A program made the translations under genes and the position numbers. 57,879 bases of DNA, taken from Oscillospiraceae bacterium (GTDB taxonomy: Bacteria > Bacillota > Clostridia > Oscillospirales > CAG-272). The stretch is taken from assembly GCA_015065215.1 (NCBI GenBank), contig SVQT01000007.1:1-57879 (forward strand). The letters are read 5' to 3'. Of the stretch, positions 1 to 57,879 are shown piece after piece (positions within the stretch are counted from its first letter, which is position 1; each line of letters starts with the position of its first letter). Under the pieces are notes generated by a model. The model was given only the letters and a program-made list of their open reading frames with translations, did no database searches and was not told the DNA's origin.

Positions 1-207
1 GATCTGACCTCGATCGGGGCAACCTTGCTGTTTATGTCGGGGGAGGTGATTCCTTTTCACGGTTGGGGGCTTTGGGTGCTGGGCCTTGTGGCGCTTTTGG
101 GCGTGGCAGCCTTTTTTATCTGCTGGCGTTATGCTGAGCGGATCGATCAACTTTTGGCACAGCTCTCTGACCGTATTTTGCGAAAAAATAAAAAAGATGG
201 GTCATAA
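1..207 (+). CDS. C-terminal end of a membrane protein (partial)
   Basis: An open frame runs from the first base of the window to a TAA stop at 205-207, so the gene begins outside the window. The visible 68 residues contain one clear hydrophobic segment (about residues 22-41, rich in L, V, G, A and F). A charged amphipathic tail follows, with repeated L, I and Q residues and a KNKK basic end, which should face the cytoplasm. No family can be named from this piece. Internal TTG and ATG codons could act as starts, but no good ribosome binding site precedes them, so the frame is treated as truncated. Confidence 0.55.
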   Translation, partial: DLTSIGATLLFMSGEVIPFHGWGLWVLGLVALLGVAAFFICWRYAERIDQLLAQLSDRILRKNKKDGS

Positions 208-243
208 GGTGACAGTGGTCCTTGTTTTGTTAATATTTTTTGC

Positions 244-272
244 TTGTTTTTTGCTGACAGTTATGTTATAAT
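244..272 (+). promoter_or_regulatory. Predicted SigA-type promoter of the acyltransferase gene
   Basis: TTGTTT (244-249) and TATAAT (267-272) are separated by 17 bases. This lies about 60 bases upstream of the acyltransferase start. Confidence 0.55.
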
Positions 273-330
273 CATTATATATACACGCAAAAAGGATCAT
301 TTGATCAATGACAAAATGGGAGGTAGACCG

Positions 331-1551
331 ATGCGGCGTAAACAAAAGCAAACAAAACCCAATGGCTTTTTGTATTGGCTGGTTTCTTTGGTCACACGGC
401 TGGTCGCGAAATTTGGATTTCGCCGCCGCGTGTTGCGCAATGAGATCAAAGGCAAAAAAGGCCCCTTTGTAGTGATCGCCAATCATCAGACCAAGTTGGA
501 TTTTATCAATCTGTTTGATTTGGCAGGCCGCCCTTTGCATTTTGTGATCAGTGAATCTTTTTATAGCACCTTGCCCTTTCAAAAAACGATGGATCGGCTT
601 GGGATGATCCCCAAGCAGCAGTTTCAGACGACCCTTACCGATATTCGCAGAATGAAAACAGTGGTAGAAAACGGCGGTGGATTGGTGATTTATCCCGCGG
701 GATTGATGTGTGAGGACGGCCTCTCTACTCCCATTCCGGCGGCGACCTACCGTTTTCTTGCCTGGATGAAGGTGGATGTTTATGTGGCGCGGGCCACGGG
801 CACCTATTTTGTTAGACCCAAGTGGTCAAAGCGGAACAGACCCGGCCGCACCTATATGGATGTCTATAAGCTCTTTTCGGCACAGGAGCTTGCCGACATG
901 CCGGTAGAGGAGATCCGTGAAAAGGCGGATCAGGCCCTGCTATTCGATGCGTACCGTGAGCAGGAAGAACATAAGATCAAATACAGAAAAAACTACGATC
1001 TAAACGGATTAGAGCAGGTTCTTTATATGTGCCCCCATTGCAAAACCGAGTTTTCGATTGGGGTTAAGAACCATTGCCATTTGGTTTGCGCTAACTGTGG
1101 ATTTCAACATACCGGCGACGTTTACGGCTTTTTGCGTAACACCGGCAAGGTGGGCGAGGAGATCCGCTATGTCTCGGATTGGAGCAAATTGATCTATGAG
1201 GAATTGAAGAAAAAGGTGGAGGACGGCAGCGAAAACATCCTGACCTGCAAAGCGGAAATTCATATGGTAGATCACAAAAAGAAACGGTTTGTCCCTGCCG
1301 GCCGGGGGAATATTACGCTTTCCGGTGACTGTTTTCTCATTGAAGGGGAGATCAACGGAGAGCAGACCAGCTTGATGATCCCCACCAACAGCTTTGCCTC
1401 ATTGCCCTTCCAGCCCGGCAAATATCTGGAGATCCAAGGCGGCGATAAGATTTACCGTTGTTATTTGGAGCATGGAGAATTGGTGATGAAGTTCATCAAT
1501 ATGATCAAAATCTATTATGAGATCAGTACAACGGTTCGTGCCCGTTTTTAA
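331..1551 (+). CDS. PlsC-like lysophospholipid acyltransferase with C-terminal zinc ribbon
   Basis: The 406-residue protein has an N-terminal PlsC/LPLAT domain. The acyltransferase motif I is NHQTKLD (residues 51-57; catalytic pair H52 and D57), and YPAG (121-124) stands where the family usually has FPEG. A basic, hydrophobic N-terminus suggests peripheral membrane attachment. Such enzymes move an acyl chain to lysophosphatidate or another glycerolipid. After residue 230 there is a second module with a four-cysteine zinc ribbon (C234, C237, C253, C256) and a beta-rich tail that simple PlsC enzymes lack. The start at 331 is chosen for the GGGAGG site 5 bases upstream. The frame stays open back to 244, but that part overlaps the promoter. 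The substrate is unknown. Confidence 0.8.
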   Translation: MRRKQKQTKPNGFLYWLVSLVTRLVAKFGFRRRVLRNEIKGKKGPFVVIANHQTKLDFINLFDLAGRPLHFVISESFYSTLPFQKTMDRLGMIPKQQFQTTLTDIRRMKTVVENGGGLVIYPAGLMCEDGLSTPIPAATYRFLAWMKVDVYVARATGTYFVRPKWSKRNRPGRTYMDVYKLFSAQELADMPVEEIREKADQALLFDAYREQEEHKIKYRKNYDLNGLEQVLYMCPHCKTEFSIGVKNHCHLVCANCGFQHTGDVYGFLRNTGKVGEEIRYVSDWSKLIYEELKKKVEDGSENILTCKAEIHMVDHKKKRFVPAGRGNITLSGDCFLIEGEINGEQTSLMIPTNSFASLPFQPGKYLEIQGGDKIYRCYLEHGELVMKFINMIKIYYEISTTVRARF

Positions 1552-1570
1552 CCAATAAGATCAAAAAATC

Positions 1571-1608
1571 AACCCCGTTTTGCCATTATTGCGCAAAACG
1601 GGGTTTTA
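1571..1608 (+). terminator. Intrinsic terminator after the acyltransferase gene
   Basis: AACCCCGTTTTGC pairs with GCAAAACGGGGTT across a short loop and is followed by a T-rich stretch. Confidence 0.85.
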
Positions 1609-1688
1609 TCGCTTTGGCGCAAAGCGATTGCTTGCTTTCTTGCCAGAGAAGCACGGACTAAAAAATTTTTAGAATAATTCCAATTCTA

Positions 1689-1717
1689 TTGACTTTTCGC
1701 GCCATCTGTAGTATAAT
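1689..1717 (+). promoter_or_regulatory. Predicted promoter of the pflB-pflA transcript
   Basis: TTGACT (1689-1694) and TATAAT (1712-1717) have a 17-base spacer. Initiation near 1724 would put the whole ZTP riboswitch in the leader. Confidence 0.75.
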
Positions 1718-1731
1718 AATATTGCCTTTAC

Positions 1732-1829
1732 ACGACTGACGGATAACCGTTTTCAAACGGTCAAGCGGAGAACCGCTGGGGAATGTAAAAATACAATCAG
1801 ATGCAGGCCGACCGTCTGGGCTTTCGCAG
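1732..1829 (+). promoter_or_regulatory. ZTP/ZMP (pfl-motif) riboswitch
   Basis: The leader starts with CGACTGAC (1733-1740). It has a perfect hairpin ACCGTTT/AAACGGT (1746-1761), then GCGG-AGAA-CCGC (1765-1776) followed by GGGGAA. It ends with the highly conserved 3' block CCGTCTGGGC (1812-1821). This arrangement matches the pfl RNA motif, which binds ZMP/ZTP, the purine intermediate that builds up when 10-formyl-tetrahydrofolate is short. The conserved block lies only about 12 bases before the AAGGAG site of pflB, and no run of T follows it, so control of translation initiation is more likely than termination. Sensing folate one-carbon shortage to raise formate supply by PFL is the expected logic. 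Confidence 0.85.
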
Positions 1830-1844
1830 TGAAAAGGAGAGTTT

Positions 1845-4076
1845 ATGGAACACAGCAATTGGAGCGGCTTTCGGGCCGGCGTATGGCAAAATGAGATCAA
1901 TGTTCGTGATTTCATTCAGCAAAACTATACCCCTTACGAGGGGGACGACAGCTTTTTGGCGGGCGCTACCCCCCGTACCGCCGACTTGATGAAAAAAGTA
2001 GAGGCGCTTTTTACCCTGGAGCGTCAATTGGGAGGGGTACTGGATATTGACGCCAATACCGTTTCCTCTCTGACTGCCTATGGCCCCGGCTATGTGGATA
2101 AGGAGAACGAGTTGATCGTTGGTTTGCAGACCAATCGCCCCTTAAAGCGTGGGGTCAATCCCTTTGGCGGTATCCGCATGGCGCGCGCTGCCTGCGAGGC
2201 GTACGGCTATAAGCTGGGGAACAATATTGAGGAAAGCTTCCGTTACCGTACCACCCATAACGACGGTGTTTTCCGCGCGTACACCGACGAGATGCGTCTG
2301 GCCCGCAAAATGCATGTGATTACCGGGTTGCCCGACGGTTACGGCCGCGGTCGCATCATTGGCGACTATCGGCGCGTTGCGCTTTACGGTGTGGATAAGC
2401 TGATTGAGGAAAAGAAAAAGGATAAGCAAAAATTAGCCGAATGTAATTTTGATGCCGAGCATATCCGTTTGGATGAAGAGCTCTTCCGTCAGATCGCTTT
2501 TCTCGGCTATATGAAGGAAATGGCGGCTCTTTACGGATTTGACATCGGCGCGCCTGCCGCCAATACGAGAGAGGCCATCCAGTGGACATACTTTGCGTAT
2601 CTGGCCGGTATTAAGGAGCAGAACGGTGCCGCCAACTCGCTTGGCCGTGTGGCGACCTTCTTTGATATTTACATTGAGCGTGATTTGGCAAACGGCACGC
2701 TGACTGAGGAGGCTGCCCAGGAGCTGATCGACGATTTTGTGATGAAGCTTCGCCTTGCCCGCCATCTGCGCACTCCCGAGTATAACGAGCTGTTCGGTGG
2801 CGACCCCATGTGGATCACCGAGGCGGTAGGCGGCATGGGCGAGGATGGCAGAACGCTGGTTACCAAATCCAGCTTCCGCATTCTCAACACCCTCTATACC
2901 CTTGGCTCCTCGCCTGAGCCTAACCTGACAGTGCTTTGGTCGAACGCGTTGCCCGCGCCCTTTAAAAAGTTCTGCGCTAAGGTGTCTGTGGATACCGATT
3001 CGATTCAGTATGAAAGTGATGATCTGATGCGCCCACGGTACGGTGACGACTATGCTATCGCTTGCTGTGTTTCTGCCATGCAGGTGGGCAAGCAGATGCA
3101 GTTCTTTGGCGCCCGTTGCAATCTGGCAAAGCTCTTGCTGATCGCGATCAACGGCGGTTACGATACCACCAGCGGTATGAAGATCGGCCCCCAGATGGAG
3201 GTGCTGACAGGGGATAAGCTGGAGTATGATACCGTGATGGCACGCTATGAGGTTTATCTTGCTTGGCTTTCCCGTCTCTATGTCAATACCATGAATGTGA
3301 TCCACTATATGCATGACAAATATGCCTATGAAAAGAGCCAGATGGCCTTGCACGATACCGATGTGCATCGCTTTATGGCCTTTGGCGTGGCGGGCCTTTC
3401 GGTGGTGGCAGACTCCTTTAGCGCCATCAAGTATGCCAATGTGCGGCCGATTAAGGATGAAAACGGCTATATCGTGCGCTTTGAGACCGAGGGTGATTTC
3501 CCCAAATACGGCAACGATGACGACCGCGTGGATCTGATCGCCAAGGAGCTGACCCACAAGACGATCACCGAGCTGCGCAAAACCCCCACTTACCGGAATG
3601 CGGAGCACACCCTGTCGGTGTTGACCATTACCTCCAATGTGATGTACGGTAAGCATACCGGCGCCACACCGGACGGCAGAAAGGCCTTTGCTCCCTTTGC
3701 TCCCGGCGCGAACCCGATGCACAATCGCGAGGAAAACGGTGCCCTGGCGTCGCTGAACTCGGTGGCAAAGATTGATTATGACGATTGCCGTGACGGAGTT
3801 TCCAACACCTTCTCGATCACGCCGGACGCACTGGGCCGCACTGACGGTGAGCGGGTGGACAATCTGGTCTCGATCCTGGATGGCTATTTTGCCAAGAATG
3901 CCCACCACATTAACGTGAACGTGCTTTCCCGCGAGACGTTGATGAAGGCTTATGAAAATCCGGAGGCGTATCCCAATCTGACCATCCGTGTATCTGGCTA
4001 TGCGGTGAACTTTAATAAGCTTTCCCGCGAGCAGCAGCGTGAGGTCATCAGCCGCACCTTCCACGAAAGTCTTTGA
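1845..4076 (+). CDS. pflB: Pyruvate formate-lyase
   Basis: The 743-residue glycyl-radical enzyme converts pyruvate and CoA to acetyl-CoA and formate in the cytosol. The tandem catalytic cysteines are C407-C408 (in IACCVSAMQ), and the radical glycine is G718 in RVSGYAV near the C-terminus. Length and motifs match bacterial PFL rather than glycerol or choline lyases. AAAAGGAG lies about 8 bases before the ATG. The gene is preceded by a ZTP riboswitch and followed one base after its stop by the gene for the activating enzyme. Expression is therefore probably tied to folate one-carbon status as well as to anaerobiosis. It is the main source of formate and acetyl-CoA encoded in this window. Confidence 0.97.
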
Positions 4077-4077
4077 T

Positions 4078-4779
4078 ATGAAGGGACGTATCCATTCCAT
4101 CCAGACCCTCGGCACCCTTGACGGGCCGGGGGTCCGGTTTGTTGTATTTACCCAGGGGTGCCATCTGCGTTGTGGCTGCTGCCACAATCCCGACACCTGG
4201 GAGCCGACCGCGGGCAAGGAGGTCGATGCCCTTGAGCTTGCCCAAAAAGCCACCCGTTACCGCACTTATTTTGGCAAAGAGGGGGGCGTGACTGCCTCGG
4301 GCGGTGAACCGCTTTTGCAGGCTGATTTTGTCGCCGCTTTTTTTGCCCAATGCCATGAAAGAGGGATGAACACCTGCCTGGATACTTCCGGTAGCTTGCT
4401 CAGCGACAGTGTAAAAGCATTGCTCTCTCACACCGATCGGGTGCTTTTGGACATCAAATATTCTACCGATGCGCAGTATAGGGAATTCGTCGGCTGCTCG
4501 CTGGAAAAGCCACTTGCCTTTTTGACTTATCTCAACGAGCATAGGATCCCCACGACATTGCGGCAGGTGATCATTCCGGGGCTGAACGATAATGCCGAAA
4601 GCATGGCGTTTTTAAAACAGCTTCGTGACCGACACGCGTGTGTTGACGGTATCGAGCTGCTGCCCTTTAAAAAGATTTGTCAGACCAAATATGATGCGAT
4701 GGGGCTGATGTTCTCGTTTGCCGATCGCCCGACGCCCTCGGCTGAAAAAATGGCCGAGCTACAGGCACAATTACACTAA
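4078..4779 (+). CDS. pflA: Pyruvate formate-lyase activating enzyme (radical SAM)
   Basis: The 233-residue radical SAM protein carries the CxxxCxxC motif as C28, C32 and C35, which bind the [4Fe-4S] cluster that cleaves S-adenosylmethionine. The following TASGGEP stretch is the typical SAM-contact GGE motif. It installs the glycyl radical on G718 of PFL. There is only one base between the pflB stop and this ATG, indicating translational coupling. An in-frame upstream start at 4039 would overlap pflB by 38 bases and is less likely. The length is normal for PflA without extra ferredoxin domains, which distinguishes it from activators of other glycyl-radical enzymes. Confidence 0.95.
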   Translation: MKGRIHSIQTLGTLDGPGVRFVVFTQGCHLRCGCCHNPDTWEPTAGKEVDALELAQKATRYRTYFGKEGGVTASGGEPLLQADFVAAFFAQCHERGMNTCLDTSGSLLSDSVKALLSHTDRVLLDIKYSTDAQYREFVGCSLEKPLAFLTYLNEHRIPTTLRQVIIPGLNDNAESMAFLKQLRDRHACVDGIELLPFKKICQTKYDAMGLMFSFADRPTPSAEKMAELQAQLH

Positions 4780-4833
4780 AGCGCAAGTTTATTTGAAGAT
4801 AAAAGAAATCTGTACAGAAAAGGGGGAAATCCC

Positions 4834-5925
4834 ATGAAGCTACTACTTTGCGGAGATATTTGTCCTACCTCCAAAAATGAGGCGCTGTTCGCGAGCGGGG
4901 ATATAAAGGCACTGTTTGGTGATACCACAACCCTTTTTGAGGGGAATGATCTGCATTTTATCAATTTGGAATGTGCGCTCACCGAAAAGGAAACGCCGAT
5001 CACAAAAATTGGCCCCAATCTCAAAAGCGGAACGGCGACCGCGGCGACGTTAAAGGCGTTGGGGGTGGATGTGTGCGGACTTTCCAATAACCATGTGTTT
5101 GATTTCGGTATCCCTGGTGTGACCGATATGCTGTCGGTACTGGCAGCACAGGGGATTGCGATGACCGGATTCGGTAAAAATTATGAGGATGCGCGCCGCG
5201 ATTTTGTGCTTGAAAAACATGGAGAGCGGGTCACACTGATCGCGGTTTGCGAGCATGAGTTTTCCTACGCCACCGAAAACGGCATGGGGAGCAGACCCTT
5301 TGACGAGTTTGACACCCTTGAGGATATACGCGCCGCCAAGGCAAAGGGCGGCACTGTGGTTGTCCTCTATCACGGCGGCAAGGAGTTCTGCCGCTATCCC
5401 TCCCCGCGCTTACTTCGTGCCTGCCGCGCCATGGCGAGGGCGGGTGCTGACGTGGTGCTTTGCCAACACAGCCATTGCATTGGCTGTTATGAGGAGTACG
5501 AGGGGTGCCATATTCTGTACGGTCAGGGCAACTTTCATTTCGTGGGCAGAAAGGATGACGCGTACTGGCACAGCGGTCTTTCGGTGAAATACGATACCGC
5601 TACCCATGCGATCGAGTTTGTGCCTCATGTGATGACCGAATACGGCATTACCCTGGCAACGGGTGCCGAAAAGGCACAGCTGATGGCAGATTTTGCTGCC
5701 CGTAACGAGGAGTTGGCTGACGGCCGTTGGCAAGAGGGCTGGCACGCCTTTTGCGAAAGCAAGCGAGAAGCTTATGTCGAGGTCGTGCGGCAGGCAGGCA
5801 CCGATGACGGGGGAAGGGCCGAGAAAAACGATCATATGTTCGCCCACTATCTGGATTGCGAGGCGCACACCGATGTCTGGCGTGAGCTTTATAAAACCGC
5901 CCACCACACTAACGAAAGATCGTAA
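4834..5925 (+). CDS. CapA-family (PGA_cap) metallophosphatase-like protein
   Basis: The 363-residue protein has the CapA/PgsA signature set: an N-terminal GDI, NLECALT, then GLSNNHVFDFG, YHGGKEF, CQHSH and YGQGNFHF. These resemble calcineurin-type metallophosphatase motifs. Relatives take part in poly-gamma-glutamate capsule handling, but many family members have unknown substrates. There is no signal peptide or membrane segment, so this one appears cytoplasmic, unlike classical membrane-anchored CapA. GGGGGAA lies 7 bases before the start. It follows pflA by 54 bases and may be the last gene of the pfl transcript, which ends at the strong hairpin just after it. No capBC genes are nearby. Confidence 0.8.
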   Translation: MKLLLCGDICPTSKNEALFASGDIKALFGDTTTLFEGNDLHFINLECALTEKETPITKIGPNLKSGTATAATLKALGVDVCGLSNNHVFDFGIPGVTDMLSVLAAQGIAMTGFGKNYEDARRDFVLEKHGERVTLIAVCEHEFSYATENGMGSRPFDEFDTLEDIRAAKAKGGTVVVLYHGGKEFCRYPSPRLLRACRAMARAGADVVLCQHSHCIGCYEEYEGCHILYGQGNFHFVGRKDDAYWHSGLSVKYDTATHAIEFVPHVMTEYGITLATGAEKAQLMADFAARNEELADGRWQEGWHAFCESKREAYVEVVRQAGTDDGGRAEKNDHMFAHYLDCEAHTDVWRELYKTAHHTNERS

Positions 5926-5968
5926 AAACACAAAACGGTAGCGATTTTCGCTACCGTTTTGTGTTTTT
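5924..5968. terminator. Bidirectional intrinsic terminator between convergent genes
   Basis: A stem of about 20 base pairs (centred on AAACGGTAGCG/CGCTACCGTTT) is flanked by A and T runs. It can stop both the + strand capA-like transcript and the - strand amidohydrolase transcript. Confidence 0.92.
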
Positions 5969-5978
5969 GCTGATAGGA

Positions 5979-7352
5979 TCAAATGGCAAGACTGCCTTGC
6001 TCGGCCGCTGTTTTCATCGCATCCAGGCGGATAGTGGCGGTGCCGTCCTCGCCGTAGGTGATGCGGTCGCCGGAGCAGGCAAGGCTATCTACAAAGGCAA
6101 GATACGACTCCTTGGAGGGGAAAGGCGGCTTCGCCTCGGCGATCACCTGTCTTGCCAGTGCCGCATCATTTTCCAGCAGGCGCTTTAGCATCAAGAGCTG
6201 CCACTTGGCATTGGTGACGCAGGCCGCCTCGGGATCCGCAATATAGTAGTCCGCGCCGTGGCTGGTGCCGATGGCACCGCCCGCATAAGGGTGGACTACC
6301 GGCATAATGCAGGAAAGATCCCCCATATCGGTACTGCCGGAGCTGTAACCGGCGCGGGCAGGGAAGGTATAGCCGGGCATCAGCTGCTCGGCGCATTCCT
6401 TGGCAAGCGCCACCAGATTTTTGTCGTTATAAAGAGGCGCGTAGCCGGGCGCATCGAGAATTTCGATGTTGGCGCCAAGCGAGAGGGCGGCGCCGATCAA
6501 GGCGCGGTTGACCTTGGCGTTCTCGTGAGCAATGGCATCAAAGCTCTTGCCGCGCACATAGCTCTCCAGCGTGACGGTGGCGGGGATGGCGTTGACCATG
6601 ACACCGCCCTCGGTGACGATGGGGTGCACACGGATCTGATCCTTTTCACGAAAGGTCTCGCGGATGGCGTTGATGGCGTTCAGGCCGCAGTTAGCGGCGT
6701 ACAGGGCGTTGATGCCGTCATGGGGGCTGCCACCGGCGTGCGCGGCCTTGCCCTTGTAGATGATCTGCTTGGCAAGACAGCCCACCGAGCCGCCGTTGCT
6801 GGCGTAGACGTTGGAGGTATGCACCATAAAGGCCAGGTCCACGCCGTCAAAATAGCCGCGGGAAAGGAATTCGCTTTTGCCGCCCAAATATTTGATCTTA
6901 CCTGCTTTTTTTAACTCCGTTCGGTAGTCAATCTCCAAAAGCTCCTCGGCGGGGACGGCGCAAAGGCGGATGCGGCCACAAAGCCCGTCCAGCATATGAG
7001 GTTCACGAAGGGCCGCCGCAATGCCCAGCAGGGTGGCGGCCTGGGCGTTGTGTCCGCAGGAGTGAACGGCGCCGGTCTGCTTGTTTGCCTCGGGGTGCCC
7101 CGGACAGATGATGGCATCCAGCTCGCCCAAAATCAGCACCTCGGGGCCGGGCTTGCCGGTGTCAATCACCGTGTAAAAGCCGGTGATCCCCTCGGCGCGC
7201 ACGATGTCATAGCCCAATGCCGCAAAGGCATCCTCCATATATTTTGAGGTCTCAAATTCCTTGTAGCCGGTCTCGGGATGTGCCCAGATCCAACGCTCTG
7301 CGTCCAGGATCTGTTGGCGGTGCTTTTCAACCGCTCCAATGATATTTTGCAT
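5979..7352 (-). CDS. M20-family amidohydrolase, AbgB-like
   Basis: The 457-residue M20 family metallohydrolase has the metal-binding core HSCGHN, where most M20D enzymes read CGHD. The Asn form is known from AbgB-type aminobenzoyl-glutamate hydrolases. Further ligand or dimerisation motifs visible are GELDAI, PAEE, the HAGGSPHDGINA lid region and GTSHGADYY near residue 370. It probably hydrolyses an N-acyl amino acid, dipeptide or p-aminobenzoyl-glutamate in the cytosol. Folate recycling would suit the ZTP-controlled pfl genes next door, but that link is only inference. The gene stands alone, convergent with the CapA-like gene, with an AGGAGGAT site before the ATG and a strong promoter upstream. 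Confidence 0.85.
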   Translation of the reverse strand: MQNIIGAVEKHRQQILDAERWIWAHPETGYKEFETSKYMEDAFAALGYDIVRAEGITGFYTVIDTGKPGPEVLILGELDAIICPGHPEANKQTGAVHSCGHNAQAATLLGIAAALREPHMLDGLCGRIRLCAVPAEELLEIDYRTELKKAGKIKYLGGKSEFLSRGYFDGVDLAFMVHTSNVYASNGGSVGCLAKQIIYKGKAAHAGGSPHDGINALYAANCGLNAINAIRETFREKDQIRVHPIVTEGGVMVNAIPATVTLESYVRGKSFDAIAHENAKVNRALIGAALSLGANIEILDAPGYAPLYNDKNLVALAKECAEQLMPGYTFPARAGYSSGSTDMGDLSCIMPVVHPYAGGAIGTSHGADYYIADPEAACVTNAKWQLLMLKRLLENDAALARQVIAEAKPPFPSKESYLAFVDSLACSGDRITYGEDGTATIRLDAMKTAAEQGSLAI

Positions 7353-7383
7353 ACCGTTATCCTCCTAAATCAGTGTTGGTTTT

Positions 7384-7413
7384 ATTATATACCATAGGTC
7401 CACCGCCTGTCAA
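7384..7413 (-). promoter_or_regulatory. Predicted promoter of the amidohydrolase gene
   Basis: Read on the - strand, TTGACA (7413-7408) and TATAAT (7389-7384) are separated by 18 bases, about 30 bases before the start codon. Confidence 0.75.
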
Positions 7414-7473
7414 TCCTATTTTAGGTCGGGAGGGGGGTGGCAGTATTTACTTGTGGAAAAATCTCTTCTGATA

Positions 7474-7482
7474 TGATATAAT
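7474..7482 (+). promoter_or_regulatory. Extended -10 promoter of the LysM-CAP pseudogene, beside a DnaA-box-like site
   Basis: TGATATAAT is an extended -10 element without a good -35. A DnaA-box-like TGTGGAAAA lies just upstream at 7452-7460. Confidence 0.5.
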
Positions 7483-7513
7483 AGAAGTACCATAACAAAG
7501 GAGGTAAAAGGTT

Positions 7514-8114
7514 ATAGGTATTAAGAAGAAAATGGTCGCAATATTCATCAGCGCTCTGATGCTGACGGCACTCCTGCCCCTTGGGGCATCTGCCGCTACC
7601 ACGCATACCGTGGTCAAGGGTGATACGATGTGGAAGCTTGCTGTCAAATACGAGATCGGCCTTTCTGAAATCAAGGCCGCCAACCCCCAGATCGCCAATC
7701 CGGATCTCATTTATCCCGGGCAGGTGCTGAACATTCCCACCCTGAACAGTACGGTGACAGACTATGAGGCAGAGGTGGTGCGGCTGGTTAATGTAGAAAG
7801 AGGCAAGCATGGTCTTGCACCGCTCAGTCACGATTGGCAGCTTTCCCGTGTGGCACGATATAAGTCGCAGGATATGAAGGATAACAGCTACTTTTCACAC
7901 ACCAGTCCTACATACGGCTCCCCCTTTCAGATGATGAAAAGCTTTGGCATTTCCTACCGTAGCGAGGGGGCAGCGAACGCCTGCCGCTGTGGTCAGTGCC
8001 TGGATGGGCTCTGCCGGACACCGTGCCAATATTTTGAACAGCGGATTTACGCATATTGGTGTTGGTTATGTGGCAAGCGGCAATTATTGGACGCAGATGT
8101 TTATATCCAGATAG
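7514..8114 (+). pseudogene. Secreted LysM-CAP domain protein, frameshifted and with a lost start codon
   Basis: The frame encodes a signal peptide ending near GASA, a LysM domain (HTVVKGDTMWKLA to PGQVLNIP), and the first half of a CAP/SCP domain (VRLVNVERGKHGLAPLSHD, YFSHTSPTYGSP). Just before 7970 the reading frame breaks. The rest of the CAP domain (TPAAVVSAWMGSAGHRANIL, then GYVASGNYWTQMF) is intact in the next frame and ends at a TAG at 8112-8114, directly before the terminator. The conserved GENIA segment between the two halves is missing, so a deletion of about 17 bases is likely. The position that should be ATG, 8 bases after AAAGGAGG, reads ATA (7514-7516). The nearest in-frame ATG is at 7532. 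Both defects suggest decay; a sequencing error would have to explain both. Confidence 0.75.
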
Positions 8115-8144
8115 CAAAGAGGTCAAAAGACCTCTTTTTCTTTT
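8115..8144 (+). terminator. Intrinsic terminator of the LysM-CAP gene
   Basis: AAAGAGGTC-AAAA-GACCTCTTT is followed by TTCTTTT. It sits directly after the frame-restored stop, supporting the original gene end there. Confidence 0.85.
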
Positions 8145-8151
8145 GGACGGC

Positions 8152-8180
8152 TTGACAACATGGTGAAAATGATATACAAT
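8152..8180 (+). promoter_or_regulatory. Predicted promoter of the SASA esterase gene
   Basis: TTGACA (8152-8157), a 17-base spacer and TACAAT (8175-8180). Confidence 0.7.
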
Positions 8181-8222
8181 CAATCTTACCTGTTTGGGCA
8201 ATGAAGCAAAAGGAGAGCAAGA

Positions 8223-8963
8223 ATGGAAATGAAAGACGGATTACAGAAAACAGAAGGCGAGATACGGGCGTTCCTCATGATTGGTCAGTCAAATATGGCC
8301 GGACGGGGTGAGTTTTCCGACGTGGAGCCGATCAGCAACAAGCTTTGCTATATGCTACGCATGGGTCGCTGGCAGAAAATGAGCGAGCCGATCAACCCCG
8401 ATCGCCCGATCTTTGAGGGTAAGTTCCATAGCGGTGTTTCGCTGGGCGCCTCTTTTGCTGACGATCTGGCCAAGGCAAGCGGCGAGCAGATCGGTCTGAT
8501 CCCTTGCGCCGATGGCGGCACCGCCATTTCGCAATGGATGCCCGGCCAGGTGCTTTACGATCACGCGGTTATGCAATGCAAGCTGGCGCAGCGCTCCTCA
8601 AAGCTGTGCGCCATCCTCTGGCATCAGGGCGAGACCGACTGCAAGGACGACGGCCGCGTTTTGGCCTATAAGGAAAAATTCATTACCATGATGACGGCTC
8701 TGCGCCGCGATCTCGGGGATGAGAGCTTACCGATCATCATCGGCGAGCTGCCCCACCATATCGCCCCTGTTTGGGAGCGCGGCGACCGCCCTGCAAAACT
8801 CAATGCGATCTTTGCCGAGATCGTGCGCGAACTGCCCCATTGCACGCTCGTTTCTGCCGAAGGGCTTGAAATGAAGCCGGACGGCATCCATTTCAACGCG
8901 TCATCCTACAGAGAATTCGGACACCGTTATGCCAAGGCTTACCTTTCGATCGAGCGCAAATAA
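8223..8963 (+). CDS. SASA-domain carbohydrate esterase (CE6-like acetyl esterase)
   Basis: The 246-residue SGNH-type esterase contains the SASA motifs: GQSNMAG with nucleophile S23, CADGGTAISQW, ILWHQGE and DGIHF with the D220/H223 pair. Relatives remove O-acetyl groups from xylan or sialic acids. No signal peptide is present, so it would act on imported acetylated oligosaccharides in the cytoplasm. AAAGGAG precedes the ATG by 7 bases. It has its own promoter and lies 91 bases before the GH39-like gene, which also has its own promoter. Together the two suggest deacetylation and hydrolysis of xylan-derived oligosaccharides, an inference from neighbours and family. Confidence 0.85.
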   Translation: MEMKDGLQKTEGEIRAFLMIGQSNMAGRGEFSDVEPISNKLCYMLRMGRWQKMSEPINPDRPIFEGKFHSGVSLGASFADDLAKASGEQIGLIPCADGGTAISQWMPGQVLYDHAVMQCKLAQRSSKLCAILWHQGETDCKDDGRVLAYKEKFITMMTALRRDLGDESLPIIIGELPHHIAPVWERGDRPAKLNAIFAEIVRELPHCTLVSAEGLEMKPDGIHFNASSYREFGHRYAKAYLSIERK

Positions 8964-8991
8964 AAGAGAAAATTTTTCTATTTAAAACACC

Positions 8992-9020
8992 TTGACAAGG
9001 CTTTTACAACCCTCTAAAAT
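8992..9020 (+). promoter_or_regulatory. Predicted promoter of the GH39-like gene
   Basis: TTGACA (8992-8997), a 17-base spacer and TAAAAT (9015-9020). Confidence 0.7.
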
Positions 9021-9054
9021 AAATGTAACCAACACCGAAAGGCAGGTATTTTTT

Positions 9055-10404
9055 ATGGATCAGATCAGAGTTGATTTTGCCAAGGCGACCGGTAAGGTCA
9101 AGCCTATGCACGCTACCAATAATGGTCCTGTGTATAAGTTCGCCGCAGATCAGCGCATCACCAACGTGCAGCATTTTCTGGCAGCCGGCATCCCCTATGC
9201 CCGCAATCACGATGCTTCCTTTAACGCCACCTACGGCGGTGAGCATTGCGTGGATGTGAATTTCATCTTCACCGATTGGAGCGCCGACCCCACCGATCCT
9301 GCCGCCTATGACTTTGAGCTCACCGACGAATACTGCCGTATGGTAGAGGCGGGAGGATGCAAAAACTACTACCGTCTGGGGTCTAAGATCGAGCATTGGT
9401 CGAAAAAATACAACACCCTACCCCCCACCGATTTCCACAAGTGGGCAGTGGTCTGTGAGCATATCATCCGTCACTACACCGAGGGATGGGCTGACGGCAT
9501 GAAGCTGGATATTCAGTATTGGGAGATCTGGAACGAGCCGGATCTGGACCCGGACAATGCTACGCACAAACGCTGCTGGGGCGGCACCGCCAAGCAGTTT
9601 TATGAGCTGTTCAATATCACGTTGACGCATCTGAAAAAATGCTTCCCCCATCTCAAGATCGGCGGTCCCGCCATTGCCGCCATGAAGGACAACGACTGGA
9701 CCCGCGGCTTTTTTGAGAGCCTTGGGGAGGTGAAGCCCGACTTCTTTTCCTGGCACGTTTACGGGGCAACGGTAGAGAAGGTGCGGGAGAAGATTCTGCT
9801 TGCCCGCCACATGCTGGACGAGTACGGCCTTACCGATTGCGAAAGCATCCTGAACGAGTGGAACTACGTGAAGGGCTGGAACGGCGAGGAGTGGTACTAC
9901 TCCCTCAAGGCCGAAAAATCCCTGAAGGGCGCCGCCTTTATCGCAGCGGTGATGGCCATGTCACAGTATGAAGCTTTGGATATGCTGATGTATTACGACG
10001 CCCGTCCGGGCGGCATGAACGGTCTGTTTTGCACCGACCGCGTTTGCGAAACTCTGAAGGGCTATTACCCTTTCTACATGTTCAATCAGCTCTATGGGCT
10101 GGATCATGCCGTTGCGGTGGAGCGTGAGAGCGCTGATGTCTGGGCGGTAGCCGCCAAGAGTGAGACTGAGCACAACGTAATGCTTTCCTATTTCAACGAC
10201 GATGACAGTTCCCCCGAAAAGCAGGTCAAGGTCAGCTTTTCCGGTGTGAAGAGCAAAAACGGCGTGCGATTGGAGTACTATCTGCTGGATGAGGACCACG
10301 ACGGAGCGCTTGTACGGGAGGAGATCTTTACCGCCTCTGAGTTTGCCGCTTATCTGAAAATGCCCCTTCACGGCGTTTATTTGCTAAAAGCCGTCGCGCT
10401 TTAA
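9055..10404 (+). CDS. GH39-like glycoside hydrolase (beta-xylosidase type)
   Basis: The 449-residue clan A (beta/alpha)8 hydrolase has the acid/base glutamate in WEIWNEPD (E161) and the likely nucleophile in ILNEWNY (E268). These are the two signatures of GH39 beta-xylosidases and iduronidases. After about residue 350 there is a beta-rich C-terminal part. There is no signal peptide, so it is intracellular. An in-frame start at 8992 falls inside the promoter; the ATG at 9055 follows AGGCAGG and is preferred. It probably releases xylose from short oligosaccharides, alongside the neighbouring esterase. Split transketolase and ribulokinase genes elsewhere in the window could handle pentoses. Substrate specificity cannot be fixed from sequence. 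Confidence 0.85.
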   Translation: MDQIRVDFAKATGKVKPMHATNNGPVYKFAADQRITNVQHFLAAGIPYARNHDASFNATYGGEHCVDVNFIFTDWSADPTDPAAYDFELTDEYCRMVEAGGCKNYYRLGSKIEHWSKKYNTLPPTDFHKWAVVCEHIIRHYTEGWADGMKLDIQYWEIWNEPDLDPDNATHKRCWGGTAKQFYELFNITLTHLKKCFPHLKIGGPAIAAMKDNDWTRGFFESLGEVKPDFFSWHVYGATVEKVREKILLARHMLDEYGLTDCESILNEWNYVKGWNGEEWYYSLKAEKSLKGAAFIAAVMAMSQYEALDMLMYYDARPGGMNGLFCTDRVCETLKGYYPFYMFNQLYGLDHAVAVERESADVWAVAAKSETEHNVMLSYFNDDDSSPEKQVKVSFSGVKSKNGVRLEYYLLDEDHDGALVREEIFTASEFAAYLKMPLHGVYLLKAVAL

Positions 10405-10415
10405 GAACGAAACGA

Positions 10416-10447
10416 TGGGCACCCCGCTATGGGGTGCTCTTTTGTTT
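10416..10447 (+). terminator. Intrinsic terminator after the GH39-like gene
   Basis: GCACCCC/GGGGTGC with a 5-base loop, followed by TCTTTTGTTT. Confidence 0.85.
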
Positions 10448-10543
10448 GATGGTATCTTTGCTAAAACTTTTTGCTATCCTCTTGATATTTTTAGTCTAAT
10501 TATGTATAATAATTATATCTAACTATTAAAGGAGAACAATATT

Positions 10544-10819
10544 ATGAAAGCAAAGGCCGTCATCACCGTTACCGGCAAGGATAGCGTAGGCATCATTGCC
10601 CGCGTCAGTACCATGTGCACCGAATACAATGCCAATATTGTAGATATTACCCAGAGCGTACTATCCGAATATTTTGCCATGATCATGCTGGTGGAGATCG
10701 ACCGGCTGACCATCCCCTTTGCCGAGTTTGCTGATAAGCTGGCAGCGGCAGGTAAGGAGCAGGCGCTGGATATTCGCGCTATGCACGAGGACATCTTTAA
10801 TACCATGCACCACATTTGA
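10544..10819 (+). CDS. ACT-domain protein, UPF0237 family
   Basis: This 91-residue protein is a single ACT domain (VTGKDSVGIIARVSTMC at the N-terminus is the glycine-rich ligand turn). ACT domains bind amino acids or related small ligands and usually act by pairing with a partner protein. UPF0237 proteins are typically encoded directly next to a DUF711/UPF0210 protein, as here, with 12 bases between the genes. The metabolic role of the pair is unknown. AAAGGAG lies 11 bases before the ATG. A TATAATAATTATAT stretch at 10505-10519 may supply the -10 element. It is cytoplasmic, with no membrane segments. Confidence 0.9.
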   Translation: MKAKAVITVTGKDSVGIIARVSTMCTEYNANIVDITQSVLSEYFAMIMLVEIDRLTIPFAEFADKLAAAGKEQALDIRAMHEDIFNTMHHI

Positions 10820-10831
10820 TGAGGTGACTGT

Positions 10832-12190
10832 ATGCTGAATATAACCGATATTTTGGAAACCATCGGGATGATCCGAGAGGAAAATCTTGATATTCGCACC
10901 ATTACCATGGGCATTTCCTTGCTGGATTGTGTCAGCGAGGATGAAAACCGCCTTTGCGAAAAGGTCTATGACAAAATCACCGCCACCGCCAAGAATCTGG
11001 TGAGCGTTGGTTGCGATATTGAAAAAAAATACGGTATTCCAATCGTCAATAAGCGTGTTTCTGTCACGCCCGTTTCGCTGATCGGCGGCCGCATTTCCCC
11101 TGAAGGATACTTAAAGCTGGCGCATACCTTACAGCGCGCGGCAGAAAATTTAGGCATCAATTTCATCGGCGGTTACTCCGCTCTGGTGCACAAGGGCATG
11201 ACCGAGAGTGAGAAAAATCTGATCTCGGTGATCCCCGAGGCACTGGCCGAAACCCAGATGGTCTGCTCCTCGGTTAATGTGGCCACCACCAAGGCAGGCA
11301 TCAATATGGACGCCATCCGCCTGATGGGCTCCACCATCAAGCGTGCCGCGTATCTGACCCGTGACAACAACTCGATCGGTTGCGCCAAGCTGGTGGTTTT
11401 TGCCAATGTGCCGGAGGATAACCCCTTTATGGCAGGCGCCTTCCACGGTGTTGGTGAGCCCGGCTCTGTGATCAACGTGGGCGTTTCCGGCCCCGGTGTG
11501 GTCGCCGCCGCCATCAAGCGGGCAGGGGACTGCGATCTTTCTGAATTGGCTGACGTGATCAAAAAGACGGCCTTTAAGATCACCCGTGTGGGTCAGCTGG
11601 TGGCAAGTGAAGCGGCCGAGCGGTTGAATACCCCCTTTGGTATCATTGATCTATCTCTCGCGCCCACCCCCGCCGTTGGCGACTCGGTGGCGCATATTCT
11701 GGAGGAAATGGGCCTGGAGAGCTGCGGCGGCTTTGGTACCACCGCGGCACTGGCTATGCTCAACGATGCCGTCAAGAAGGGCGGCGTTATGGCCTCCTCT
11801 CACGTAGGCGGACTTTCCGGTGCCTTTATTCCGGTCTCTGAGGATGCGGGCATGATCGCCGCTGTCGAGCGCGGCGCCCTGTCGCTGGAGAAGCTGGAAG
11901 CGATGACCGCCGTTTGCTCGGTGGGTCTGGATATGATCGCTGTGCCCGGCGATGTGAGCGAGGATGTGATCTGCGGCATCATTGCCGACGAGATCTCGAT
12001 CGGTGTGGCAAACACCAAAACCACCGCGGTTCGTGTGATTCCCGCCTACGGCAAAAAGGAAGGGGATAGCGTGAATTTCGGCGGCTTGCTGGGTTATGCG
12101 CCGATCATGTCGGTCAAGCCCTACTCACCTGCCAAATTTGTGGCAAGAGGCGGCAGAATTCCCGCGCCTATTCACAGCTTAAAGAATTGA
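10832..12190 (+). CDS. DUF711 (UPF0210) family protein
   Basis: The 452-residue protein matches the DUF711/UPF0210 family, whose fold resembles glycyl-radical enzymes of the PFL type and is therefore often labelled PFL family. Visible conserved stretches are [14 protein letters not shown] near residue 70, [10 protein letters not shown] in the middle, and [15 protein letters not shown] and [18 protein letters not shown] towards the end. It has no glycyl-radical RxxGY motif at its C-terminus, so it is not a functional radical enzyme of that sort. It probably forms a complex with, or is regulated by, the upstream ACT protein. GAGGTGA lies 5 bases before its ATG. No reaction is established for the family. 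Confidence 0.9.
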
Positions 12191-12242
12191 TTTTTGCATC
12201 GCCTCTCCCGTTTTCGGGGGAGGCGATTGAAGAAAGAAAACG

Positions 12243-12269
12243 AAAACGTGCTGGATCTGCGCGTTTTTT
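12243..12269 (+). terminator. Intrinsic terminator before the ClC gene
   Basis: AAAACGTGC pairs with GCGCGTTTT (one wobble) and runs into six T. A second hairpin, ATCGCCTCTCCCG/CGGGGGAGGCGAT at 12198-12227, precedes it without a T tract. Both lie between the DUF711 and ClC genes. Confidence 0.7.
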
Positions 12270-12281
12270 GTTGGAGGATGT

Positions 12282-13940
12282 ATGAAATCCGGAATTAAAA
12301 ACCATCTTGTCAATATCATACTGCCAAGCGTGGTGCTTTCCGCTATTGTGGGTGTCATCACCGGTGTGGTGGTCTATCTTTTCCGTTTGGTGTCCGAAGA
12401 GGTCATCCAATTATCGGCAGCGATCTTTGCCTATGCGGGGGATCATACCTGGGCTATCCCCTTGGTGGTGTTGGGGGCAGTGCTGATCGCCGCCATTGTA
12501 GCGATCAGCATTCGCTTTTCTCCTCACGCAAGAGGCGGCGGCATACCGACGGCAGTCGCGCTGATGCGAGGGCTTATTACCTTCCGCTGGTTGCGTAATC
12601 TGATCTTTGTTTTTGTGTCGGCACTCTTTTCCTATCTTTGCGGCATTCCGCTGGGTAATGACGAGGGTCCCGCTGTACAGATGGGTACCGCCATTGGTAG
12701 CGGCACCACCAGGCTATTTGCCAAAAGACATCAGGGTTGGGAACGCTATTTGATGACAGGTGGCGCTACTGCCGGCTTTGCTACCGCGACCTGTGCCCCT
12801 GTGGCAGCGGTGATGTTCGGCTTGGAAGAGGCGCATCGCCGCATTACCCCATTGCTTTTGATGTCCTCGATTACCAGCGTGATCTCGGGTATGAGCGTTC
12901 TGCACGGCCTTTGCTATTTCAGCGGCCACCCAGAGCTTCGCTATTTGTTCCATTTTGAAAGCGTTGGCGCTCTGTCGCTTTCCCGTATTTGGGTGGTGCT
13001 GCCAATTGCCCTGCTTTGCGGCTTTGGCGCTTATCTGCTGGCAAAGCTGACCCATCTGATCCGCACCGGCTCACATAAGTGGCTATCCAAGCTGCATCCC
13101 TTTTTCAAGCTTGCGCCGATCTTTGCGTTGGTAGCGTTACTGGGATGTTTCTTTTATGATTACCATCTGATCGGTACCGGTCACCATTTGATCGAATATC
13201 TGATCGGGCACAGAGAGGTCTGGTGGATGGCGCTGATTTTGCTTTTTGCCAGAGCGCTTTTGGTGGTGCTTTCCAATGAGGTGGGTGCTACCGGCGGTCT
13301 TTTCACCCCGCTTCTTGTCTTTGGTGCCCTGATCGGCTCGCTTTGCGGTGAGGCCATGATCGCCCTTGGTTGGTTGGATCCGACCTTTTTCCCGCTGATG
13401 GTCGTGGTGGGCATGGCGTCTTTTTTCAGCTCCTCGGTTCGCACGCCGCTGACCGCTATGATTTTTGCCATTGAGGTTTTCGGTGGGTTCGATAATATCC
13501 TGCCCATCTTTTTGGCGATCGTCATTTCCTATGTGATTGTGGAAACCATCGGTGTGACCTCAATCAACGAGATCGCCATGGAGCGTGAAATTCACAAGCA
13601 ACACCACGGCAAGACCCGGCGCGCGGTGGATGTGGAGCTGACTGTTTTGCCCGGTTGCTTTGCCATTGGCAAAGAGCCCCGTGATATTCTCTGGCCGGCG
13701 TTTTGTCATGTGCTCTCTGTACGCAAGGGGGGCGATGTGAAGGATTCCTATGAGGGTGGTGCCATTCGGGAAAATGACATTTTGCGCTTGAACTTTACCA
13801 CAATGGACGCGGAAGCCACCGCCGCAGAGCTCTGCGCTATTTTAGGGGAGCAGGATGTGTATGCCAACGCGCATATTACACAGGCTAAGCCGCAACGGCG
13901 CGTTTTGCAAGAAAGAAAAGGGGAAACTGAAAACGCGTAA
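12282..13940 (+). CDS. ClC-family anion channel or Cl-/H+ antiporter with TrkA-C domain
   Basis: The 552-residue membrane protein has about ten hydrophobic segments and the three selectivity motifs of ClC proteins: GGGIP (usually GSGIP), GNDEGP with the gating glutamate, and GGLFTP. The C-terminal 100 residues after the membrane part look like a TrkA-C/RCK-C domain (LPGCFAIGKEPRDIL, GGAIRENDIL), which in other transporters binds ligands. Such proteins move chloride or other anions across the cytoplasmic membrane, often to offset charge during acid stress. The serine that contacts the central anion is Gly here, so chloride selectivity is not assured. TTGGAGGATGT places the ribosome binding site 6 bases from the ATG. 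Confidence 0.88.
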   Translation: MKSGIKNHLVNIILPSVVLSAIVGVITGVVVYLFRLVSEEVIQLSAAIFAYAGDHTWAIPLVVLGAVLIAAIVAISIRFSPHARGGGIPTAVALMRGLITFRWLRNLIFVFVSALFSYLCGIPLGNDEGPAVQMGTAIGSGTTRLFAKRHQGWERYLMTGGATAGFATATCAPVAAVMFGLEEAHRRITPLLLMSSITSVISGMSVLHGLCYFSGHPELRYLFHFESVGALSLSRIWVVLPIALLCGFGAYLLAKLTHLIRTGSHKWLSKLHPFFKLAPIFALVALLGCFFYDYHLIGTGHHLIEYLIGHREVWWMALILLFARALLVVLSNEVGATGGLFTPLLVFGALIGSLCGEAMIALGWLDPTFFPLMVVVGMASFFSSSVRTPLTAMIFAIEVFGGFDNILPIFLAIVISYVIVETIGVTSINEIAMEREIHKQHHGKTRRAVDVELTVLPGCFAIGKEPRDILWPAFCHVLSVRKGGDVKDSYEGGAIRENDILRLNFTTMDAEATAAELCAILGEQDVYANAHITQAKPQRRVLQERKGETENA

Positions 13941-14378
13941 AAAACAATGGGGATTGCGTTCATGCCGCTTTGCGGAAAGGTCTTTTTTTGCCTATGGTAT
14001 TTCCGTTTTTGGAAAGGTGTCAAGTCATTTCGGAAAACTGACAAACGGCCGGTTTGAAGTTATGAGGAACTTTTTTTACTTGTGGAAAACTCTGTGGAAA
14101 TTGTGTAAAACTCAGATAAACAGGGGTTGTCCTTGCCGGTTTTACCTGTGGAAAACTAATTTTTGCGATTTTTGAGGGTGGAACTGTTGACCGATCAACT
14201 TTTCCAAAATTGGCTCTCAGTGGAAAAGAAATAAAGCAAAAAGATGAAAAAAAGGCCCAAAGTGGGGAATAGATGTTTGATGGAAGAACTTTTTAACCAA
14301 GAGACCGTCAAGAATTGGGGGAAAGATGGTGCTTTTGCCGAAAAAACAGCCGAAGGCAGCGGCTTTTCGCATTCCCTC
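13941..14378. other. AT-rich intergenic region with four DnaA-box-like sites
   Basis: This is the upstream part of a 531-base gap between the ClC and transketolase genes. It contains TGTGGAAAA at 14081-14089 and 14147-14155, TGTGGAAAT at 14093-14101 and TGTGTAAAA at 14102-14110, all on one strand. Each differs from the DnaA box TGTGGATAA by one to three bases. An open frame of 106 codons over part of it overlaps the ClC gene and ends in low-complexity sequence, so it is not called. No other gene is seen. Confidence 0.5.
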
Positions 14379-14408
14379 TTGACAGAAGGCCTTTCCATGC
14401 GATATAAT
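14379..14408 (+). promoter_or_regulatory. Consensus promoter of the transketolase operon
   Basis: TTGACA (14379-14384) and TATAAT (14403-14408) are perfect hexamers with an 18-base spacer. The leader then holds a GCCGGT/ACCGGC hairpin just before the AAGGAGG site. Confidence 0.85.
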
Positions 14409-14471
14409 AAAAAGGTAGATAAAAAATAGCCGGTGCGGTGTGTCGACCGGCAAATTTGAAGGAGGCAGAAA

Positions 14472-15299
14472 ATGGAACAGACCAAAAAGTGTGCGCTTGC
14501 CGCAAAGGCCGCACAGATCCGCCTTGACATCCTGGAGGAGGTCCACGCTGCAAAGTCCGGACATCCCGGTGGTTCTCTCTCGATTGCGGATGTGATGACC
14601 TATCTCTATTTTGAAGAAATGAACATTGACCCCGCTAACCCCAAGTGGGCAGACCGTGACCGCTTGGTGCTTTCTAAGGGTCACACCGCTCCCGCTCTGT
14701 ACGCAACCCTTGCGGAGAGAGGCTACTTCGATGTGGCCGAGCTCCCCAAACTGCGCAAAATCGACTCTTTCTTGCAGGGTCACCCCGACATGAAGCATAC
14801 CCCCGGCGTGGATATGACCACCGGTTCCCTCGGTCTTGGTATTTCCGCCGCTTGCGGTATGGCTCTTGCCGCTAAAATCGACGGCAAGGATTACCGTACC
14901 TACACCATTCTGGGCGATGGCGAGAGTGAGGAGGGCCAGGTTTGGGAGGCTTGCATGTTTGCCGCTCACTACAAGCTGGATAACCTCTGTGTTATCATTG
15001 ACTGGAACGGTTTACAGATCGACGGCGCTATTACCGATGTTATGAACCCCACTCCCCATGACAAAAAGCTGGAGGCCTTTGGCTTCAACGTTGTTGTGGC
15101 TGACGCACACGATTTTGACGAGCTGGAAGCGGCCTTCAACAGCGCGAAAGCGTGCAAGGGCAAGCCCACCGCGATTATTGTAAAGTCGGTGAAGGGTAAG
15201 GGCGTTTCCTTTATGGAAAATCAGGCAAGCTGGCACGGTGCCGCTCCCAATGACGAGCAGTACGCTGTTGCTGTTGCTGACATCAAAGCGACTATGTAA
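14472..15299 (+). CDS. tktN: Transketolase, N-terminal (thiamine diphosphate-binding) subunit
   Basis: The 275-residue protein corresponds to the first third of full-length transketolase. HSG-type motif GHPGGSLS lies near residue 32 and the thiamine diphosphate/metal motif GDGESEEGQVWEA near residue 145, followed by the Mg ligand stretch IDWNGLQIDG. It forms the active enzyme with the C-terminal subunit encoded 14 bases downstream. It shuttles two-carbon ketol units in the non-oxidative pentose phosphate pathway. AAGGAGG is 8 bases before the ATG. Split transketolases are common in Clostridia and archaea, so this is not a broken gene. A perfect consensus promoter suggests strong constitutive expression. 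Confidence 0.95.
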   Translation: MEQTKKCALAAKAAQIRLDILEEVHAAKSGHPGGSLSIADVMTYLYFEEMNIDPANPKWADRDRLVLSKGHTAPALYATLAERGYFDVAELPKLRKIDSFLQGHPDMKHTPGVDMTTGSLGLGISAACGMALAAKIDGKDYRTYTILGDGESEEGQVWEACMFAAHYKLDNLCVIIDWNGLQIDGAITDVMNPTPHDKKLEAFGFNVVVADAHDFDELEAAFNSAKACKGKPTAIIVKSVKGKGVSFMENQASWHGAAPNDEQYAVAVADIKATM

Positions 15300-15313
15300 G
15301 GGGGAACTGAAAA

Positions 15314-16255
15314 ATGGCAGATAAGATTGCAACCAGAGAAGCCTATGGCAACGCCCTTGCGGAGCTTGGCGAAAAGTATGATTTTGTAGTACTGGATGCT
15401 GACCTTTCGGCAGCTACCAAAACCGGTGTATTCAAGAAGAAGTACCCCGAAAGATTTTTTAACTGCGGCATTGCCGAGGGCAATATGATGAGTGTTGCGG
15501 CAGGTCTCGCCGCCGCGGGCAAGGTTCCCTTTGCCTCCACCTTTGCGATGTTCGCCGCGGGCCGTGCTTTTGAGCAGATCCGTAACTCGATCGGTTACCC
15601 TCACCTGAATGTAAAAATTGGCGCTACCCATGCGGGTATTACCGTTGGTGAGGATGGCGCTACCCACCAGTGCAATGAGGATCTTGCCTTGATGCGTACC
15701 ATCCCCGGCATGACCATTGTCAACCCCGCTGATGCCGTTGAGGCAAAGGCCGCCGTTGAGGCCGCTATCAACTTTAACGGCCCCATGTACCTGCGTTTTG
15801 GCCGTTTTGCTGTGCCGGTGATCAACGATAAGCCCGACTACAAGTTTGAGATCGGTAAGGGCGTGACCTTGGCCGATGGCACCGACGTGACTATCGTGGC
15901 TACCGGTCTGATGGTTTCTATGGCGATCGAGGCCGCTGAATCCCTGAAGGCTGAGGGTATCTCCGCCCGCGTGATTAACATTCACACCATCAAGCCCTTG
16001 GACGAGGAGCTGATTCTGAAGGCCGCCAAGGAGACCGGTGCGATCGTGACTGCTGAGGAGCATAGCGTGATCGGTGGCTTAGGCGCGGCTGTTGCCGAGT
16101 GCGTTTGTGGCAATTGCCCTGTTCCCGTTGTCCGTGTTGGTGTCAACGATACCTACGGCCGTTCCGGCACTGTTCCCGCACTGCTTGAAATGTACGGTCT
16201 GACCCCCGCGAATATCGTGGAGAAGGCTAAGGCTGCTATTGCACTGAAAAAATAA
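15314..16255 (+). CDS. tktC: Transketolase, C-terminal (pyrimidine-binding and C-terminal) subunit
   Basis: The 313-residue partner holds the pyrimidine-binding domain. It has the cofactor-activating glutamate in GIAEGNMMSVAAGLA, the FA(A)GRAFEQIRN region and the substrate loop HAGITVGEDGATHQ. The C-terminal domain (TIVATGLMVSMA, EEHSVIGGLGAAVAE) is of unclear catalytic role but is universal in transketolases. It is translated from GGGGGAA 8 bases before its ATG and is cotranscribed with the N-terminal subunit. The glutamate and the GEDG loop argue for transketolase rather than deoxyxylulose-5-phosphate synthase or a 2-oxo acid dehydrogenase beta subunit. Confidence 0.95.
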   Translation: MADKIATREAYGNALAELGEKYDFVVLDADLSAATKTGVFKKKYPERFFNCGIAEGNMMSVAAGLAAAGKVPFASTFAMFAAGRAFEQIRNSIGYPHLNVKIGATHAGITVGEDGATHQCNEDLALMRTIPGMTIVNPADAVEAKAAVEAAINFNGPMYLRFGRFAVPVINDKPDYKFEIGKGVTLADGTDVTIVATGLMVSMAIEAAESLKAEGISARVINIHTIKPLDEELILKAAKETGAIVTAEEHSVIGGLGAAVAECVCGNCPVPVVRVGVNDTYGRSGTVPALLEMYGLTPANIVEKAKAAIALKK

Positions 16256-16264
16256 TTGAAACCG

Positions 16265-16292
16265 AATGCCCGAAGCTAAACAGCTTCGGGCA
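16265..16292 (+). terminator. Hairpin after transketolase; first copy of a 28-base repeat
   Basis: TGCCCGAAGCT-AAAC-AGCTTCGGGCA is an 11 base-pair stem only 10 bases after the tktC stop. The T tract after it is weak (CAGCCTTT). An identical 28-base copy lies at 16419-16446. Confidence 0.6.
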
Positions 16293-16446
16293 CAGCCTTT
16301 CAAAAAACGCACAATACTGCGTTGCTCCTTGCAACCGAACTTGGCGTACGTCAGTACGCCATCGTCCGCTTGCTCCGGTGCGCCTTGTCTTGCACGCTTT
16401 TTGTTTGGCTGACAATGCAATGCCCGAAGCTAAACAGCTTCGGGCA
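16293..16446. repeat. Structured repeat-like spacer ending in the second copy of the 28-base palindrome
   Basis: The 126 bases between the two identical 28-base palindromes contain three more small inverted repeats: CGCA/TGCG at 16308-16321, GGCGTAC-GTCA-GTACGCC at 16343-16360, and short GC-rich arms after it. The second palindrome (16419-16446) is followed by TTTT. The arrangement suggests a dispersed intergenic repeat or a duplicated terminator. No gene is present. Confidence 0.5.
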
Positions 16447-16511
16447 TTTTGGGAAAGCGCAACAATTGTTGCGCCGCCATTTACCACGTTCTTGGGAGAT
16501 GCAAGACCAAT

Positions 16512-16850
16512 ATGGAAACCAAATTATTCACCAAAAACGATAACGGCTTTGTCTGCGTCCATTGCGGCAAGCAGGTCGAGCCCCTGGGCTATACCTCCCG
16601 CAATCACTGTCCATTTTGTCTTTGGAGCCTGCATGTGGATGTCAACCCCGGGGACAGAGCAAATCCTTGTGGCGGCGAGATGGAACCGATCGCGGCGCGG
16701 CCGGATGCCAAGGCAGGCTTTGTGATTTTGCACCGTTGCGTGAAATGCGGAGAGCTACATCCCAATAAAGCGGCTTACGGTAGCGGGAAACAAACGGATC
16801 GCATCAAAATGCTGATCGCCTTGACAGCAAGACCGTGGGCGGAAAAATAA
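16512..16850 (+). CDS. RNHCP domain zinc-binding protein
   Basis: The 112-residue protein contains the name-giving RNHCP motif in SRNHCPFCLWSLHVD. A first CxxC pair (FVCVHCGKQV) precedes it and a last pair (HRCVKCGELHPNK) follows, so several cysteines probably hold zinc. The family is widespread in bacteria but has no assigned function. Start choice: the ATG at 16512 begins just before the conserved domain. GGGAG lies about 13 bases upstream, a weak spacing, and an in-frame extension back to 16449 is without family similarity. It precedes a small lipoprotein gene by 22 bases. Confidence 0.85.
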   Translation: METKLFTKNDNGFVCVHCGKQVEPLGYTSRNHCPFCLWSLHVDVNPGDRANPCGGEMEPIAARPDAKAGFVILHRCVKCGELHPNKAAYGSGKQTDRIKMLIALTARPWAEK

Positions 16851-16872
16851 CCAATCAAAAGGCGGTGATCGC

Positions 16873-17106
16873 ATGACACGTTTTTACAGATTTGCGATTT
16901 TTACCCTCGTGCTACTCCTGTTGGCATCAATGCTTTGCGCCTGCGCGGGAGAGGACAAGCCTGTCGATTATGCGGGAGAGCACATTCATACCTTTGGCTC
17001 CTGGCTGGATGCGGTAGAGACGGCTGAGGACGGTACCGTTACTCCTGCCGGTCAGATCCGCTACTGTAAGATCTGCAACGCCGAGGAGATCAGAGCGAAG
17101 GAATAA
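16873..17106 (+). CDS. Small predicted lipoprotein
   Basis: The 77-residue protein begins with a positively charged residue set, a strong hydrophobic stretch (FTLVLLLLASML) and cysteines C23 and C25. These could serve as the lipidated residue of an imperfect lipobox (LCAC). The mature part is short and acidic, with a CKIC cysteine pair towards the end (RYCKICNAEE) that may bind metal. Function is not recognised. GGCGGTGA lies before the ATG. It sits between the RNHCP gene and the YccF gene with short gaps on both sides and may be cotranscribed with them. Confidence 0.6.
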   Translation: MTRFYRFAIFTLVLLLLASMLCACAGEDKPVDYAGEHIHTFGSWLDAVETAEDGTVTPAGQIRYCKICNAEEIRAKE

Positions 17107-17193
17107 GCCGCACGATCGAACGAACATTGTATGACGAAACGCTGCAAAAAGGGCAGGGGCTATGAATTCAGCAGCCAAAGAGAGGAGACTATT

Positions 17194-17550
17194 ATGAAAA
17201 CACTGGGAAATATTATTTGGATCTTGATTTGCGGTTTGCAAATGGCGCTGTTGCTTTTTTTGCTTGGCTGTATTTGGTGTATAACCATAATCGGTATCCC
17301 CTTTGGCTTGCAAGCCTTTAAGATGGCGCGATTGGTGCTGGCACCCTTTGGCTTGCAGGTGAATAGCGATTTTTTGGCGCACCCCATTGCCAATCTCATC
17401 TGGTTTGTTTTTGGCGGATGGGTCATGGCCTTGGAGTTCGCTTTTGTAGGTATTTTGCTTTGTGTTACTATTATCGGTATTCCGTTTGGTAAGCAGTTTT
17501 TCAAAATGGCTGTGTTAGTTGCTTTCCCTTTTGGGGCAAGCGTGGGTTAA
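17194..17550 (+). CDS. YccF-family inner membrane protein
   Basis: The 118-residue protein has two repeated halves, each with a long hydrophobic helix pair followed by the motif TIIGIPFG(L/K)Q. This is the YccF domain duplication. It should sit in the cytoplasmic membrane with four segments. The function of YccF proteins is unknown. The start at 17194 follows GAGGAG at 8 bases. An in-frame upstream ATG at 17131 would add 21 polar residues and has no ribosome binding site. It is followed by a strong terminator. Confidence 0.85.
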   Translation: MKTLGNIIWILICGLQMALLLFLLGCIWCITIIGIPFGLQAFKMARLVLAPFGLQVNSDFLAHPIANLIWFVFGGWVMALEFAFVGILLCVTIIGIPFGKQFFKMAVLVAFPFGASVG

Positions 17551-17560
17551 GCTATTTTGA

Positions 17561-17613
17561 GAAAAAGCACCGAAACGGGGCGATTTTTACGCCCGTTTCG
17601 GTGCTTTTTCTTT
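17561..17613. terminator. Strong bidirectional terminator
   Basis: GAAAAAGCACCGAAACGGG pairs perfectly with CCCGTTTCGGTGCTTTTTC over 19 bases, with A and T flanks. It separates the + strand yccF transcript from the end of the - strand fumarate region. Confidence 0.92.
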
Positions 17614-17690
17614 CAAAGGGAATGGCCGATAACGCGGCCCTAAGGCGCGTTACGGGAGCCTGCCCGTTTGGGGACAGGCCCTTGCTTGCA

Positions 17691-18890
17691 TTAGAATATC
17701 ATCAAAATGATTTTGGCGGCAAGAACCACCATAACCAATGCGATGGGATAAGTCGCGGCGTAAGCGGAGGAGACCTCGTCTGTCTTGGCGGTGCTGATCA
17801 GCGCGCCGAGAGCGGGAGTGGAGGTCATACCGCCGGTGATCGAGCCGAGGTTGTTGAAGATGGAAAGTTTGAATACAAACTTGCCAAGCACAAAACCAAC
17901 GATCATAGGAACCAGGGTGAACAGCGCGCCGTAGAGGAAATAGGAAACCTTTACATTGCTCACAAAGTTCACGCCGCCGGGAACGCCGGCACCGATCAAA
18001 AAGAGAACCAGACCCAGCTCGCGGAAGAAGTTAAGGGTCTCCTTTTTGATGCGGCAATCAATCGGGCCGATGTGACCAAAGTGGCCAATGAGCAGACCGG
18101 CGACCAGGGTGCCGCCCGAGGTGCCCAGCGAGAAGTTGATGCCGGGGATTTTGATGGCACCGATGACGCAGCCGAGCGCGATAGCGAGGAAGAAGGGGAA
18201 GAAGCCAAAGGGATCCAGCGCTTTGCGGGGTTTTTCGTCAGATTTGACCTCAACAGTGGCGGCGGCGACAAAGTTTTCACGCTCCTTGTCAATATCCACG
18301 CGCAGGATCTTGGGCATCAGCTGTACGAACAGTACTACGCCCAAAACGCCGAAGAGGTAAGCGATGCCATAGCCTGCGGTTACGGCACTCTCATTTGTGG
18401 CAACCTCTTTAGCGGCCGAGAGGCCGGGGGTAGAGGTCAGGCCGCCGGTCAGCAGACCCACAGCCATGTCGGGGGAGAGATTGGGATCCAGCACAGTGCA
18501 AAGCACAGCCGCACCGGCACCGATGGCAATCACAATCACGCCCATGAGTACATAGGACAGCGATTTACGGTTGAGGGTGCGGAAGAACTTGGGACCCGCG
18601 ATCAAACCGACCGATGTCACGAACAGGGCCGTGCCGATGTTAGAGATAATCTTGAAGTTTGATTCGATGGAGCTGTTGAAGAGAAAGATCTCTTTTTCGC
18701 CGATCGAAAAGCTGGGAACAAAATTTGCCAATATACCAAAGGCCAGTGCCATCAAAAGTACACCGGCGGTGCCAAGAGAGATACCTTTGATTTCAATGGC
18801 GCCGACCAGATAGCCGAGGGCCGCGATCAAAAATGCGATAAAGATGGTGGAAAGCAACGAGGATGTTACACCACCCAAATATTCTACCAT
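17691..18890 (-). CDS. AspT/YidE/YbjL-family transporter, candidate succinate exporter
   Basis: The 399-residue protein has two homologous membrane halves, each with the family motif GG(L/M)TSTPGL or GGMTSTPAL in a re-entrant loop. About ten hydrophobic segments flank a 40-residue hydrophilic centre (RVDIDKERENF to KPRKALDPF). The large RCK/TrkA-C regulatory domains of AspT and YidE are absent. Relatives exchange aspartate for alanine, or export succinate as SucE of Corynebacterium does. Lying directly downstream of fumarate reductase in the same orientation, it may export succinate or exchange dicarboxylates. That substrate is inferred from context. GGAGGC lies 10 bases before its ATG. No clear own promoter is seen. 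Confidence 0.85.
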   Translation of the reverse strand: MVEYLGGVTSSLLSTIFIAFLIAALGYLVGAIEIKGISLGTAGVLLMALAFGILANFVPSFSIGEKEIFLFNSSIESNFKIISNIGTALFVTSVGLIAGPKFFRTLNRKSLSYVLMGVIVIAIGAGAAVLCTVLDPNLSPDMAVGLLTGGLTSTPGLSAAKEVATNESAVTAGYGIAYLFGVLGVVLFVQLMPKILRVDIDKERENFVAAATVEVKSDEKPRKALDPFGFFPFFLAIALGCVIGAIKIPGINFSLGTSGGTLVAGLLIGHFGHIGPIDCRIKKETLNFFRELGLVLFLIGAGVPGGVNFVSNVKVSYFLYGALFTLVPMIVGFVLGKFVFKLSIFNNLGSITGGMTSTPALGALISTAKTDEVSSAYAATYPIALVMVVLAAKIILMIF

Positions 18891-18956
18891 TTTTTAATGC
18901 CTCCGAAATATTCAAAATGTGGAGATTGCGTTCGGTTTGCGGTTTCGGCCCAGAAG

Positions 18957-19007
18957 AAAAAGTGCATATCGGTATTTTTGATACCGTTCGCCATATAAGC
19001 ACTTTTT
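18957..19007. terminator. Hairpin between frdA and the exporter gene
   Basis: AAAAAGTGC pairs with GCACTTTTT, and inside it CGGTAT pairs with ATACCG. T runs are available on both strands, so it can limit transcription from frdA into the exporter gene. Confidence 0.65.
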
Positions 19008-19041
19008 GATCTGTGTCGAAGCCGAAAGGAAGACTGCGGTG

Positions 19042-19078
19042 GCAGAGGGAAGCCTTTTTAAGGCTTCCCTCTGCTTTT
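19042..19078. terminator. Perfect 13 base-pair hairpin just after frdA
   Basis: GCAGAGGGAAGCC pairs with GGCTTCCCTCTGC. The T run is on the + strand side only, so for the - strand frd transcript it is a stable 3' end or attenuating hairpin rather than a textbook terminator. Confidence 0.5.
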
Positions 19079-19090
19079 GATCGCATCCTG

Positions 19091-20713
19091 TCAGATGGGC
19101 TTTGCGTTTCTTGCGTAGTTGGGCAGCAGGACGGGGGATTGCTTGTCGGTCTTGATACCGGCTGCCTCCTGCTCGGCGGCAAAGTCCTTGATATGCTTCA
19201 AGGTGGGCTTGCCAAGGGTGGTTTCCTTGGCTGCCTTCGCGGCGTTGATGCCGGCATTTCTGCCGAATACGATGATGTCCAGAAGCGAGTTGCCCATCAG
19301 GCGGTTCTCGCCGTGGATGCCGCCCACTGCCTCACCGGCAACGAACAGGTTCTCCACGTCGGACATGCCGTTGGCGCCGATCTTGATACCGCCGTTCTGG
19401 TAGTGCAGGGTGGGGTAGATCAGAATGGGCTGCTTGCGCATATCAATACCGTACTTGAGGTACATGCGCATCATAGCGGGGATGCGCTTCTCAATGGTGC
19501 CCTCGCCATTGATCTTTTCGATCATGGGGGAGTCCAGCCAGATGCCAAAGCCGCCTTCGGGGGTGGAAACACCCTTGCCACGCTCTTTGCATTCACGGAT
19601 GATAGAGGCTGCGGAAACGTCACGGGTCTCCAGCGGGTTCATGAATGCTTCGCCCTCAGCATTGATCAGCTGCGCGCCGATAGAACGAACCTTTTCGGTG
19701 ACCAGGGCGCCGAAGATCTGCGAGGGATACGCCACGCCAGTGGGGTGGTACTGTAGGGTGTAGGCGTAAAGCAGCGGTGCGCCCGCACGGTAGGCAAGCA
19801 CCAAGCCGTCAGCGGTAGCGCCATAGTGGTTAGAGGTGGGGAAGCCCTGGTAGTGCATACGGCCTGCGCCACCGGTGGCGATAATCACCGTCTTGGCGCG
19901 GGCAACCATCAGCTCCTTGGTTTCCATGTTCATGAGTACAGCGCCGGTAGCGCGGCCCTGCTCATCCTTGATCAGCTCAATGGCGGCGGTAAAGTCTACA
20001 ACGGGAATGTTGCGGTTCTGTACCTCGTCGCGGAGCACACGCATGATCTCGGCGCCGGAATAGTCCTTGCAGGCGTGCATGCGCTTGCGGGAGGTGCCGC
20101 CACCGTGGGTGGTGACCATGGTGCCGTCAGCTTCCTTGTCGAACATGACGCCAAGATTGTTGAGCCACTGAATGCACTCAGGACCGTCGTGAACCAGCTT
20201 ATAAACAAGCTCAGGCACATTCTTGAAGTGGCCGCCGCCCATCACGTCCAGATAGTGCTGCGCGGGGCTGTCGTTGGGCTTATCGGCGGCCTGAATGCCG
20301 CCCTCTGCCATCATGGTGTTGGCATCGCCGTGGCGGAGCTTGGTCACGATCATAACCTTTGCGCCGTTTTCGTGGGCCATAATGGCGGCCGCGGAGCCGG
20401 CACCGCCGCCGCCGATGATCAGCACGTCGGTTTCGTAATCAGCTTTTTTCAGATCAATGTCGGATGCCTTGATGCGGCTGTTTGCCTGTAGGATCTCGGC
20501 CAGCTCCAACGGTACCTTTTCGCCCTTGTTGGGGCCGATCTTCAATTCCGCAAACTGAGAAGCGATGTGATCGGGGTGGAAGGCGGCAAGAACGTTTTCC
20601 TTCTCCTCGGCGGTCATACGGCGGGGGTTCTCGCCGGCCATAACCTTTGCAAGGCGCGCCTCACGGGTGGCCTCTACCTTTTTAATGGATTCGAGCATTT
20701 CGGGTGTATACAT
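19091..20713 (-). CDS. frdA: Fumarate reductase flavoprotein subunit, soluble type
   Basis: The 540-residue FAD protein belongs to the succinate dehydrogenase/fumarate reductase/aspartate oxidase family. It shows GGGGAGSAAA (101-110, FAD), HGGGTSRK (203-210), the substrate loop QYHPTG (321-326), catalytic ETRD (362-365) with R364, LHYQNGG (436-442) and NRLMGNSL (470-477). In membrane enzymes FAD is joined to a His before TxxAEGG; here that place is Asn (N132, NTMMAEGG), so FAD should be non-covalent. Residues 1-95 are an extra, charged and largely helical N-terminal extension. It lies 12 bases after frdB, and no anchor subunits follow. It reduces fumarate to succinate in the cytosol, probably fed by the Flx-Hdr complex encoded upstream. 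Confidence 0.92.
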   Translation of the reverse strand: MYTPEMLESIKKVEATREARLAKVMAGENPRRMTAEEKENVLAAFHPDHIASQFAELKIGPNKGEKVPLELAEILQANSRIKASDIDLKKADYETDVLIIGGGGAGSAAAIMAHENGAKVMIVTKLRHGDANTMMAEGGIQAADKPNDSPAQHYLDVMGGGHFKNVPELVYKLVHDGPECIQWLNNLGVMFDKEADGTMVTTHGGGTSRKRMHACKDYSGAEIMRVLRDEVQNRNIPVVDFTAAIELIKDEQGRATGAVLMNMETKELMVARAKTVIIATGGAGRMHYQGFPTSNHYGATADGLVLAYRAGAPLLYAYTLQYHPTGVAYPSQIFGALVTEKVRSIGAQLINAEGEAFMNPLETRDVSAASIIRECKERGKGVSTPEGGFGIWLDSPMIEKINGEGTIEKRIPAMMRMYLKYGIDMRKQPILIYPTLHYQNGGIKIGANGMSDVENLFVAGEAVGGIHGENRLMGNSLLDIIVFGRNAGINAAKAAKETTLGKPTLKHIKDFAAEQEAAGIKTDKQSPVLLPNYARNAKPI

Positions 20714-20725
20714 CTTTGCGCCTCC

Positions 20726-21400
20726 TTATTTCTCGAAATCGCGGTTGTTGTACATATCCTTGAGCTCAGCCACAGACTTGCTCATAATGTCATTCAAAGC
20801 CGCTTCGCAGTCACCGCGCAGAATCTCGTCTACACGGTTTTTCAGATGTTCGGTCTCGGGGGCCAGGTACTTGCCGGTGAGACGACGGGCGAGCAGACCC
20901 ACCTGGGGATGGGTAATGCCGGCAGGGCAACGGGAGGAGCAAACGCCGCACATCACGCAGTCGAAGGATTCCTCAGCGCATTTTTCGTACTCGGCGCGCT
21001 GTGCGTAAGCAATGTACTGCATCACGTTCAGGCCCTGTGTGCAGGCCTTGGTGCAGGCGTTGCAGCCAACGCAAGCATAAATTTCGGGATAGAGCTGCAT
21101 CATAATCTGCTCGGTGGGCTTTACATTGTCGATCTCGTAGGGCTTCTTCACCAAGGGGAAGAAGGGCAGGGTAGCGATGTACATATTGTCCTGCACCTGG
21201 GTCTGGCAAGCGAGGCAGGTCTTGAGCTCGGTGTCGCCCTTGATGCGGTAGATGGTGGCGCAAGCGCCGCAGAAGCCGCAACGGCAACCAACGCCGCGGA
21301 CCAGCTGATAGCCGGCGTACTCCATAGCACCCATAATGGTGAGGCTGGAGGGAACCTCATACTTTTTACCGTAGAGGTAAATATTGATCATATTACTCAT
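20726..21400 (-). CDS. frdB: Fumarate reductase iron-sulfur subunit
   Basis: The 224-residue protein has an N-terminal plant-ferredoxin-like [2Fe-2S] domain (C39, C44, C47 and C62, in GCRCGFCGAC and CLAC). Two complete CxxCxxCxxxC sets follow: C110/C113/C116/C120 and C148/C151/C154/C158. Classical FrdB/SdhB has one [4Fe-4S] and one [3Fe-4S] cluster at the quinone side; here both look like [4Fe-4S] ferredoxin sites, as expected for an enzyme that does not use quinone. The start at 21400 follows GAGGATTT, and an in-frame extension to 21523 runs into flxA and is rejected. It passes electrons to FrdA. Its closeness to flxA (16 bases) suggests it accepts them from the Flx-Hdr complex. Confidence 0.88.
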   Translation of the reverse strand: MSNMINIYLYGKKYEVPSSLTIMGAMEYAGYQLVRGVGCRCGFCGACATIYRIKGDTELKTCLACQTQVQDNMYIATLPFFPLVKKPYEIDNVKPTEQIMMQLYPEIYACVGCNACTKACTQGLNVMQYIAYAQRAEYEKCAEESFDCVMCGVCSSRCPAGITHPQVGLLARRLTGKYLAPETEHLKNRVDEILRGDCEAALNDIMSKSVAELKDMYNNRDFEK

Positions 21401-21416
21401 GGCTAAATCCTCTCTA

Positions 21417-22244
21417 TTAGTATTCGTCGGGCAGTTCGTCCAACTGGTCAAAGCGGAATACAGGCCCGTCTTTGCAGACATACTTGTTACCGATGTTGCA
21501 ACGGCCGCATTTGCCGATGCCACATTTCATGCGTAGCTCCATGGTGGTAAAGATCTGGGTCTTGTCAAAGCCAAGCTCGATAAGCCCCGGTAGGGTGAAC
21601 TTGATCATGATGGGGGGGCCGCAGAGCAACACGCAGGTGTTCTCGGGCTTGAAGCCCAGCTCTTTTACATAGTTGGGAACAAAACCAACGTGCCCGCTCC
21701 AGTTTTCCTGTTCACGGTCGATGGTCAAATGCACGGTAAAGTCCTCGGCGGTCATCCACTCTTCTACGATCTCTTTGTAGTAGACCAGATCCTCTTTGGA
21801 ACGGGAGCCGTAAACAATGTCAACGTGCCCATAATCGGCGCGGTTGTCACGCACATAGTTGATCACAGAGCGCAACGGCGCCAAACCGATACCGCCGGCA
21901 ATAAAGAGCAGATTTTTGCCCTTTAATTCGGTGTCAACCGGGAAGGGGCGGCCATAAGGACCGCGCACGGTGATCATCTGGCCCTCTTCCATCGAGTGCA
22001 GCCAATCGGTCAGGCATCCGCACTTTTTGACGCTGAATTCCATGAACGCCTTGTTGGTGGGAGAGGAGGTGATCGAGATCATCGCCTCGCTGATGCCGGG
22101 AACAGAGAGCATAGCGCACTGACCGGGCTCGTGCTCAAAGAGCTTGCCACCGCTCGGCGCCTCTACACGGAAGGTCTTTACATCGGGGGTCTGACCGGTG
22201 ATTTCGGTGACGACGCCCGCGTAAGGGATCAAAGTTTCTTCCAT
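21417..22244 (-). CDS. flxA: FAD/NAD(P)-binding subunit of the Flx-Hdr complex
   Basis: The 275-residue ferredoxin-NADP-reductase-like protein has an FAD-binding barrel (about residues 8-100, with the RGPYGRPFP stretch), a nucleotide domain (FIAGGIGLAPLRSVI, then VYGSRSKEDL and LLCGPP), and a C-terminal [2Fe-2S] loop, CGIGKCGRCNIG plus a later C. It resembles the gamma subunits of sulfhydrogenases and sulfite reductases and FlxA of the Desulfovibrio FlxABCD-HdrABC complex. It should oxidise NADH and pass electrons on towards HdrA. Its ATG overlaps the stop of flxB by one base (TAATG), so translation is coupled. Choice of NADH over NADPH cannot be read from sequence. Confidence 0.87.
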   Translation of the reverse strand: MEETLIPYAGVVTEITGQTPDVKTFRVEAPSGGKLFEHEPGQCAMLSVPGISEAMISITSSPTNKAFMEFSVKKCGCLTDWLHSMEEGQMITVRGPYGRPFPVDTELKGKNLLFIAGGIGLAPLRSVINYVRDNRADYGHVDIVYGSRSKEDLVYYKEIVEEWMTAEDFTVHLTIDREQENWSGHVGFVPNYVKELGFKPENTCVLLCGPPIMIKFTLPGLIELGFDKTQIFTTMELRMKCGIGKCGRCNIGNKYVCKDGPVFRFDQLDELPDEY

Positions 22245-23272
22245 TATTTATCTCCTCCTTTGGCCAGCGTTTTCATGACCTTGACGATATTCATCGAAAT
22301 GGGGCAACGGGCAAGGCATCTGCCGCAACCAACACACCCAAAGATGCCATCATTGTTATCGGGGAAATAGACCAGCTTGTGCATGAATCTCTGACGGAAG
22401 CGCTCTAACTGGCTCACACGCGGATTGCCGTGTGCCATCTTGGTGAAGTCTGAGTACATGCAGGAGTCCCAACAGCGGAAGCGCTGAATGCCGTGGCCGG
22501 TGTCAAAGTCACGGATGTCATAACACTGGCAGGTGGGGCAAACGAAGGTACAGGTGCCGCAACCAAGGCAAGCTTCAGAGAGCGCGGCCCATTCGGGGCG
22601 ATCGAACAGCTCCTTTGTCAGGCCCTGACCAACACCCTCGGTAGACAAATTGGCAAGCGGGAGCTTTGCGAGGATCTCGCGCGTTTTTTCCTGCTCGGCG
22701 GTGACCGCCTGGTCATCTGTTTCCTCAAACAGGTTAGCGCAGGTTGCCATCAGCGCCTCGCCTTTGGCGGTGTTGGCACGGAAAGCGTAGCCATCCTCCA
22801 AAGCCCAAACGGTGATGTCACCCTTGGGGTCGGCTGCGTCAATGCCGAAGGTGCCGCAAAAGCAGGTCTCGGCGGGTCTTGAGCAGGCCAGGGTGATAAC
22901 GGTGCCGTGCTCGCGGCGGTTTTTGTAGTAGCTGTCCACCGGATCGGTGAGATAGACACGGTCCAGAATATCAAAGCTGGCGGCATCGCAGGCGCGTACA
23001 CCGAAAATCACGAAATCCTCGCACTCCTCGCGGGTGTCGATCACGTCGATTTTCTTGCCGGCCATTTTGAATTCCATGAGGTTTTCGGTCTGGGGGAAGA
23101 AGAAATCCTTTGCAGAGCGCAGCGTGTTTAGCTGATCGGAAAGCGTAACCCCCTCGCTCCATTTTTTGTACTCTGCCTTGCCCGTCTCATTATTTACGGG
23201 GCAGTAAAGTGCCTGATTCTTGGCAACGGCGGCAAAGAAATCATACAACTGCGCAAGAGAAAGCTTTTTCAT
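22244..23272 (-). CDS. flxB: 4Fe-4S dicluster subunit FlxB
   Basis: The 342-residue iron-sulfur protein is similar in build to the AsrA subunit of anaerobic sulfite reductase. A long N-terminal domain (residues 1-220, with EECEDFVIFGVRACD) is followed by two cysteine sets, CLGCGTCTFVCPTC and CVGCGRCLARCP, with extra cysteines between them. It probably links FlxA with FlxC and FlxD by Fe-S clusters. The chosen start follows AAAGGAG by 9 bases. A start 21 bases further upstream (23293) overlaps the flxC stop but has no ribosome binding site. Position and order match the Flx cluster, which separates it from a true sulfite reductase subunit, for which no asrC is present. Confidence 0.82.
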   Translation of the reverse strand: MKKLSLAQLYDFFAAVAKNQALYCPVNNETGKAEYKKWSEGVTLSDQLNTLRSAKDFFFPQTENLMEFKMAGKKIDVIDTREECEDFVIFGVRACDAASFDILDRVYLTDPVDSYYKNRREHGTVITLACSRPAETCFCGTFGIDAADPKGDITVWALEDGYAFRANTAKGEALMATCANLFEETDDQAVTAEQEKTREILAKLPLANLSTEGVGQGLTKELFDRPEWAALSEACLGCGTCTFVCPTCQCYDIRDFDTGHGIQRFRCWDSCMYSDFTKMAHGNPRVSQLERFRQRFMHKLVYFPDNNDGIFGCVGCGRCLARCPISMNIVKVMKTLAKGGDK

Positions 23273-23289
23273 TACCTTTTTCTCCTTTC

Positions 23290-24237
23290 TCATGCTTCGC
23301 GGTCGCCCAAGGTGTAGGTGCCAAGGGGCGGCTTCTTTTCGGGATCCTCGCCTGCCTGGTAATCACCGTAAAACTCGTTCATATCCTTGATGAACTTGCG
23401 GTTCAGCAGATGGAGCGGGATGTGCTGAGGGCAAACGCTGGAGCATTCGCCGCAGTCGGTACATCTGCCCGCTACATGGAAGGCGCGGATGATATGGAAC
23501 ATGTTCTCCTCAAAGGAGTTGACGGCCGCCTTTTGGGCAATGCCGGAACCCGGGTTGTCAAACACGCATTGCTCACAGGTGCAAGCGGGGCAGACGTTGC
23601 GGCAAGCGTTGCAGCGAATGCAACGGGAAAGCTCGCCACGCCAGAAGGCAAAACGCTCTTCGGGTGTCATAGCCTCTAACTTTTCTACCATATCAAAGCG
23701 GTTGCAATCCTCCACAACCTCGCCGTCCTCGCCAATCAGCTCGTCATAGACCACGTGCTTCTTGCTCTTGCAAGCAAGGCAACGCTCGGCCATAGCGTCA
23801 GCGGCTTTGACGGTTTTGTTGCCGTAAACTGTTTCAACGGTGTACTCGCCGTTCTTGATTTGGATGCCGGTGATACCCTCCAGGCCCATGGCCTTGAGCT
23901 TATCTACATCAGCCTTGCCATAGCATTCAATGCCGATCACGTAAACATTCTCGCGGATGACACGGTGCTCAGCGATCAGCTGATTGAAGCTGTAAGTGTC
24001 GCAGGGCTTGAGGAATACCAGAATTTTGCCGCCCTTGCGGCTTTCTTTAACCAAGTACTTAGAAAGATTGGCACCGCAGAAATCATTATACACAAAATTG
24101 TTTTTCAACTCCTGTGCCGAAGTAAAGACGGCAGGGGTCATATCATAGGGGAATTCACCTGCGCTCCAGCCCAGCACACGGTCAACGGTGCCGTCTGCCA
24201 GTAGCTCCAGAGCGCGTTTTTCCATCAATTCTTGCAT
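23290..24237 (-). CDS. flxC: 4Fe-4S dicluster subunit FlxC
   Basis: The 315-residue protein is a second AsrA-like or F420-hydrogenase-beta-like iron-sulfur subunit. It has CLAC near residue 130, CIRCNACRNVCPACTCEQC around 200 and CTDCGECSSVCPQHIP around 260. The upstream domain (VFLKPCDTYSFNQLI, VIGIECYGKAD) is the typical cofactor or adaptor domain of the family. It starts inside flxD with a 13-base overlap and ends by the flxB ribosome binding site, showing a tightly coupled operon. It should be part of the electron path between the NADH-oxidising FlxA and HdrA. It has no membrane segments, so the complex is soluble. Confidence 0.82.
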   Translation of the reverse strand: MQELMEKRALELLADGTVDRVLGWSAGEFPYDMTPAVFTSAQELKNNFVYNDFCGANLSKYLVKESRKGGKILVFLKPCDTYSFNQLIAEHRVIRENVYVIGIECYGKADVDKLKAMGLEGITGIQIKNGEYTVETVYGNKTVKAADAMAERCLACKSKKHVVYDELIGEDGEVVEDCNRFDMVEKLEAMTPEERFAFWRGELSRCIRCNACRNVCPACTCEQCVFDNPGSGIAQKAAVNSFEENMFHIIRAFHVAGRCTDCGECSSVCPQHIPLHLLNRKFIKDMNEFYGDYQAGEDPEKKPPLGTYTLGDREA

Positions 24238-24659
24238 CTCAGATCCTCCAATCTCTTGTTCTCACCGAGAGCCGCGACGGTTTCGCAGAACTCGTTCATG
24301 GTTTTGGAGAACTTAGCGCCCTCCGCGGCGGAGATCCACTCCACGCGGGTACGCTCCCGCTCGATGCCCAGATAATCCAGCATCGAGAAGAGCAGTGCCA
24401 TACGGCGGCGGGTGAAGTAGTTACCGCTGGTGTAATGGCAGTCACCGGGGTGACAGCCGGCAATGATCACGCCGTCGGCGCCCCGCTGGAAGGCACGCAG
24501 AATGAACATAGGATTCACGCGGCAGGAGCAGGGTACACGGATGATTTTGACGTTTTCCGGGTAGGAAAGACGGGCAGAGCCTGCGCCGTCGGCACCCGCG
24601 TAGGAGCACCAGTTGCAGCAGAAGGCAACGATTTTCGGCTTATATTCATTTACTTGCAT
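24225..24659 (-). CDS. flxD: MvhD-like subunit FlxD
   Basis: The 144-residue protein belongs to the MvhD family, the small [2Fe-2S] protein that carries electrons into HdrA in methanogens and Desulfovibrio. Cysteines visible are C14, C15 and C18 in FCCNWCSYAGAD, VPCSCRVNP, then AGCHPGDCHY. Here it would connect the FlxABC part to HdrA. The hydrogenase subunits MvhA and MvhG, which would make the donor H2, are absent from the locus, pointing to NADH as donor. It overlaps hdrA by 10 bases and flxC by 13. The length is typical for stand-alone MvhD. Confidence 0.9.
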   Translation of the reverse strand: MQVNEYKPKIVAFCCNWCSYAGADGAGSARLSYPENVKIIRVPCSCRVNPMFILRAFQRGADGVIIAGCHPGDCHYTSGNYFTRRRMALLFSMLDYLGIERERTRVEWISAAEGAKFSKTMNEFCETVAALGENKRLEDLRCKN

Positions 24660-26644
24660 ATTGCGTCAACCTCCGCCATGATTTGTTTGTTGGTAAAGCC
24701 CTTGAGGTCCATTGCGCCGGAGGGGCAAGCCACCGTACATGCGCCGCAGCCCTGGCAGACAGCCGGATTGACAGATGCCACACGGCGAATGAGCGTGGTG
24801 CGGTTCGGGCCGCGGAATTCCTTGTCGGCATAGGTAATAGCGCCGTAGGGGCAGACCTTCTCGCAGGAGGAGCAGCCATTGCAGAGCATCTCATCAGAGG
24901 ATGCCACGCAGGGGTTGCAGGTCAGCTTATCTTTGGCGAGAACGCCGATCACCTTGGCGGCACAAGCAGAGGCCTGAGAAACCGTTTCGGGAATATCCTT
25001 AGGACCCTGGCAGATACCGGAGAGGAAGATGCCCGCGGTGGGGGATTCGACAGGGCGGAGCTTGGGATGCGCCTCGGTAAAGAAGTCGTTGGTATCCATG
25101 CTGGCGGTCAGCATCGTGCCGATCGAGCGTGCGGTTTTATCCGGCTCAATCGCGGTGGCGAGCACCACCAGATCGGCATCAATATGCAGCTGCTCACCTG
25201 CCAGCAGGTCGCTGGCCTGTACACGGAGCTGCTTGCCATTTTGAGTGACCTTACCGACCATGCCCTTGATGTAATGAACGCCGTACTGCTCGACCGCGCG
25301 GCGGTAGAATTCATCAAAATTCTTGCCGGGGGTACGAACATCAATGTAGAAGACGTAGACTTCGGTATCCGGATACTTTTCACGGATCAGCATAGCGTGC
25401 TTGGCGGTGTACATGCAGCAGATCTTAGAGCAATAGGGCTTGCCGCGCTCATCGGTCTCGGTGCAACGGGAGCCAACGCACTGCACGAATACGATCTTAT
25501 GGGGGTGCTCCTTGTCAGAGGGACGGAGCAGTGTGCCGTTGGTGGGGCCGGCGGCGTTCATCAGCCGCTCCAGCTCCAGGGAGGTGACAACATCGGGGCA
25601 GGTAGCGTAGCCGTATTCGCCGTAAACGGTGGCGTCGATGGGGTTGAAACCGGTTGCCGCCACAATGGCGCCATACTCGCGCTCGATGATCTCATCCTTT
25701 TGGGTGTAGTCGATCGCGCCGGTGCCACAGATTTTAGAGCAAACGCCGCACTTGCCGGTTTTCAGCATGGTGCAGTAGGTGGCGTCGATGGTGGCAACCT
25801 TCGGTACGGCCTGCGCGAAGGGGATGTAAATGGCACGGCGGGTATCCATACCCATATTGAACTCGTTGGGGACCTTCTTCTGGGGGCATTTCTCGGTGCA
25901 AAGACCGCAACCGGTGCACTTCGTTTCGTCCACGTATCTTGCCTTGCGGCGGATCTGTGCCTTGAAATTGCCCACATAGCCCTTTACGGCCTCCAGCTCG
26001 CTGTAAGCGTAAATGGTGATCTTCTCGTTCTGTGCCGCGTCTACCATTTTAGGGGTCAGGATACAAGCGGCGCAGTCCAGGGTGGGGAAGGTTTTATCAA
26101 GCTGTGCCATCTTGCCGCCGATGGTGGGGGACTTTTCTACGATGTCCACCTCAAAGCCTGCCTCGGCAATATCCAGAGCGGTCTGAATGCCGGCGATGCC
26201 GCCGCCAATGACCAACGCGCGCTTGGTAACGGGACTTTCCCCTGCTGTGAGCGGCGCGTTCAGATGAACCTTGGCGATCGCGGCGCGCCCTAAGATGATC
26301 GCCTTTTCAGTCGCCTCCTTCATATCCTTGTGGATCCAGGAGACATGCTCACGCAGGTTGGCGATCTCAACCATATAGGGATTGATGCCTTCCAGCGAGG
26401 CGGCCTTGCGGAAGGTGGCCTCGTGCATGCGGGGAGAGCAGGAGCCCACCACAATGCCGGTGAGCTTATGCTCGCGGATGGCCTCGCGCATCAGCTGTTG
26501 GCCGGATTCCGAGCACATGTACTGGTAATCGGTGGAAAACACCACGCCTTGCTCGTGAGAGAGAGCCTCGGCAACTGCCTTTACGTCTACGGTGCCGGCA
26601 ATGTTGGTACCGCAGTGGCAGATAAATACGCCAATTCTTTGCAT
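24650..26644 (-). CDS. hdrA: Heterodisulfide reductase subunit A homologue (electron-bifurcating flavoprotein)
   Basis: The 664-residue FAD and Fe-S protein has an N-terminal cysteine domain (ICHCGTNIAG; SCSPRMHEATF, 68-78), the FAD motif VIGGGIAG (145-152), a [4Fe-4S] set CTGCGLCTEKC (243-253), middle cysteine groups (CGVCSKICG; CSKICCMYTAKHA), and two C-terminal ferredoxin sites, CNGCSSCEKVCPYG and CQGCGACTVACPSG. In methanogens HdrA bifurcates electron pairs, one going to ferredoxin and one to HdrBC. The two C-terminal clusters are the usual ferredoxin exit. The length fits the short HdrA type without fused MvhD. It starts 15 bases after the hdrC stop. This is the probable bifurcation site of the complex encoded here. 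Confidence 0.93.
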   Translation of the reverse strand: MQRIGVFICHCGTNIAGTVDVKAVAEALSHEQGVVFSTDYQYMCSESGQQLMREAIREHKLTGIVVGSCSPRMHEATFRKAASLEGINPYMVEIANLREHVSWIHKDMKEATEKAIILGRAAIAKVHLNAPLTAGESPVTKRALVIGGGIAGIQTALDIAEAGFEVDIVEKSPTIGGKMAQLDKTFPTLDCAACILTPKMVDAAQNEKITIYAYSELEAVKGYVGNFKAQIRRKARYVDETKCTGCGLCTEKCPQKKVPNEFNMGMDTRRAIYIPFAQAVPKVATIDATYCTMLKTGKCGVCSKICGTGAIDYTQKDEIIEREYGAIVAATGFNPIDATVYGEYGYATCPDVVTSLELERLMNAAGPTNGTLLRPSDKEHPHKIVFVQCVGSRCTETDERGKPYCSKICCMYTAKHAMLIREKYPDTEVYVFYIDVRTPGKNFDEFYRRAVEQYGVHYIKGMVGKVTQNGKQLRVQASDLLAGEQLHIDADLVVLATAIEPDKTARSIGTMLTASMDTNDFFTEAHPKLRPVESPTAGIFLSGICQGPKDIPETVSQASACAAKVIGVLAKDKLTCNPCVASSDEMLCNGCSSCEKVCPYGAITYADKEFRGPNRTTLIRRVASVNPAVCQGCGACTVACPSGAMDLKGFTNKQIMAEVDAICK

Positions 26645-26659
26645 TTCGCGCTTTCCTCC

Positions 26660-27049
26660 TTACTTGCTGTATTTGCGCAATGCGGTGACAAGAAGCTGCT
26701 GGGGCATATCCTCGTCAAGCATTGCAGGGATGCTGTCTGTTTTTAAGTGGTTCTGACCCTGCTCGCGGATGACAGAAAGGCGGACAGCCTCTACGAGCTT
26801 GGCCGGCTCAACGCCGCGGGGGCAACGGTCCACGCACGCAAAGCAGGAAAGGCACTTGTAGATCGACTTGCTTGCCGCCAGTTTTTCGATCTCGCCCTTT
26901 TCTACCATATAGACGAACTGATGGGGATGATACTCCATCTCGTCAAAGGCGGGGCAGGTTGCGGTGCATTTGCCGCATCGCATACATTTGCGCACGTCAA
27001 CACCGGAAGAGCGCAGAACCTGTTCGGTTTTGTTATTACTATGACTCAT
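26660..27049 (-). CDS. hdrC: Heterodisulfide reductase subunit C homologue
   Basis: The 129-residue small ferredoxin-like protein has two complete CxxCxxCxxxC sets (C22, C25, C28, C32 and C66, C69, C72, C76) separated by a helical linker. This is the pattern of HdrC, which relays electrons from HdrA to HdrB. The start at 27049 is chosen because AAAGGAGGCA precedes it; the longer in-frame ORF would extend into hdrB. It sits between hdrB (13-base gap) and hdrA (15-base gap). HdrB and HdrC are not fused here, unlike HdrDE or TfrB proteins. Confidence 0.92.
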   Translation of the reverse strand: MSHSNNKTEQVLRSSGVDVRKCMRCGKCTATCPAFDEMEYHPHQFVYMVEKGEIEKLAASKSIYKCLSCFACVDRCPRGVEPAKLVEAVRLSVIREQGQNHLKTDSIPAMLDEDMPQQLLVTALRKYSK

Positions 27050-27062
27050 ACCGTGCCTCCTT

Positions 27063-27842
27063 TCACTTGACACCAAGCGCTTCGGCAAGCAGCTCGGTGA
27101 AGTAAACGACAGGCAACTCGGTGCCGCCGTTTTTGGCAAGATTGTAAAGGCAAAGCGGGCAGGCGGTGATCACGGTGTCGGCACCGTTTTTCTTGGCATC
27201 CTGCATCACAATGTTACTGCGCTTTTGGCTCTGCTCCTTATCCTCGGCAGCGACATAGCCGCCGCAGCACTCGTTGCGCATGCCCCAGATTACCGGCTCT
27301 GCGCCAAGCGCGCGGATAAGGCCCTCAAGAATAGTGGGGTTTTCGGGGTCGTCAAACTGCATCACCTTGCGGGGGCGGAGCAACAGACAACCATAGTAGG
27401 CGGCGATCCTGCGGCCGGTCAGCGGATTTTTGACCGCGGCCTTGATCTTGTCAAAGCCGACACGGTCACGGAGCACCTCCAAATAGTGCAGAACAGAGGT
27501 TTCGCCGTTGTAGGGGGTCTCCAGACCCAGATAGTTGTTCACACGCAGGGCGATGTCGGCGTCTGCTGCCATATCGTTATTCACCTGCTTGATCACATTA
27601 TGACAAGCGGAGCAAAGGGTTACGAGCTCCTGCCCCTCGTCACGGGTAGCGACCAGCGCACGAACGGCGGATAGCTTGGTAGCGATTTCGTCTTTTGCCA
27701 TGGGGTAAACAGCGCCGCAGCACTGCCAGTCGGGCAGTTCTTCCAGCGTGAAGCCGAGGGCCTTTGCCGCAAGGCGACCGTAACGGTCCAGATCCTTCCC
27801 CTTGGTTTTAAGAGTACAGCCGGGATAATAACTGAACTTCAT
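27063..27842 (-). CDS. hdrB: Heterodisulfide reductase subunit B homologue (double CCG domain)
   Basis: The 259-residue protein holds two cysteine-rich CCG domains. The first has YYPGC, QCCGAVYP and CSAC; the second has YYGC, NECCGGY and CPLC. In methanogens these sites carry two non-cubane [4Fe-4S] clusters that cleave the CoM-S-S-CoB disulfide. What HdrB acts on here is unknown. A small disulfide carrier, or a role as electron relay to the fumarate reductase encoded downstream, are the main possibilities. In methanogen TfrB an HdrB-like domain is fused to the FrdB-like part, a hint that HdrB and FrdB can work together. It is the first gene of the hdr-flx-frd run, after a structured leader. 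Confidence 0.9.
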   Translation of the reverse strand: MKFSYYPGCTLKTKGKDLDRYGRLAAKALGFTLEELPDWQCCGAVYPMAKDEIATKLSAVRALVATRDEGQELVTLCSACHNVIKQVNNDMAADADIALRVNNYLGLETPYNGETSVLHYLEVLRDRVGFDKIKAAVKNPLTGRRIAAYYGCLLLRPRKVMQFDDPENPTILEGLIRALGAEPVIWGMRNECCGGYVAAEDKEQSQKRSNIVMQDAKKNGADTVITACPLCLYNLAKNGGTELPVVYFTELLAEALGVK

Positions 27843-27913
27843 TTGCGTACTTTCCCTTTCATGTATTTTACGGTTGCGATTTATAAAAGCGTTTTGCGAG
27901 AGTCATGGGTTGC

Positions 27914-28001
27914 GACCGCATAAAATCATGCAGAACCGATTGTGCGGTTCTGCACAATGGTATGCGGTCTCTGCCACGGGCGGCGAAAGCCGTCCGTGGC
28001 T
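27914..28001 (-). promoter_or_regulatory. Structured leader between fumC and hdrB
   Basis: The 249-base gap holds a nested pair of perfect stems: outer GACCGCATA/TATGCGGTC (27914-27922 with 27961-27969) and inner GCAGAACCG/CGGTTCTGC (27930-27938 with 27945-27953). A third stem, GCCACGGGCGGC-GAAA-GCCGTCCGTGGC (27974-28001), follows. No U run follows any of them on the - strand. They may set the fumC mRNA end, attenuate or process the transcript. No convincing promoter was found for hdrB itself. Confidence 0.5.
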
Positions 28002-28091
28002 TTTAAAGTGTAAAACCAATAAATAGGGTCATTGGGTGAGACCGGGTAAAATGTTCAAAGCAACGACGCTATGGACCTTTTTACGACGGCA

Positions 28092-29468
<1,377 letters not shown>

Positions 29469-29582
29469 GTTGTTTTCCTCCTGAAATATCTTGTATTACT
29501 GTCTTTTGACAGCTTTGCGCACCTTGCGCAAGGCGCGCAAAGTATCATTATAAATTATAACATATAGCCATGGCACCGTCAA
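29469..29582 (-). promoter_or_regulatory. Promoter and leader of fumC
   Basis: On the - strand TTGACG (29582-29577), a 17-base spacer and TATAAT (29559-29554). The leader then forms a GC-rich hairpin CTTTGCGC/GCGCAAAG near 29514-29541 and CTGTC/GACAG near 29500-29512 before the ribosome binding site. The rest of the 353-base divergent gap (29583-29721) shows nothing recognisable. Confidence 0.75.
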
Positions 29583-29721
29583 GAGGTGACTTGTGAAAAA
29601 ATAGACAAATTTTCACTTTTTCGACTGTTTTTTCTTATGCTTTTCCGCCTTGTTGTGCATTTGCGGCTCATAGTCTTTGCGCGCCGCAAAAAATCCCGCG
29701 CCAAAAGTCGTGTGCCGCCTA

Positions 29722-29750
29722 TTGCAATCCGAGTGGATTTGTGATATACT
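29722..29750 (+). promoter_or_regulatory. Promoter of the sufCB operon
   Basis: TTGCAA (29722-29727), a 17-base spacer and TATACT (29745-29750), with an extended TGn before the -10. Confidence 0.7.
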
Positions 29751-29821
29751 ATTATGCTGAAAAGAAATGTACTCTGCCAAGAAGAAAGGCTTTTTCGGCG
29801 GTTAGATAAAGGAGATATTTC

Positions 29822-30547
29822 ATGCTGGAACTACAACACATCAGCTTTTCGGTGCCTGCTGAAAACGGCGGAAAGACGGAGATCCTCAAGGACGTCAGCT
29901 TTGCCGTTTCTGAACGATTTGTCGCCATCACAGGCCCAAACGGTAGCGGAAAATCCACTGTTGCCAAAATCATTGCGGGTATAGAAAGGCCCACCTCCGG
30001 GCGCATTTTACTGGACGGCGAGGACATCACCGAGCTTTCTGTAACCGAGCGCGCCAAAAAGGGCATCAGCTTTGCTTTTCAGCAGCCGGTGCGCTTTAAG
30101 GGTATCACTGTCAAGGATCTGATTTCGCTAGCGGCAGGCACCAACATTTCAGTGGCAAGCGCCTGTGCCTATCTTTCTGAGGTCGGCCTTTGCGCAAAGG
30201 AGTATATCAACCGCGAGGTCAACGCCTCGCTTTCCGGCGGCGAGCTCAAGCGCATTGAGATCGCTATGATCAACGCGCGCTCGACCAAGCTTTCTGTTTT
30301 TGATGAGCCGGAGGCAGGCATCGACCTGTGGAGCTTCAACAACCTCATCAAGGTGTTCGAGAGCATGCACGAGCGCACCAAGGGCAATATTCTGATCATT
30401 TCGCACCAGGAGCGCATTCTGGATATTGCGGACAAGATCGTGGTGATCGCTGACGGTACCGTGGCCCAGATCGGTTCAAAAGCGGAGATTTTGCCCACCC
30501 TGCTGGCACCTGCCGGTTGCCGCTATACTGCGAAGGGAGAGAATTGA
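29822..30547 (+). CDS. sufC: SufC-type ABC ATPase of the Fe-S assembly system
   Basis: The 241-residue ABC ATPase has Walker A GPNGSGKST (38-46), the Q-loop FAFQQP, the signature SLSGGELKR (136-144), Walker B SVFDEPEAGID and the switch histidine in IISHQER. The SGGE signature and the short alpha-helical part match SufC rather than importer ATPases. It powers Fe-S cluster assembly on SufB. Only one SufB/D-like partner follows, one base after the stop, and there is no sufS, sufU or sufD. This is the layout of the minimal SUF (SMS) systems found in anaerobes. AAAGGAG precedes the ATG by 7 bases. Confidence 0.9.
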   Translation: MLELQHISFSVPAENGGKTEILKDVSFAVSERFVAITGPNGSGKSTVAKIIAGIERPTSGRILLDGEDITELSVTERAKKGISFAFQQPVRFKGITVKDLISLAAGTNISVASACAYLSEVGLCAKEYINREVNASLSGGELKRIEIAMINARSTKLSVFDEPEAGIDLWSFNNLIKVFESMHERTKGNILIISHQERILDIADKIVVIADGTVAQIGSKAEILPTLLAPAGCRYTAKGEN

Positions 30548-30548
30548 T

Positions 30549-31475
30549 ATGGCACAGCTTGACAGCATTCAGCAAAATTTGCTGGCGCAGGTAGCGGACA
30601 TCCATGAGATCCCCGAGGGCGCCTTTTCGCTTCGTGTCAACGGCGAGATGTTTGGCAGCCGTTCCAGCGAGAATATTGAGATTGTGAAAAAAACAGACAA
30701 GCCCGGCATTGACATTTATATCAAAGCAGGCACAAAAAAAGAGAGCCTGCACATTCCTGTTCTGCTGGCCAAAACCGGCATTACCGAGCTGGTGTATAAC
30801 GATTTTCACATTGGCGCCGACTGTGACATAACCATTGTGGCGGGCTGTGGCATCCACAACGGCGGTGCGGAAAAGAGTGAGCACAGCGGCATTCACAGCT
30901 TTTATGTGGGGGAAAATGCCCGGGTACGGTATATAGAAAAGCACTATGGTGAGGGGGATGGCAATGGACGCAACGTGATGAATCCCACCACTGAGGTGTA
31001 TATGCAAAAGGGGAGCTATATGGAGATGGAAACCGCCCAGATCAAGGGGGTAGACTCCACCGACCGTACCACTAAGGCCAAGCTTGCCGAGGGGGCGCAT
31101 TTGATCGTGCATGAAAAGATCATGACCCACGGCGAGCAGTACGCCAAAACCTACTTTGAGGTGGATCTTGACGGCGAGGACTGTGGCACCCATGTGGTAT
31201 CCCGCTCGGTGGCAAAGGATCACTCTAAGCAGCTATTCGTTTCGCATGTCAACGGCAACAACCGTAGCAGCGGTCACACCGAATGCGATGCCATCATTAT
31301 GGATAGTGCCACTGTCAGTGCGGTACCCGAGATCGAGGCCAATCATCCCGAGGCGTCGCTCATTCATGAGGCGGCCATCGGCAAGATCGCGGGGGAGCAG
31401 CTGATCAAGCTCATGACCCTCGGCCTTACTGAGAAGGAAGCTGAAGAGCAGATCATCGGCGGCTTTCTTAAGTGA
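30549..31475 (+). CDS. sufB: SufB/SufD-like Fe-S scaffold subunit (minimal SUF system)
   Basis: The 308-residue protein carries the SufBD core beta-helix domain (for example FYVGENARVRYIEKHYGEG, GTHVVSRSVAKDHSKQLFV and SLIHEAAIGKIAGEQLIKLM). It is much shorter than the classical SufB of about 470 residues and lacks its N-terminal region. It should dimerise and bind SufC, making a cluster scaffold in the cytosol. The GAEGG-like cysteine that SufB uses is not obvious; the candidates are C95 and C101. The next Fe-S genes (NifU-like and GGGtGRT) lie at the far end of the window. The many Fe-S subunits in the hdr-flx-frd run nearby create a heavy demand for such a system. Confidence 0.88.
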   Translation: MAQLDSIQQNLLAQVADIHEIPEGAFSLRVNGEMFGSRSSENIEIVKKTDKPGIDIYIKAGTKKESLHIPVLLAKTGITELVYNDFHIGADCDITIVAGCGIHNGGAEKSEHSGIHSFYVGENARVRYIEKHYGEGDGNGRNVMNPTTEVYMQKGSYMEMETAQIKGVDSTDRTTKAKLAEGAHLIVHEKIMTHGEQYAKTYFEVDLDGEDCGTHVVSRSVAKDHSKQLFVSHVNGNNRSSGHTECDAIIMDSATVSAVPEIEANHPEASLIHEAAIGKIAGEQLIKLMTLGLTEKEAEEQIIGGFLK

Positions 31476-31496
31476 CGGCGTCTTTGGCGCATAGAA

Positions 31497-31548
31497 CACG
31501 AGCGCGAGGTTCGGAGTAGTTTTTCTACACCGTCACCTCGCGCTCGTG
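31497..31548 (+). other. Long imperfect hairpin after sufB
   Basis: CACGAGCGCGAGGT pairs with ACCTCGCGCTCGTG over 14 bases. Inside it CGG-A-GTAG pairs with CTAC-A-CCG round a TTTTT loop. There is no T tract after the stem, so it is not a classical terminator. It may be a processed 3' end or a repeat. The rest of the gap to mutY has a small CCATCC/GGATGG stem and nothing else. Confidence 0.5.
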
Positions 31549-31685
31549 CCCTCTGCATCCAAATCCATCCGTCACGGGGAAGGATGGCTTTGAGCGATGA
31601 GCCACCTTGAAAAACCGCAAAAACTCACCCCGTTTCTGGGCATTTGATCATTTTGCATTTTGTATTCTGCGGAAAGGAGCCCCAA

Positions 31686-32747
31686 ATGGAACTGAAATTA
31701 CCCGATATGAGCCCCATCCTTGATTGGTATCGTGCAAACGCCCGCAAATTGCCTTGGCGGCGCACCCGGGATCCCTATCGCATCTGGGTTTCTGAGATCA
31801 TGCTACAGCAGACGCGGGTGGAGGCGGTACTCCCTTACTATCATCGCTTTCTTGCCCGCTTGCCCGATATTGCCGCCCTTGCCGATTGCCCCGAGGGGGA
31901 ATTGATGAAGCTTTGGGAGGGGCTAGGGTACTATAGCCGTGTGCGGAATATGCAAAAGGCGGCCAAGGGCATTATGTCCCAATACGGGGGTGCTTTCCCG
32001 CAAAATTTCGAGCAGATCCTATCCCTTCCCGGCATTGGAGAATACACCGCGGGTGCCATTGCCTCTTTCGCCTTTGATCTTCCTTATCCCGCGGTGGACG
32101 GCAATGTGCTGCGTGTGGCGGCACGGCTGTTGGCGTTTGAGGAGGATGTTCTGGCACCCGCTTCAAAAAAAGCTTTGACTGCCGCCGTATGGGCGGCCCA
32201 GTCGCCGGAGAGGGCCGCCACCTACAATCAGGCGGTGATCGAGCTGGGGGCGACCGTCTGCCTGCCCAATGGCACGCCCAAATGCGAGGTGTGTCCCTTG
32301 GCGGGCGTTTGCCGCGCGCGGGAACAGGGCCTGCAAACGGTTTTGCCGGTTCGAAAAAAGCCCACACCGCGCAAGGTGGAGGAGCGGACGGTGCTGATTT
32401 TGCGCGAGGGGGATCGGGTGGCCCTGCGCCAACGTCCCTCCAGCGGCCTTTTGGCAAGTCTGTTTGAGCCGTTTTCGCTCAAAGGAAGGCTGAGCGCGGG
32501 CGAGGTAATGGAAAAGCTGACCGGCGCGGGACTGGAAATTTTGCGCGTGGGCGACCTCGGTGCCGCCAAGCATATTTTCACGCATGTCGAATGGCAAATG
32601 CAGGGCTACGAGGTCATTCTCTGTGAAAAAAGTGCCGAAACGGGGCTGAAAAAGCTGGATCAGGGGCTTTTTTTCGTGCGTCGCTACGAGATCGATGAGG
32701 GCTATGCCGTTCCGTCGGCCTACAGCGCCTATCGCCCTTTTATGTAA
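31686..32747 (+). CDS. mutY: Adenine DNA glycosylase
   Basis: The 353-residue base-excision repair enzyme removes adenine mispaired with 8-oxoguanine. E37 (WVSEIMLQQTRVE) and D138 (AVDGNV) are the catalytic acids. LPGIGEYTAGAIA (114-126) is the helix-hairpin-helix. The [4Fe-4S] loop is CLPNGTPKCEVCPLAGVC, with a spacing one residue longer between the first two cysteines than in E. coli. The C-terminal 110 residues form the MutT-like domain that reads 8-oxoguanine. The ATG at 31686 follows AAAGGAG. It is separated from sufCB by 210 bases, with no operon link apparent. Confidence 0.94.
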   Translation: MELKLPDMSPILDWYRANARKLPWRRTRDPYRIWVSEIMLQQTRVEAVLPYYHRFLARLPDIAALADCPEGELMKLWEGLGYYSRVRNMQKAAKGIMSQYGGAFPQNFEQILSLPGIGEYTAGAIASFAFDLPYPAVDGNVLRVAARLLAFEEDVLAPASKKALTAAVWAAQSPERAATYNQAVIELGATVCLPNGTPKCEVCPLAGVCRAREQGLQTVLPVRKKPTPRKVEERTVLILREGDRVALRQRPSSGLLASLFEPFSLKGRLSAGEVMEKLTGAGLEILRVGDLGAAKHIFTHVEWQMQGYEVILCEKSAETGLKKLDQGLFFVRRYEIDEGYAVPSAYSAYRPFM

Positions 32748-32816
32748 CGCGGCGATTTATCATTTCTTTGGCAGAAACATATCGGTTTTTTAGTACCTCT
32801 TCCCTTTTTTGGGTTT

Positions 32817-32828
32817 GTGTGATACAAT
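32817..32828 (+). promoter_or_regulatory. Extended -10 promoter of the TIM-barrel epimerase gene
   Basis: TGTGATACAAT provides TGn plus TACAAT; no good -35 is seen. Confidence 0.5.
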
Positions 32829-32856
32829 AAAAACAACGCAAGCGGAGGTGTCTGTT

Positions 32857-33732
32857 ATGAAAATAGCCGTTAGTTCTTACTCCTTCAACCAGTATATCAA
32901 GGCAGGAAAGATGACCCTGCAAGACACGGTGGATAAAGCCGCAGAGATGGGCTTTGCGGGGATTGAATTTATCGATCTGCCCAAGGAGATGCCTCGGGCC
33001 GAACGTATGGCTCTGGCCGCGGACCTGCGGCAACGGGTCGAGAAAAACGGCCTTTCCATGGTGGCCTATACAGTTGCCGCGCGGCTTTGGCAGCCCACCG
33101 AGGCGCTACTGCGTGCCGAAATTGAGCGGGTAAAGGGTGAGGTGGATATTACCGTTTTACTAGGCGCGCCAGTGATGCGGCATGATCTTGTGTGGGAGCT
33201 GGACAAAACCGGGGCCGGCCGTAGCTTTCGCTCGATGATGCCGAAATTGGCGGAGACGGTACGGGAAATTGCGGATTATGCCGCGCAAAAGGGGATCAAA
33301 ACCTGCTCGGAAAATCACGGCCGTATTGCGCAGGACAGTGACCGTATGGAGGCCTTCGCGGCACTGGTCAATCACGATCATTACGGCCTTCTGGTGGATA
33401 TGGGCAACTTCCTTTGTGTGGATGAGGATCCGATTACCGCGGTTTCCCGTGTGGCGAATTATGCGTTCCACGCCCATGCCAAGGATATGCTGATCTGTTC
33501 GCCCGATACCGATGGGGGCGTTGGCATCATCAAGACTCGTGGCATGAATGGATTGAAGCCAACTGCCATCGGTCACGGCTCTGTGCCGGTCAAGCAATGC
33601 ATTGCTATTTTGAAAAGAGCCGGCTATGACGGTTGGCTTTCGGTAGAATATGAAGGCAAGGAGGATTGCCTCCAGGGGATTGCCGAGGGGTTGAAAAATC
33701 TCCGCATGTACCTATCAGAGCTTGAAAAATAA
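32857..33732 (+). CDS. Sugar phosphate isomerase/epimerase-like TIM-barrel protein
   Basis: The 291-residue protein belongs to the AP-endonuclease-2/xylose-isomerase-like barrel family. It has FAGIEFIDLPKE near residue 30, metal-ligand type residues in CSENHGR (E and H around 150), LLVDMGNFL near 180, FHAHAKDM near 208 and LSVEYEGKED near 265. Such proteins act on sugars, inositols or other polyols in the cytosol; the substrate is not recognisable. GGAGGTG lies 8 bases before the ATG at 32857, and an upstream in-frame ATG at 32809 sits inside the promoter. It stands alone between mutY and the patatin-like gene. Confidence 0.82.
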   Translation: MKIAVSSYSFNQYIKAGKMTLQDTVDKAAEMGFAGIEFIDLPKEMPRAERMALAADLRQRVEKNGLSMVAYTVAARLWQPTEALLRAEIERVKGEVDITVLLGAPVMRHDLVWELDKTGAGRSFRSMMPKLAETVREIADYAAQKGIKTCSENHGRIAQDSDRMEAFAALVNHDHYGLLVDMGNFLCVDEDPITAVSRVANYAFHAHAKDMLICSPDTDGGVGIIKTRGMNGLKPTAIGHGSVPVKQCIAILKRAGYDGWLSVEYEGKEDCLQGIAEGLKNLRMYLSELEK

Positions 33733-33821
33733 TTGAAAACCCAATCGTTGGGGCTGTCGCGTCCGGTGCTTTTTGCGCTGAGCGAGACAGCCCTTTTCTT
33801 GCCTTGCGCCTAAAGTTTTGA

Positions 33822-33850
33822 TTGACAAAAAAACGTAGGTGTGATATGAT
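33822..33850 (+). promoter_or_regulatory. Promoter of the patatin-like gene
   Basis: TTGACA (33822-33827), a 17-base spacer and TATGAT (33845-33850), with an extended TGn. Confidence 0.75.
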
Positions 33851-33897
33851 GATAGGGCACGAAATCTTGTGCGGCATTTCACGAGAGGGGGAAAATA

Positions 33898-34005
33898 ATG
33901 AAAAACAGAGAATGTGTTTGCCATGCGCGAAAACGCGTAATTCCCCATGGGGAAATGCTTCAGACAAGCAAGCGGAGGTGCCGTCTATGCCAAATATCGG
34001 GCTAA
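33898..34005 (+). CDS. Possible 35-residue cysteine-containing leader peptide
   Basis: A short open frame starts with ATG 7 bases after GAGAGGGGG, a strong ribosome binding site. It codes for 35 residues with CVC near the start (C6, C8) and CRLC near the end (C28, C31), among many Arg and Lys. It ends 19 bases inside the patatin-like gene in another frame, so its translation would affect initiation downstream. It could be a leader peptide or a tiny metal-binding protein, or simply chance. No homologue is recognised. Confidence 0.4.
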   Translation: MKNRECVCHARKRVIPHGEMLQTSKRRCRLCQISG

Positions 34006-34847
34006 TTCTTTCAGGCGGCATGGCAAAGGGAGCCTATCAGATTGGCGCGCTGGAGGCCGTTGCCGAATATTTGAGGCCGGAAGAGGTCAAATATATCAGC
34101 TCCGCCTCGGTAGGGGTGGTCAACAGCTACGCTTTCGCTTGCGACAGGCTGGATGCGGCAAAAGAAATGTGGCTGTCGCTCAATGACCAAAAGAAAAAGC
34201 TGTTTATCACCTCGATCTATAAAAACAATGTTTTAAAAGAGACGATCAAGCATATTGGGACGGAGCCGCCCGCCTGCCGCCATTTCTATGCTCCTATCCT
34301 GCATTTGAAAAAGGGCGATTTGATCTATTGGGATATTGGCAAGGAGGAGGATCCGATCCGACGGGGCCGACTGCTGCGCGCGGCGATCTCCTTCCCGCCC
34401 TTTGCCGCCCCTGTGGAGCTGGATGGCAATAACTACTATGACGGCGCCATGGTAGATAACATACCGGTCAAGCCCTTGATGCGCCACTCGCTGGATTATG
34501 TGATCTGCATGTATTTCGATAAATATAACTACGCGTTTGAGTCGGATTATTTTGACAACAAGATCGTCAAGCTGAATTTTGATGACGCCACCACCCTTCT
34601 TTCCGAATCGCTTTGGATGACCAAAGACAGTATTTCGGATATGATGCAACGGGGCTACAAAAAGGCGAAGTCGGTATTGGATTTCGTTTTTCAAGGCGGC
34701 ACCGAGAATGTGGAAAAGGTGTATGAGCGTATTGAGATGATGAACGCTTTACAACCTGAGAAAAAAACGCGGCTGACCGGCGATGTGGTCATGAACAACT
34801 TTAATAAGCTGGCAAAGCGTTTTGCCAGAAGGACGATTATTAAATAA
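33987..34847 (+). CDS. Patatin-like phospholipase family protein
   Basis: The 286-residue protein shows the patatin oxyanion loop GGMAKGAYQIG near residue 9, the nucleophile elbow SSASVG near 43 (the usual first Gly of GxSxG is Ser) and the catalytic Asp in DGAMVDN near 152. The family hydrolyses acyl esters of lipids. It has no signal peptide, so it acts inside the cell. CGGAGG lies 10 bases before the start. An in-frame extension back to 33822 is low in similarity and overlaps the promoter. A possible leader peptide overlaps the start. The altered elbow makes activity likely but not certain. Confidence 0.85.
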   Translation: MPNIGLILSGGMAKGAYQIGALEAVAEYLRPEEVKYISSASVGVVNSYAFACDRLDAAKEMWLSLNDQKKKLFITSIYKNNVLKETIKHIGTEPPACRHFYAPILHLKKGDLIYWDIGKEEDPIRRGRLLRAAISFPPFAAPVELDGNNYYDGAMVDNIPVKPLMRHSLDYVICMYFDKYNYAFESDYFDNKIVKLNFDDATTLLSESLWMTKDSISDMMQRGYKKAKSVLDFVFQGGTENVEKVYERIEMMNALQPEKKTRLTGDVVMNNFNKLAKRFARRTIIK

Positions 34848-34953
34848 AAAGACACGATCTTGATATACTCCCTTTTGCGCGGCCTCGAAAGCTTTTCGCG
34901 TGTCGAGTGCTCGCTCTAAGGGGAGGATACACCTTGGATCGTGTCTTTTTTGT
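34846..34953. terminator. Long bidirectional terminator hairpin
   Basis: AAAAAGACACGATC and GATCGTGTCTTTTT form the base, with inner arms TATACTCCC and GGGGAGGATA plus a CTCGA/TCGAG core. The whole 105-base inverted structure lies between convergent genes and carries T runs on both strands. Confidence 0.75.
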
Positions 34954-34986
34954 AGTTTTAGCGCCAATAGTCATGGATGTGTGTGA

Positions 34987-35538
34987 TTATTCTTCGCTTG
35001 ACTCTCCAGTTGTTTCGGAGATGGCCGCCTCGGCAGAGAGAACAGGCGGCGTGTAGGGGGTGGAAAGAATCTCAGTCAGTCTCTCGTCAGGGCAGAGCAG
35101 AACCTCGCAATCCCCGTCACCATTGGTGATCGAAAGCACCAAGCCGCCCACGGGGCGAATATCCGGCGCGTAATTGTAACGGTGGATGCCTTTTGGGGAC
35201 TTGCGGTTTGCGTTGCTCAATGGCGTTGCCGCGGTGATTTCTTCCAGCCCCACGCGGCAGACCAATTGCATTCTCGCGCCACCGCGGTAAGCATAGACCT
35301 CAATATCGGTGTTGCCGTCTTCATAGGGGCAAAGACGGTAAAGGTAGCGGGTGATCAGATAACGCGCGGCGATTTGAAGCATCGGAACGATAGCAATTAG
35401 TCCCACGGCCTGTATGATGGTGCGAGCCGGCGCTTCGAAAAAGGCGGAGGTGACAAAAGATGCCGCTGCCAGAAGAAGCAGGCCGATGACCAGAAAAAGC
35501 GCAATATGATTTTTGCGTTGCGGGCGATATTCGTACAT
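34987..35538 (-). CDS. Hypothetical membrane protein
   Basis: The 183-residue protein has two hydrophobic segments in its first 70 residues (about 12-33 and 40-60) and a soluble beta-rich part of about 110 residues (LVCRVGLEEITAATPL, VLSITNGDGDCEVLLCPDERL), ending in an acidic tail rich in Glu and Ser. The family is not recognised. It is the last gene of a - strand run after the ribulokinase and another unknown gene, with gaps of 36 and 12 bases, so the three are probably cotranscribed. No signal peptide cleavage site is seen; the soluble part should face the cytoplasm. Confidence 0.65.
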   Translation of the reverse strand: MYEYRPQRKNHIALFLVIGLLLLAAASFVTSAFFEAPARTIIQAVGLIAIVPMLQIAARYLITRYLYRLCPYEDGNTDIEVYAYRGGARMQLVCRVGLEEITAATPLSNANRKSPKGIHRYNYAPDIRPVGGLVLSITNGDGDCEVLLCPDERLTEILSTPYTPPVLSAEAAISETTGESSEE

Positions 35539-35574
35539 AAAGTGTTCCTTTCAAAAAACAGAATGAGGGGTGTG

Positions 35575-36312
35575 TTAAGGGGTGTTATCCGAGAGAAAGC
35601 CTTCCAGTGCCTTGCGTTCTTTGCGGGAGAGCTTTACCCCAATATCAGGGGAGGCGCTGTTGTACAGAAGCAGGGTGCCGTATGCGGCCCGCTCGTATTG
35701 AATATCCTCACGGTAGTACACGTCGAGAAAAATTGCGGTAACCGCATCCGAAACCTCTATCTCGTCAAAAACGAAAAGGACGTAAGTGTAAAGGGCGGTG
35801 GTGTCCACCTGATAAGAGGTGGGATGCACACGCTCCTTTTGCAAAGTATCGCTCCCCTCCCCGTTATCCTCGGCATTTTCTGGGGTAAGATCGGTCACCG
35901 TGACCAGCGTCAGGTCAAATAAAGTGGGATCGCCGGGGGCTGGCCGATCGGCGAGCGCATAGTCCTCTTGCAAATGCCGCAGGGTGCTGTTGTTATAGCG
36001 AAAAACAATTTGCAGCTGCTTTGCCTGCGGGATAAACGTATAGCGGGAAATGCCGAAATAGCCGTAATTGCTTTCGGCTTTCGTTACAGAGGGCTGCTCT
36101 TGCGTATATAGCCGCAATGCCTCGCCGTGCTCCGCATAGGCGGCGGCAAGCTGGGGGGTAGGTTGCAATTGCTTCATTTCTTTTGGGGGGATGTTTGAGA
36201 TAAACACCCGCCAAATGATGGTGCAGATCACCGCAAAAATCAGTAAAGCGCCAAGGATCTTTAAGATCTGCCCTGTCAGCCACAGGGCATAGCGTTGTCT
36301 GGGTTTTGGCAT
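35575..36312 (-). CDS. Hypothetical protein with one membrane segment
   Basis: The 245-residue protein has a basic N-terminus, one hydrophobic segment (about residues 13-37) and a large mixed region predicted to lie outside the membrane. It contains aromatic-rich beta strands (YGYFGISRYTFIP, LQIVFRYNNSTL, TALYTYVLFVFDEIEV) and a basic patch, KLSRKERKALEGFL, near the end. No family was recognised. It follows the ribulokinase stop by 12 bases and precedes another membrane protein by 36, so it is part of one transcript. Nothing in it suggests a role in sugar metabolism. Confidence 0.65.
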   Translation of the reverse strand: MPKPRQRYALWLTGQILKILGALLIFAVICTIIWRVFISNIPPKEMKQLQPTPQLAAAYAEHGEALRLYTQEQPSVTKAESNYGYFGISRYTFIPQAKQLQIVFRYNNSTLRHLQEDYALADRPAPGDPTLFDLTLVTVTDLTPENAEDNGEGSDTLQKERVHPTSYQVDTTALYTYVLFVFDEIEVSDAVTAIFLDVYYREDIQYERAAYGTLLLYNSASPDIGVKLSRKERKALEGFLSDNTP

Positions 36313-36324
36313 TTTTAGCTCCTT

Positions 36325-37980
36325 TTATTTTTGCTGGGCGGCAAGATGGCGCAAGCGGCGCATCACATCGTTGCCACCCTTGCCAAAGTAGTCGTGCAAC
36401 AGCTTGTATTCAGCGTACAGTCGATCGTAAATGGCGGTATGTGCCGGAATGGGGCGGAAAACACGGTCTTTTTTGCTTGCCATTCGGTCAGAGGCGGCAA
36501 TCAGATCGCTATAGTATCCGCCAGCGACAGCGGCACCGATCGCGGCGGAGGCGGCAGGCGCCTGTGCCGTTTCGGTAATCGCGATTTCCTTGCCCAGCAC
36601 ATCGGCGTACAGCTGCATTGTGAAAGGATCCTTTCTCGCGATGCCGCCAGAGGCAATGATTTGCTTGACAGGCACGCCACAGTTCTCATAGGCATCTACG
36701 ATATTGCGCCAGCCAAAGGCAGTGGCCTCGATCAAGGCACGCATCAGATCCTCGGGGGCGGTGGTTAGCGTCATCCCCACAAAAAGGCCGGAAAGGTCGG
36801 AATTTACCAGCGTACTGCGGTTGCCGTTGAACCAGTTCAGGGCGATGACGCCGCTTTCCCCCGGCTTTTTTTGCGCCGCTTTTTCAATCAGTAGCTTGAT
36901 CATGGGGATCCCGCGCGTTTCGGCTTCCTTTTGATAGGCGGCGGAGGTCAGCTTTTCGGCGGCAAAGGCGAAGTGATCGCCAAGGCAGCAGAGCCCTGAC
37001 TCAAAGCCATACAAGCCGGGGAGCACGCCGTCAGCAACCGTGCCGCAGGTGCCGGGAACGACCTTGCCCTCACTGCCTACCAGGAAAAAGCAACCGGAAG
37101 TGCCAAGCACGCCGAACATATCGCCCTCTTTTTTGACGCCAAGCGCCAGGGCGGCGATGTGGGCATCCGGCGCGGAAGCGCCCACCGCGATGCCGGCGCA
37201 AAGACCGATGCGCTTTGCCATTTCGGCGGTTAGTTCGCCCACCTTGTCACCCAGCATACAGTCCGGCTCGGTCAGCTTATCCGCTACCACGTTGGCAAGA
37301 CGGGGGTCAACAGCGGCGAAATAGGCCCTGGAGGGGTAGCCGACCCCCTTCACATAAAGGCTCTTGTAGGCGGCATATTGATAGCCGCGATGCTGCTCGC
37401 CGCAAAGCATCCAGGTCACCCAGTCACCCGCTTCTATAAAATAGCGAGCCGCTTCATAGACCGCGGGGGCTTCGGCAAGGACCTGATAGATTTTGGGAAA
37501 CATCCATTCGCTGGAAATAACGCCACCCACTTGATCCAGGAATTTCTCGCCCCGTTGGCGGGCTATTTCATTCATGCGGTTGGCGTATTTTTGGGCCGCG
37601 TGATGCTTCCAGAGCAGGGTATAGGCAAGGGGCTCTTGGGAAAAGGTGGGATCAAAGCAAAGAGGGGTACCGTCGGCATCCACAGGCAAAAGGGTACAGC
37701 AGGTAAAGTCCAGCGCGATGGCCACCACCTCGGCGGGGGAAACGCCACTGTCGGCAAGAAGCTGCGGGATCGTTTTTTCCAGAACCAAAAGATAGTCGGC
37801 AGGATCTTGCAGGGCAAAATCCGGGGGGAGCGGCGCGCCGGTGGCGGCAAGGTGGGTGTCCATTACCGCGTGGGGATAATCCAGGGTGGCGGACGCCACC
37901 TCCTGGCCGTTTTCCACATCGGTGAGCACCGCGCGGCCGGACAGAGAACCGAAATCAATACCAATGGTGTATTTTGCCAT
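36325..37980 (-). CDS. araB: Ribulokinase
   Basis: The 551-residue FGGY kinase has the N-terminal phosphate-binding loop IGIDFGSLSGRAV, the family substrate region ALDFTCCTLLPVD, and GVLGTSGCFFL near 295. The second nucleotide motif ASGGIARKDPFTMQLYADVLG lies near 440. The length and FTCCTLLP fit ribulokinase of the AraB type rather than xylulokinase (about 500 residues) or glycerol kinase. It phosphorylates L- or D-ribulose for entry into the pentose phosphate pathway. No araA or araD gene is in the window, so the source of ribulose is not visible. It has its own promoter and heads a three-gene transcript. Confidence 0.87.
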   Translation of the reverse strand: MAKYTIGIDFGSLSGRAVLTDVENGQEVASATLDYPHAVMDTHLAATGAPLPPDFALQDPADYLLVLEKTIPQLLADSGVSPAEVVAIALDFTCCTLLPVDADGTPLCFDPTFSQEPLAYTLLWKHHAAQKYANRMNEIARQRGEKFLDQVGGVISSEWMFPKIYQVLAEAPAVYEAARYFIEAGDWVTWMLCGEQHRGYQYAAYKSLYVKGVGYPSRAYFAAVDPRLANVVADKLTEPDCMLGDKVGELTAEMAKRIGLCAGIAVGASAPDAHIAALALGVKKEGDMFGVLGTSGCFFLVGSEGKVVPGTCGTVADGVLPGLYGFESGLCCLGDHFAFAAEKLTSAAYQKEAETRGIPMIKLLIEKAAQKKPGESGVIALNWFNGNRSTLVNSDLSGLFVGMTLTTAPEDLMRALIEATAFGWRNIVDAYENCGVPVKQIIASGGIARKDPFTMQLYADVLGKEIAITETAQAPAASAAIGAAVAGGYYSDLIAASDRMASKKDRVFRPIPAHTAIYDRLYAEYKLLHDYFGKGGNDVMRRLRHLAAQQK

Positions 37981-38027
37981 TTGAAACCTCTTTTCTTTCG
38001 TTAAAAGTGAAAAGGATATATAACACT

Positions 38028-38056
38028 ATTGTATATCAAAACACCAAAAAAGTCAA
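38028..38056 (-). promoter_or_regulatory. Promoter of the araB operon
   Basis: On the - strand TTGACT (38056-38051), a 17-base spacer and TACAAT (38033-38028). Confidence 0.65.
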
Positions 38057-38222
38057 ATGAAATCTTTTTGAAAAGGGATGCCTTTTGGCGCTCCATGCGA
38101 TCTGCCAGCATTTACCTGTGCCGTTTTTGGCTTTTTTATGCTAAAATGGATAGGCAAAGTGATGGCTTTGGCAAAAAAACGTGCTTTGGCAGCTTTGCGA
38201 AAATCTATTCGGGAGGTGTTTT

Positions 38223-39596
38223 ATGAAGCACACCAAAATTTTTCGGTGGATCGGCATGATCAGTGCCTTTCTCATATTTGCGACAGCCGCTTTGCCCACA
38301 GCGGCGCTGACACCCGCTTATCCGATCACCGGAACCTACCTTTCCTCTACATACTACGATAATCTTCTGCATCTGCCAAGAAGCGGCGATAAGGCATTTG
38401 ACGCAGTGGCGGTCGCGCTCTCGCAGTTGGATTATCACGAGGGGAACGGCGCCGCCGATTTTGACGGCGAAAATACGGGCGGCTATCGGAATTATACCGA
38501 ATATAACCATGCCCTGGGGCAAATCGGCGGCACCTACGGCTATGCCTGGTGCGCCGCTTTCGTTTCTTGGTGTCTGGAAGAAGCGGATGCCGAAAATAGC
38601 GCGGGTGGCCTTTATGCCAGTTGTACGCTGTGGGTGGAGGCATTGCGTGAATTAGGACAATACAGCACCCGCGCCTCGGGATATACCCCTACCACCGGGG
38701 ACCTGATCTTCTTCCGTTCGGCTGGGGTTTCCCGCGCCTCTGACCATGTGGGACTGGTTCGCTATGTGAAGGGTGGCAGAGTTTATACCGTAGAGGGGAA
38801 TTCCTCGGATCGGGTGTCTTTGCGAAATTACGCGCTGACTGATACCTATATTGTGGGCTATGGCAGGCCTCGCTACAATTCCGCCTATCGGCTCCCTCAT
38901 ACGGCGTTGGAATGCGAGGATTTAGTTACCGGATGGTATACTGTCACCAATAGCTTTGTCAACGTGCGGGCGGGGGCAAGCAGCAGTGCCACCAAGCTGG
39001 GCAGTTTGAAGAAAGGAGATATGGTGCGAATCGTTGGAATTCAAAACGGCTGGGGCGGCTTTTATTACAAAGACAAGCCTGCCTACCTTTCGCTGGATTA
39101 CGTGGATTTTACCGCTCCGCTTTCGTATCAGATACGCTATGACGCGGCGGGGGGGAGCGGATCCCCCGCATCCCATTCGCATTTCAGCATGGAAGAAGCC
39201 TTTGTTAGCGAAAGCTTGCCCACAAGAGAGGGATATGCTTTTCTTGGGTGGAAGGGGAGTGGCGACCGGATTTATCAACCGGGGGAACAGCTCCCCGCAG
39301 GGGATCAGAGCCTGACCGCTGTTTGGGAGGCCATTCCGGTGGCCGAGCCCCCCGCCGGGGCACCGCCCAGCGCGCAAGCCCCCACCGATTCGGATGTATT
39401 GATCCCCGGGGAAGGAGCCGAGTTTTTGTTACCCGTTCCGGGGGATAAAGGTGAAAACGCCATGGCAAAAGCACCTATAGCAGAAAGCACACGCTCCTAT
39501 CGCTCCGCGCAAATTGCCGCCGGCGTGACAGTGGGATTTGTCACCGTTGCCGCTATCGGATATGGGATCTGGCGCAAATGGCGTGAGGAGACATAA
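38223..39596 (+). CDS. CHAP-type cell wall hydrolase with SH3 and Listeria-Bacteroides repeat, membrane-anchored
   Basis: The 457-residue surface protein has a signal peptide (about residues 1-29, ending in PTAALT). A CHAP/NlpC-like domain has the cysteine in YAWCAAFVSWCLEE and the histidine in ASDHVGLVRY. A bacterial SH3 domain follows (GWYTVTNSFVNVRAGASSSA), then an InlB-type B repeat (YQIRYDAAGGSG to GYAFLGWKGSGD). After a proline-rich linker comes a C-terminal membrane segment (about 430-450) and a basic tail. It should cleave peptidoglycan peptides or amides while fixed to the membrane. Start: ATG at 38223 after GGGAGG. A TGCTAAAAT extended -10 lies about 80 bases upstream. Confidence 0.88.
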   Translation: MKHTKIFRWIGMISAFLIFATAALPTAALTPAYPITGTYLSSTYYDNLLHLPRSGDKAFDAVAVALSQLDYHEGNGAADFDGENTGGYRNYTEYNHALGQIGGTYGYAWCAAFVSWCLEEADAENSAGGLYASCTLWVEALRELGQYSTRASGYTPTTGDLIFFRSAGVSRASDHVGLVRYVKGGRVYTVEGNSSDRVSLRNYALTDTYIVGYGRPRYNSAYRLPHTALECEDLVTGWYTVTNSFVNVRAGASSSATKLGSLKKGDMVRIVGIQNGWGGFYYKDKPAYLSLDYVDFTAPLSYQIRYDAAGGSGSPASHSHFSMEEAFVSESLPTREGYAFLGWKGSGDRIYQPGEQLPAGDQSLTAVWEAIPVAEPPAGAPPSAQAPTDSDVLIPGEGAEFLLPVPGDKGENAMAKAPIAESTRSYRSAQIAAGVTVGFVTVAAIGYGIWRKWREET

Positions 39597-39625
39597 TCCT
39601 TCCCTCTATATCTTTTTTATGGAAA

Positions 39626-39668
39626 ACACCCGTTTGCGGCATTGCCGCAAACGGGTGCGATTTTTTTG
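39626..39668. terminator. Bidirectional terminator between convergent genes
   Basis: CACCCGTTTGCGGC pairs with GCCGCAAACGGGTG, with T runs on each strand. Confidence 0.9.
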
Positions 39669-39670
39669 CT

Positions 39671-41635
39671 TTACTCCAACTCAAAAGCGCCGGTGTAAAG
39701 GCGGTAATAGGTGCCTTTTTGGGCGATCAACGTATCGTGGTTGCCACGCTCGATGATTCGACCGTGGTCAAGGACCATGATCATATCCGAGTTCATAACG
39801 GTAGATAGGCGGTGGGCGATGACAAATACCGTTCTGCCCTCCATCAATTTATCCATACCGCGCTGTACGATAGCCTCGGTGCGGGTGTCAATAGAGGAGG
39901 TTGCCTCATCCAGGATCATGACGGGGGGATCGGCAACGGCAGCTCTGGCAATGGCCAGCAATTGCCGCTGTCCTTGCGAGAGGTTGGCACCGTTGTTTTG
40001 CAGCTCGGTGGCGTAGCCGCCGGGCAGACGGGTGATAAAGTCATCGGCGCCCGCCAGCTTGGCGGCCGCAATGCATTCCTCGTCTGTGGCTTCCAGTCTG
40101 CCGTAGCGGATGTTATCCATTACGGTGCCGGTAAAGAGGTTGGTATCCTGCAATACAATGCCAAGTGACTGGCGCAGATCAGACTTTTTGATCTTATTGA
40201 TGTTGATGCCGTCATAGCGGATTTTACCGTCGGCGATGTCATAGAAGCGGTTGATCAGATTGGTAATGGTGGTTTTTCCCGCACCGGTGGCACCGACAAA
40301 GGCGACCTTTTGACCCGGCTCAGCAAAGACTGTCACATCATGGAGGACGGTTTTCCCCTCGGTATAGGCAAAGTCCACCTCGACAAGGCGCACATCGCCG
40401 CGAAGCGGTGTGTAGGTTACGGTGCCGTCTGCCTGATGGGGGTGGCGCCATGCCCATTTGCCGGTACGCTCGGCGCTTTCGCTTATCTTGCCGGTTTCGT
40501 CTACCTTGGCGTTGACCAGTGTTACATAGCCGTCATCGGTTTCGGGGGCCTCGTCCATCATCTCAAACAGACGGGAGCCGCCAGCCATACCCATGACCAC
40601 GGCGTTGATCTGCTGAGAGGCTTGATTGACGTTTCCGGTGAACTGCTTGGCCATATTAAGGAAGGGAACCACAATGTCAATGGTCAGCAGGGCAAAGCCG
40701 CCAATGCTGACATTGCGGACATTGGAAAGCAGCATCAGACCGCCGGATACCGCCATAATCACATAAAGAATGTTGCCGATATTGCCGATAATAGGGCCAA
40801 GCGTGTTGGCGTAGGAGTGAGCTTTGGCACTATCCTCAAAGAGCTGATGATTGATCTTTTCAAAATCCTCGATCGACTGCTCCTCGTGGTTAAAGACCTT
40901 GATGACTTTCTGACCGTTCATCATTTCCTGTACAAAGCCCTCGGTCCTGCCCATGGCTTTTTGCTGGCGCATGAAGTATTTGGCGGAGCCGCCGCCAACC
41001 TTGCGGGCAACAAGCACCATAGCCACCACACCGACAAGCAGGATCAGGGTCATCCAAAGGCTGTAGTAGAGCATCACGAAAAGGACGGACAGCAGGATGA
41101 TTACGCATTGCAGCAGAGACGGGAGCGCTTGCGAGACCAGCTCGCGCAGAGCGTCAATGTCGTTGGTGTAATGCGACATAATATCGCCATGCTTGTGGGT
41201 GTCAAAATACCGGATGGGCAGATTTTGCATTTTGTCGAACATGGTGCGGCGGAGCTTGCAAAGAAAGCCCTGGGTGATCACCGCCATCAGCTGGGTTTGC
41301 AGAATGATGGCGATCAGTGAGACGAAATAGAAGGAAGCCAGGATCAATACTTTGGGGATGATCTCGCCCATGGCGTTTTGCAGGATCACGGGATCCAGTG
41401 CCTGGCCGGGGTGAAAGCTCTTCCAGGCCTCGGCCAGATGATGCCACTCGGTAATATCGGCGATGACCTTTTGCATAAAGACAGGGGGGAGCGCCGCGGT
41501 GACGGAGGATACGACGATACAAACGATAGTGATGGGGACAAGCGCCGGATAATAGCGGAATAGCATCTTTAGCACACGTCCGAGTGTTTTCGGGTTTGCT
41601 CTGGGCCTTTTGGTGATTTGCGGATTTTTACGCAT
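39671..41635 (-). CDS. ABC exporter half-transporter with consensus ATP site
   Basis: The 654-residue protein is a type IV exporter half-transporter with six membrane helices in the first 330 residues, an extra insertion near residue 390 (GKWAWRHPHQADGT) and a C-terminal ATPase. It shows Walker A GATGAGKTT, signature LSQGQRQ and Walker B VMILDEATSSID with the catalytic Glu. It pairs with the neighbouring subunit encoded just upstream; the genes overlap by 8 bases. Start: ATG at 41635 after GGGAGGTGAGG. A start at 41674 would overlap more and has no site. It may export drugs, peptides or lipids. Confidence 0.9.
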   Translation of the reverse strand: MRKNPQITKRPRANPKTLGRVLKMLFRYYPALVPITIVCIVVSSVTAALPPVFMQKVIADITEWHHLAEAWKSFHPGQALDPVILQNAMGEIIPKVLILASFYFVSLIAIILQTQLMAVITQGFLCKLRRTMFDKMQNLPIRYFDTHKHGDIMSHYTNDIDALRELVSQALPSLLQCVIILLSVLFVMLYYSLWMTLILLVGVVAMVLVARKVGGGSAKYFMRQQKAMGRTEGFVQEMMNGQKVIKVFNHEEQSIEDFEKINHQLFEDSAKAHSYANTLGPIIGNIGNILYVIMAVSGGLMLLSNVRNVSIGGFALLTIDIVVPFLNMAKQFTGNVNQASQQINAVVMGMAGGSRLFEMMDEAPETDDGYVTLVNAKVDETGKISESAERTGKWAWRHPHQADGTVTYTPLRGDVRLVEVDFAYTEGKTVLHDVTVFAEPGQKVAFVGATGAGKTTITNLINRFYDIADGKIRYDGININKIKKSDLRQSLGIVLQDTNLFTGTVMDNIRYGRLEATDEECIAAAKLAGADDFITRLPGGYATELQNNGANLSQGQRQLLAIARAAVADPPVMILDEATSSIDTRTEAIVQRGMDKLMEGRTVFVIAHRLSTVMNSDMIMVLDHGRIIERGNHDTLIAQKGTYYRLYTGAFELE

Positions 41636-43448
41636 TGTCCTCACCTCCCTTGGTTTGCTGGGCATAGATCTCACGGTAGATCTGGCAGGAGGAAAGGAGC
41701 TCCTCGTGGCGCCCCGCGGCAGCCACAGCGCCGTTTTCCATCACCAAAATCAGGTCGGCATCCTCTACTGACGCCACACGCTGGGCGATGATGATCTTGG
41801 TGGTTTCGGGGATGTAGGTGCGGAAGCCGGCGCGGATCAACGCGTCGGTTTTGGTATCTACCGCGCTGGTCGAATCGTCAAGAATCAAGATTTTGGGCCG
41901 CTTGAGAAGGGCTCTGGCAATGCACAGGCGTTGCTTTTGACCGCCTGACACATTGGTACCGCCCTGCTCGATATAGGTGTCGTATTTTTCAGGGAAGGCT
42001 TGTACAAACTCGTCGGCTTGCGCCAATTTACAGGCCTCGGCGAGCTCCTCGTCAGTGGCGTTCGGATTGCCCCAGCGCAAATTTTCCTTGATGGTGCCCG
42101 AGAAGAGCAGATTTTTTTGCAAAACCATGGCTACCGCGTCGCGCAGTGCTACCAGGTCATACTCCCGCACGTCAATGCCGCCTACACGAACGGTGCCCTC
42201 TGTGGCGTCATAAAGACGGGGTATCAATTGCACCAACGAGGTTTTGCCCGAGCCGGTGCCGCCGATGATGCCTACTGTCATGCCCGATTTGATGTGTAAA
42301 TTCACATTCGAGAGGGCGTTACGCTTGGCTTTGGCGGAATATTTGAAGTTGACAGCATCGAAGTCGATAGAGCCGTCTTCTACCACCGTTATGGGGCTTT
42401 CGGGATTTTGCAAGGAGGGCTTTTCGCAAAGAACCTCGTCAATACGCTTCATCGATTCAGCAGACATGGTCAAAATGACATAGATCATCGACAGCATCAT
42501 CAACGACATCAGAACCTGCATGCCGTAGGTCAACATGGCGGAAAGCTGACCGACCGCTACGCCGGAAGCGCCCTCGATCGCCATTTTGGAGCCGACCAGC
42601 AGAACAAATACCATGTTAAAGTAAAGGCAGATCTGCATGATGGGGCGGTTCCAGGCGACAATCCGCTCGGCCTTGGTAAAATCGCCGCGGATATTCTCAG
42701 CGGCTACGCCGAATTTTTCTTTTTCATGCTCCTCGCGAGAGAAGCCTTTGACCACGCGCATGCCCCGTACATTTTCCTCGATCGATTCATTGAGGCGGTC
42801 GTATTTGCGGAAAACGCTGCGGAAGGCGGGCAATGCTTTTCTGCCGATCAGCCAAAGGCCGCACCCCAGCACCGGAATAATGATCACAAAGGTGAGCCCC
42901 AGCTTGCCGCCCATTACAAAGGCCATTATCACCGAGAAGATCAGCATCAGCGGTGAGCGAATGGCGGTGCGGATGATCATCATATAGGACATCTGTACAT
43001 TTTGTACGTCGGTGGTCATACGGGTAACAAGAGAGGTAGAGGAGAACTTGTCAACGTTTTCAAAGGAGAAATCGTTGATACGGTCGTAGAGATCATGCCG
43101 CAGATTTTTGGCAAAGCCGGCGGATGCTTTCGCGCAACAACGCGCGGCAATGGCGCCGCAGGCAAGAGAGGCGAAAGCCATAACGATCAGCAGAAGGCCG
43201 GAAAGGAGCACGTTTTGAATCTCTTCATAGGAAAAGGCGACCTTTAGTGCCGCGCCAAAGCCATCGGCGCTTTGGAGCTTGTTGCCGATTTCCTGTTGCA
43301 ATCTTGCCCCTTCCTGGATTCGGTTGACCAAGTTTGCGGTGATAAAGGGGATCAGCGTTTCGATGATGGATTCGCCGATGATAAAGATCAGCGTGAGGAT
43401 GGTGGGTTTTTTGTATTCTCTCACGCAACCAAGCAGTCGTTTCAGCAT
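41628..43448 (-). CDS. ABC exporter half-transporter with degenerate catalytic site
   Basis: The 606-residue half-transporter has six membrane segments followed by an ATPase with Walker A GGTGSGKTS and signature NVSGGQKQR. Its Walker B reads ILILDDSTSAVD, so the catalytic Glu is Asp. One degenerate and one consensus ATP site is typical of heterodimeric exporters such as TM287/288 or BmrCD, with the partner encoded directly downstream. GGAAGG lies 7 bases before the ATG. Upstream is a promoter overlapped by a MarR-like inverted repeat, but no MarR gene is in the window. The substrate is unknown. Confidence 0.9.
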   Translation of the reverse strand: MLKRLLGCVREYKKPTILTLIFIIGESIIETLIPFITANLVNRIQEGARLQQEIGNKLQSADGFGAALKVAFSYEEIQNVLLSGLLLIVMAFASLACGAIAARCCAKASAGFAKNLRHDLYDRINDFSFENVDKFSSTSLVTRMTTDVQNVQMSYMMIIRTAIRSPLMLIFSVIMAFVMGGKLGLTFVIIIPVLGCGLWLIGRKALPAFRSVFRKYDRLNESIEENVRGMRVVKGFSREEHEKEKFGVAAENIRGDFTKAERIVAWNRPIMQICLYFNMVFVLLVGSKMAIEGASGVAVGQLSAMLTYGMQVLMSLMMLSMIYVILTMSAESMKRIDEVLCEKPSLQNPESPITVVEDGSIDFDAVNFKYSAKAKRNALSNVNLHIKSGMTVGIIGGTGSGKTSLVQLIPRLYDATEGTVRVGGIDVREYDLVALRDAVAMVLQKNLLFSGTIKENLRWGNPNATDEELAEACKLAQADEFVQAFPEKYDTYIEQGGTNVSGGQKQRLCIARALLKRPKILILDDSTSAVDTKTDALIRAGFRTYIPETTKIIIAQRVASVEDADLILVMENGAVAAAGRHEELLSSCQIYREIYAQQTKGGEDNA

Positions 43449-43486
43449 AAGACCTTCCTTTCTATGGGCAAGTATTTGCCCAATTA

Positions 43487-43530
43487 ATTAGTAACCTAAC
43501 TATTATAACACTGTATAAGTAAAAAAACAA
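43487..43530 (-). promoter_or_regulatory. Promoter of the ABC exporter operon with overlapping inverted repeat
   Basis: On the - strand TTGTTT (43530-43525), a 17-base spacer and TATAAT (43507-43502). ATTAGTAACCTAACTAT (43487-43503) covers the start site and touches the -10. It contains the symmetric arms TTAG and CTAA, suggesting an operator of a MarR-like repressor. A GGGCAA/TTGCCC hairpin follows in the leader. Confidence 0.6.
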
Positions 43531-43581
43531 GGGGGGGTTTTAAAATTTTCCCCGCGGCCCACAGAAGGTTTTTTGCAAAAA

Positions 43582-43628
43582 GGGCTGCTTTATTTAGACG
43601 CGAAAGCCGCACCTAAATAAAGCAGCCC
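43582..43628 (-). terminator. Terminator of the unknown 43.6 kb gene
   Basis: A perfect 16-base stem, GGGCTGCTTTATTTAG/CTAAATAAAGCAGCCC, followed on the - strand by five T. Confidence 0.88.
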
Positions 43629-43642
43629 CAGAAGGGAATACA

Positions 43643-44719
43643 TCAATCGGTTACAGGCAAAAAGCCGTCCTCCCCCTCGCCGGTATAGCGGTACAGATGC
43701 GCCACCGAGGTGTGAAGCTTTTCCGGCTCTGGCGTTCTGCCGCTGTGCGAGAAGTAAAAGCGCCCGTCGCCAAGACTGTGTATACCGGTGGAGCCCCACT
43801 TGAAGCGGAATCCACGCACACCGCTCTCCTCGTGCAGCACGCCGTCAGGGGCAGCGGAAAGGAGCAGACCCTGCTCGCCGCCAAGCCCCTTGAGGGTGGT
43901 GTAAACGGGGGCTGCCGAGCCGTCGATGACATAGGTGGTGTAGTTGGGGTACTGGGGCTTTTGTCCCTTGTAGACGCAAACGAACCAGTAGCCGGTGTAG
44001 GGGTCATAGCAAAGGTTTTGCACACCCCAGGTGGTGTTACCGGTAAAGAAGAAGCAGATCTTATCCGGGTCCAGTCCGCTATGGTGGGGGGCGCTTTGTG
44101 ACAGCGGTTTTGCGACTGCCCCGAATTTGCGCCAATCGTAGCACAAAAGCATCTGATGGTCGTTATCCTCTCTGGTGACGTCGCCGTAGTTGCCACAGGC
44201 TACCATCAGCATAGTGGGGGCATCTTTTCCCTCACCGAAATAGGGGCCGAAGGAGGTGCCGTCAATACCGCTACAGCCATAGCGATGGGGCTTGCCGTCA
44301 TGGCTTTCTCCCTCGTAGTATGCGGCGATCTGAGGCAGATAAACGGCGGTCATGACCCCGTCCTTTTCCGCGTCCATATCAAAGCGGTCGATCTTGTCCA
44401 CGTCAAAAATGGAGATGTAAAAGGCGTTTTCCACCGGTACGCCCTCAAGGCCGATATTTTTGAAGACTCCTTGGCCGATCACGTCGTTTTTGAATTCCAG
44501 CGAGCCGTAGACCTTGCCGTCTTCCTTGTTAAAGTCGATGCAGCCGAGATGGCCCACAAGCCCCTTGACGCTGCCAATGCGGTTGCCGAGCAGATCGGTT
44601 TTGACCAGCTCTGTAGTAAAGGAAAAATAGGCAAAGCCTTTTTGGGTATCAATAGCAATGCCTTGCACATGGCCGCCGCTCGATTTGCCGCCGTCGATCA
44701 TCAAAGGGAGCTGTTGCAT
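43643..44719 (-). CDS. Conserved-looking protein of unknown function
   Basis: The 358-residue protein is of soluble type, without signal peptide. Many short beta-strand-like segments with repeated Gly and aromatic residues (KGFAYFSFTTELVKTD, YGSLEFKND, YWFVCVYKGQ, GRFYFSHSG) suggest a beta-propeller. The N-terminus GGKSSGGHVQGIAIDT is also strand-like. No catalytic motif is recognised. The ATG at 44719 follows GGAGG at 11 bases, and an in-frame extension to 44815 overlaps the promoter. It is a single-gene unit between the ABC exporter and the egsA operon. Propeller enzymes such as lactonases are one possibility, but nothing proves it. Confidence 0.7.
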   Translation of the reverse strand: MQQLPLMIDGGKSSGGHVQGIAIDTQKGFAYFSFTTELVKTDLLGNRIGSVKGLVGHLGCIDFNKEDGKVYGSLEFKNDVIGQGVFKNIGLEGVPVENAFYISIFDVDKIDRFDMDAEKDGVMTAVYLPQIAAYYEGESHDGKPHRYGCSGIDGTSFGPYFGEGKDAPTMLMVACGNYGDVTREDNDHQMLLCYDWRKFGAVAKPLSQSAPHHSGLDPDKICFFFTGNTTWGVQNLCYDPYTGYWFVCVYKGQKPQYPNYTTYVIDGSAAPVYTTLKGLGGEQGLLLSAAPDGVLHEESGVRGFRFKWGSTGIHSLGDGRFYFSHSGRTPEPEKLHTSVAHLYRYTGEGEDGFLPVTD

Positions 44720-44749
44720 AGTAAAAGACCTCCGATAAGGATTTTCTTT

Positions 44750-44778
44750 ATCATAGCACAAAACAAGCCGCTTGGCAA
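44750..44778 (-). promoter_or_regulatory. Promoter of the unknown 43.6 kb gene
   Basis: On the - strand TTGCCA (44778-44773), a 17-base spacer and TATGAT (44755-44750), with an extended TGn. Confidence 0.65.
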
Positions 44779-44845
44779 GCGGTTTCAAAAAAAGTGTGTT
44801 TTGAGGGGGATACAATCCTGTAAAGCTATGAAAAAACGCTAAAAA

Positions 44846-44886
44846 GGGCTTTCGTGCGCTCCGGCCGGAGTCGGATGCGAAAGCCC
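44846..44886 (-). terminator. Terminator of the egsA-SIS operon
   Basis: GGGCTTTCG/CGAAAGCCC with an inner CTCCGGCCGGAG stem, followed on the - strand by TTTTT. Confidence 0.85.
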
Positions 44887-44901
44887 CCTTGATGTCGCGG
44901 C

Positions 44902-45492
44902 TTAGTTGATCAGCTTGCCCACGGCGCCGCCCGGATGGATGAGGCCGAACGCGGCAAGCGAATAGTCCTTTTCCTCCATGAGTCCCATCATCAACGCATC
45001 GAAAATGCCCACGGTGGCCACGAAGCTGGCGGTGGACATGACATCAAAGCGGTCGCTTTCCGGGGTGTCCGGCAATTGCAGTACCACATCGGCCAGCTGT
45101 CCCAGCTCCCGCTCGGGGTGGGCGGTGACCACAATCAGTTTGGCGTTTTTCTTTTTGGCGATATAGGCAAGGGGCATTAGCTCTTCGGTCTTACCGCCCT
45201 TGGTGACCAGGATCAGGACGTTCCCCTCCTTCAGGGCGCCCATGCCGCCATGTACCGCCTCGGAGGGAGGAACGAATTTGGCGGGGCATTCGACACAGCA
45301 AAGCGAATGGGCAAATTTTTTGGTGGTAAAGCCGGAAGAGCCGCAGGCCGAAAGTACTGTCAAGGTAGAGGCCTTGAGCAGCTCTAATGCCTTTTCAAAG
45401 GCGGCCTCGTCCATATTGTCATGGAGGAGCTCCAGCGCCCTTCGCTCAGCGAGAAAGGAGTTTTTCATCAAAGCCATCGTGGTATCTTTCAT
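44902..45492 (-). CDS. SIS-domain sugar isomerase-like protein
   Basis: The 196-residue single SIS domain protein is of the KpsF/GutQ type without the CBS pair. It has SACGSSGFTTKKFAHSL near residue 48, the phosphate-binding loop LVTKGGKTEEL near 95 and GLIHPGGAVGKLIN at the end, as in arabinose-5-phosphate isomerases. It should bind a phosphosugar and catalyse an aldose-ketose isomerisation. It overlaps the egsA stop by 4 bases (ATGA), so both are made together. Partnership with a glycerol-1-phosphate dehydrogenase and a DeoR regulator suggests a polyol or sugar phosphate pathway. Confidence 0.85.
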   Translation of the reverse strand: MKDTTMALMKNSFLAERRALELLHDNMDEAAFEKALELLKASTLTVLSACGSSGFTTKKFAHSLCCVECPAKFVPPSEAVHGGMGALKEGNVLILVTKGGKTEELMPLAYIAKKKNAKLIVVTAHPERELGQLADVVLQLPDTPESDRFDVMSTASFVATVGIFDALMMGLMEEKDYSLAAFGLIHPGGAVGKLIN

Positions 45493-46757
45493 GCGTCCAA
45501 ACCTCCAAACAGATCAAAATAGAGCCAAAGAACAGAGTAGCGATCCTTCAAATCCTTGCCCCAAAGCATGCCGTCGGCAATGCGCTCCTTGCCATACATG
45601 CGTTCAAAGGCCGACATATCAAAGTGAACGTCCAGCAGCATCTGCTCGATTTCCTTGGCGGTGGGGCACTCGTTTAGAATGGCTACCACCTCCTGCCATT
45701 TTTCGGCATATACAGGGGTGGTATCTTTGTTGTATCTGCCCGCCTGCTCCTGTAGCGCGGCGACCTCACTTGCGCAGTGCCTATAGATACGCCGGTAGGC
45801 GGCAAGGCGCTTTTCTGCGGGGACGGTATGGAATTCCGGTGCTTTCATCGCGCGAATGCGCTCACGCATGCCGGCGGTGACCACGGTAGAATAGCCCACG
45901 TCGGTGCCATGGAGAAAGTAGGGTTGATCCAGAATGAGACCGGTGATCTCAAAGTAGTGAGATAGGTGATGCTCACTACCGGAGCCGGGTCTTGTGGTCG
46001 AGAGCAGTGTGAGGCAGACACCGATCATGATCAGGATCTCGGTGAGCGTAGCGATGGCAGCAGGCTCACGGCGTACCAGCGCGGGGGCCAGATTTCGCAC
46101 CTCATTGGTTTTATCCAACACCAGATCGTAAACGAAGGGGCAAAGGTATTCGCCGTTGATCAGCTGGCTCAGCTTCCAGTCGTTCAAGGCGCTGTACTTG
46201 CCAATGATGTCGGCATAACCGGCGGCGATCATATCGGCAGGAGCGGTGCGGAGAATATCGGTGTCGCCCAGAATAAGGTCAGGGGCGTGGGTGGTGAAGG
46301 TTACCTTCATGCCGTCAAAGATCATGGCGGCGCCAGAGGAGGCGAAGCCGTCCATCGAGGGGGCGGTGGCGATGATGCCGCAGGTGATTTTGTGTTGATA
46401 GGAAACATATTTGCAAATATCATTGATAACGCCGGAGCCGATGCCCAGGATGAAATCGGTTTTGTCGGTCATTTGGGCCTCAACGGCTTTTACTGCTGCC
46501 TCGTCGGGGACTAACAGCTCCTTGCCGGTCCGGAAGAGCTGATGGGTAGCGATTCGATCTCCCAGCAGGGTGCGGACACGGTCTGCGCAAAGGGCATCGG
46601 TGTTCTGATCCGAGACCAGCAAGATAGACTTGGCATCGGTCAGAGCGGGCAGTTCGGCAAGCACGCCCTGGCCCACGCGAACCGATTTGATGTCACAGCG
46701 GTGGGTGCGTCCGCAGGCACAAACAAGATCGCGATTGATGATGTCAGAAAGCTTCAT
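45489..46757 (-). CDS. egsA: sn-glycerol-1-phosphate dehydrogenase (AraM/EgsA family)
   Basis: The 422-residue member of the iron-containing/glycerol dehydrogenase fold family has GIGSGVINDICKY near residue 110, APSMDGFASSGAAM near 135, and GSGSEHHLSHYFE with metal-binding histidines near 265. These are features of AraM/EgsA, which reduces dihydroxyacetone phosphate to sn-glycerol-1-phosphate, the archaeal-type glycerol backbone. Bacillus AraM makes heptaprenylglyceryl lipids. There is no PcrB-type prenyltransferase gene beside it here. The ATG at 46757 follows AAGGAGAA, and an upstream in-frame start is less likely. It is transcribed divergently from a DeoR regulator whose promoter region it shares. 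Confidence 0.88.
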   Translation of the reverse strand: MKLSDIINRDLVCACGRTHRCDIKSVRVGQGVLAELPALTDAKSILLVSDQNTDALCADRVRTLLGDRIATHQLFRTGKELLVPDEAAVKAVEAQMTDKTDFILGIGSGVINDICKYVSYQHKITCGIIATAPSMDGFASSGAAMIFDGMKVTFTTHAPDLILGDTDILRTAPADMIAAGYADIIGKYSALNDWKLSQLINGEYLCPFVYDLVLDKTNEVRNLAPALVRREPAAIATLTEILIMIGVCLTLLSTTRPGSGSEHHLSHYFEITGLILDQPYFLHGTDVGYSTVVTAGMRERIRAMKAPEFHTVPAEKRLAAYRRIYRHCASEVAALQEQAGRYNKDTTPVYAEKWQEVVAILNECPTAKEIEQMLLDVHFDMSAFERMYGKERIADGMLWGKDLKDRYSVLWLYFDLFGGLDA

Positions 46758-46794
46758 GATATTCTCCTTTTTATGAGACAATTTGTTCGTTATC

Positions 46795-46867
46795 ATCCTA
46801 TCACGCACAGTTCAACTTGTCAAGAAAAAGCATAACTGTTGACATTTGATCAAGAAAAAGGTATAAT
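46795..46867. promoter_or_regulatory. Divergent promoters of egsA and the DeoR regulator with repeats
   Basis: + strand: TTGACA (46839-46844), 17 bases, TATAAT (46862-46867). - strand: TTGACA (46823-46818), 17 bases, TAGGAT (46800-46795). The direct repeat CAAGAAAAAG occurs at 46821-46830 and 46851-46860, one copy at the - strand -35 and one in the + strand spacer, fitting an operator for the DeoR protein. Confidence 0.75.
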
Positions 46868-46903
46868 ACGATCACAAACAATCAAAAATGATCGGAGAAA
46901 GCG

Positions 46904-47596
46904 ATGCTACAGTTAGAACGGCAAAAGGATATTTTACGCTTGTTGCAAGCAAAGAAAAGCATGACAGTCAAGGAGCTTTGCGCCGCCCTTTATGCCAGCC
47001 CCGCCACGGTGCGCCGTGATCTTTGCGCCTTGGAGCAGTCGGGGCTTTTGACCCGTAGCTTTGGCGGCGCGGTGCTCAACGAGGTTTTCCCGGATCAACA
47101 GCCCTTTGCGGTGCGGTCGGGGGAGCATATCGTTGAAAAAAAGCGTGTGGCGGCAAAGGCGGCGGCTTTTCTTCACGCGGGTGAGACGATTTTTTTAGAC
47201 GCTTCCTCTACCACCTATTATTTAGCTCCACATTTGCGGGATTTGCCTGATCTGACGGTAGTCACCAACAGCCCCCGTACCTGTCTTGCCTTGGCTGAAA
47301 ACGGGGTGCGGTGCTTTTGCACGGGGGGAGAGCTACTGGAAGGGTCACTGGCCTTGGTGGGCAGCGATGCCGAGCGGTTTGTGCGGGGGATACGGGCACA
47401 CGTGGCGTTCTTTTCGGCAAGAGGCGTGGCAGACGGGCAGATTACCGATTCCTCAAAAGGAGAGCGGGATCTGAAAATCGCCATGTTGGAGCATGCGGGG
47501 CGCAGTGTTTTTTTGTTCGACCGCTCAAAAGAGGGTAAGGTCTATCCGCATATTGTAACCGACCTTTCCCACGTGGATGAGATCGTGGGCGAGTGA
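46904..47596 (+). CDS. DeoR-family transcriptional regulator
   Basis: The 230-residue repressor has an N-terminal winged helix (RQKDILRLLQAKKSMTVKELCAALYASPATVRRDL, helix-turn-helix about residues 19-40). The C-terminal sugar-phosphate-sensing DeoR domain shows IFLDASSTTYYLAPHL, VVTNSPRT and the D(S)SKGERDLKIAML pocket. It probably controls the divergent egsA-SIS operon and itself, responding to a phosphorylated polyol or sugar. AGGAG precedes the ATG at 46904. The length is slightly short for the family (usually about 250). Confidence 0.9.
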   Translation: MLQLERQKDILRLLQAKKSMTVKELCAALYASPATVRRDLCALEQSGLLTRSFGGAVLNEVFPDQQPFAVRSGEHIVEKKRVAAKAAAFLHAGETIFLDASSTTYYLAPHLRDLPDLTVVTNSPRTCLALAENGVRCFCTGGELLEGSLALVGSDAERFVRGIRAHVAFFSARGVADGQITDSSKGERDLKIAMLEHAGRSVFLFDRSKEGKVYPHIVTDLSHVDEIVGE

Positions 47597-47668
47597 GCGG
47601 CGTTGCCATGGTGACAAATTTGGCTTAAATCTTGTTTGCGGTTTCCCCAAGTGCCCTTTAAAAGCAAT

Positions 47669-47719
47669 AAAAAACGCAGGATCCGATACAGTTCATTGTA
47701 TCAGATCCTGCGTTTTTTT
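47669..47719. terminator. Bidirectional terminator between deoR and tRNA-Val
   Basis: AAAAACGCAGGATC and GATCCTGCGTTTTT with an inner GATACA/TGTATC stem. T runs on both strands let it end both the regulator and the tRNA transcripts. Confidence 0.9.
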
Positions 47720-47722
47720 GGG

Positions 47723-47799
<77 letters not shown>

Positions 47800-47895
47800 G
47801 TTTGAACGCGAAAAATATTATAGCATACTTTTTGGGGCGTGTCAAGAGGGTGAAATGAAAAAGAAGCGAATTTGATGGAACTTCAATTTTAAATA

Positions 47896-47924
47896 TTGAA
47901 ATAGCGAAAAAATCATGATATAAT
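47896..47924 (+). promoter_or_regulatory. Promoter of the GH42-like gene
   Basis: TTGAAA (47896-47901), a 17-base spacer, then TATAAT (47919-47924) with an extended TGn. Confidence 0.75.
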
Positions 47925-47955
47925 GAAAGAAAGCGTGTAGAAGGAGGTAACTGTA

Positions 47956-50025
47956 ATGTACGAAATGAGGAAAAAAGCTGTGCCCAAGCGCATTATAAAC
48001 TGGTGGCTTACCTGGGAAGATCTGAATTGGCCAAGCGTGGATATTGGCGAAAAAATAAAGAGAAGAGCAGAGCAGGCGGCAAAGGCCAACGTGACCACCG
48101 CTATTCTTTTCGGCGCGCATTTCAGATGGGATTACCTGCCTTATTTCACGCTGCTTCACGACCACATAGCGACGACCTGTGAAGAACTGCACAAATACGG
48201 CATTGAGCTTTACGATCGTCATTCTGTTAATCTGATCCATCGCTATGATACACGGGATGAAATGCGTCACGTGATGCTTCACAGCGGACCGCACATTCCT
48301 TTTTCGCCCTCTCGCGAGGCGGCGGCAACGTGGGAATACAATGGCAAGAGACTCAACGATTGGAGAATGATAGACGTCCGCGACGGAAGCGTGCTCTACT
48401 ATCCTCAATACGCGTCCGAGGGCTTTTGTTACAGAAACCCGGATTTTATCCAAGCCTATTGCGATTACGCGAAAAAGCTCGTGGCCGATACGGGAATTGA
48501 CGGACTGGCGGCAGAGGATCCGGTACACTATATGCATTATAAATCCTGCGCCTGCCCCCATTGCAGAGCTGAATTGAAGCGAAGAGCAGGTGTTGAGCTT
48601 CCAAGTGTTGACGACAGATCGTTTTGGGGAAATTGGGAAAACCCCGCTTGGCGCGAGTGGATCGATCTGCGGTATGAGGCCGGAAAAGAATTTTTCCAAA
48701 AGCTGACACCGCATCTTCCCAAAGGTTTTCCGATCACCACCTGTGGCTCCAACAGCGCAAGCAATGGCGTAAACGGCTCCGCCTCCGACGCAAGCCGCTT
48801 TATTGCGGGGGGAAGCAATTACGTTCACATGGAAATGAGCGGAAATACGCCCCCCTATAAGAAGGATCCTGTTACCGCCAATACGCAGATTCCCGAAAGA
48901 ATGGTCGGGTTTTCTCATCACCAGGCGGTGGCAAGAGAAAATGGAATCCGGTCCTTTTCAACGGGTTACGGCTTTTCAGAGCCCTCGGCGAATATTATCT
49001 GGGCAGTGAATAAGGTGCTGGATACCGATTGCTGCTTCTCTACGCTAAAAGCAAGGCTTGGCTTGCCCGATCATGTGTTAAGACAGCTCCCCGACGAGCC
49101 TGAGCTTGTAAAAACAGCTTACACGTTTGAAAAGGAGCATCCCGAGCTTTTCACAGCAGATCAGATCGCACAGATCGGTGTATTCTTTTCGTATGAAACG
49201 AGAAACAATTCCTTTTTTGGAAATCTGAGCAAGGGTTATTATCGTGATTACGCACGAACACTTCGCGCGCTCTTTGCGGCAGGCATCAGTGCGCATACCG
49301 TGTTGCACATTCCGACCGATACAAGAGAGTATCCCGTCATCATTCTGGCAAGTGTCGCTCTTATGACGGCCGAAGAAAAGAAGACGCTCGGGGAATATAT
49401 TGCAAACGGCGGTATCGTATTGGTCTGCGGTCCCTCGGCACTGGAGGCATGCGAGAACCAATGGGTGCTGCCAACACAACCGCAAATTGATACGCCCAAC
49501 GATTTTTTCTGCACGATTGCGAACGGTGTGTGGCACAAGTATGCGGAATGGACAACAAATACGACATTGAACGAATCCGCCGAACCAAACGAATGGCGCG
49601 CGGCAGCGACGCAAATATACTATAATCCGCATAGAATCGGTGACGGAAAAATCGAAGAGTCTTTCTTGGCGCTTGTCAATCGCTTTATTCGGAAAATGCC
49701 GATCGAGATCGTATCGTCCAAGGGATATTTGACAACGACCTTTCAATCGGAGGATGCGTACATCATGCATTTTCTCGCGGCGGACTACGACACCGACATT
49801 GATCACGACTTGGATGATATACGGTTCCATAGAAGCCGTGTGAATTTTGTGAATAAGGTTACGCCGATCAATGTTGCCGAAAAGATCGCCGTTCGCACCA
49901 AACTGGGCGCGGAGGTGTTTACTCCCTTCAACGATGAAAAAGCAACAATCAGTCATGACAATGACATTTGCGAAATACAGTTGCCCCCACATACATCTTA
50001 CGCGATCTTAAAATTCAAAAAATAA
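47956..50025 (+). CDS. Putative glycoside hydrolase with GH42-type trimerisation domain
   Basis: The 689-residue protein has a first half that looks like a TIM barrel. It includes the sequence GIDGLAAEDPVHY near residue 180, followed by CACPHC cysteines around 196-201, a feature of GH42-like proteins that bind zinc. The region around residues 420-500 (GKGYYRDYA to GGIVLVCGPSALE type strands) resembles the A4 beta-galactosidase middle, or trimerisation, domain. Family assignment and substrate are uncertain, and the acid/base residues were not located with confidence. It lacks a signal peptide. AAGGAGG lies 8 bases before the ATG. Confidence 0.65.
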   Translation: MYEMRKKAVPKRIINWWLTWEDLNWPSVDIGEKIKRRAEQAAKANVTTAILFGAHFRWDYLPYFTLLHDHIATTCEELHKYGIELYDRHSVNLIHRYDTRDEMRHVMLHSGPHIPFSPSREAAATWEYNGKRLNDWRMIDVRDGSVLYYPQYASEGFCYRNPDFIQAYCDYAKKLVADTGIDGLAAEDPVHYMHYKSCACPHCRAELKRRAGVELPSVDDRSFWGNWENPAWREWIDLRYEAGKEFFQKLTPHLPKGFPITTCGSNSASNGVNGSASDASRFIAGGSNYVHMEMSGNTPPYKKDPVTANTQIPERMVGFSHHQAVARENGIRSFSTGYGFSEPSANIIWAVNKVLDTDCCFSTLKARLGLPDHVLRQLPDEPELVKTAYTFEKEHPELFTADQIAQIGVFFSYETRNNSFFGNLSKGYYRDYARTLRALFAAGISAHTVLHIPTDTREYPVIILASVALMTAEEKKTLGEYIANGGIVLVCGPSALEACENQWVLPTQPQIDTPNDFFCTIANGVWHKYAEWTTNTTLNESAEPNEWRAAATQIYYNPHRIGDGKIEESFLALVNRFIRKMPIEIVSSKGYLTTTFQSEDAYIMHFLAADYDTDIDHDLDDIRFHRSRVNFVNKVTPINVAEKIAVRTKLGAEVFTPFNDEKATISHDNDICEIQLPPHTSYAILKFKK

Positions 50026-50037
50026 TACAAGCGATAC

Positions 50038-50073
50038 AAAGGGTTGACCGAACACAGCGGTCAGCCCTTTAAA
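50038..50073 (+). terminator. Weak terminator hairpin after the GH42-like gene
   Basis: AAAGGGTTGACCG/CGGTCAGCCCTTT with GU pairs and a TTTAAATTT tail. It is part of repeat copy A. Confidence 0.6.
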
Positions 50074-50140
50074 TTTGTGGTACGTGGGCAAAGAAAAAGG
50101 CTTCAGCAACCTTGTTCCAAAGTCAAATTTGGTACGGATG
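50041..50140 (+). repeat. Degenerate intergenic repeat, copy A
   Basis: A hairpin ending GTCAGCCCT is followed by an AAATTTG block, GCAAAGAAAAAGGCTTC, then CCAAAGTCAAATTTGG. Copies B (51799-51875) and C (52191-52300) show the same blocks in the same order and orientation. Confidence 0.5.
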
Positions 50141-50190
50141 TTTATATCGAAACTTTGACTGAATAACAGGGACCGACCAAACAGAAAGTA

Positions 50191-50228
50191 CACCTATAGC
50201 GCTCCGCGGGAGCAAAACGCTATAGGTG
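50191..50228 (-). terminator. Hairpin downstream of the collagen-like gene
   Basis: CACCTATAGCG/CGCTATAGGTG with an inner CTCC/GGAG stem. It lies about 50 bases after the collagen-like stop on the - strand, with a poor T tract. Confidence 0.55.
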
Positions 50229-50276
50229 CTTTAACATTCAATGGTAACAAAGCATCAGGCGTGGCTTATAAAAGCG

Positions 50277-51710
50277 TTATCCTATCTGTGTGATAACAAG
50301 ATGCGCAGACACGGGACGAGTTCCGCCTGCAAGAGGGGTGATGGTAAGCGCGGCGGCGTTGCCTGCGGGATTACGGACTGTCAGGATTGAGTTGACTGCC
50401 GTGGTGGTTACCACAGCCATTCCCACGATCTGAGACGTTCCCGTGGCGCGACCTGCGACGGTATAGGCTAAGTCTTGACCGTTCAAGGTTAGAATCAGCT
50501 GTCCCGCCTCGGTAACGCTGACTTGGAATAGGATCTGATAGGTTCCGATGGGTCCAAGATTGAACGAGGACGGACCAAGCCGTCCAATGTTCGTGTTGGC
50601 AATCGGACCGTTTTGCGGGAAGCTGACATCAGTTCCCGGGGCAACCGTTGCCGAATTATCGGGCGGCATCAAGGCGTAAAAATCGGCATAACTCAATACG
50701 CCGCCGGGGAGCCCTTGCGGTCCCTGCGCGCCTGTATCTCCTACAGGCCCCTGCGGACCGACAGGACCTTGCGGACCAATGGGACCCGTAGCGCCCACGG
50801 GACCCTGAGGGCCTGTAGGACCTGTATCGCCTACAGGCCCCTGCGGACCTGCGGGACCTTGCGGACCAATGGGACCCGTAGCCCCTGCGGGACCTTGAGG
50901 GCCAACGGGACCAATATCACCTGCGGGGCCCTGCGGACCGATTGGACCTTGCGGACCAACAGGACCGGTAGCGCCTTGAGGACCCGCGGGGCCGATCGGA
51001 CCCATATCACCTTGGAGCCCCTGTGGCCCCGGAAGCCCTTGGAGCCCTTGAGGACCCTGCGGACCAACAGGGCCGATCTCACCGACAGGACCTTGCGGAC
51101 CTACGGGACCTGTAGCACCTACGGGACCCTGGGGGCCTTGCGCACCTGTGTCACCTGCCGGGCCTTGTGGACCCACGGGGCCTTGGGGGCCGATAGGACC
51201 GACCGCGCCTGCCGGACCTTGCGGACCTGCGGGACCTACATCACCTGCGGGACCTTGCGCGCCGACAGGACCTTGTGGACCTTGTGCACCCGCATCGCCC
51301 GCGGGACCCTGAGGTCCTGTAGGACCTACGTCACCTGCGGGACCTTGTGGACCGATGGGACCTTGAGAACCTTGTGCGCCTGCAGGTCCCTGTGGACCCG
51401 GCGCTCCTGTGTTGCCGGTGGGCCCTTGTGGACCGATAAAACCTCTTGGCCCCGTCGGTCCTTGCGGACCAATAGGACCTCTCGGACCTGCCGGACCCTG
51501 CGGACCAATAGGACCTCTTGGCCCTGTTGGACCCTGCGGACCTTCGGGACCGGGGGGACAGACTACGCACGGATTTTTATCTTTATCGTGACAATCGTCA
51601 CATTCATCGCAGCAAGGTGGCTGATTGTTACAGTTATTTTGACAGCCGTTTTGACAGTCATTGCAATAGCGATCGTTGGTACTTCGCATAAACGGATTCT
51701 GTCTGCTCAT
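50277..51710 (-). CDS. Collagen-like repeat protein with Cys-rich head and BclA-like C-terminal domain
   Basis: The 477-residue protein starts with a short N-terminus containing ten cysteines within residues 16-51. About 95 Gly-X-Y triplets follow (residues about 52-340, mostly [12 protein letters not shown] and GPI), which should form a collagen triple helix. The remaining 130 residues ([19 protein letters not shown] onward) resemble the beta-rich C-terminal heads of BclA-type exosporium proteins. It has no signal peptide or LPXTG anchor, which fits deposition on spores from the mother cell rather than secretion. GGGAGG lies 8 bases before the ATG. The DNA repeats, so copy number may vary between strains. 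Confidence 0.88.
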
Positions 51711-51798
51711 AAAATGACCTCCCTTGTAGATTTTGGTGAAGCACCATTACATTATATGTTGTTTTTTGACGAATAGGTACTATAAACTATAATGAGAA

Positions 51799-51875
51799 AG
51801 GGCTAACCGGATGAAGCAGTCGCCCTTCAAAATTTGAGTCGGAGGAAGCAAAGAATAGCCAAATCGGTTGAAAAG
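51799..51875 (+). repeat. Degenerate intergenic repeat, copy B
   Basis: AGTCGCCCTTCAAAATTTGAGTCG and AAGCAAAGAATAGCC match copies A and C over about 60 bases. It is shorter at the 3' end. The rest of the gap 51711-51934 holds only the promoter below. Confidence 0.5.
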
Positions 51876-51896
51876 TTCATAGAAATATGATATAGT
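51868..51896 (+). promoter_or_regulatory. Promoter of the small membrane protein gene
   Basis: TTGAAA (51868-51873), a 17-base spacer and TATAGT (51891-51896) with an extended TGn. Confidence 0.6.
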
Positions 51897-51934
51897 AATC
51901 TCAACGATAAATAAGAATTTGATGGAGGGTATTT

Positions 51935-52156
51935 ATGTTAGCTTTAAAAATAATTGCTGTTATATTAGGTTTTGCTTTTAGCTTATTTGGTTACTTCATC
52001 TTCTTCAAGAAAAAATATTCTCTCATCAACGGCTTCAATGAAGATTTTAAAGCAGGACGTAAGGATGAGAACTATGCACGACGAGTAGGAATAATAGAAT
52101 TTATGGTCGGAATTGTTCTTCTGCTCGTAGCAGTTATTCTGATTATATTTGTTTGA
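51935..52156 (+). CDS. Small membrane protein with two transmembrane segments
   Basis: The 73-residue protein has two hydrophobic helices (about residues 4-24 and 53-72) joined by a basic, polar loop containing KKKYSLINGFNEDFKAGRKDE. The pattern resembles small DUF3784-like membrane proteins, but the assignment is tentative and function is unknown. Its DNA is more AT-rich than that of its neighbours, which may mean recent acquisition. GGAGGG lies 7 bases before the ATG. It stands alone between repeat copies B and C. Confidence 0.65.
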   Translation: MLALKIIAVILGFAFSLFGYFIFFKKKYSLINGFNEDFKAGRKDENYARRVGIIEFMVGIVLLLVAVILIIFV

Positions 52157-52190
52157 CAAATTCCAATTTGTCGAGATGATGATAAAGCGC

Positions 52191-52300
52191 GAGGGCTGGC
52201 AGAAATCAATCTGTCAGCCCTCAAAAATTGAGTCGCAGTAAGCAAAGAGAAAGGCTTCGGGAATTGCTTCCCAAAGCCAAATTGGAGTGACAGGGTAACT
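52191..52300 (+). repeat. Degenerate intergenic repeat, copy C
   Basis: The hairpin GAGGGCTGGCAG/CTGTCAGCCCTC is followed by AAAAATTGAGTCG, AAGCAAAGAGAAAGGCTTC and CCAAAGCCAAATTGGAGTG. It is the most complete copy. Bases 52301-52418 hold two small hairpins (GACAAGC/GCTTGTC near 52336-52351) and no gene. Confidence 0.55.
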
Positions 52301-52418
52301 TCGCTGCGCTACGTGATTCCCACGCTCTTCGCCTGACAAGCGAGCTTGTCGATCTCTGAGCGGGGAATGCGAACCTGCATTTTGCTTCGCAAAGCAGCTT
52401 CGAATTTACACATCAATC

Positions 52419-52460
52419 AAAAAAGCAAGAGAGAGGGACGAGCCTCTCTCTTGCTTTTTT
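52419..52460. terminator. Bidirectional terminator after tRNA-Pro
   Basis: AAAAAAGCAAGAGAGAGG and CCTCTCTCTTGCTTTTTT form a long perfect stem directly at the tRNA 3' end. Confidence 0.92.
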
Positions 52461-52535
52461 GGTCGGAGTGACAGGATTCGAACCTGCGGCATCGACGTCC
52501 CAAACGTCGCGCGCTACCAACTGCGCCACACCCCG
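52460..52535 (-). tRNA. tRNA-Pro (anticodon TGG)
   Basis: A 76-base cloverleaf with encoded CCA. The acceptor is CGGGGTG/CACTCCG. The anticodon stem CGACG/CGTCG encloses loop TTTGGGA, giving UGG for proline codons. The T loop is TTCGAAT. Confidence 0.93.
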
Positions 52536-52681
52536 AAATTTCTACTGCTTTATTATACCAAATCGGGGAAATATTTGTCAAGCCCGCAGATAAAGATTTC
52601 AGCAAAAAGATTTGACACTTTTCGCTGTGTGTGTTATACTGTTTCTGATCAAAGTGTGCTTTGCGGGCGGGAGGTGTTTTT

Positions 52682-53356
52682 TTGAAGCAATCCGAAAAAA
52701 AGAATCGTATGGCCGCTATTGTAGAGCGGTTGAAGGGCGTTTATCCGATACCGTTTTGCGCCTTAGAGTCGGGTGGTGATCCCTGGAAGCTGTTGGTCAT
52801 GGGGCGGCTTTCGGCGCAATGCACTGATGCCCGGGTGAACATTGTTTGCCGCGCGCTCTTTCAAAAATATCCAGATGCTGCCACGATGGCCGAGGCAGAG
52901 CTTGCTGACGTAGAGGACTTGGTGCGCCCGTGTGGACTGTATCGCACCAAGGCGCAGAATATCATTGATGCTTCTCGGATGCTACTGACCGATTTTGGCG
53001 GCGAAATGCCAAGTGAAATGGAGGCTCTGCTCCGCTTCCCCGGTGTGGGACGCAAAATCGCAAACTTGCTGCGCGGCGATCTGTTCGGCTTGCCCGCCAT
53101 CGTGGCTGACACCCATTGCATCCGCATCTGCGGCCGGCTTGGATTTTACCCTACAAGCGAAAAAGACCCTGTACGGGTAGAGAAAAGCCTTGTTAAGATT
53201 GTAGAACCCGCCGAGCAAAGCGACCTATGCCACCGTTTGGTTCAGTTTGGCCGTGATGTTTGCACCGCGCGTGCTCCAAAATGCGCAGAATGCCCGCTTT
53301 ATGATCTTTGCGATATGGGTGGCGCAAAATCAAATCAGGAGGAAAGGCATGGGTGA
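52682..53356 (+). CDS. nth: Endonuclease III
   Basis: The 224-residue DNA glycosylase/AP lyase has the helix-hairpin-helix LLRFPGVGRKIANLL with catalytic K125, the second catalytic residue D143 in VADTHCIR, and the C-terminal [4Fe-4S] loop CTARAPKCAECPLYDLC (C-x6-C-x2-C-x5-C). It removes oxidised pyrimidines. The start is taken as TTG at 52682 because GGGAGG lies 7 bases upstream and no ATG fits. It overlaps the next gene by 8 bases. Confidence 0.92.
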   Translation: MKQSEKKNRMAAIVERLKGVYPIPFCALESGGDPWKLLVMGRLSAQCTDARVNIVCRALFQKYPDAATMAEAELADVEDLVRPCGLYRTKAQNIIDASRMLLTDFGGEMPSEMEALLRFPGVGRKIANLLRGDLFGLPAIVADTHCIRICGRLGFYPTSEKDPVRVEKSLVKIVEPAEQSDLCHRLVQFGRDVCTARAPKCAECPLYDLCDMGGAKSNQEERHG

Positions 53357-53897
53357 GATCAAGCTGTATGAAGGACGCCCCCGAGAGGAGCGCAGTCCCC
53401 GGGAAATGGCGGCATATGACTATTTGGACCAATTGCGCATTCGCTATCGCCGTGTGGATCACGCCGCCGCCGAGACGATGGAGGCCTGCGAGGAGATTGA
53501 CCGTGTGTTGGGCGTGAGGATGTGCAAGAATTTATTTCTTTGCAACCGCCAGAAAACCGACTTCTATTTGCTGCTGATGCCCGGCGACAAGCCCTTTCGC
53601 ACCAAGGAGCTATCGGGGCAGCTGGGGGTGGCTCGCCTTTCTTTTGCCTGTGCGGAGGATATGCAAGAAAAACTGGGGCTTTTGCCAGGCTCGGTCAGCG
53701 TGATGGGTTTGATCAACGATACCGAAGGTTGTGTGCGCTTGCTGATCGACAAGGAATTATTGTGTGACGCCGAGATCGGCTGTCATCCTTGCGTGAACAC
53801 CTCCAGCTTGGCCTTTTCTATGGTTGATCTGTTGGAGAAAGTCCTCCCTGCCACCGGTCATGTCCTTACGGCGGTAGAACTGTCGCGTGCTCAATAA
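53349..53897 (+). CDS. YbaK/ProX-type aminoacyl-tRNA editing protein
   Basis: The 182-residue protein has the prolyl-tRNA synthetase-associated editing domain: HAAAETMEACEEI near the start, KNLFLCNRQK with the conserved lysine, LVPG-like LLPGSVSVMGLIND and the final HPCVNTSSLAF. Such enzymes hydrolyse mischarged Ala- or Cys-tRNA(Pro). Its ATG is inside the end of nth (8-base overlap), with GGAGGAAAGG upstream. The tRNA-Pro gene lies less than 1 kb away, which is probably coincidence. Confidence 0.87.
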   Translation: MGEIKLYEGRPREERSPREMAAYDYLDQLRIRYRRVDHAAAETMEACEEIDRVLGVRMCKNLFLCNRQKTDFYLLLMPGDKPFRTKELSGQLGVARLSFACAEDMQEKLGLLPGSVSVMGLINDTEGCVRLLIDKELLCDAEIGCHPCVNTSSLAFSMVDLLEKVLPATGHVLTAVELSRAQ

Positions 53898-53904
53898 AGG
53901 GGTA

Positions 53905-53954
53905 ACGGTATGAGAAAAGGGCGCCTTTGCGCCCTTTTCTCATACCGTTTTTTG
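53905..53954. terminator. Strong bidirectional terminator
   Basis: ACGGTATGAGAAAAGGGCGC pairs perfectly over 20 bases with its complement, with a T run on the + strand. It lies between convergent genes and overlaps the end of the ClpP-like gene. Confidence 0.9.
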
Positions 53955-54620
53955 ACGGATCATATCGTGCAGGGCGGTTAACGCCGCATCCAGTCCTCCC
54001 ACCTCGTCAATCAGACCGTGCTCTACTGCTTCGTTGCCGTTGATGATCGAGCCGATGTCGGTGGCGATCATGTCCGGACACATCATAAGCTCCTCCAGCA
54101 CCTCTTTGGAAATATTCGAGTGACGGCAAACAAAATCCACAATCCGTCCTTGCATGTCGTGAAAATAGCGATAGGTTTGGGGTGCCCCCAGCACTGTGCC
54201 GTTGATCCGGACCGGATGGATGGTCATGGTGGCGCTGGGTACCATAAAGGACCGTTTGCCTGCCACCGCTAAGGGGACACCGATCGAGTGGCCGCCGCCC
54301 AACACCAGGGTGACGGTAGGCTTTTTCATGGAAGCAATCAGCTCGGCTAAGGCCAGCCCCGCTTCCACATCTCCGCCCATTGTGTTCAGAATGACCAACA
54401 AACCTTTTACGTCCTCGCTTTCCTCGATCGAAACGAGGAGCGGGATCAGATGCTCGTATTTAGTGGCCTTTTGCCCCTCTCCCAACGCATAGTGCCCTTC
54501 GATCTGTCCCACGATGGATAGGCAGTGGATGGCGTTCCCCTCTTTCCCCGCGGTGATGCCGCCGCTTTTTATGATCTCCTCCAGTTCGTTTGCCGCTTTC
54601 GTTTCTTTCTCTTCGCTCAT
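53940..54620 (-). CDS. ClpP-family serine protease (TepA-like)
   Basis: The 226-residue protease has the nucleophile in GGGHSIGVPLA (S112) and the base in MTIHPVRI (H135), with an acidic residue later in MIATDIG. Substrate-binding NTMGGDVEAG precedes them. The spacing and the GHS instead of ASMG motif resemble TepA/translocation-enhancing proteins rather than ClpP itself. AAAAAGGAG lies 10 bases before the ATG. It stands alone, convergent with the tRNA-editing gene. Confidence 0.88.
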   Translation of the reverse strand: MSEEKETKAANELEEIIKSGGITAGKEGNAIHCLSIVGQIEGHYALGEGQKATKYEHLIPLLVSIEESEDVKGLLVILNTMGGDVEAGLALAELIASMKKPTVTLVLGGGHSIGVPLAVAGKRSFMVPSATMTIHPVRINGTVLGAPQTYRYFHDMQGRIVDFVCRHSNISKEVLEELMMCPDMIATDIGSIINGNEAVEHGLIDEVGGLDAALTALHDMIRQKTV

Positions 54621-54699
54621 AAACGCGCTCCTTTTTCTTGATTTATCTTATTTTGCCCAATTTTCTCATTAATATGTCGAGATTTCTTTCAATTTTGCA

Positions 54700-54728
54700 T
54701 TTACAAGCAGAGAAGTTTATGTTATAAT
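54700..54728 (+). promoter_or_regulatory. Promoter of the pduL operon
   Basis: TTTACA (54700-54705), a 17-base spacer and TATAAT (54723-54728). Confidence 0.75.
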
Positions 54729-54783
54729 GAGCACGTATGGGCGCGTGAGCGTACCCGAAGTTTACAAAAGTGAGGTTTTGAAA

Positions 54784-55356
54784 ATGGACAACAAATTCAT
54801 CGTGGAAACTTCCGCACGTCACATTCACGTGACTGCCGAGACCTTTGCCAAGCTGTTTGGCCCTGACGCCGAGCTGCACAACAAGAAGGATCTGAGCCAG
54901 CCCGGCCAGTTCGCTTGCGAGGAAAGAGTGACGCTGGTAGGCCCCAAGGGCGAGCTGAAGGTCAGCATTCTTGGTCCCTTCCGCCCTGCCGATCAGGTGG
55001 AGCTTTCCTTTACCGATGCCCGTACCCTGGGTCTGAAGGCTGTTCCGGTTCGTGAGAGCGGCGACGTTGCCGGCGCGCCCGGCCTAAAGCTGGTTGGTCC
55101 CTGCGGTGAGGCTGAAATGGCAGAAGGCACGATCGTTGCCAAGCGCCACATCCATATGACTCCTGCCGATGCCGAAAGGCTGGGTGTTTCTGACAAGGAG
55201 ATCGTTAAGGTCAAGTTGGATACCGACCGCCCTGTGATCTATGATGATGTGGTTGTTCGTGTTTCTGATAAGTTTGCTTTGGCGATGCATATCGACACCG
55301 ACGAGTGCAACGCTGCCGCGGCTTTCGGTGCCGTTTGCGGCGAGATTATAAAGTAA
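54784..55356 (+). CDS. pduL: Phosphate propanoyltransferase/phosphotransacetylase PduL
   Basis: The 190-residue protein has two PduL beta-barrel halves with the zinc-binding histidines in ARHIHVT (H13, H15) and AKRHIHMTPAD, and the signature MHIDTDECNAAAA. It exchanges CoA for phosphate on acetyl- or propionyl-CoA to give the acyl phosphate used by acetate kinase for ATP. There is no microcompartment encapsulation peptide at the N-terminus and no pdu or eut genes nearby. It therefore probably serves general acetate formation from PFL-derived acetyl-CoA in the cytosol. The ATG at 54784 is preferred over 54727, which lies in the -10. Confidence 0.93.
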   Translation: MDNKFIVETSARHIHVTAETFAKLFGPDAELHNKKDLSQPGQFACEERVTLVGPKGELKVSILGPFRPADQVELSFTDARTLGLKAVPVRESGDVAGAPGLKLVGPCGEAEMAEGTIVAKRHIHMTPADAERLGVSDKEIVKVKLDTDRPVIYDDVVVRVSDKFALAMHIDTDECNAAAAFGAVCGEIIK

Positions 55357-55363
55357 TCGAAAT

Positions 55364-55996
55364 ATGAAAAAAATTAAAATTTTGTTCCAGGGTGACAGCA
55401 TCACCGATGCGGGTCGTGATAAGCGGAACTATTTTGATTTAGGTGCTGGCTACCCCAAATATGCCGCAGAGCAAATGATGAAGGATCATCCCGATGTGGC
55501 GTTTACCTTTATCAATCTGGGCATCAGCGGCAACCGCACCTGCCAGTTGTTCGACCGCCTGTATAAGGATGGCATCGAGCTACAGCCCGACGTGATCTCC
55601 ATTCTGATCGGTATCAACGACGTTTGGCATCGCTACGGCAGCGGCCGCATCGAAACCACCGATGCGCAGATCGCCCTGAACTACCGCGCGATCCTGGAGC
55701 GCCTGAAGGCACAGACGGATGCAAAGATCGTGATGATCGCCCCCTATCTGCTGGACTGTGAGGACAAGGATCCCATCCGTGAGGATCTGAAGACGCTGTT
55801 GCCCATCGTCCGCGGTCTTGCCAAGGAATTTGCGGACGTGTACATCCCGTTGGATGAGCTGTTTGACGAGGCGCTGAAGACCCAGCCCGAGCCGAGATAC
55901 TACTCCGGCGACGGCGTGCATCCCAACAAGAACGGTGCCGCCTTTATCGGCGCCGAGTACGCAAAGGCGATCAAGCCTCTGATCGAGGCACTGTAA
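55364..55996 (+). CDS. SGNH/GDSL hydrolase
   Basis: The 210-residue esterase-like protein has FQGDSITDAG (S12), the block III GIND (IGINDVWHRYG), the glycine and asparagine of NLGISGNRT, and catalytic DGVHP (D183, H186). It is related to lysophospholipase L1 and carbohydrate acetyl esterases. There is no signal peptide. It follows pduL by 7 bases and precedes a 2-hydroxyacid dehydrogenase by 12, so it is probably in one operon; the joint role is unclear. No strong ribosome binding site is seen before its ATG, suggesting coupling to pduL. Confidence 0.87.
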   Translation: MKKIKILFQGDSITDAGRDKRNYFDLGAGYPKYAAEQMMKDHPDVAFTFINLGISGNRTCQLFDRLYKDGIELQPDVISILIGINDVWHRYGSGRIETTDAQIALNYRAILERLKAQTDAKIVMIAPYLLDCEDKDPIREDLKTLLPIVRGLAKEFADVYIPLDELFDEALKTQPEPRYYSGDGVHPNKNGAAFIGAEYAKAIKPLIEAL

Positions 55997-56008
55997 GGAG
56001 AAATGGCT

Positions 56009-57052
56009 ATGAAAATTCTTTGCATCAGCGATATGTACGTAACGGACAAGTACTACGAGGCGTGCTTTGCGGCACACCCCGAGTACGAGCTACAGGTCAT
56101 CAAATTCGGCTCTGACGATTTCATCGAGATGCGCGACAAATTCCACCGCATCGAGCGCCACGGCCCCGAGGAGGTGGAGATCCCAGAGGAGATCTATACC
56201 GCCATTGAGGATGCGGACGTGCTGATGGTGCATATCTGTCCCGTACCCGAAAAGCTTATCGCGAGAGCCAAAAAGCTGCGCGCCGTGCTGACCAACCGCG
56301 GGGGCCTGGAGAACATCGCCGTTGAGGCGATCACCAAGCGCGGTATTCCACTGCTCAACAACCCCGCCCATAACACCAACGGCGTAGCAGAGCTGGCCAT
56401 CGGTCTGATGGTGACTGAGACCCGTAACGTGGCACGGGCTCATATGGGTTTGAAAAACGGCGTTTGGCGCGAGGATTACCCGAACAAGCTGGATATTTGG
56501 GAGCTGAAGGGCAAGACGGTTGGTATCGTCGGCTTTGGCAACATCGGTCACCGTGTAGCGGAGATGTTGCAGGTGTTTGGCTGTAAGGTGCTGGTCAACG
56601 ACGTTTATTATGACCCGGATGACGAGATGCTGGCCACGCTCCCCATCAAAAAGGTGGATCTGCCCACCCTGATGCGGGAAAGTGACATTGTGACCCTGCA
56701 CGCCCGCAACACCGAGGTGATATTGGACCGCGAGCTGCTCTCCATGATGCAGCCCCACGCCTTCTTTATCAACACCGCCCGCGCGCATATGGTGGATTAC
56801 GACGCGCTCTACGAGCTGCTTCGTGATCAGAAGATCATGGGTGCCGCTCTCGAGGTGCATCCCACCGAGCCGCTGCCGGAGGATTACCCCTTCCTGAAGC
56901 TGGACAACGTGACTCTGACCACTCACCGCGGCGGCGCGACCATCAACGCCTACAGTGACAGCCCTGAAATGCTGGTCACCGATTATGCCCGTTATCTCGC
57001 TGGCAAGAAGCCCCGCTTCTTCGTCAACCCCGAGGTGGGCTACGGCAAGTAA
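56009..57052 (+). CDS. D-isomer 2-hydroxyacid dehydrogenase family protein
   Basis: The 347-residue oxidoreductase has the NAD motif GIVGFGNIGHRVAE near residue 170 and catalytic residues in NTARA (Arg), EVHPTEPLP (Glu) and TTHRGGAT (His). It belongs to the family of phosphoglycerate, glycerate and lactate dehydrogenases, but the substrate is not clear. A long N-terminal part without clear similarity carries EVEIPEEIY. The ATG at 56009 is 8 bases from AAGGAG and preferred to one 6 bases upstream. It ends the pduL-GDSL-dehydrogenase run; no terminator was found before the next gene, 70 bases on. Confidence 0.88.
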   Translation: MKILCISDMYVTDKYYEACFAAHPEYELQVIKFGSDDFIEMRDKFHRIERHGPEEVEIPEEIYTAIEDADVLMVHICPVPEKLIARAKKLRAVLTNRGGLENIAVEAITKRGIPLLNNPAHNTNGVAELAIGLMVTETRNVARAHMGLKNGVWREDYPNKLDIWELKGKTVGIVGFGNIGHRVAEMLQVFGCKVLVNDVYYDPDDEMLATLPIKKVDLPTLMRESDIVTLHARNTEVILDRELLSMMQPHAFFINTARAHMVDYDALYELLRDQKIMGAALEVHPTEPLPEDYPFLKLDNVTLTTHRGGATINAYSDSPEMLVTDYARYLAGKKPRFFVNPEVGYGK

Positions 57053-57122
57053 AAACAGGAACTTTCCGAACACGTTTCGGTAGTTTATAAACCAAGTCAA
57101 TCTAAAAAAGGAGATAAAACTC

Positions 57123-57839
57123 ATGAGAAAAGTAAGTGAAGCCCCTTACGCTATGAGCACCGAAGTGCAGCACATGTGTGTCGTGCAGAAGGGCCCCCAC
57201 CACGGTCCCGCCCCCATTCCCGAAGAGGGCAAATGGGTCGAAGCCAAGCAGATCACCGATATTTCCGCCTACACCCATGGTGTGGGATGGTGCGCCCCCC
57301 AGCAGGGTGCCTGCAAGCTTTCTTTGAATGTCAAGAACGGCATTATTGAGGAAGCGCTTGTTGAAACCATCGGTTGCTCCGGTATGACCCACTCCGCCGC
57401 TATGGCCGCAGAGATTCTGCCCGGCAAGACCCTACTTGAGGCGCTGAACACCGACCTTGTATGTGATGCCATCAACACCGCTATGCGCGAGCTGTTTTTG
57501 CAGATCGTTTACGGCCGCAGCCAGTCCGCTTTCTCTGAGGGCGGCCTTGTCATCGGCGCCGGTATGGAGGACCTTGGCAAGGGCGAGCGTTCGATGGTAG
57601 GTACCATGTACGGCACCAAGGAAAAGGGCGTTCGTTACCTGGAGATGACCGAGGGCTACTGCACTCGCATGGCTCTGGACGAGAACAACGAGGTGATCGG
57701 CTACGAGTTCGTGTCTCTTGGCAAGATGACCGACATGATCAAGAAGGGCATCGAGCCTAACGAGGCCTACGAGAAGGCTAAGGGTACCTACGGCAGATTT
57801 GCTGAAGCCGTTAAGTACATCGATCCCCGCAAAGAGTAA
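57123..57839 (+). CDS. NifU-like iron-sulfur cluster scaffold protein
   Basis: The 238-residue protein resembles the clostridial NifU/IscU-like scaffold usually annotated beside GGGtGRT genes. Cysteines are placed in GWCAPQQGACKL near residue 60 and IGCSGMTHSAAM near 86, the latter resembling the IscU cluster-binding loop, plus EGYCTRMAL near 180. It probably carries an Fe-S cluster in the cytosol. GGAGAT lies before the ATG. A further gene starts 19 bases after its stop. It could serve the many Fe-S proteins of the fumarate module together with the SufCB pair. Confidence 0.8.
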   Translation: MRKVSEAPYAMSTEVQHMCVVQKGPHHGPAPIPEEGKWVEAKQITDISAYTHGVGWCAPQQGACKLSLNVKNGIIEEALVETIGCSGMTHSAAMAAEILPGKTLLEALNTDLVCDAINTAMRELFLQIVYGRSQSAFSEGGLVIGAGMEDLGKGERSMVGTMYGTKEKGVRYLEMTEGYCTRMALDENNEVIGYEFVSLGKMTDMIKKGIEPNEAYEKAKGTYGRFAEAVKYIDPRKE

Positions 57840-57858
57840 TTAAGGAGGTAACGTATCA

Positions 57859-57879
57859 TGGCAAAATTTGAAGGTTATG
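57859..57879 (+). CDS. Start of a probable GGGtGRT protein (partial)
   Basis: Only ATG and six codons (MAKFEGY) are visible before the window ends. TAAGGAGG lies 9 bases upstream. The start and its place after the scaffold gene match GGGtGRT proteins, but this is an inference from context. Confidence 0.5.

Follow-up and report, generated by a model that had tools for sequence, protein, structure and literature searches.

Methanogen TfrAB is a soluble fumarate reductase with HdrB-like chemistry, and the 8-methylmenaquinol:fumarate reductases of the SdhABE type, which place an HdrB-like subunit beside FrdA and FrdB, are linked to the membrane and to quinone and are not known to contain HdrA or Flx. 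FlxABCD-HdrABC of Desulfovibrio vulgaris, reportedly described by Ramos et al. in 2015, has the same seven subunit types as the locus analysed here. Koendjbiharie et al. (2020, PMC7282089), who cite a preprint from 2019, set out the hypothesis that succinate formation is coupled to ferredoxin for a "succinate operon" in Pseudoclostridium thermosuccinogenes. A fumarase, seven Flx-Hdr tags, a pair of genes for fumarate reductase and a candidate transporter of succinate follow each other there in locus-tag order. According to that paper, this operon was upregulated about 4-fold under CO2 limitation, though not significantly for all subunits, the addition of H2 nearly abolished succinate, from which its authors infer ferredoxin coupling, and Na2S had an effect opposite to that of H2.

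For tubeworm symbionts and Thioflavicoccus, in which tfrAB and korABCD lie among the flxABCD-hdrABC genes, it was suggested in 2019 that the products form one complex with direct electron delivery (PMC6315080). That cluster resembles ours in mixing Flx-Hdr with fumarate reductase, but it belongs to an autotrophic reverse TCA cycle and comprises the TfrAB type and a 2-oxoglutarate:ferredoxin oxidoreductase. The D. vulgaris complex differs in having DsrC as its partner (PMC10504309).

Gene Content of the Locus

The window (the whole stretch of DNA analysed, 57,879 nucleotides) carries hdrBCA-flxDCBA-frdBA as a tight nine-gene series, all on the minus strand and running from 27842 down to 19091, with one further gene of interest at either end:

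28092..29468, minus strand: fumC, class II fumarase (TIGR00979 fumC_II, 711 bits, above cut-off)
27063..27842, minus strand: hdrB, with a CCG stretch for each of two noncubane [4Fe-4S] clusters; putative connection to FrdB
26660..27049, minus strand: hdrC, two-[4Fe-4S] subunit (Fer4 domains; HdrC/QmoC-like, below cut-offs)
24650..26644, minus strand: hdrA, subunit with FAD and [4Fe-4S] clusters, at which bifurcation is proposed to occur (5odc_A, E 1e-215)
24225..24659, minus strand: flxD, MvhD/FlpD type, proposed electron relay from Flx to HdrA (PF02662, FlpD, 184 bits)
23290..24237, minus strand: flxC, Fe-S subunit (Fer4 domains)
22244..23293, minus strand: flxB, sulfhydrogenase-beta/AsrA-like Fe-S subunit (ShyB 198, AsrA 138 bits; PDB 9nez_B, E 2e-51)
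21417..22244, minus strand: flxA, FAD- and NAD(P)H-binding subunit, proposed electron entry (NAD_binding_1, FAD_binding_6, DHODB_Fe-S_bind; PDB 9nez_C, E 3e-64)
20726..21400, minus strand: frdB, Cys for one [2Fe-2S] and two [4Fe-4S] clusters (weak match to E. coli FrdB, E 1e-4)
19091..20713, minus strand: frdA, fumarate reductase flavoprotein with an N-terminal extension of ~90 residues (FAD_binding_2, 235 bits)
17691..18890, minus strand: AspT/YidE-type permease, putative succinate exporter (Asp-Al_Ex, 227 bits)

With the starts chosen, the spacings are 13 (hdrB/hdrC), 15 (hdrC/hdrA), -10 (hdrA/flxD) and -13 (flxD/flxC) in the upstream half and -4 (flxC/flxB), -1 (flxB/flxA, TAATG), 16 (flxA/frdB) and 12 (frdB/frdA) in the downstream half. 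The first-pass annotation had described nine genes on one strand with tiny gaps or overlaps, and we arrive at the same spacings, the TAATG overlap included. It had also reported that hydrogenase and membrane anchor are absent, and neither was found within the nine-gene run; anchor genes beside frdBA, as in a quinol:fumarate reductase (FrdABCD), were looked for there and none was present. The operon is larger than these nine genes. Since fumC and the permease gene are conserved at both flanks among named relatives (fumC upstream of hdrB in 52/55 and the permease downstream of frdA in 52/65 named loci with room, all from the best 80 FrdB matches), both belong to the unit, and a single run thus holds the whole content of a "succinate operon": fumarase, hdrABC, flxABCD, frdBA and permease.

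All seven subunits of FlxABCD-HdrABC are present with their cofactor motifs, and flxD is the only FlpD match in the genome. Of the two subunits first read as AsrA-like, FlxB retains this assignment, whereas the best NCBIfam match of FlxC is LutB at 29 bits. FlxA is sulfhydrogenase-gamma/AsrB-like, and all NCBIfam matches of FlxA and FlxB fall below their cut-offs. HdrA matches HdrA2 best (797 bits, cut-off 1100), and the Cys of its FAD-side motif and of its two ferredoxin domains, one inserted and one C-terminal, are kept in 99-102 of 102 aligned sequences. HdrB retains all ten cluster Cys; its best NCBIfam model is SdhE, far under the cut-off, and indeed the SdhABE models all remain below theirs (SdhE 136 of 500, SdhA 216 of 1100, SdhB 18 of 600 bits).

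FrdA has the fold and the catalytic His/Arg of the fumarate reductase/succinate dehydrogenase flavoprotein family. Its best NCBIfam match is TfrA at 345 bits, under the cut-off of 718, and, as to the N-terminal extension, none of the 50 matches listed starts before residue 72. The twelve Cys of FrdB are kept in 119/119 aligned sequences. FrdB is ~226 residues long and is matched by the TfrB model only at positions 18-166 of 488; the fused HdrB-like domain of TfrB is not found in it, and TfrB positions 413-487 match HdrB instead. Parts that are fused in methanogen TfrB are separate here, and HdrA and Flx are added. Natural FrdB-HdrB or similar fusions were not found among the frames of loci L032-L149 and the window, and no solved structure of the complex occurs among the matches listed for six subunits (HdrB, HdrA, FlxB, FlxA, FrdB and FrdA).

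Conservation and Co-occurrence

The nine genes occur in the same order in 57/57 named loci in which frdB is preceded by 6.6 kb or more; these loci come from the best 80 FrdB matches listed and hence are close relatives. The conserved order of hdrBCA-flxDCBA-frdBA that the first-pass annotation suggested looking for therefore exists, and it excludes chance. In the taxonomic order, FrdB is present in 27/147 genomes, all 27 of which also have HdrB and FlxD, and HdrB and FrdB share a contig in 26/27. The sole genome of this order with HdrB but without FrdB (G534) has a contig that ends right after flxD. An oddity of one genome is ruled out by this co-occurrence together with the conserved gene order. 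In the source bacterium's own family the operon was found in 3/9, and the gene set therefore appears to be gained or lost as one unit.

In a sample of 398 genomes of the phylum, FlxD is present in 35/39 FrdB genomes versus 121/359 others, groups for which Fisher p-values ignore the relatedness of the genomes. Of the 28 genomes that have an HdrB at E <= 1e-60, 27 also encode FrdB; this cut-off was chosen after inspection of the list, and the gap there is small (206 to 197 bits). Conversely, 12/39 FrdB genomes of the phylum lack a frd-type HdrB at that cut-off and four lack FlxD, and in 17/38 FrdBA neighbourhoods the retrieved stretch contains no hdr gene, some of these contigs ending there. FrdBA thus can have other partners. 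The linkage of hdr and frd recurs in several gene orders among the phylum neighbourhoods, and in 5/38 of them, from distant genomes, hdrC and hdrB adjoin frdB and hdrA is absent; among these five is L044, a 3.8-kb contig that breaks off at frdB.

For comparison, we used 20 Flx-Hdr loci chosen non-randomly from high-scoring FlpD matches in genomes without a strong FrdB match (HdrB present in 13/20), as well as 20 hand-picked second-copy loci from FrdB genomes, seven of which joined the Frd group. Measured by the bit-score ratio to the protein of the window, HdrB distinguishes the Flx-Hdr of FrdB genomes from all others (AUC 0.99, 26 versus 13 loci) and so does HdrC (0.91, 28 versus 15), but HdrA (0.54, 23 versus 19) and FlxD (0.44, 23 versus 20) do not, which argues that the acceptor arm rather than the core tracks FrdB. 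FlxA separates them as well (AUC 0.98), but with just 7 versus 15 loci.

Two observations were made alongside. Loci of the L047 type, candidates for an exchanged donor module, have two HdrA-like proteins, and most also have a weakly FlxC-like protein; at the distant FrdB locus L037, sucCD-like frames adjoin frdBA.

Residues Next to the HdrB Clusters

In the HdrB of the window, an aromatic residue follows each CCG motif. We compared 38 frd-type sequences, some of them assigned by an HdrB tree (FastTree, midpoint-rooted, with a fifth of the sequences from L070-L149), with 19 others. These are 13 from FrdB-less genomes, five that are second copies in genomes with FrdB, and one from L062, which has two copies, moved into this group by its tree position. 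Position 46 is aromatic in 38/38 and position 196 is Y in 37/38 frd-type sequences, whereas the others have A/S at 46 in 15/19 (Y in 2/19) and S/A/G at 196 in 19/19. A Gly of methanogen HdrB aligns to both positions. Flx-Hdr loci without Frd thus differ from ours in that HdrB lacks the aromatic pair in most of those sampled, a sample without Desulfovibrio.

Proposed Electron Route

The best-supported reading is that the operon probably encodes a soluble, quinone-free NADH:fumarate/ferredoxin oxidoreductase that bifurcates electrons at HdrA. From gene content and order, protein families, conserved cofactor residues and co-occurrence, we infer subunit contacts and a direction of electron flow as follows. 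FumC would supply fumarate from malate, and the FAD of FlxA would take a hydride from NADH. Electrons would next reach HdrA and its FAD by way of FlxB/FlxC and then FlxD, and would bifurcate there: the high-potential electron would travel through HdrC, the two noncubane clusters of HdrB and the Fe-S chain of FrdB to the FAD of FrdA, at which fumarate would be reduced to succinate, and the low-potential electron through the ferredoxin-type clusters of HdrA to ferredoxin. Over two rounds the net reaction would be 2 NADH + fumarate + Fd(ox) -> 2 NAD+ + succinate + Fd(red). Rnf, yielding an ion gradient, or a HydABC hydrogenase could consume the reduced ferredoxin, and succinate would perhaps leave via the AspT-type permease. 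With standard potentials, we compute a reaction energy of -33 to -53 kJ/mol for ferredoxin at -500 to -400 mV.

The first-pass annotation knew of no described enzyme with this make-up, a view that the literature contradicts. We compared PMC7282089, PMC5861303, PMC6776011, PMC6315080, PMC9044749, PMC12578642, PMC9751042, PMC8578096 and PMC10504309, in the parts available; chiefly PMC7282089, where what is by its locus tags the same operon and the same hypothesis are published, and PMC6315080 led us to reject it. A survey of FrdA in rumen genomes (PMC6776011) makes no link of FrdA to Hdr-Flx in the available part of its text. PMC9044749 reports a tool for CRISPRi. Novelty is therefore limited to the wide spread of the operon and to a likely electron route that can be traced.

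Should the proposed route be correct, many Clostridia of the gut and rumen would conserve energy when they form succinate, and the pathway would be more than a simple electron sink. Neither quinone nor a membrane-bound fumarate reductase would be required, reduced ferredoxin for Rnf or H2 being gained with each fumarate, and the ATP and hydrogen accounting of succinate producers would change. The unproved hypothesis of 2019-2020 would become testable in several lineages, and the Hdr core would have gained a new acceptor through changes in HdrB and HdrC, with HdrA and FlxD unchanged.

Going further, we tentatively suggest, at somewhat less than even odds, that HdrB of this clade does not reduce a disulfide at all, its aromatic residues filling the substrate site and its clusters serving as a wire from HdrA/HdrC to FrdB; that HdrBC-FrdBA is a portable high-potential arm on varied HdrA/Flx donors; and that in many Clostridia of the gut and rumen, among them the lineage that bears the name Ruminococcus flavefaciens, the full form is the chief enzyme that makes succinate and conserves energy.

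Alternative Explanations

The genes could share an operon without their products forming a complex, if Flx-Hdr reduced a disulfide and FrdAB oxidised the resulting dithiol as in methanogens. That TfrA is the best NCBIfam match of FrdA, that the ten cluster Cys of HdrB are compatible with disulfide chemistry and that DsrC interacts with Flx-Hdr in Desulfovibrio (PMC10504309) would all fit such a free dithiol. However, the short FrdB lacks the HdrB-like, thiol-oxidising part of TfrB, DsrC was not found in the genome (84.6% complete), bulky residues adjoin both CCG motifs in frd-type HdrB, and hdrCB-frdBA units without hdrA occur, so that we regard this coupling as unlikely. Plain transfer from NADH to fumarate by a soluble reductase, with neither a ferredoxin step nor bifurcation, would agree with the fact that no separate ferredoxin gene was seen within the nine-gene run. 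It is nonetheless distinctly improbable, given that H2 nearly abolishes succinate in P. thermosuccinogenes, where the authors infer ferredoxin coupling (PMC7282089), that the FAD region and ferredoxin-type cluster Cys are kept in HdrA, and that such a transfer would waste ~68 kJ/mol (computed with standard potentials).

The enzyme might also run backwards by confurcation, oxidising succinate by means of NAD+ together with reduced ferredoxin. In principle, bifurcating enzymes can operate in either direction, and the sucCD-like frames at L037 would suit this direction. Against it, the covalent-FAD position of FrdA, placed by alignment to SdhA, is occupied by N132 and not by His in 113/113 FrdA sequences, and enzymes with non-covalent FAD reduce fumarate but oxidise succinate poorly; fumC and the possible export permease suit succinate production. 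Reverse operation thus seems very improbable, and we retain the bifurcating fumarate reductase as the preferred reading.

Genome Context

As the genome is 84.6% complete, genes scored as absent may be merely missing; this applies to DsrC as well as to menD, for which no match above cut-off was found. RnfC scores 500 bits and has RnfD/G-like frames as neighbours, and the one [FeFe] hydrogenase has HydB/HydC-like frames alongside, such that Rnf and HydABC may offer outlets for ferredoxin. The sole other full FAD_binding_2 protein of the genome reads as NadB and lies beside NadA and NadC.

Operon layout and spread

The proposal under study is a soluble NADH:fumarate reductase that would also reduce ferredoxin by bifurcation at HdrA. 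Its nine genes are tightly packed, with spacings of 13, 15, -10, -13, -4, -1, 16 and 12 bases, and a purine-rich, ribosome-site-like sequence lies 5′ of most starts. The run is separated from fumC on its upstream side by 249 bases, and 200 bases lie between frdA and the downstream permease.

Operon and the FrdA extension in the window
29468 down to 17691, minus strand: fumC, hdrB, hdrC, hdrA, flxD, flxC, flxB, flxA, frdB, frdA, AspT/YidE-type permease
20444-20713, minus strand: FrdA N-terminal extension, residues 1-90, conserved in this FrdA family

Scanning genome contigs with an FrdB alignment confirmed at least 564 relatives, the best 80 of which were kept. The first-pass annotation had suggested looking in other genomes for a conserved hdrBCA-flxDCBA-frdBA order, and among these best 80 of at least 564 every one of the 57 loci whose sequence reaches 6.6 kb or more beyond frdB on the upstream side shows it. 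Where there is room, fumC precedes the run in 52 of 55 loci and the permease follows it in 52 of 65. The sources of these 80 are mostly Clostridia MAGs from gut, cecum and rumen; the closest is from roe deer cecum (FrdB 97% identical), and one (L146) carries the name Ruminococcus flavefaciens. The few labelled Treponema or Bacteroidaceae may, at a guess, be binning errors.

Within Oscillospirales (147 genomes; FrdB at E <= 1e-40, HdrB at E <= 1e-30), FrdB is present in 27 genomes and HdrB in 28, and all 27 FrdB genomes have HdrB (Fisher p 1e-28, relatedness ignored). In the sole HdrB genome lacking FrdB, G534, no more than 125 bases separate flxD from where its contig stops, and the remainder of the run would therefore lie off that contig. 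Both genes share a contig in 26 of the 27; the remaining genome, G480, has them on separate contigs and a piece of flxD on each. FlpD, the FlxD family, occurs in 32 genomes, namely the 28 with HdrB and four others. In the family CAG-272, the set is present in 3 of 9 genomes.

HdrB and HdrC as the part that tracks FrdB

In a wider sample of 398 genomes from the phylum, 39, the window's own included, have a true FrdB: all of these score E <= 2.3e-67, after which the list jumps to 1.3e-8. FlxD was found in 35 of these 39 versus 121 of the 359 others. The 38 other FrdB neighbourhoods are of several kinds: 14 contain hdrB, hdrC, hdrA and flxD, two are cut contigs with hdrA-flxD-frdBA, five have hdrC and hdrB adjoining frdB with no hdrA (L041, L044, L046, L050, L061; L044 is a short contig ending inside frdB), and 17 have no hdr gene within the stretch. 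Gene orders vary, with frdBA ahead of hdrBCA, hdrCBA-flxDCBA-frdBA (L043), or hdrCBA plus a second hdrA, which points to the same parts having been joined repeatedly.

Not all of these loci need share one electron donor. The five loci without hdrA possibly encode a four-subunit fumarate reductase with another donor; they lack flx too, and their genomes (G252, G276, G300, G364, G044) hold 4 to 8 FlpD matches. Eight loci (L047, L051, L054, L056, L058, L059, L060, L064) have two HdrA-like genes each, the second frame in L047 being 1058 aa, and in seven of them a weakly FlxC-like protein replaces flxCBA; we read this L047 type as a putative different donor module on the same HdrBC-FrdBA arm. No FlpD match was found in the FrdB genomes G380, G071, G296 and G067 (loci L045, L049, L053, L052), and therefore FrdBA there would have some other donor.

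In a whole-genome search of the phylum sample, HdrB at E <= 1e-60, a cut-off chosen after the list was seen and at a small score step (206 to 197 bits), occurs in 28 genomes. FrdB is present in 27 of these, G171 (89% complete) being the one without it. Twelve FrdB genomes fall outside it (G091, G380, G071, G296, G067, G130, G254, G075, G039, G033, G080, G382), and the best HdrB of G091 has 39% identity (E 1.8e-56). Furthermore, seven FrdB genomes whose frdBA is not beside hdr genes carry an hdrBCA-flxDCBA cluster elsewhere (one, L175, ends before flxA). Six of these clusters have a window-like HdrB (45 to 53% identity), and in the HdrB tree these six copies group with frd-linked HdrB, as does the seventh (L174, from G091).

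Twenty Flx-Hdr loci from genomes without FrdB were used for comparison, scored by bit-score ratio to the window protein.

Separation of FrdB from non-FrdB groups (AUC; group sizes)
HdrB: 0.99 (26 v 13)
HdrC: 0.91 (28 v 15)
HdrA: 0.54 (23 v 19), no split
FlxD: 0.44 (23 v 20), no split
FlxC: 0.25 (20 v 15)
FlxB: 0.69 (8 v 15)
FlxA: 0.98 (7 v 15)

The separation by HdrB and HdrC matches the prediction of HdrC-HdrB as the FrdB-facing arm; that of FlxA is unexplained by this model.

Residue signatures

None of the 57 HdrB sequences lacks any of the ten cluster cysteines. In the Frd type, position 46 is F or Y (38/38) and position 196 is Y (37/38), each two or three residues past a CCG motif; the 19 other HdrB have A or S (15), Y (2) or P (2) at 46 and S, A or G at 196 (19/19), and both positions align to Gly in methanogen HdrB (8rvv, 7bkb). 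The bulky residues would occupy near-cluster space that a disulfide uses. HdrA retains the cysteines of both its ferredoxin domains, the inserted one and the C-terminal one, and of the motif on the FAD side in 99 to 102 of 102 sequences, which take in HdrA from loci without Frd.

The twelve cysteines present in 119/119 FrdB sequences fit one [2Fe-2S] cluster plus two of the [4Fe-4S] type; near the quinone, the canonical protein has a [3Fe-4S] instead. FrdA keeps H323, R343, H437 and R471, and N132 (113/113) aligns, in E. coli SdhA, to the His of SHTVSAQGG, the covalent FAD site. The PF02910 C-terminal domain was not found in the window's FrdA, and residues 1-90 are a candidate docking part.

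Proposed mechanism and prior work

In the proposed complex, electrons would pass from NADH through FlxA, FlxBC and FlxD to HdrA, where one would go via HdrC, HdrB, FrdB and FrdA to fumarate and the other to ferredoxin. We infer the complex, this route, bifurcation, direction and succinate export. With potentials of -320 mV for NADH and +33 mV for fumarate, the overall reaction computes to -33 kJ/mol if ferredoxin stands at -500 mV and to -53 kJ/mol if it stands at -400 mV, and NADH to fumarate alone to -68 kJ/mol.

The first-pass annotation was not aware of a described enzyme with exactly this make-up, but the reading as an undescribed enzyme does not hold: PMC7282089 reports a 'succinate operon' in P. 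thermosuccinogenes whose gene content matches that of the window operon, and it credits the idea of a bifurcating fumarate reductase to a 2019 preprint. Expression of that operon was up about 4-fold, with significance not reached for all subunits, and succinate was nearly abolished by H2, with Na2S having the opposite effect. Likewise, PMC6315080 reports flx-hdr genes with tfrAB and korABCD placed among them and suggests that the products form a complex. Hence, the bifurcating Flx-Hdr-Frd kind is already known as a hypothesis. The literature search, with sources available in part, returned no account of the gut-Clostridia spread, of HdrB and HdrC occurring together with FrdB, or of the signature residues in HdrB and FrdA, some of which the preprint may contain.

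Genome setting

The window's own genome (84.6% complete) has a single FlpD, one [FeFe] hydrogenase whose partners resemble NuoF and NuoE, and an RnfC over cut-off at a contig end, adjoining RnfD- and RnfG-like frames. Neither menD over cut-off nor DsrC was found in this 84.6%-complete assembly. Besides FrdA, the genome encodes one more full FAD_binding_2 protein, flanked by nadA- and nadC-like genes and interpreted as L-aspartate oxidase; further names of Rnf, Hyd and Nad neighbour genes follow our reading of frames.

Other genes in the window
29822-31475, plus strand: SufC-like ATPase and SufB/D-like protein, both under curated cut-offs
14472-16255, plus strand: transketolase-like N-terminal half (sequence match for this first frame), then a second frame

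The Suf-like pair points away from the operon, which would demand much Fe-S assembly. The second frame we read as the transketolase C-terminal half, hence a probable split transketolase.
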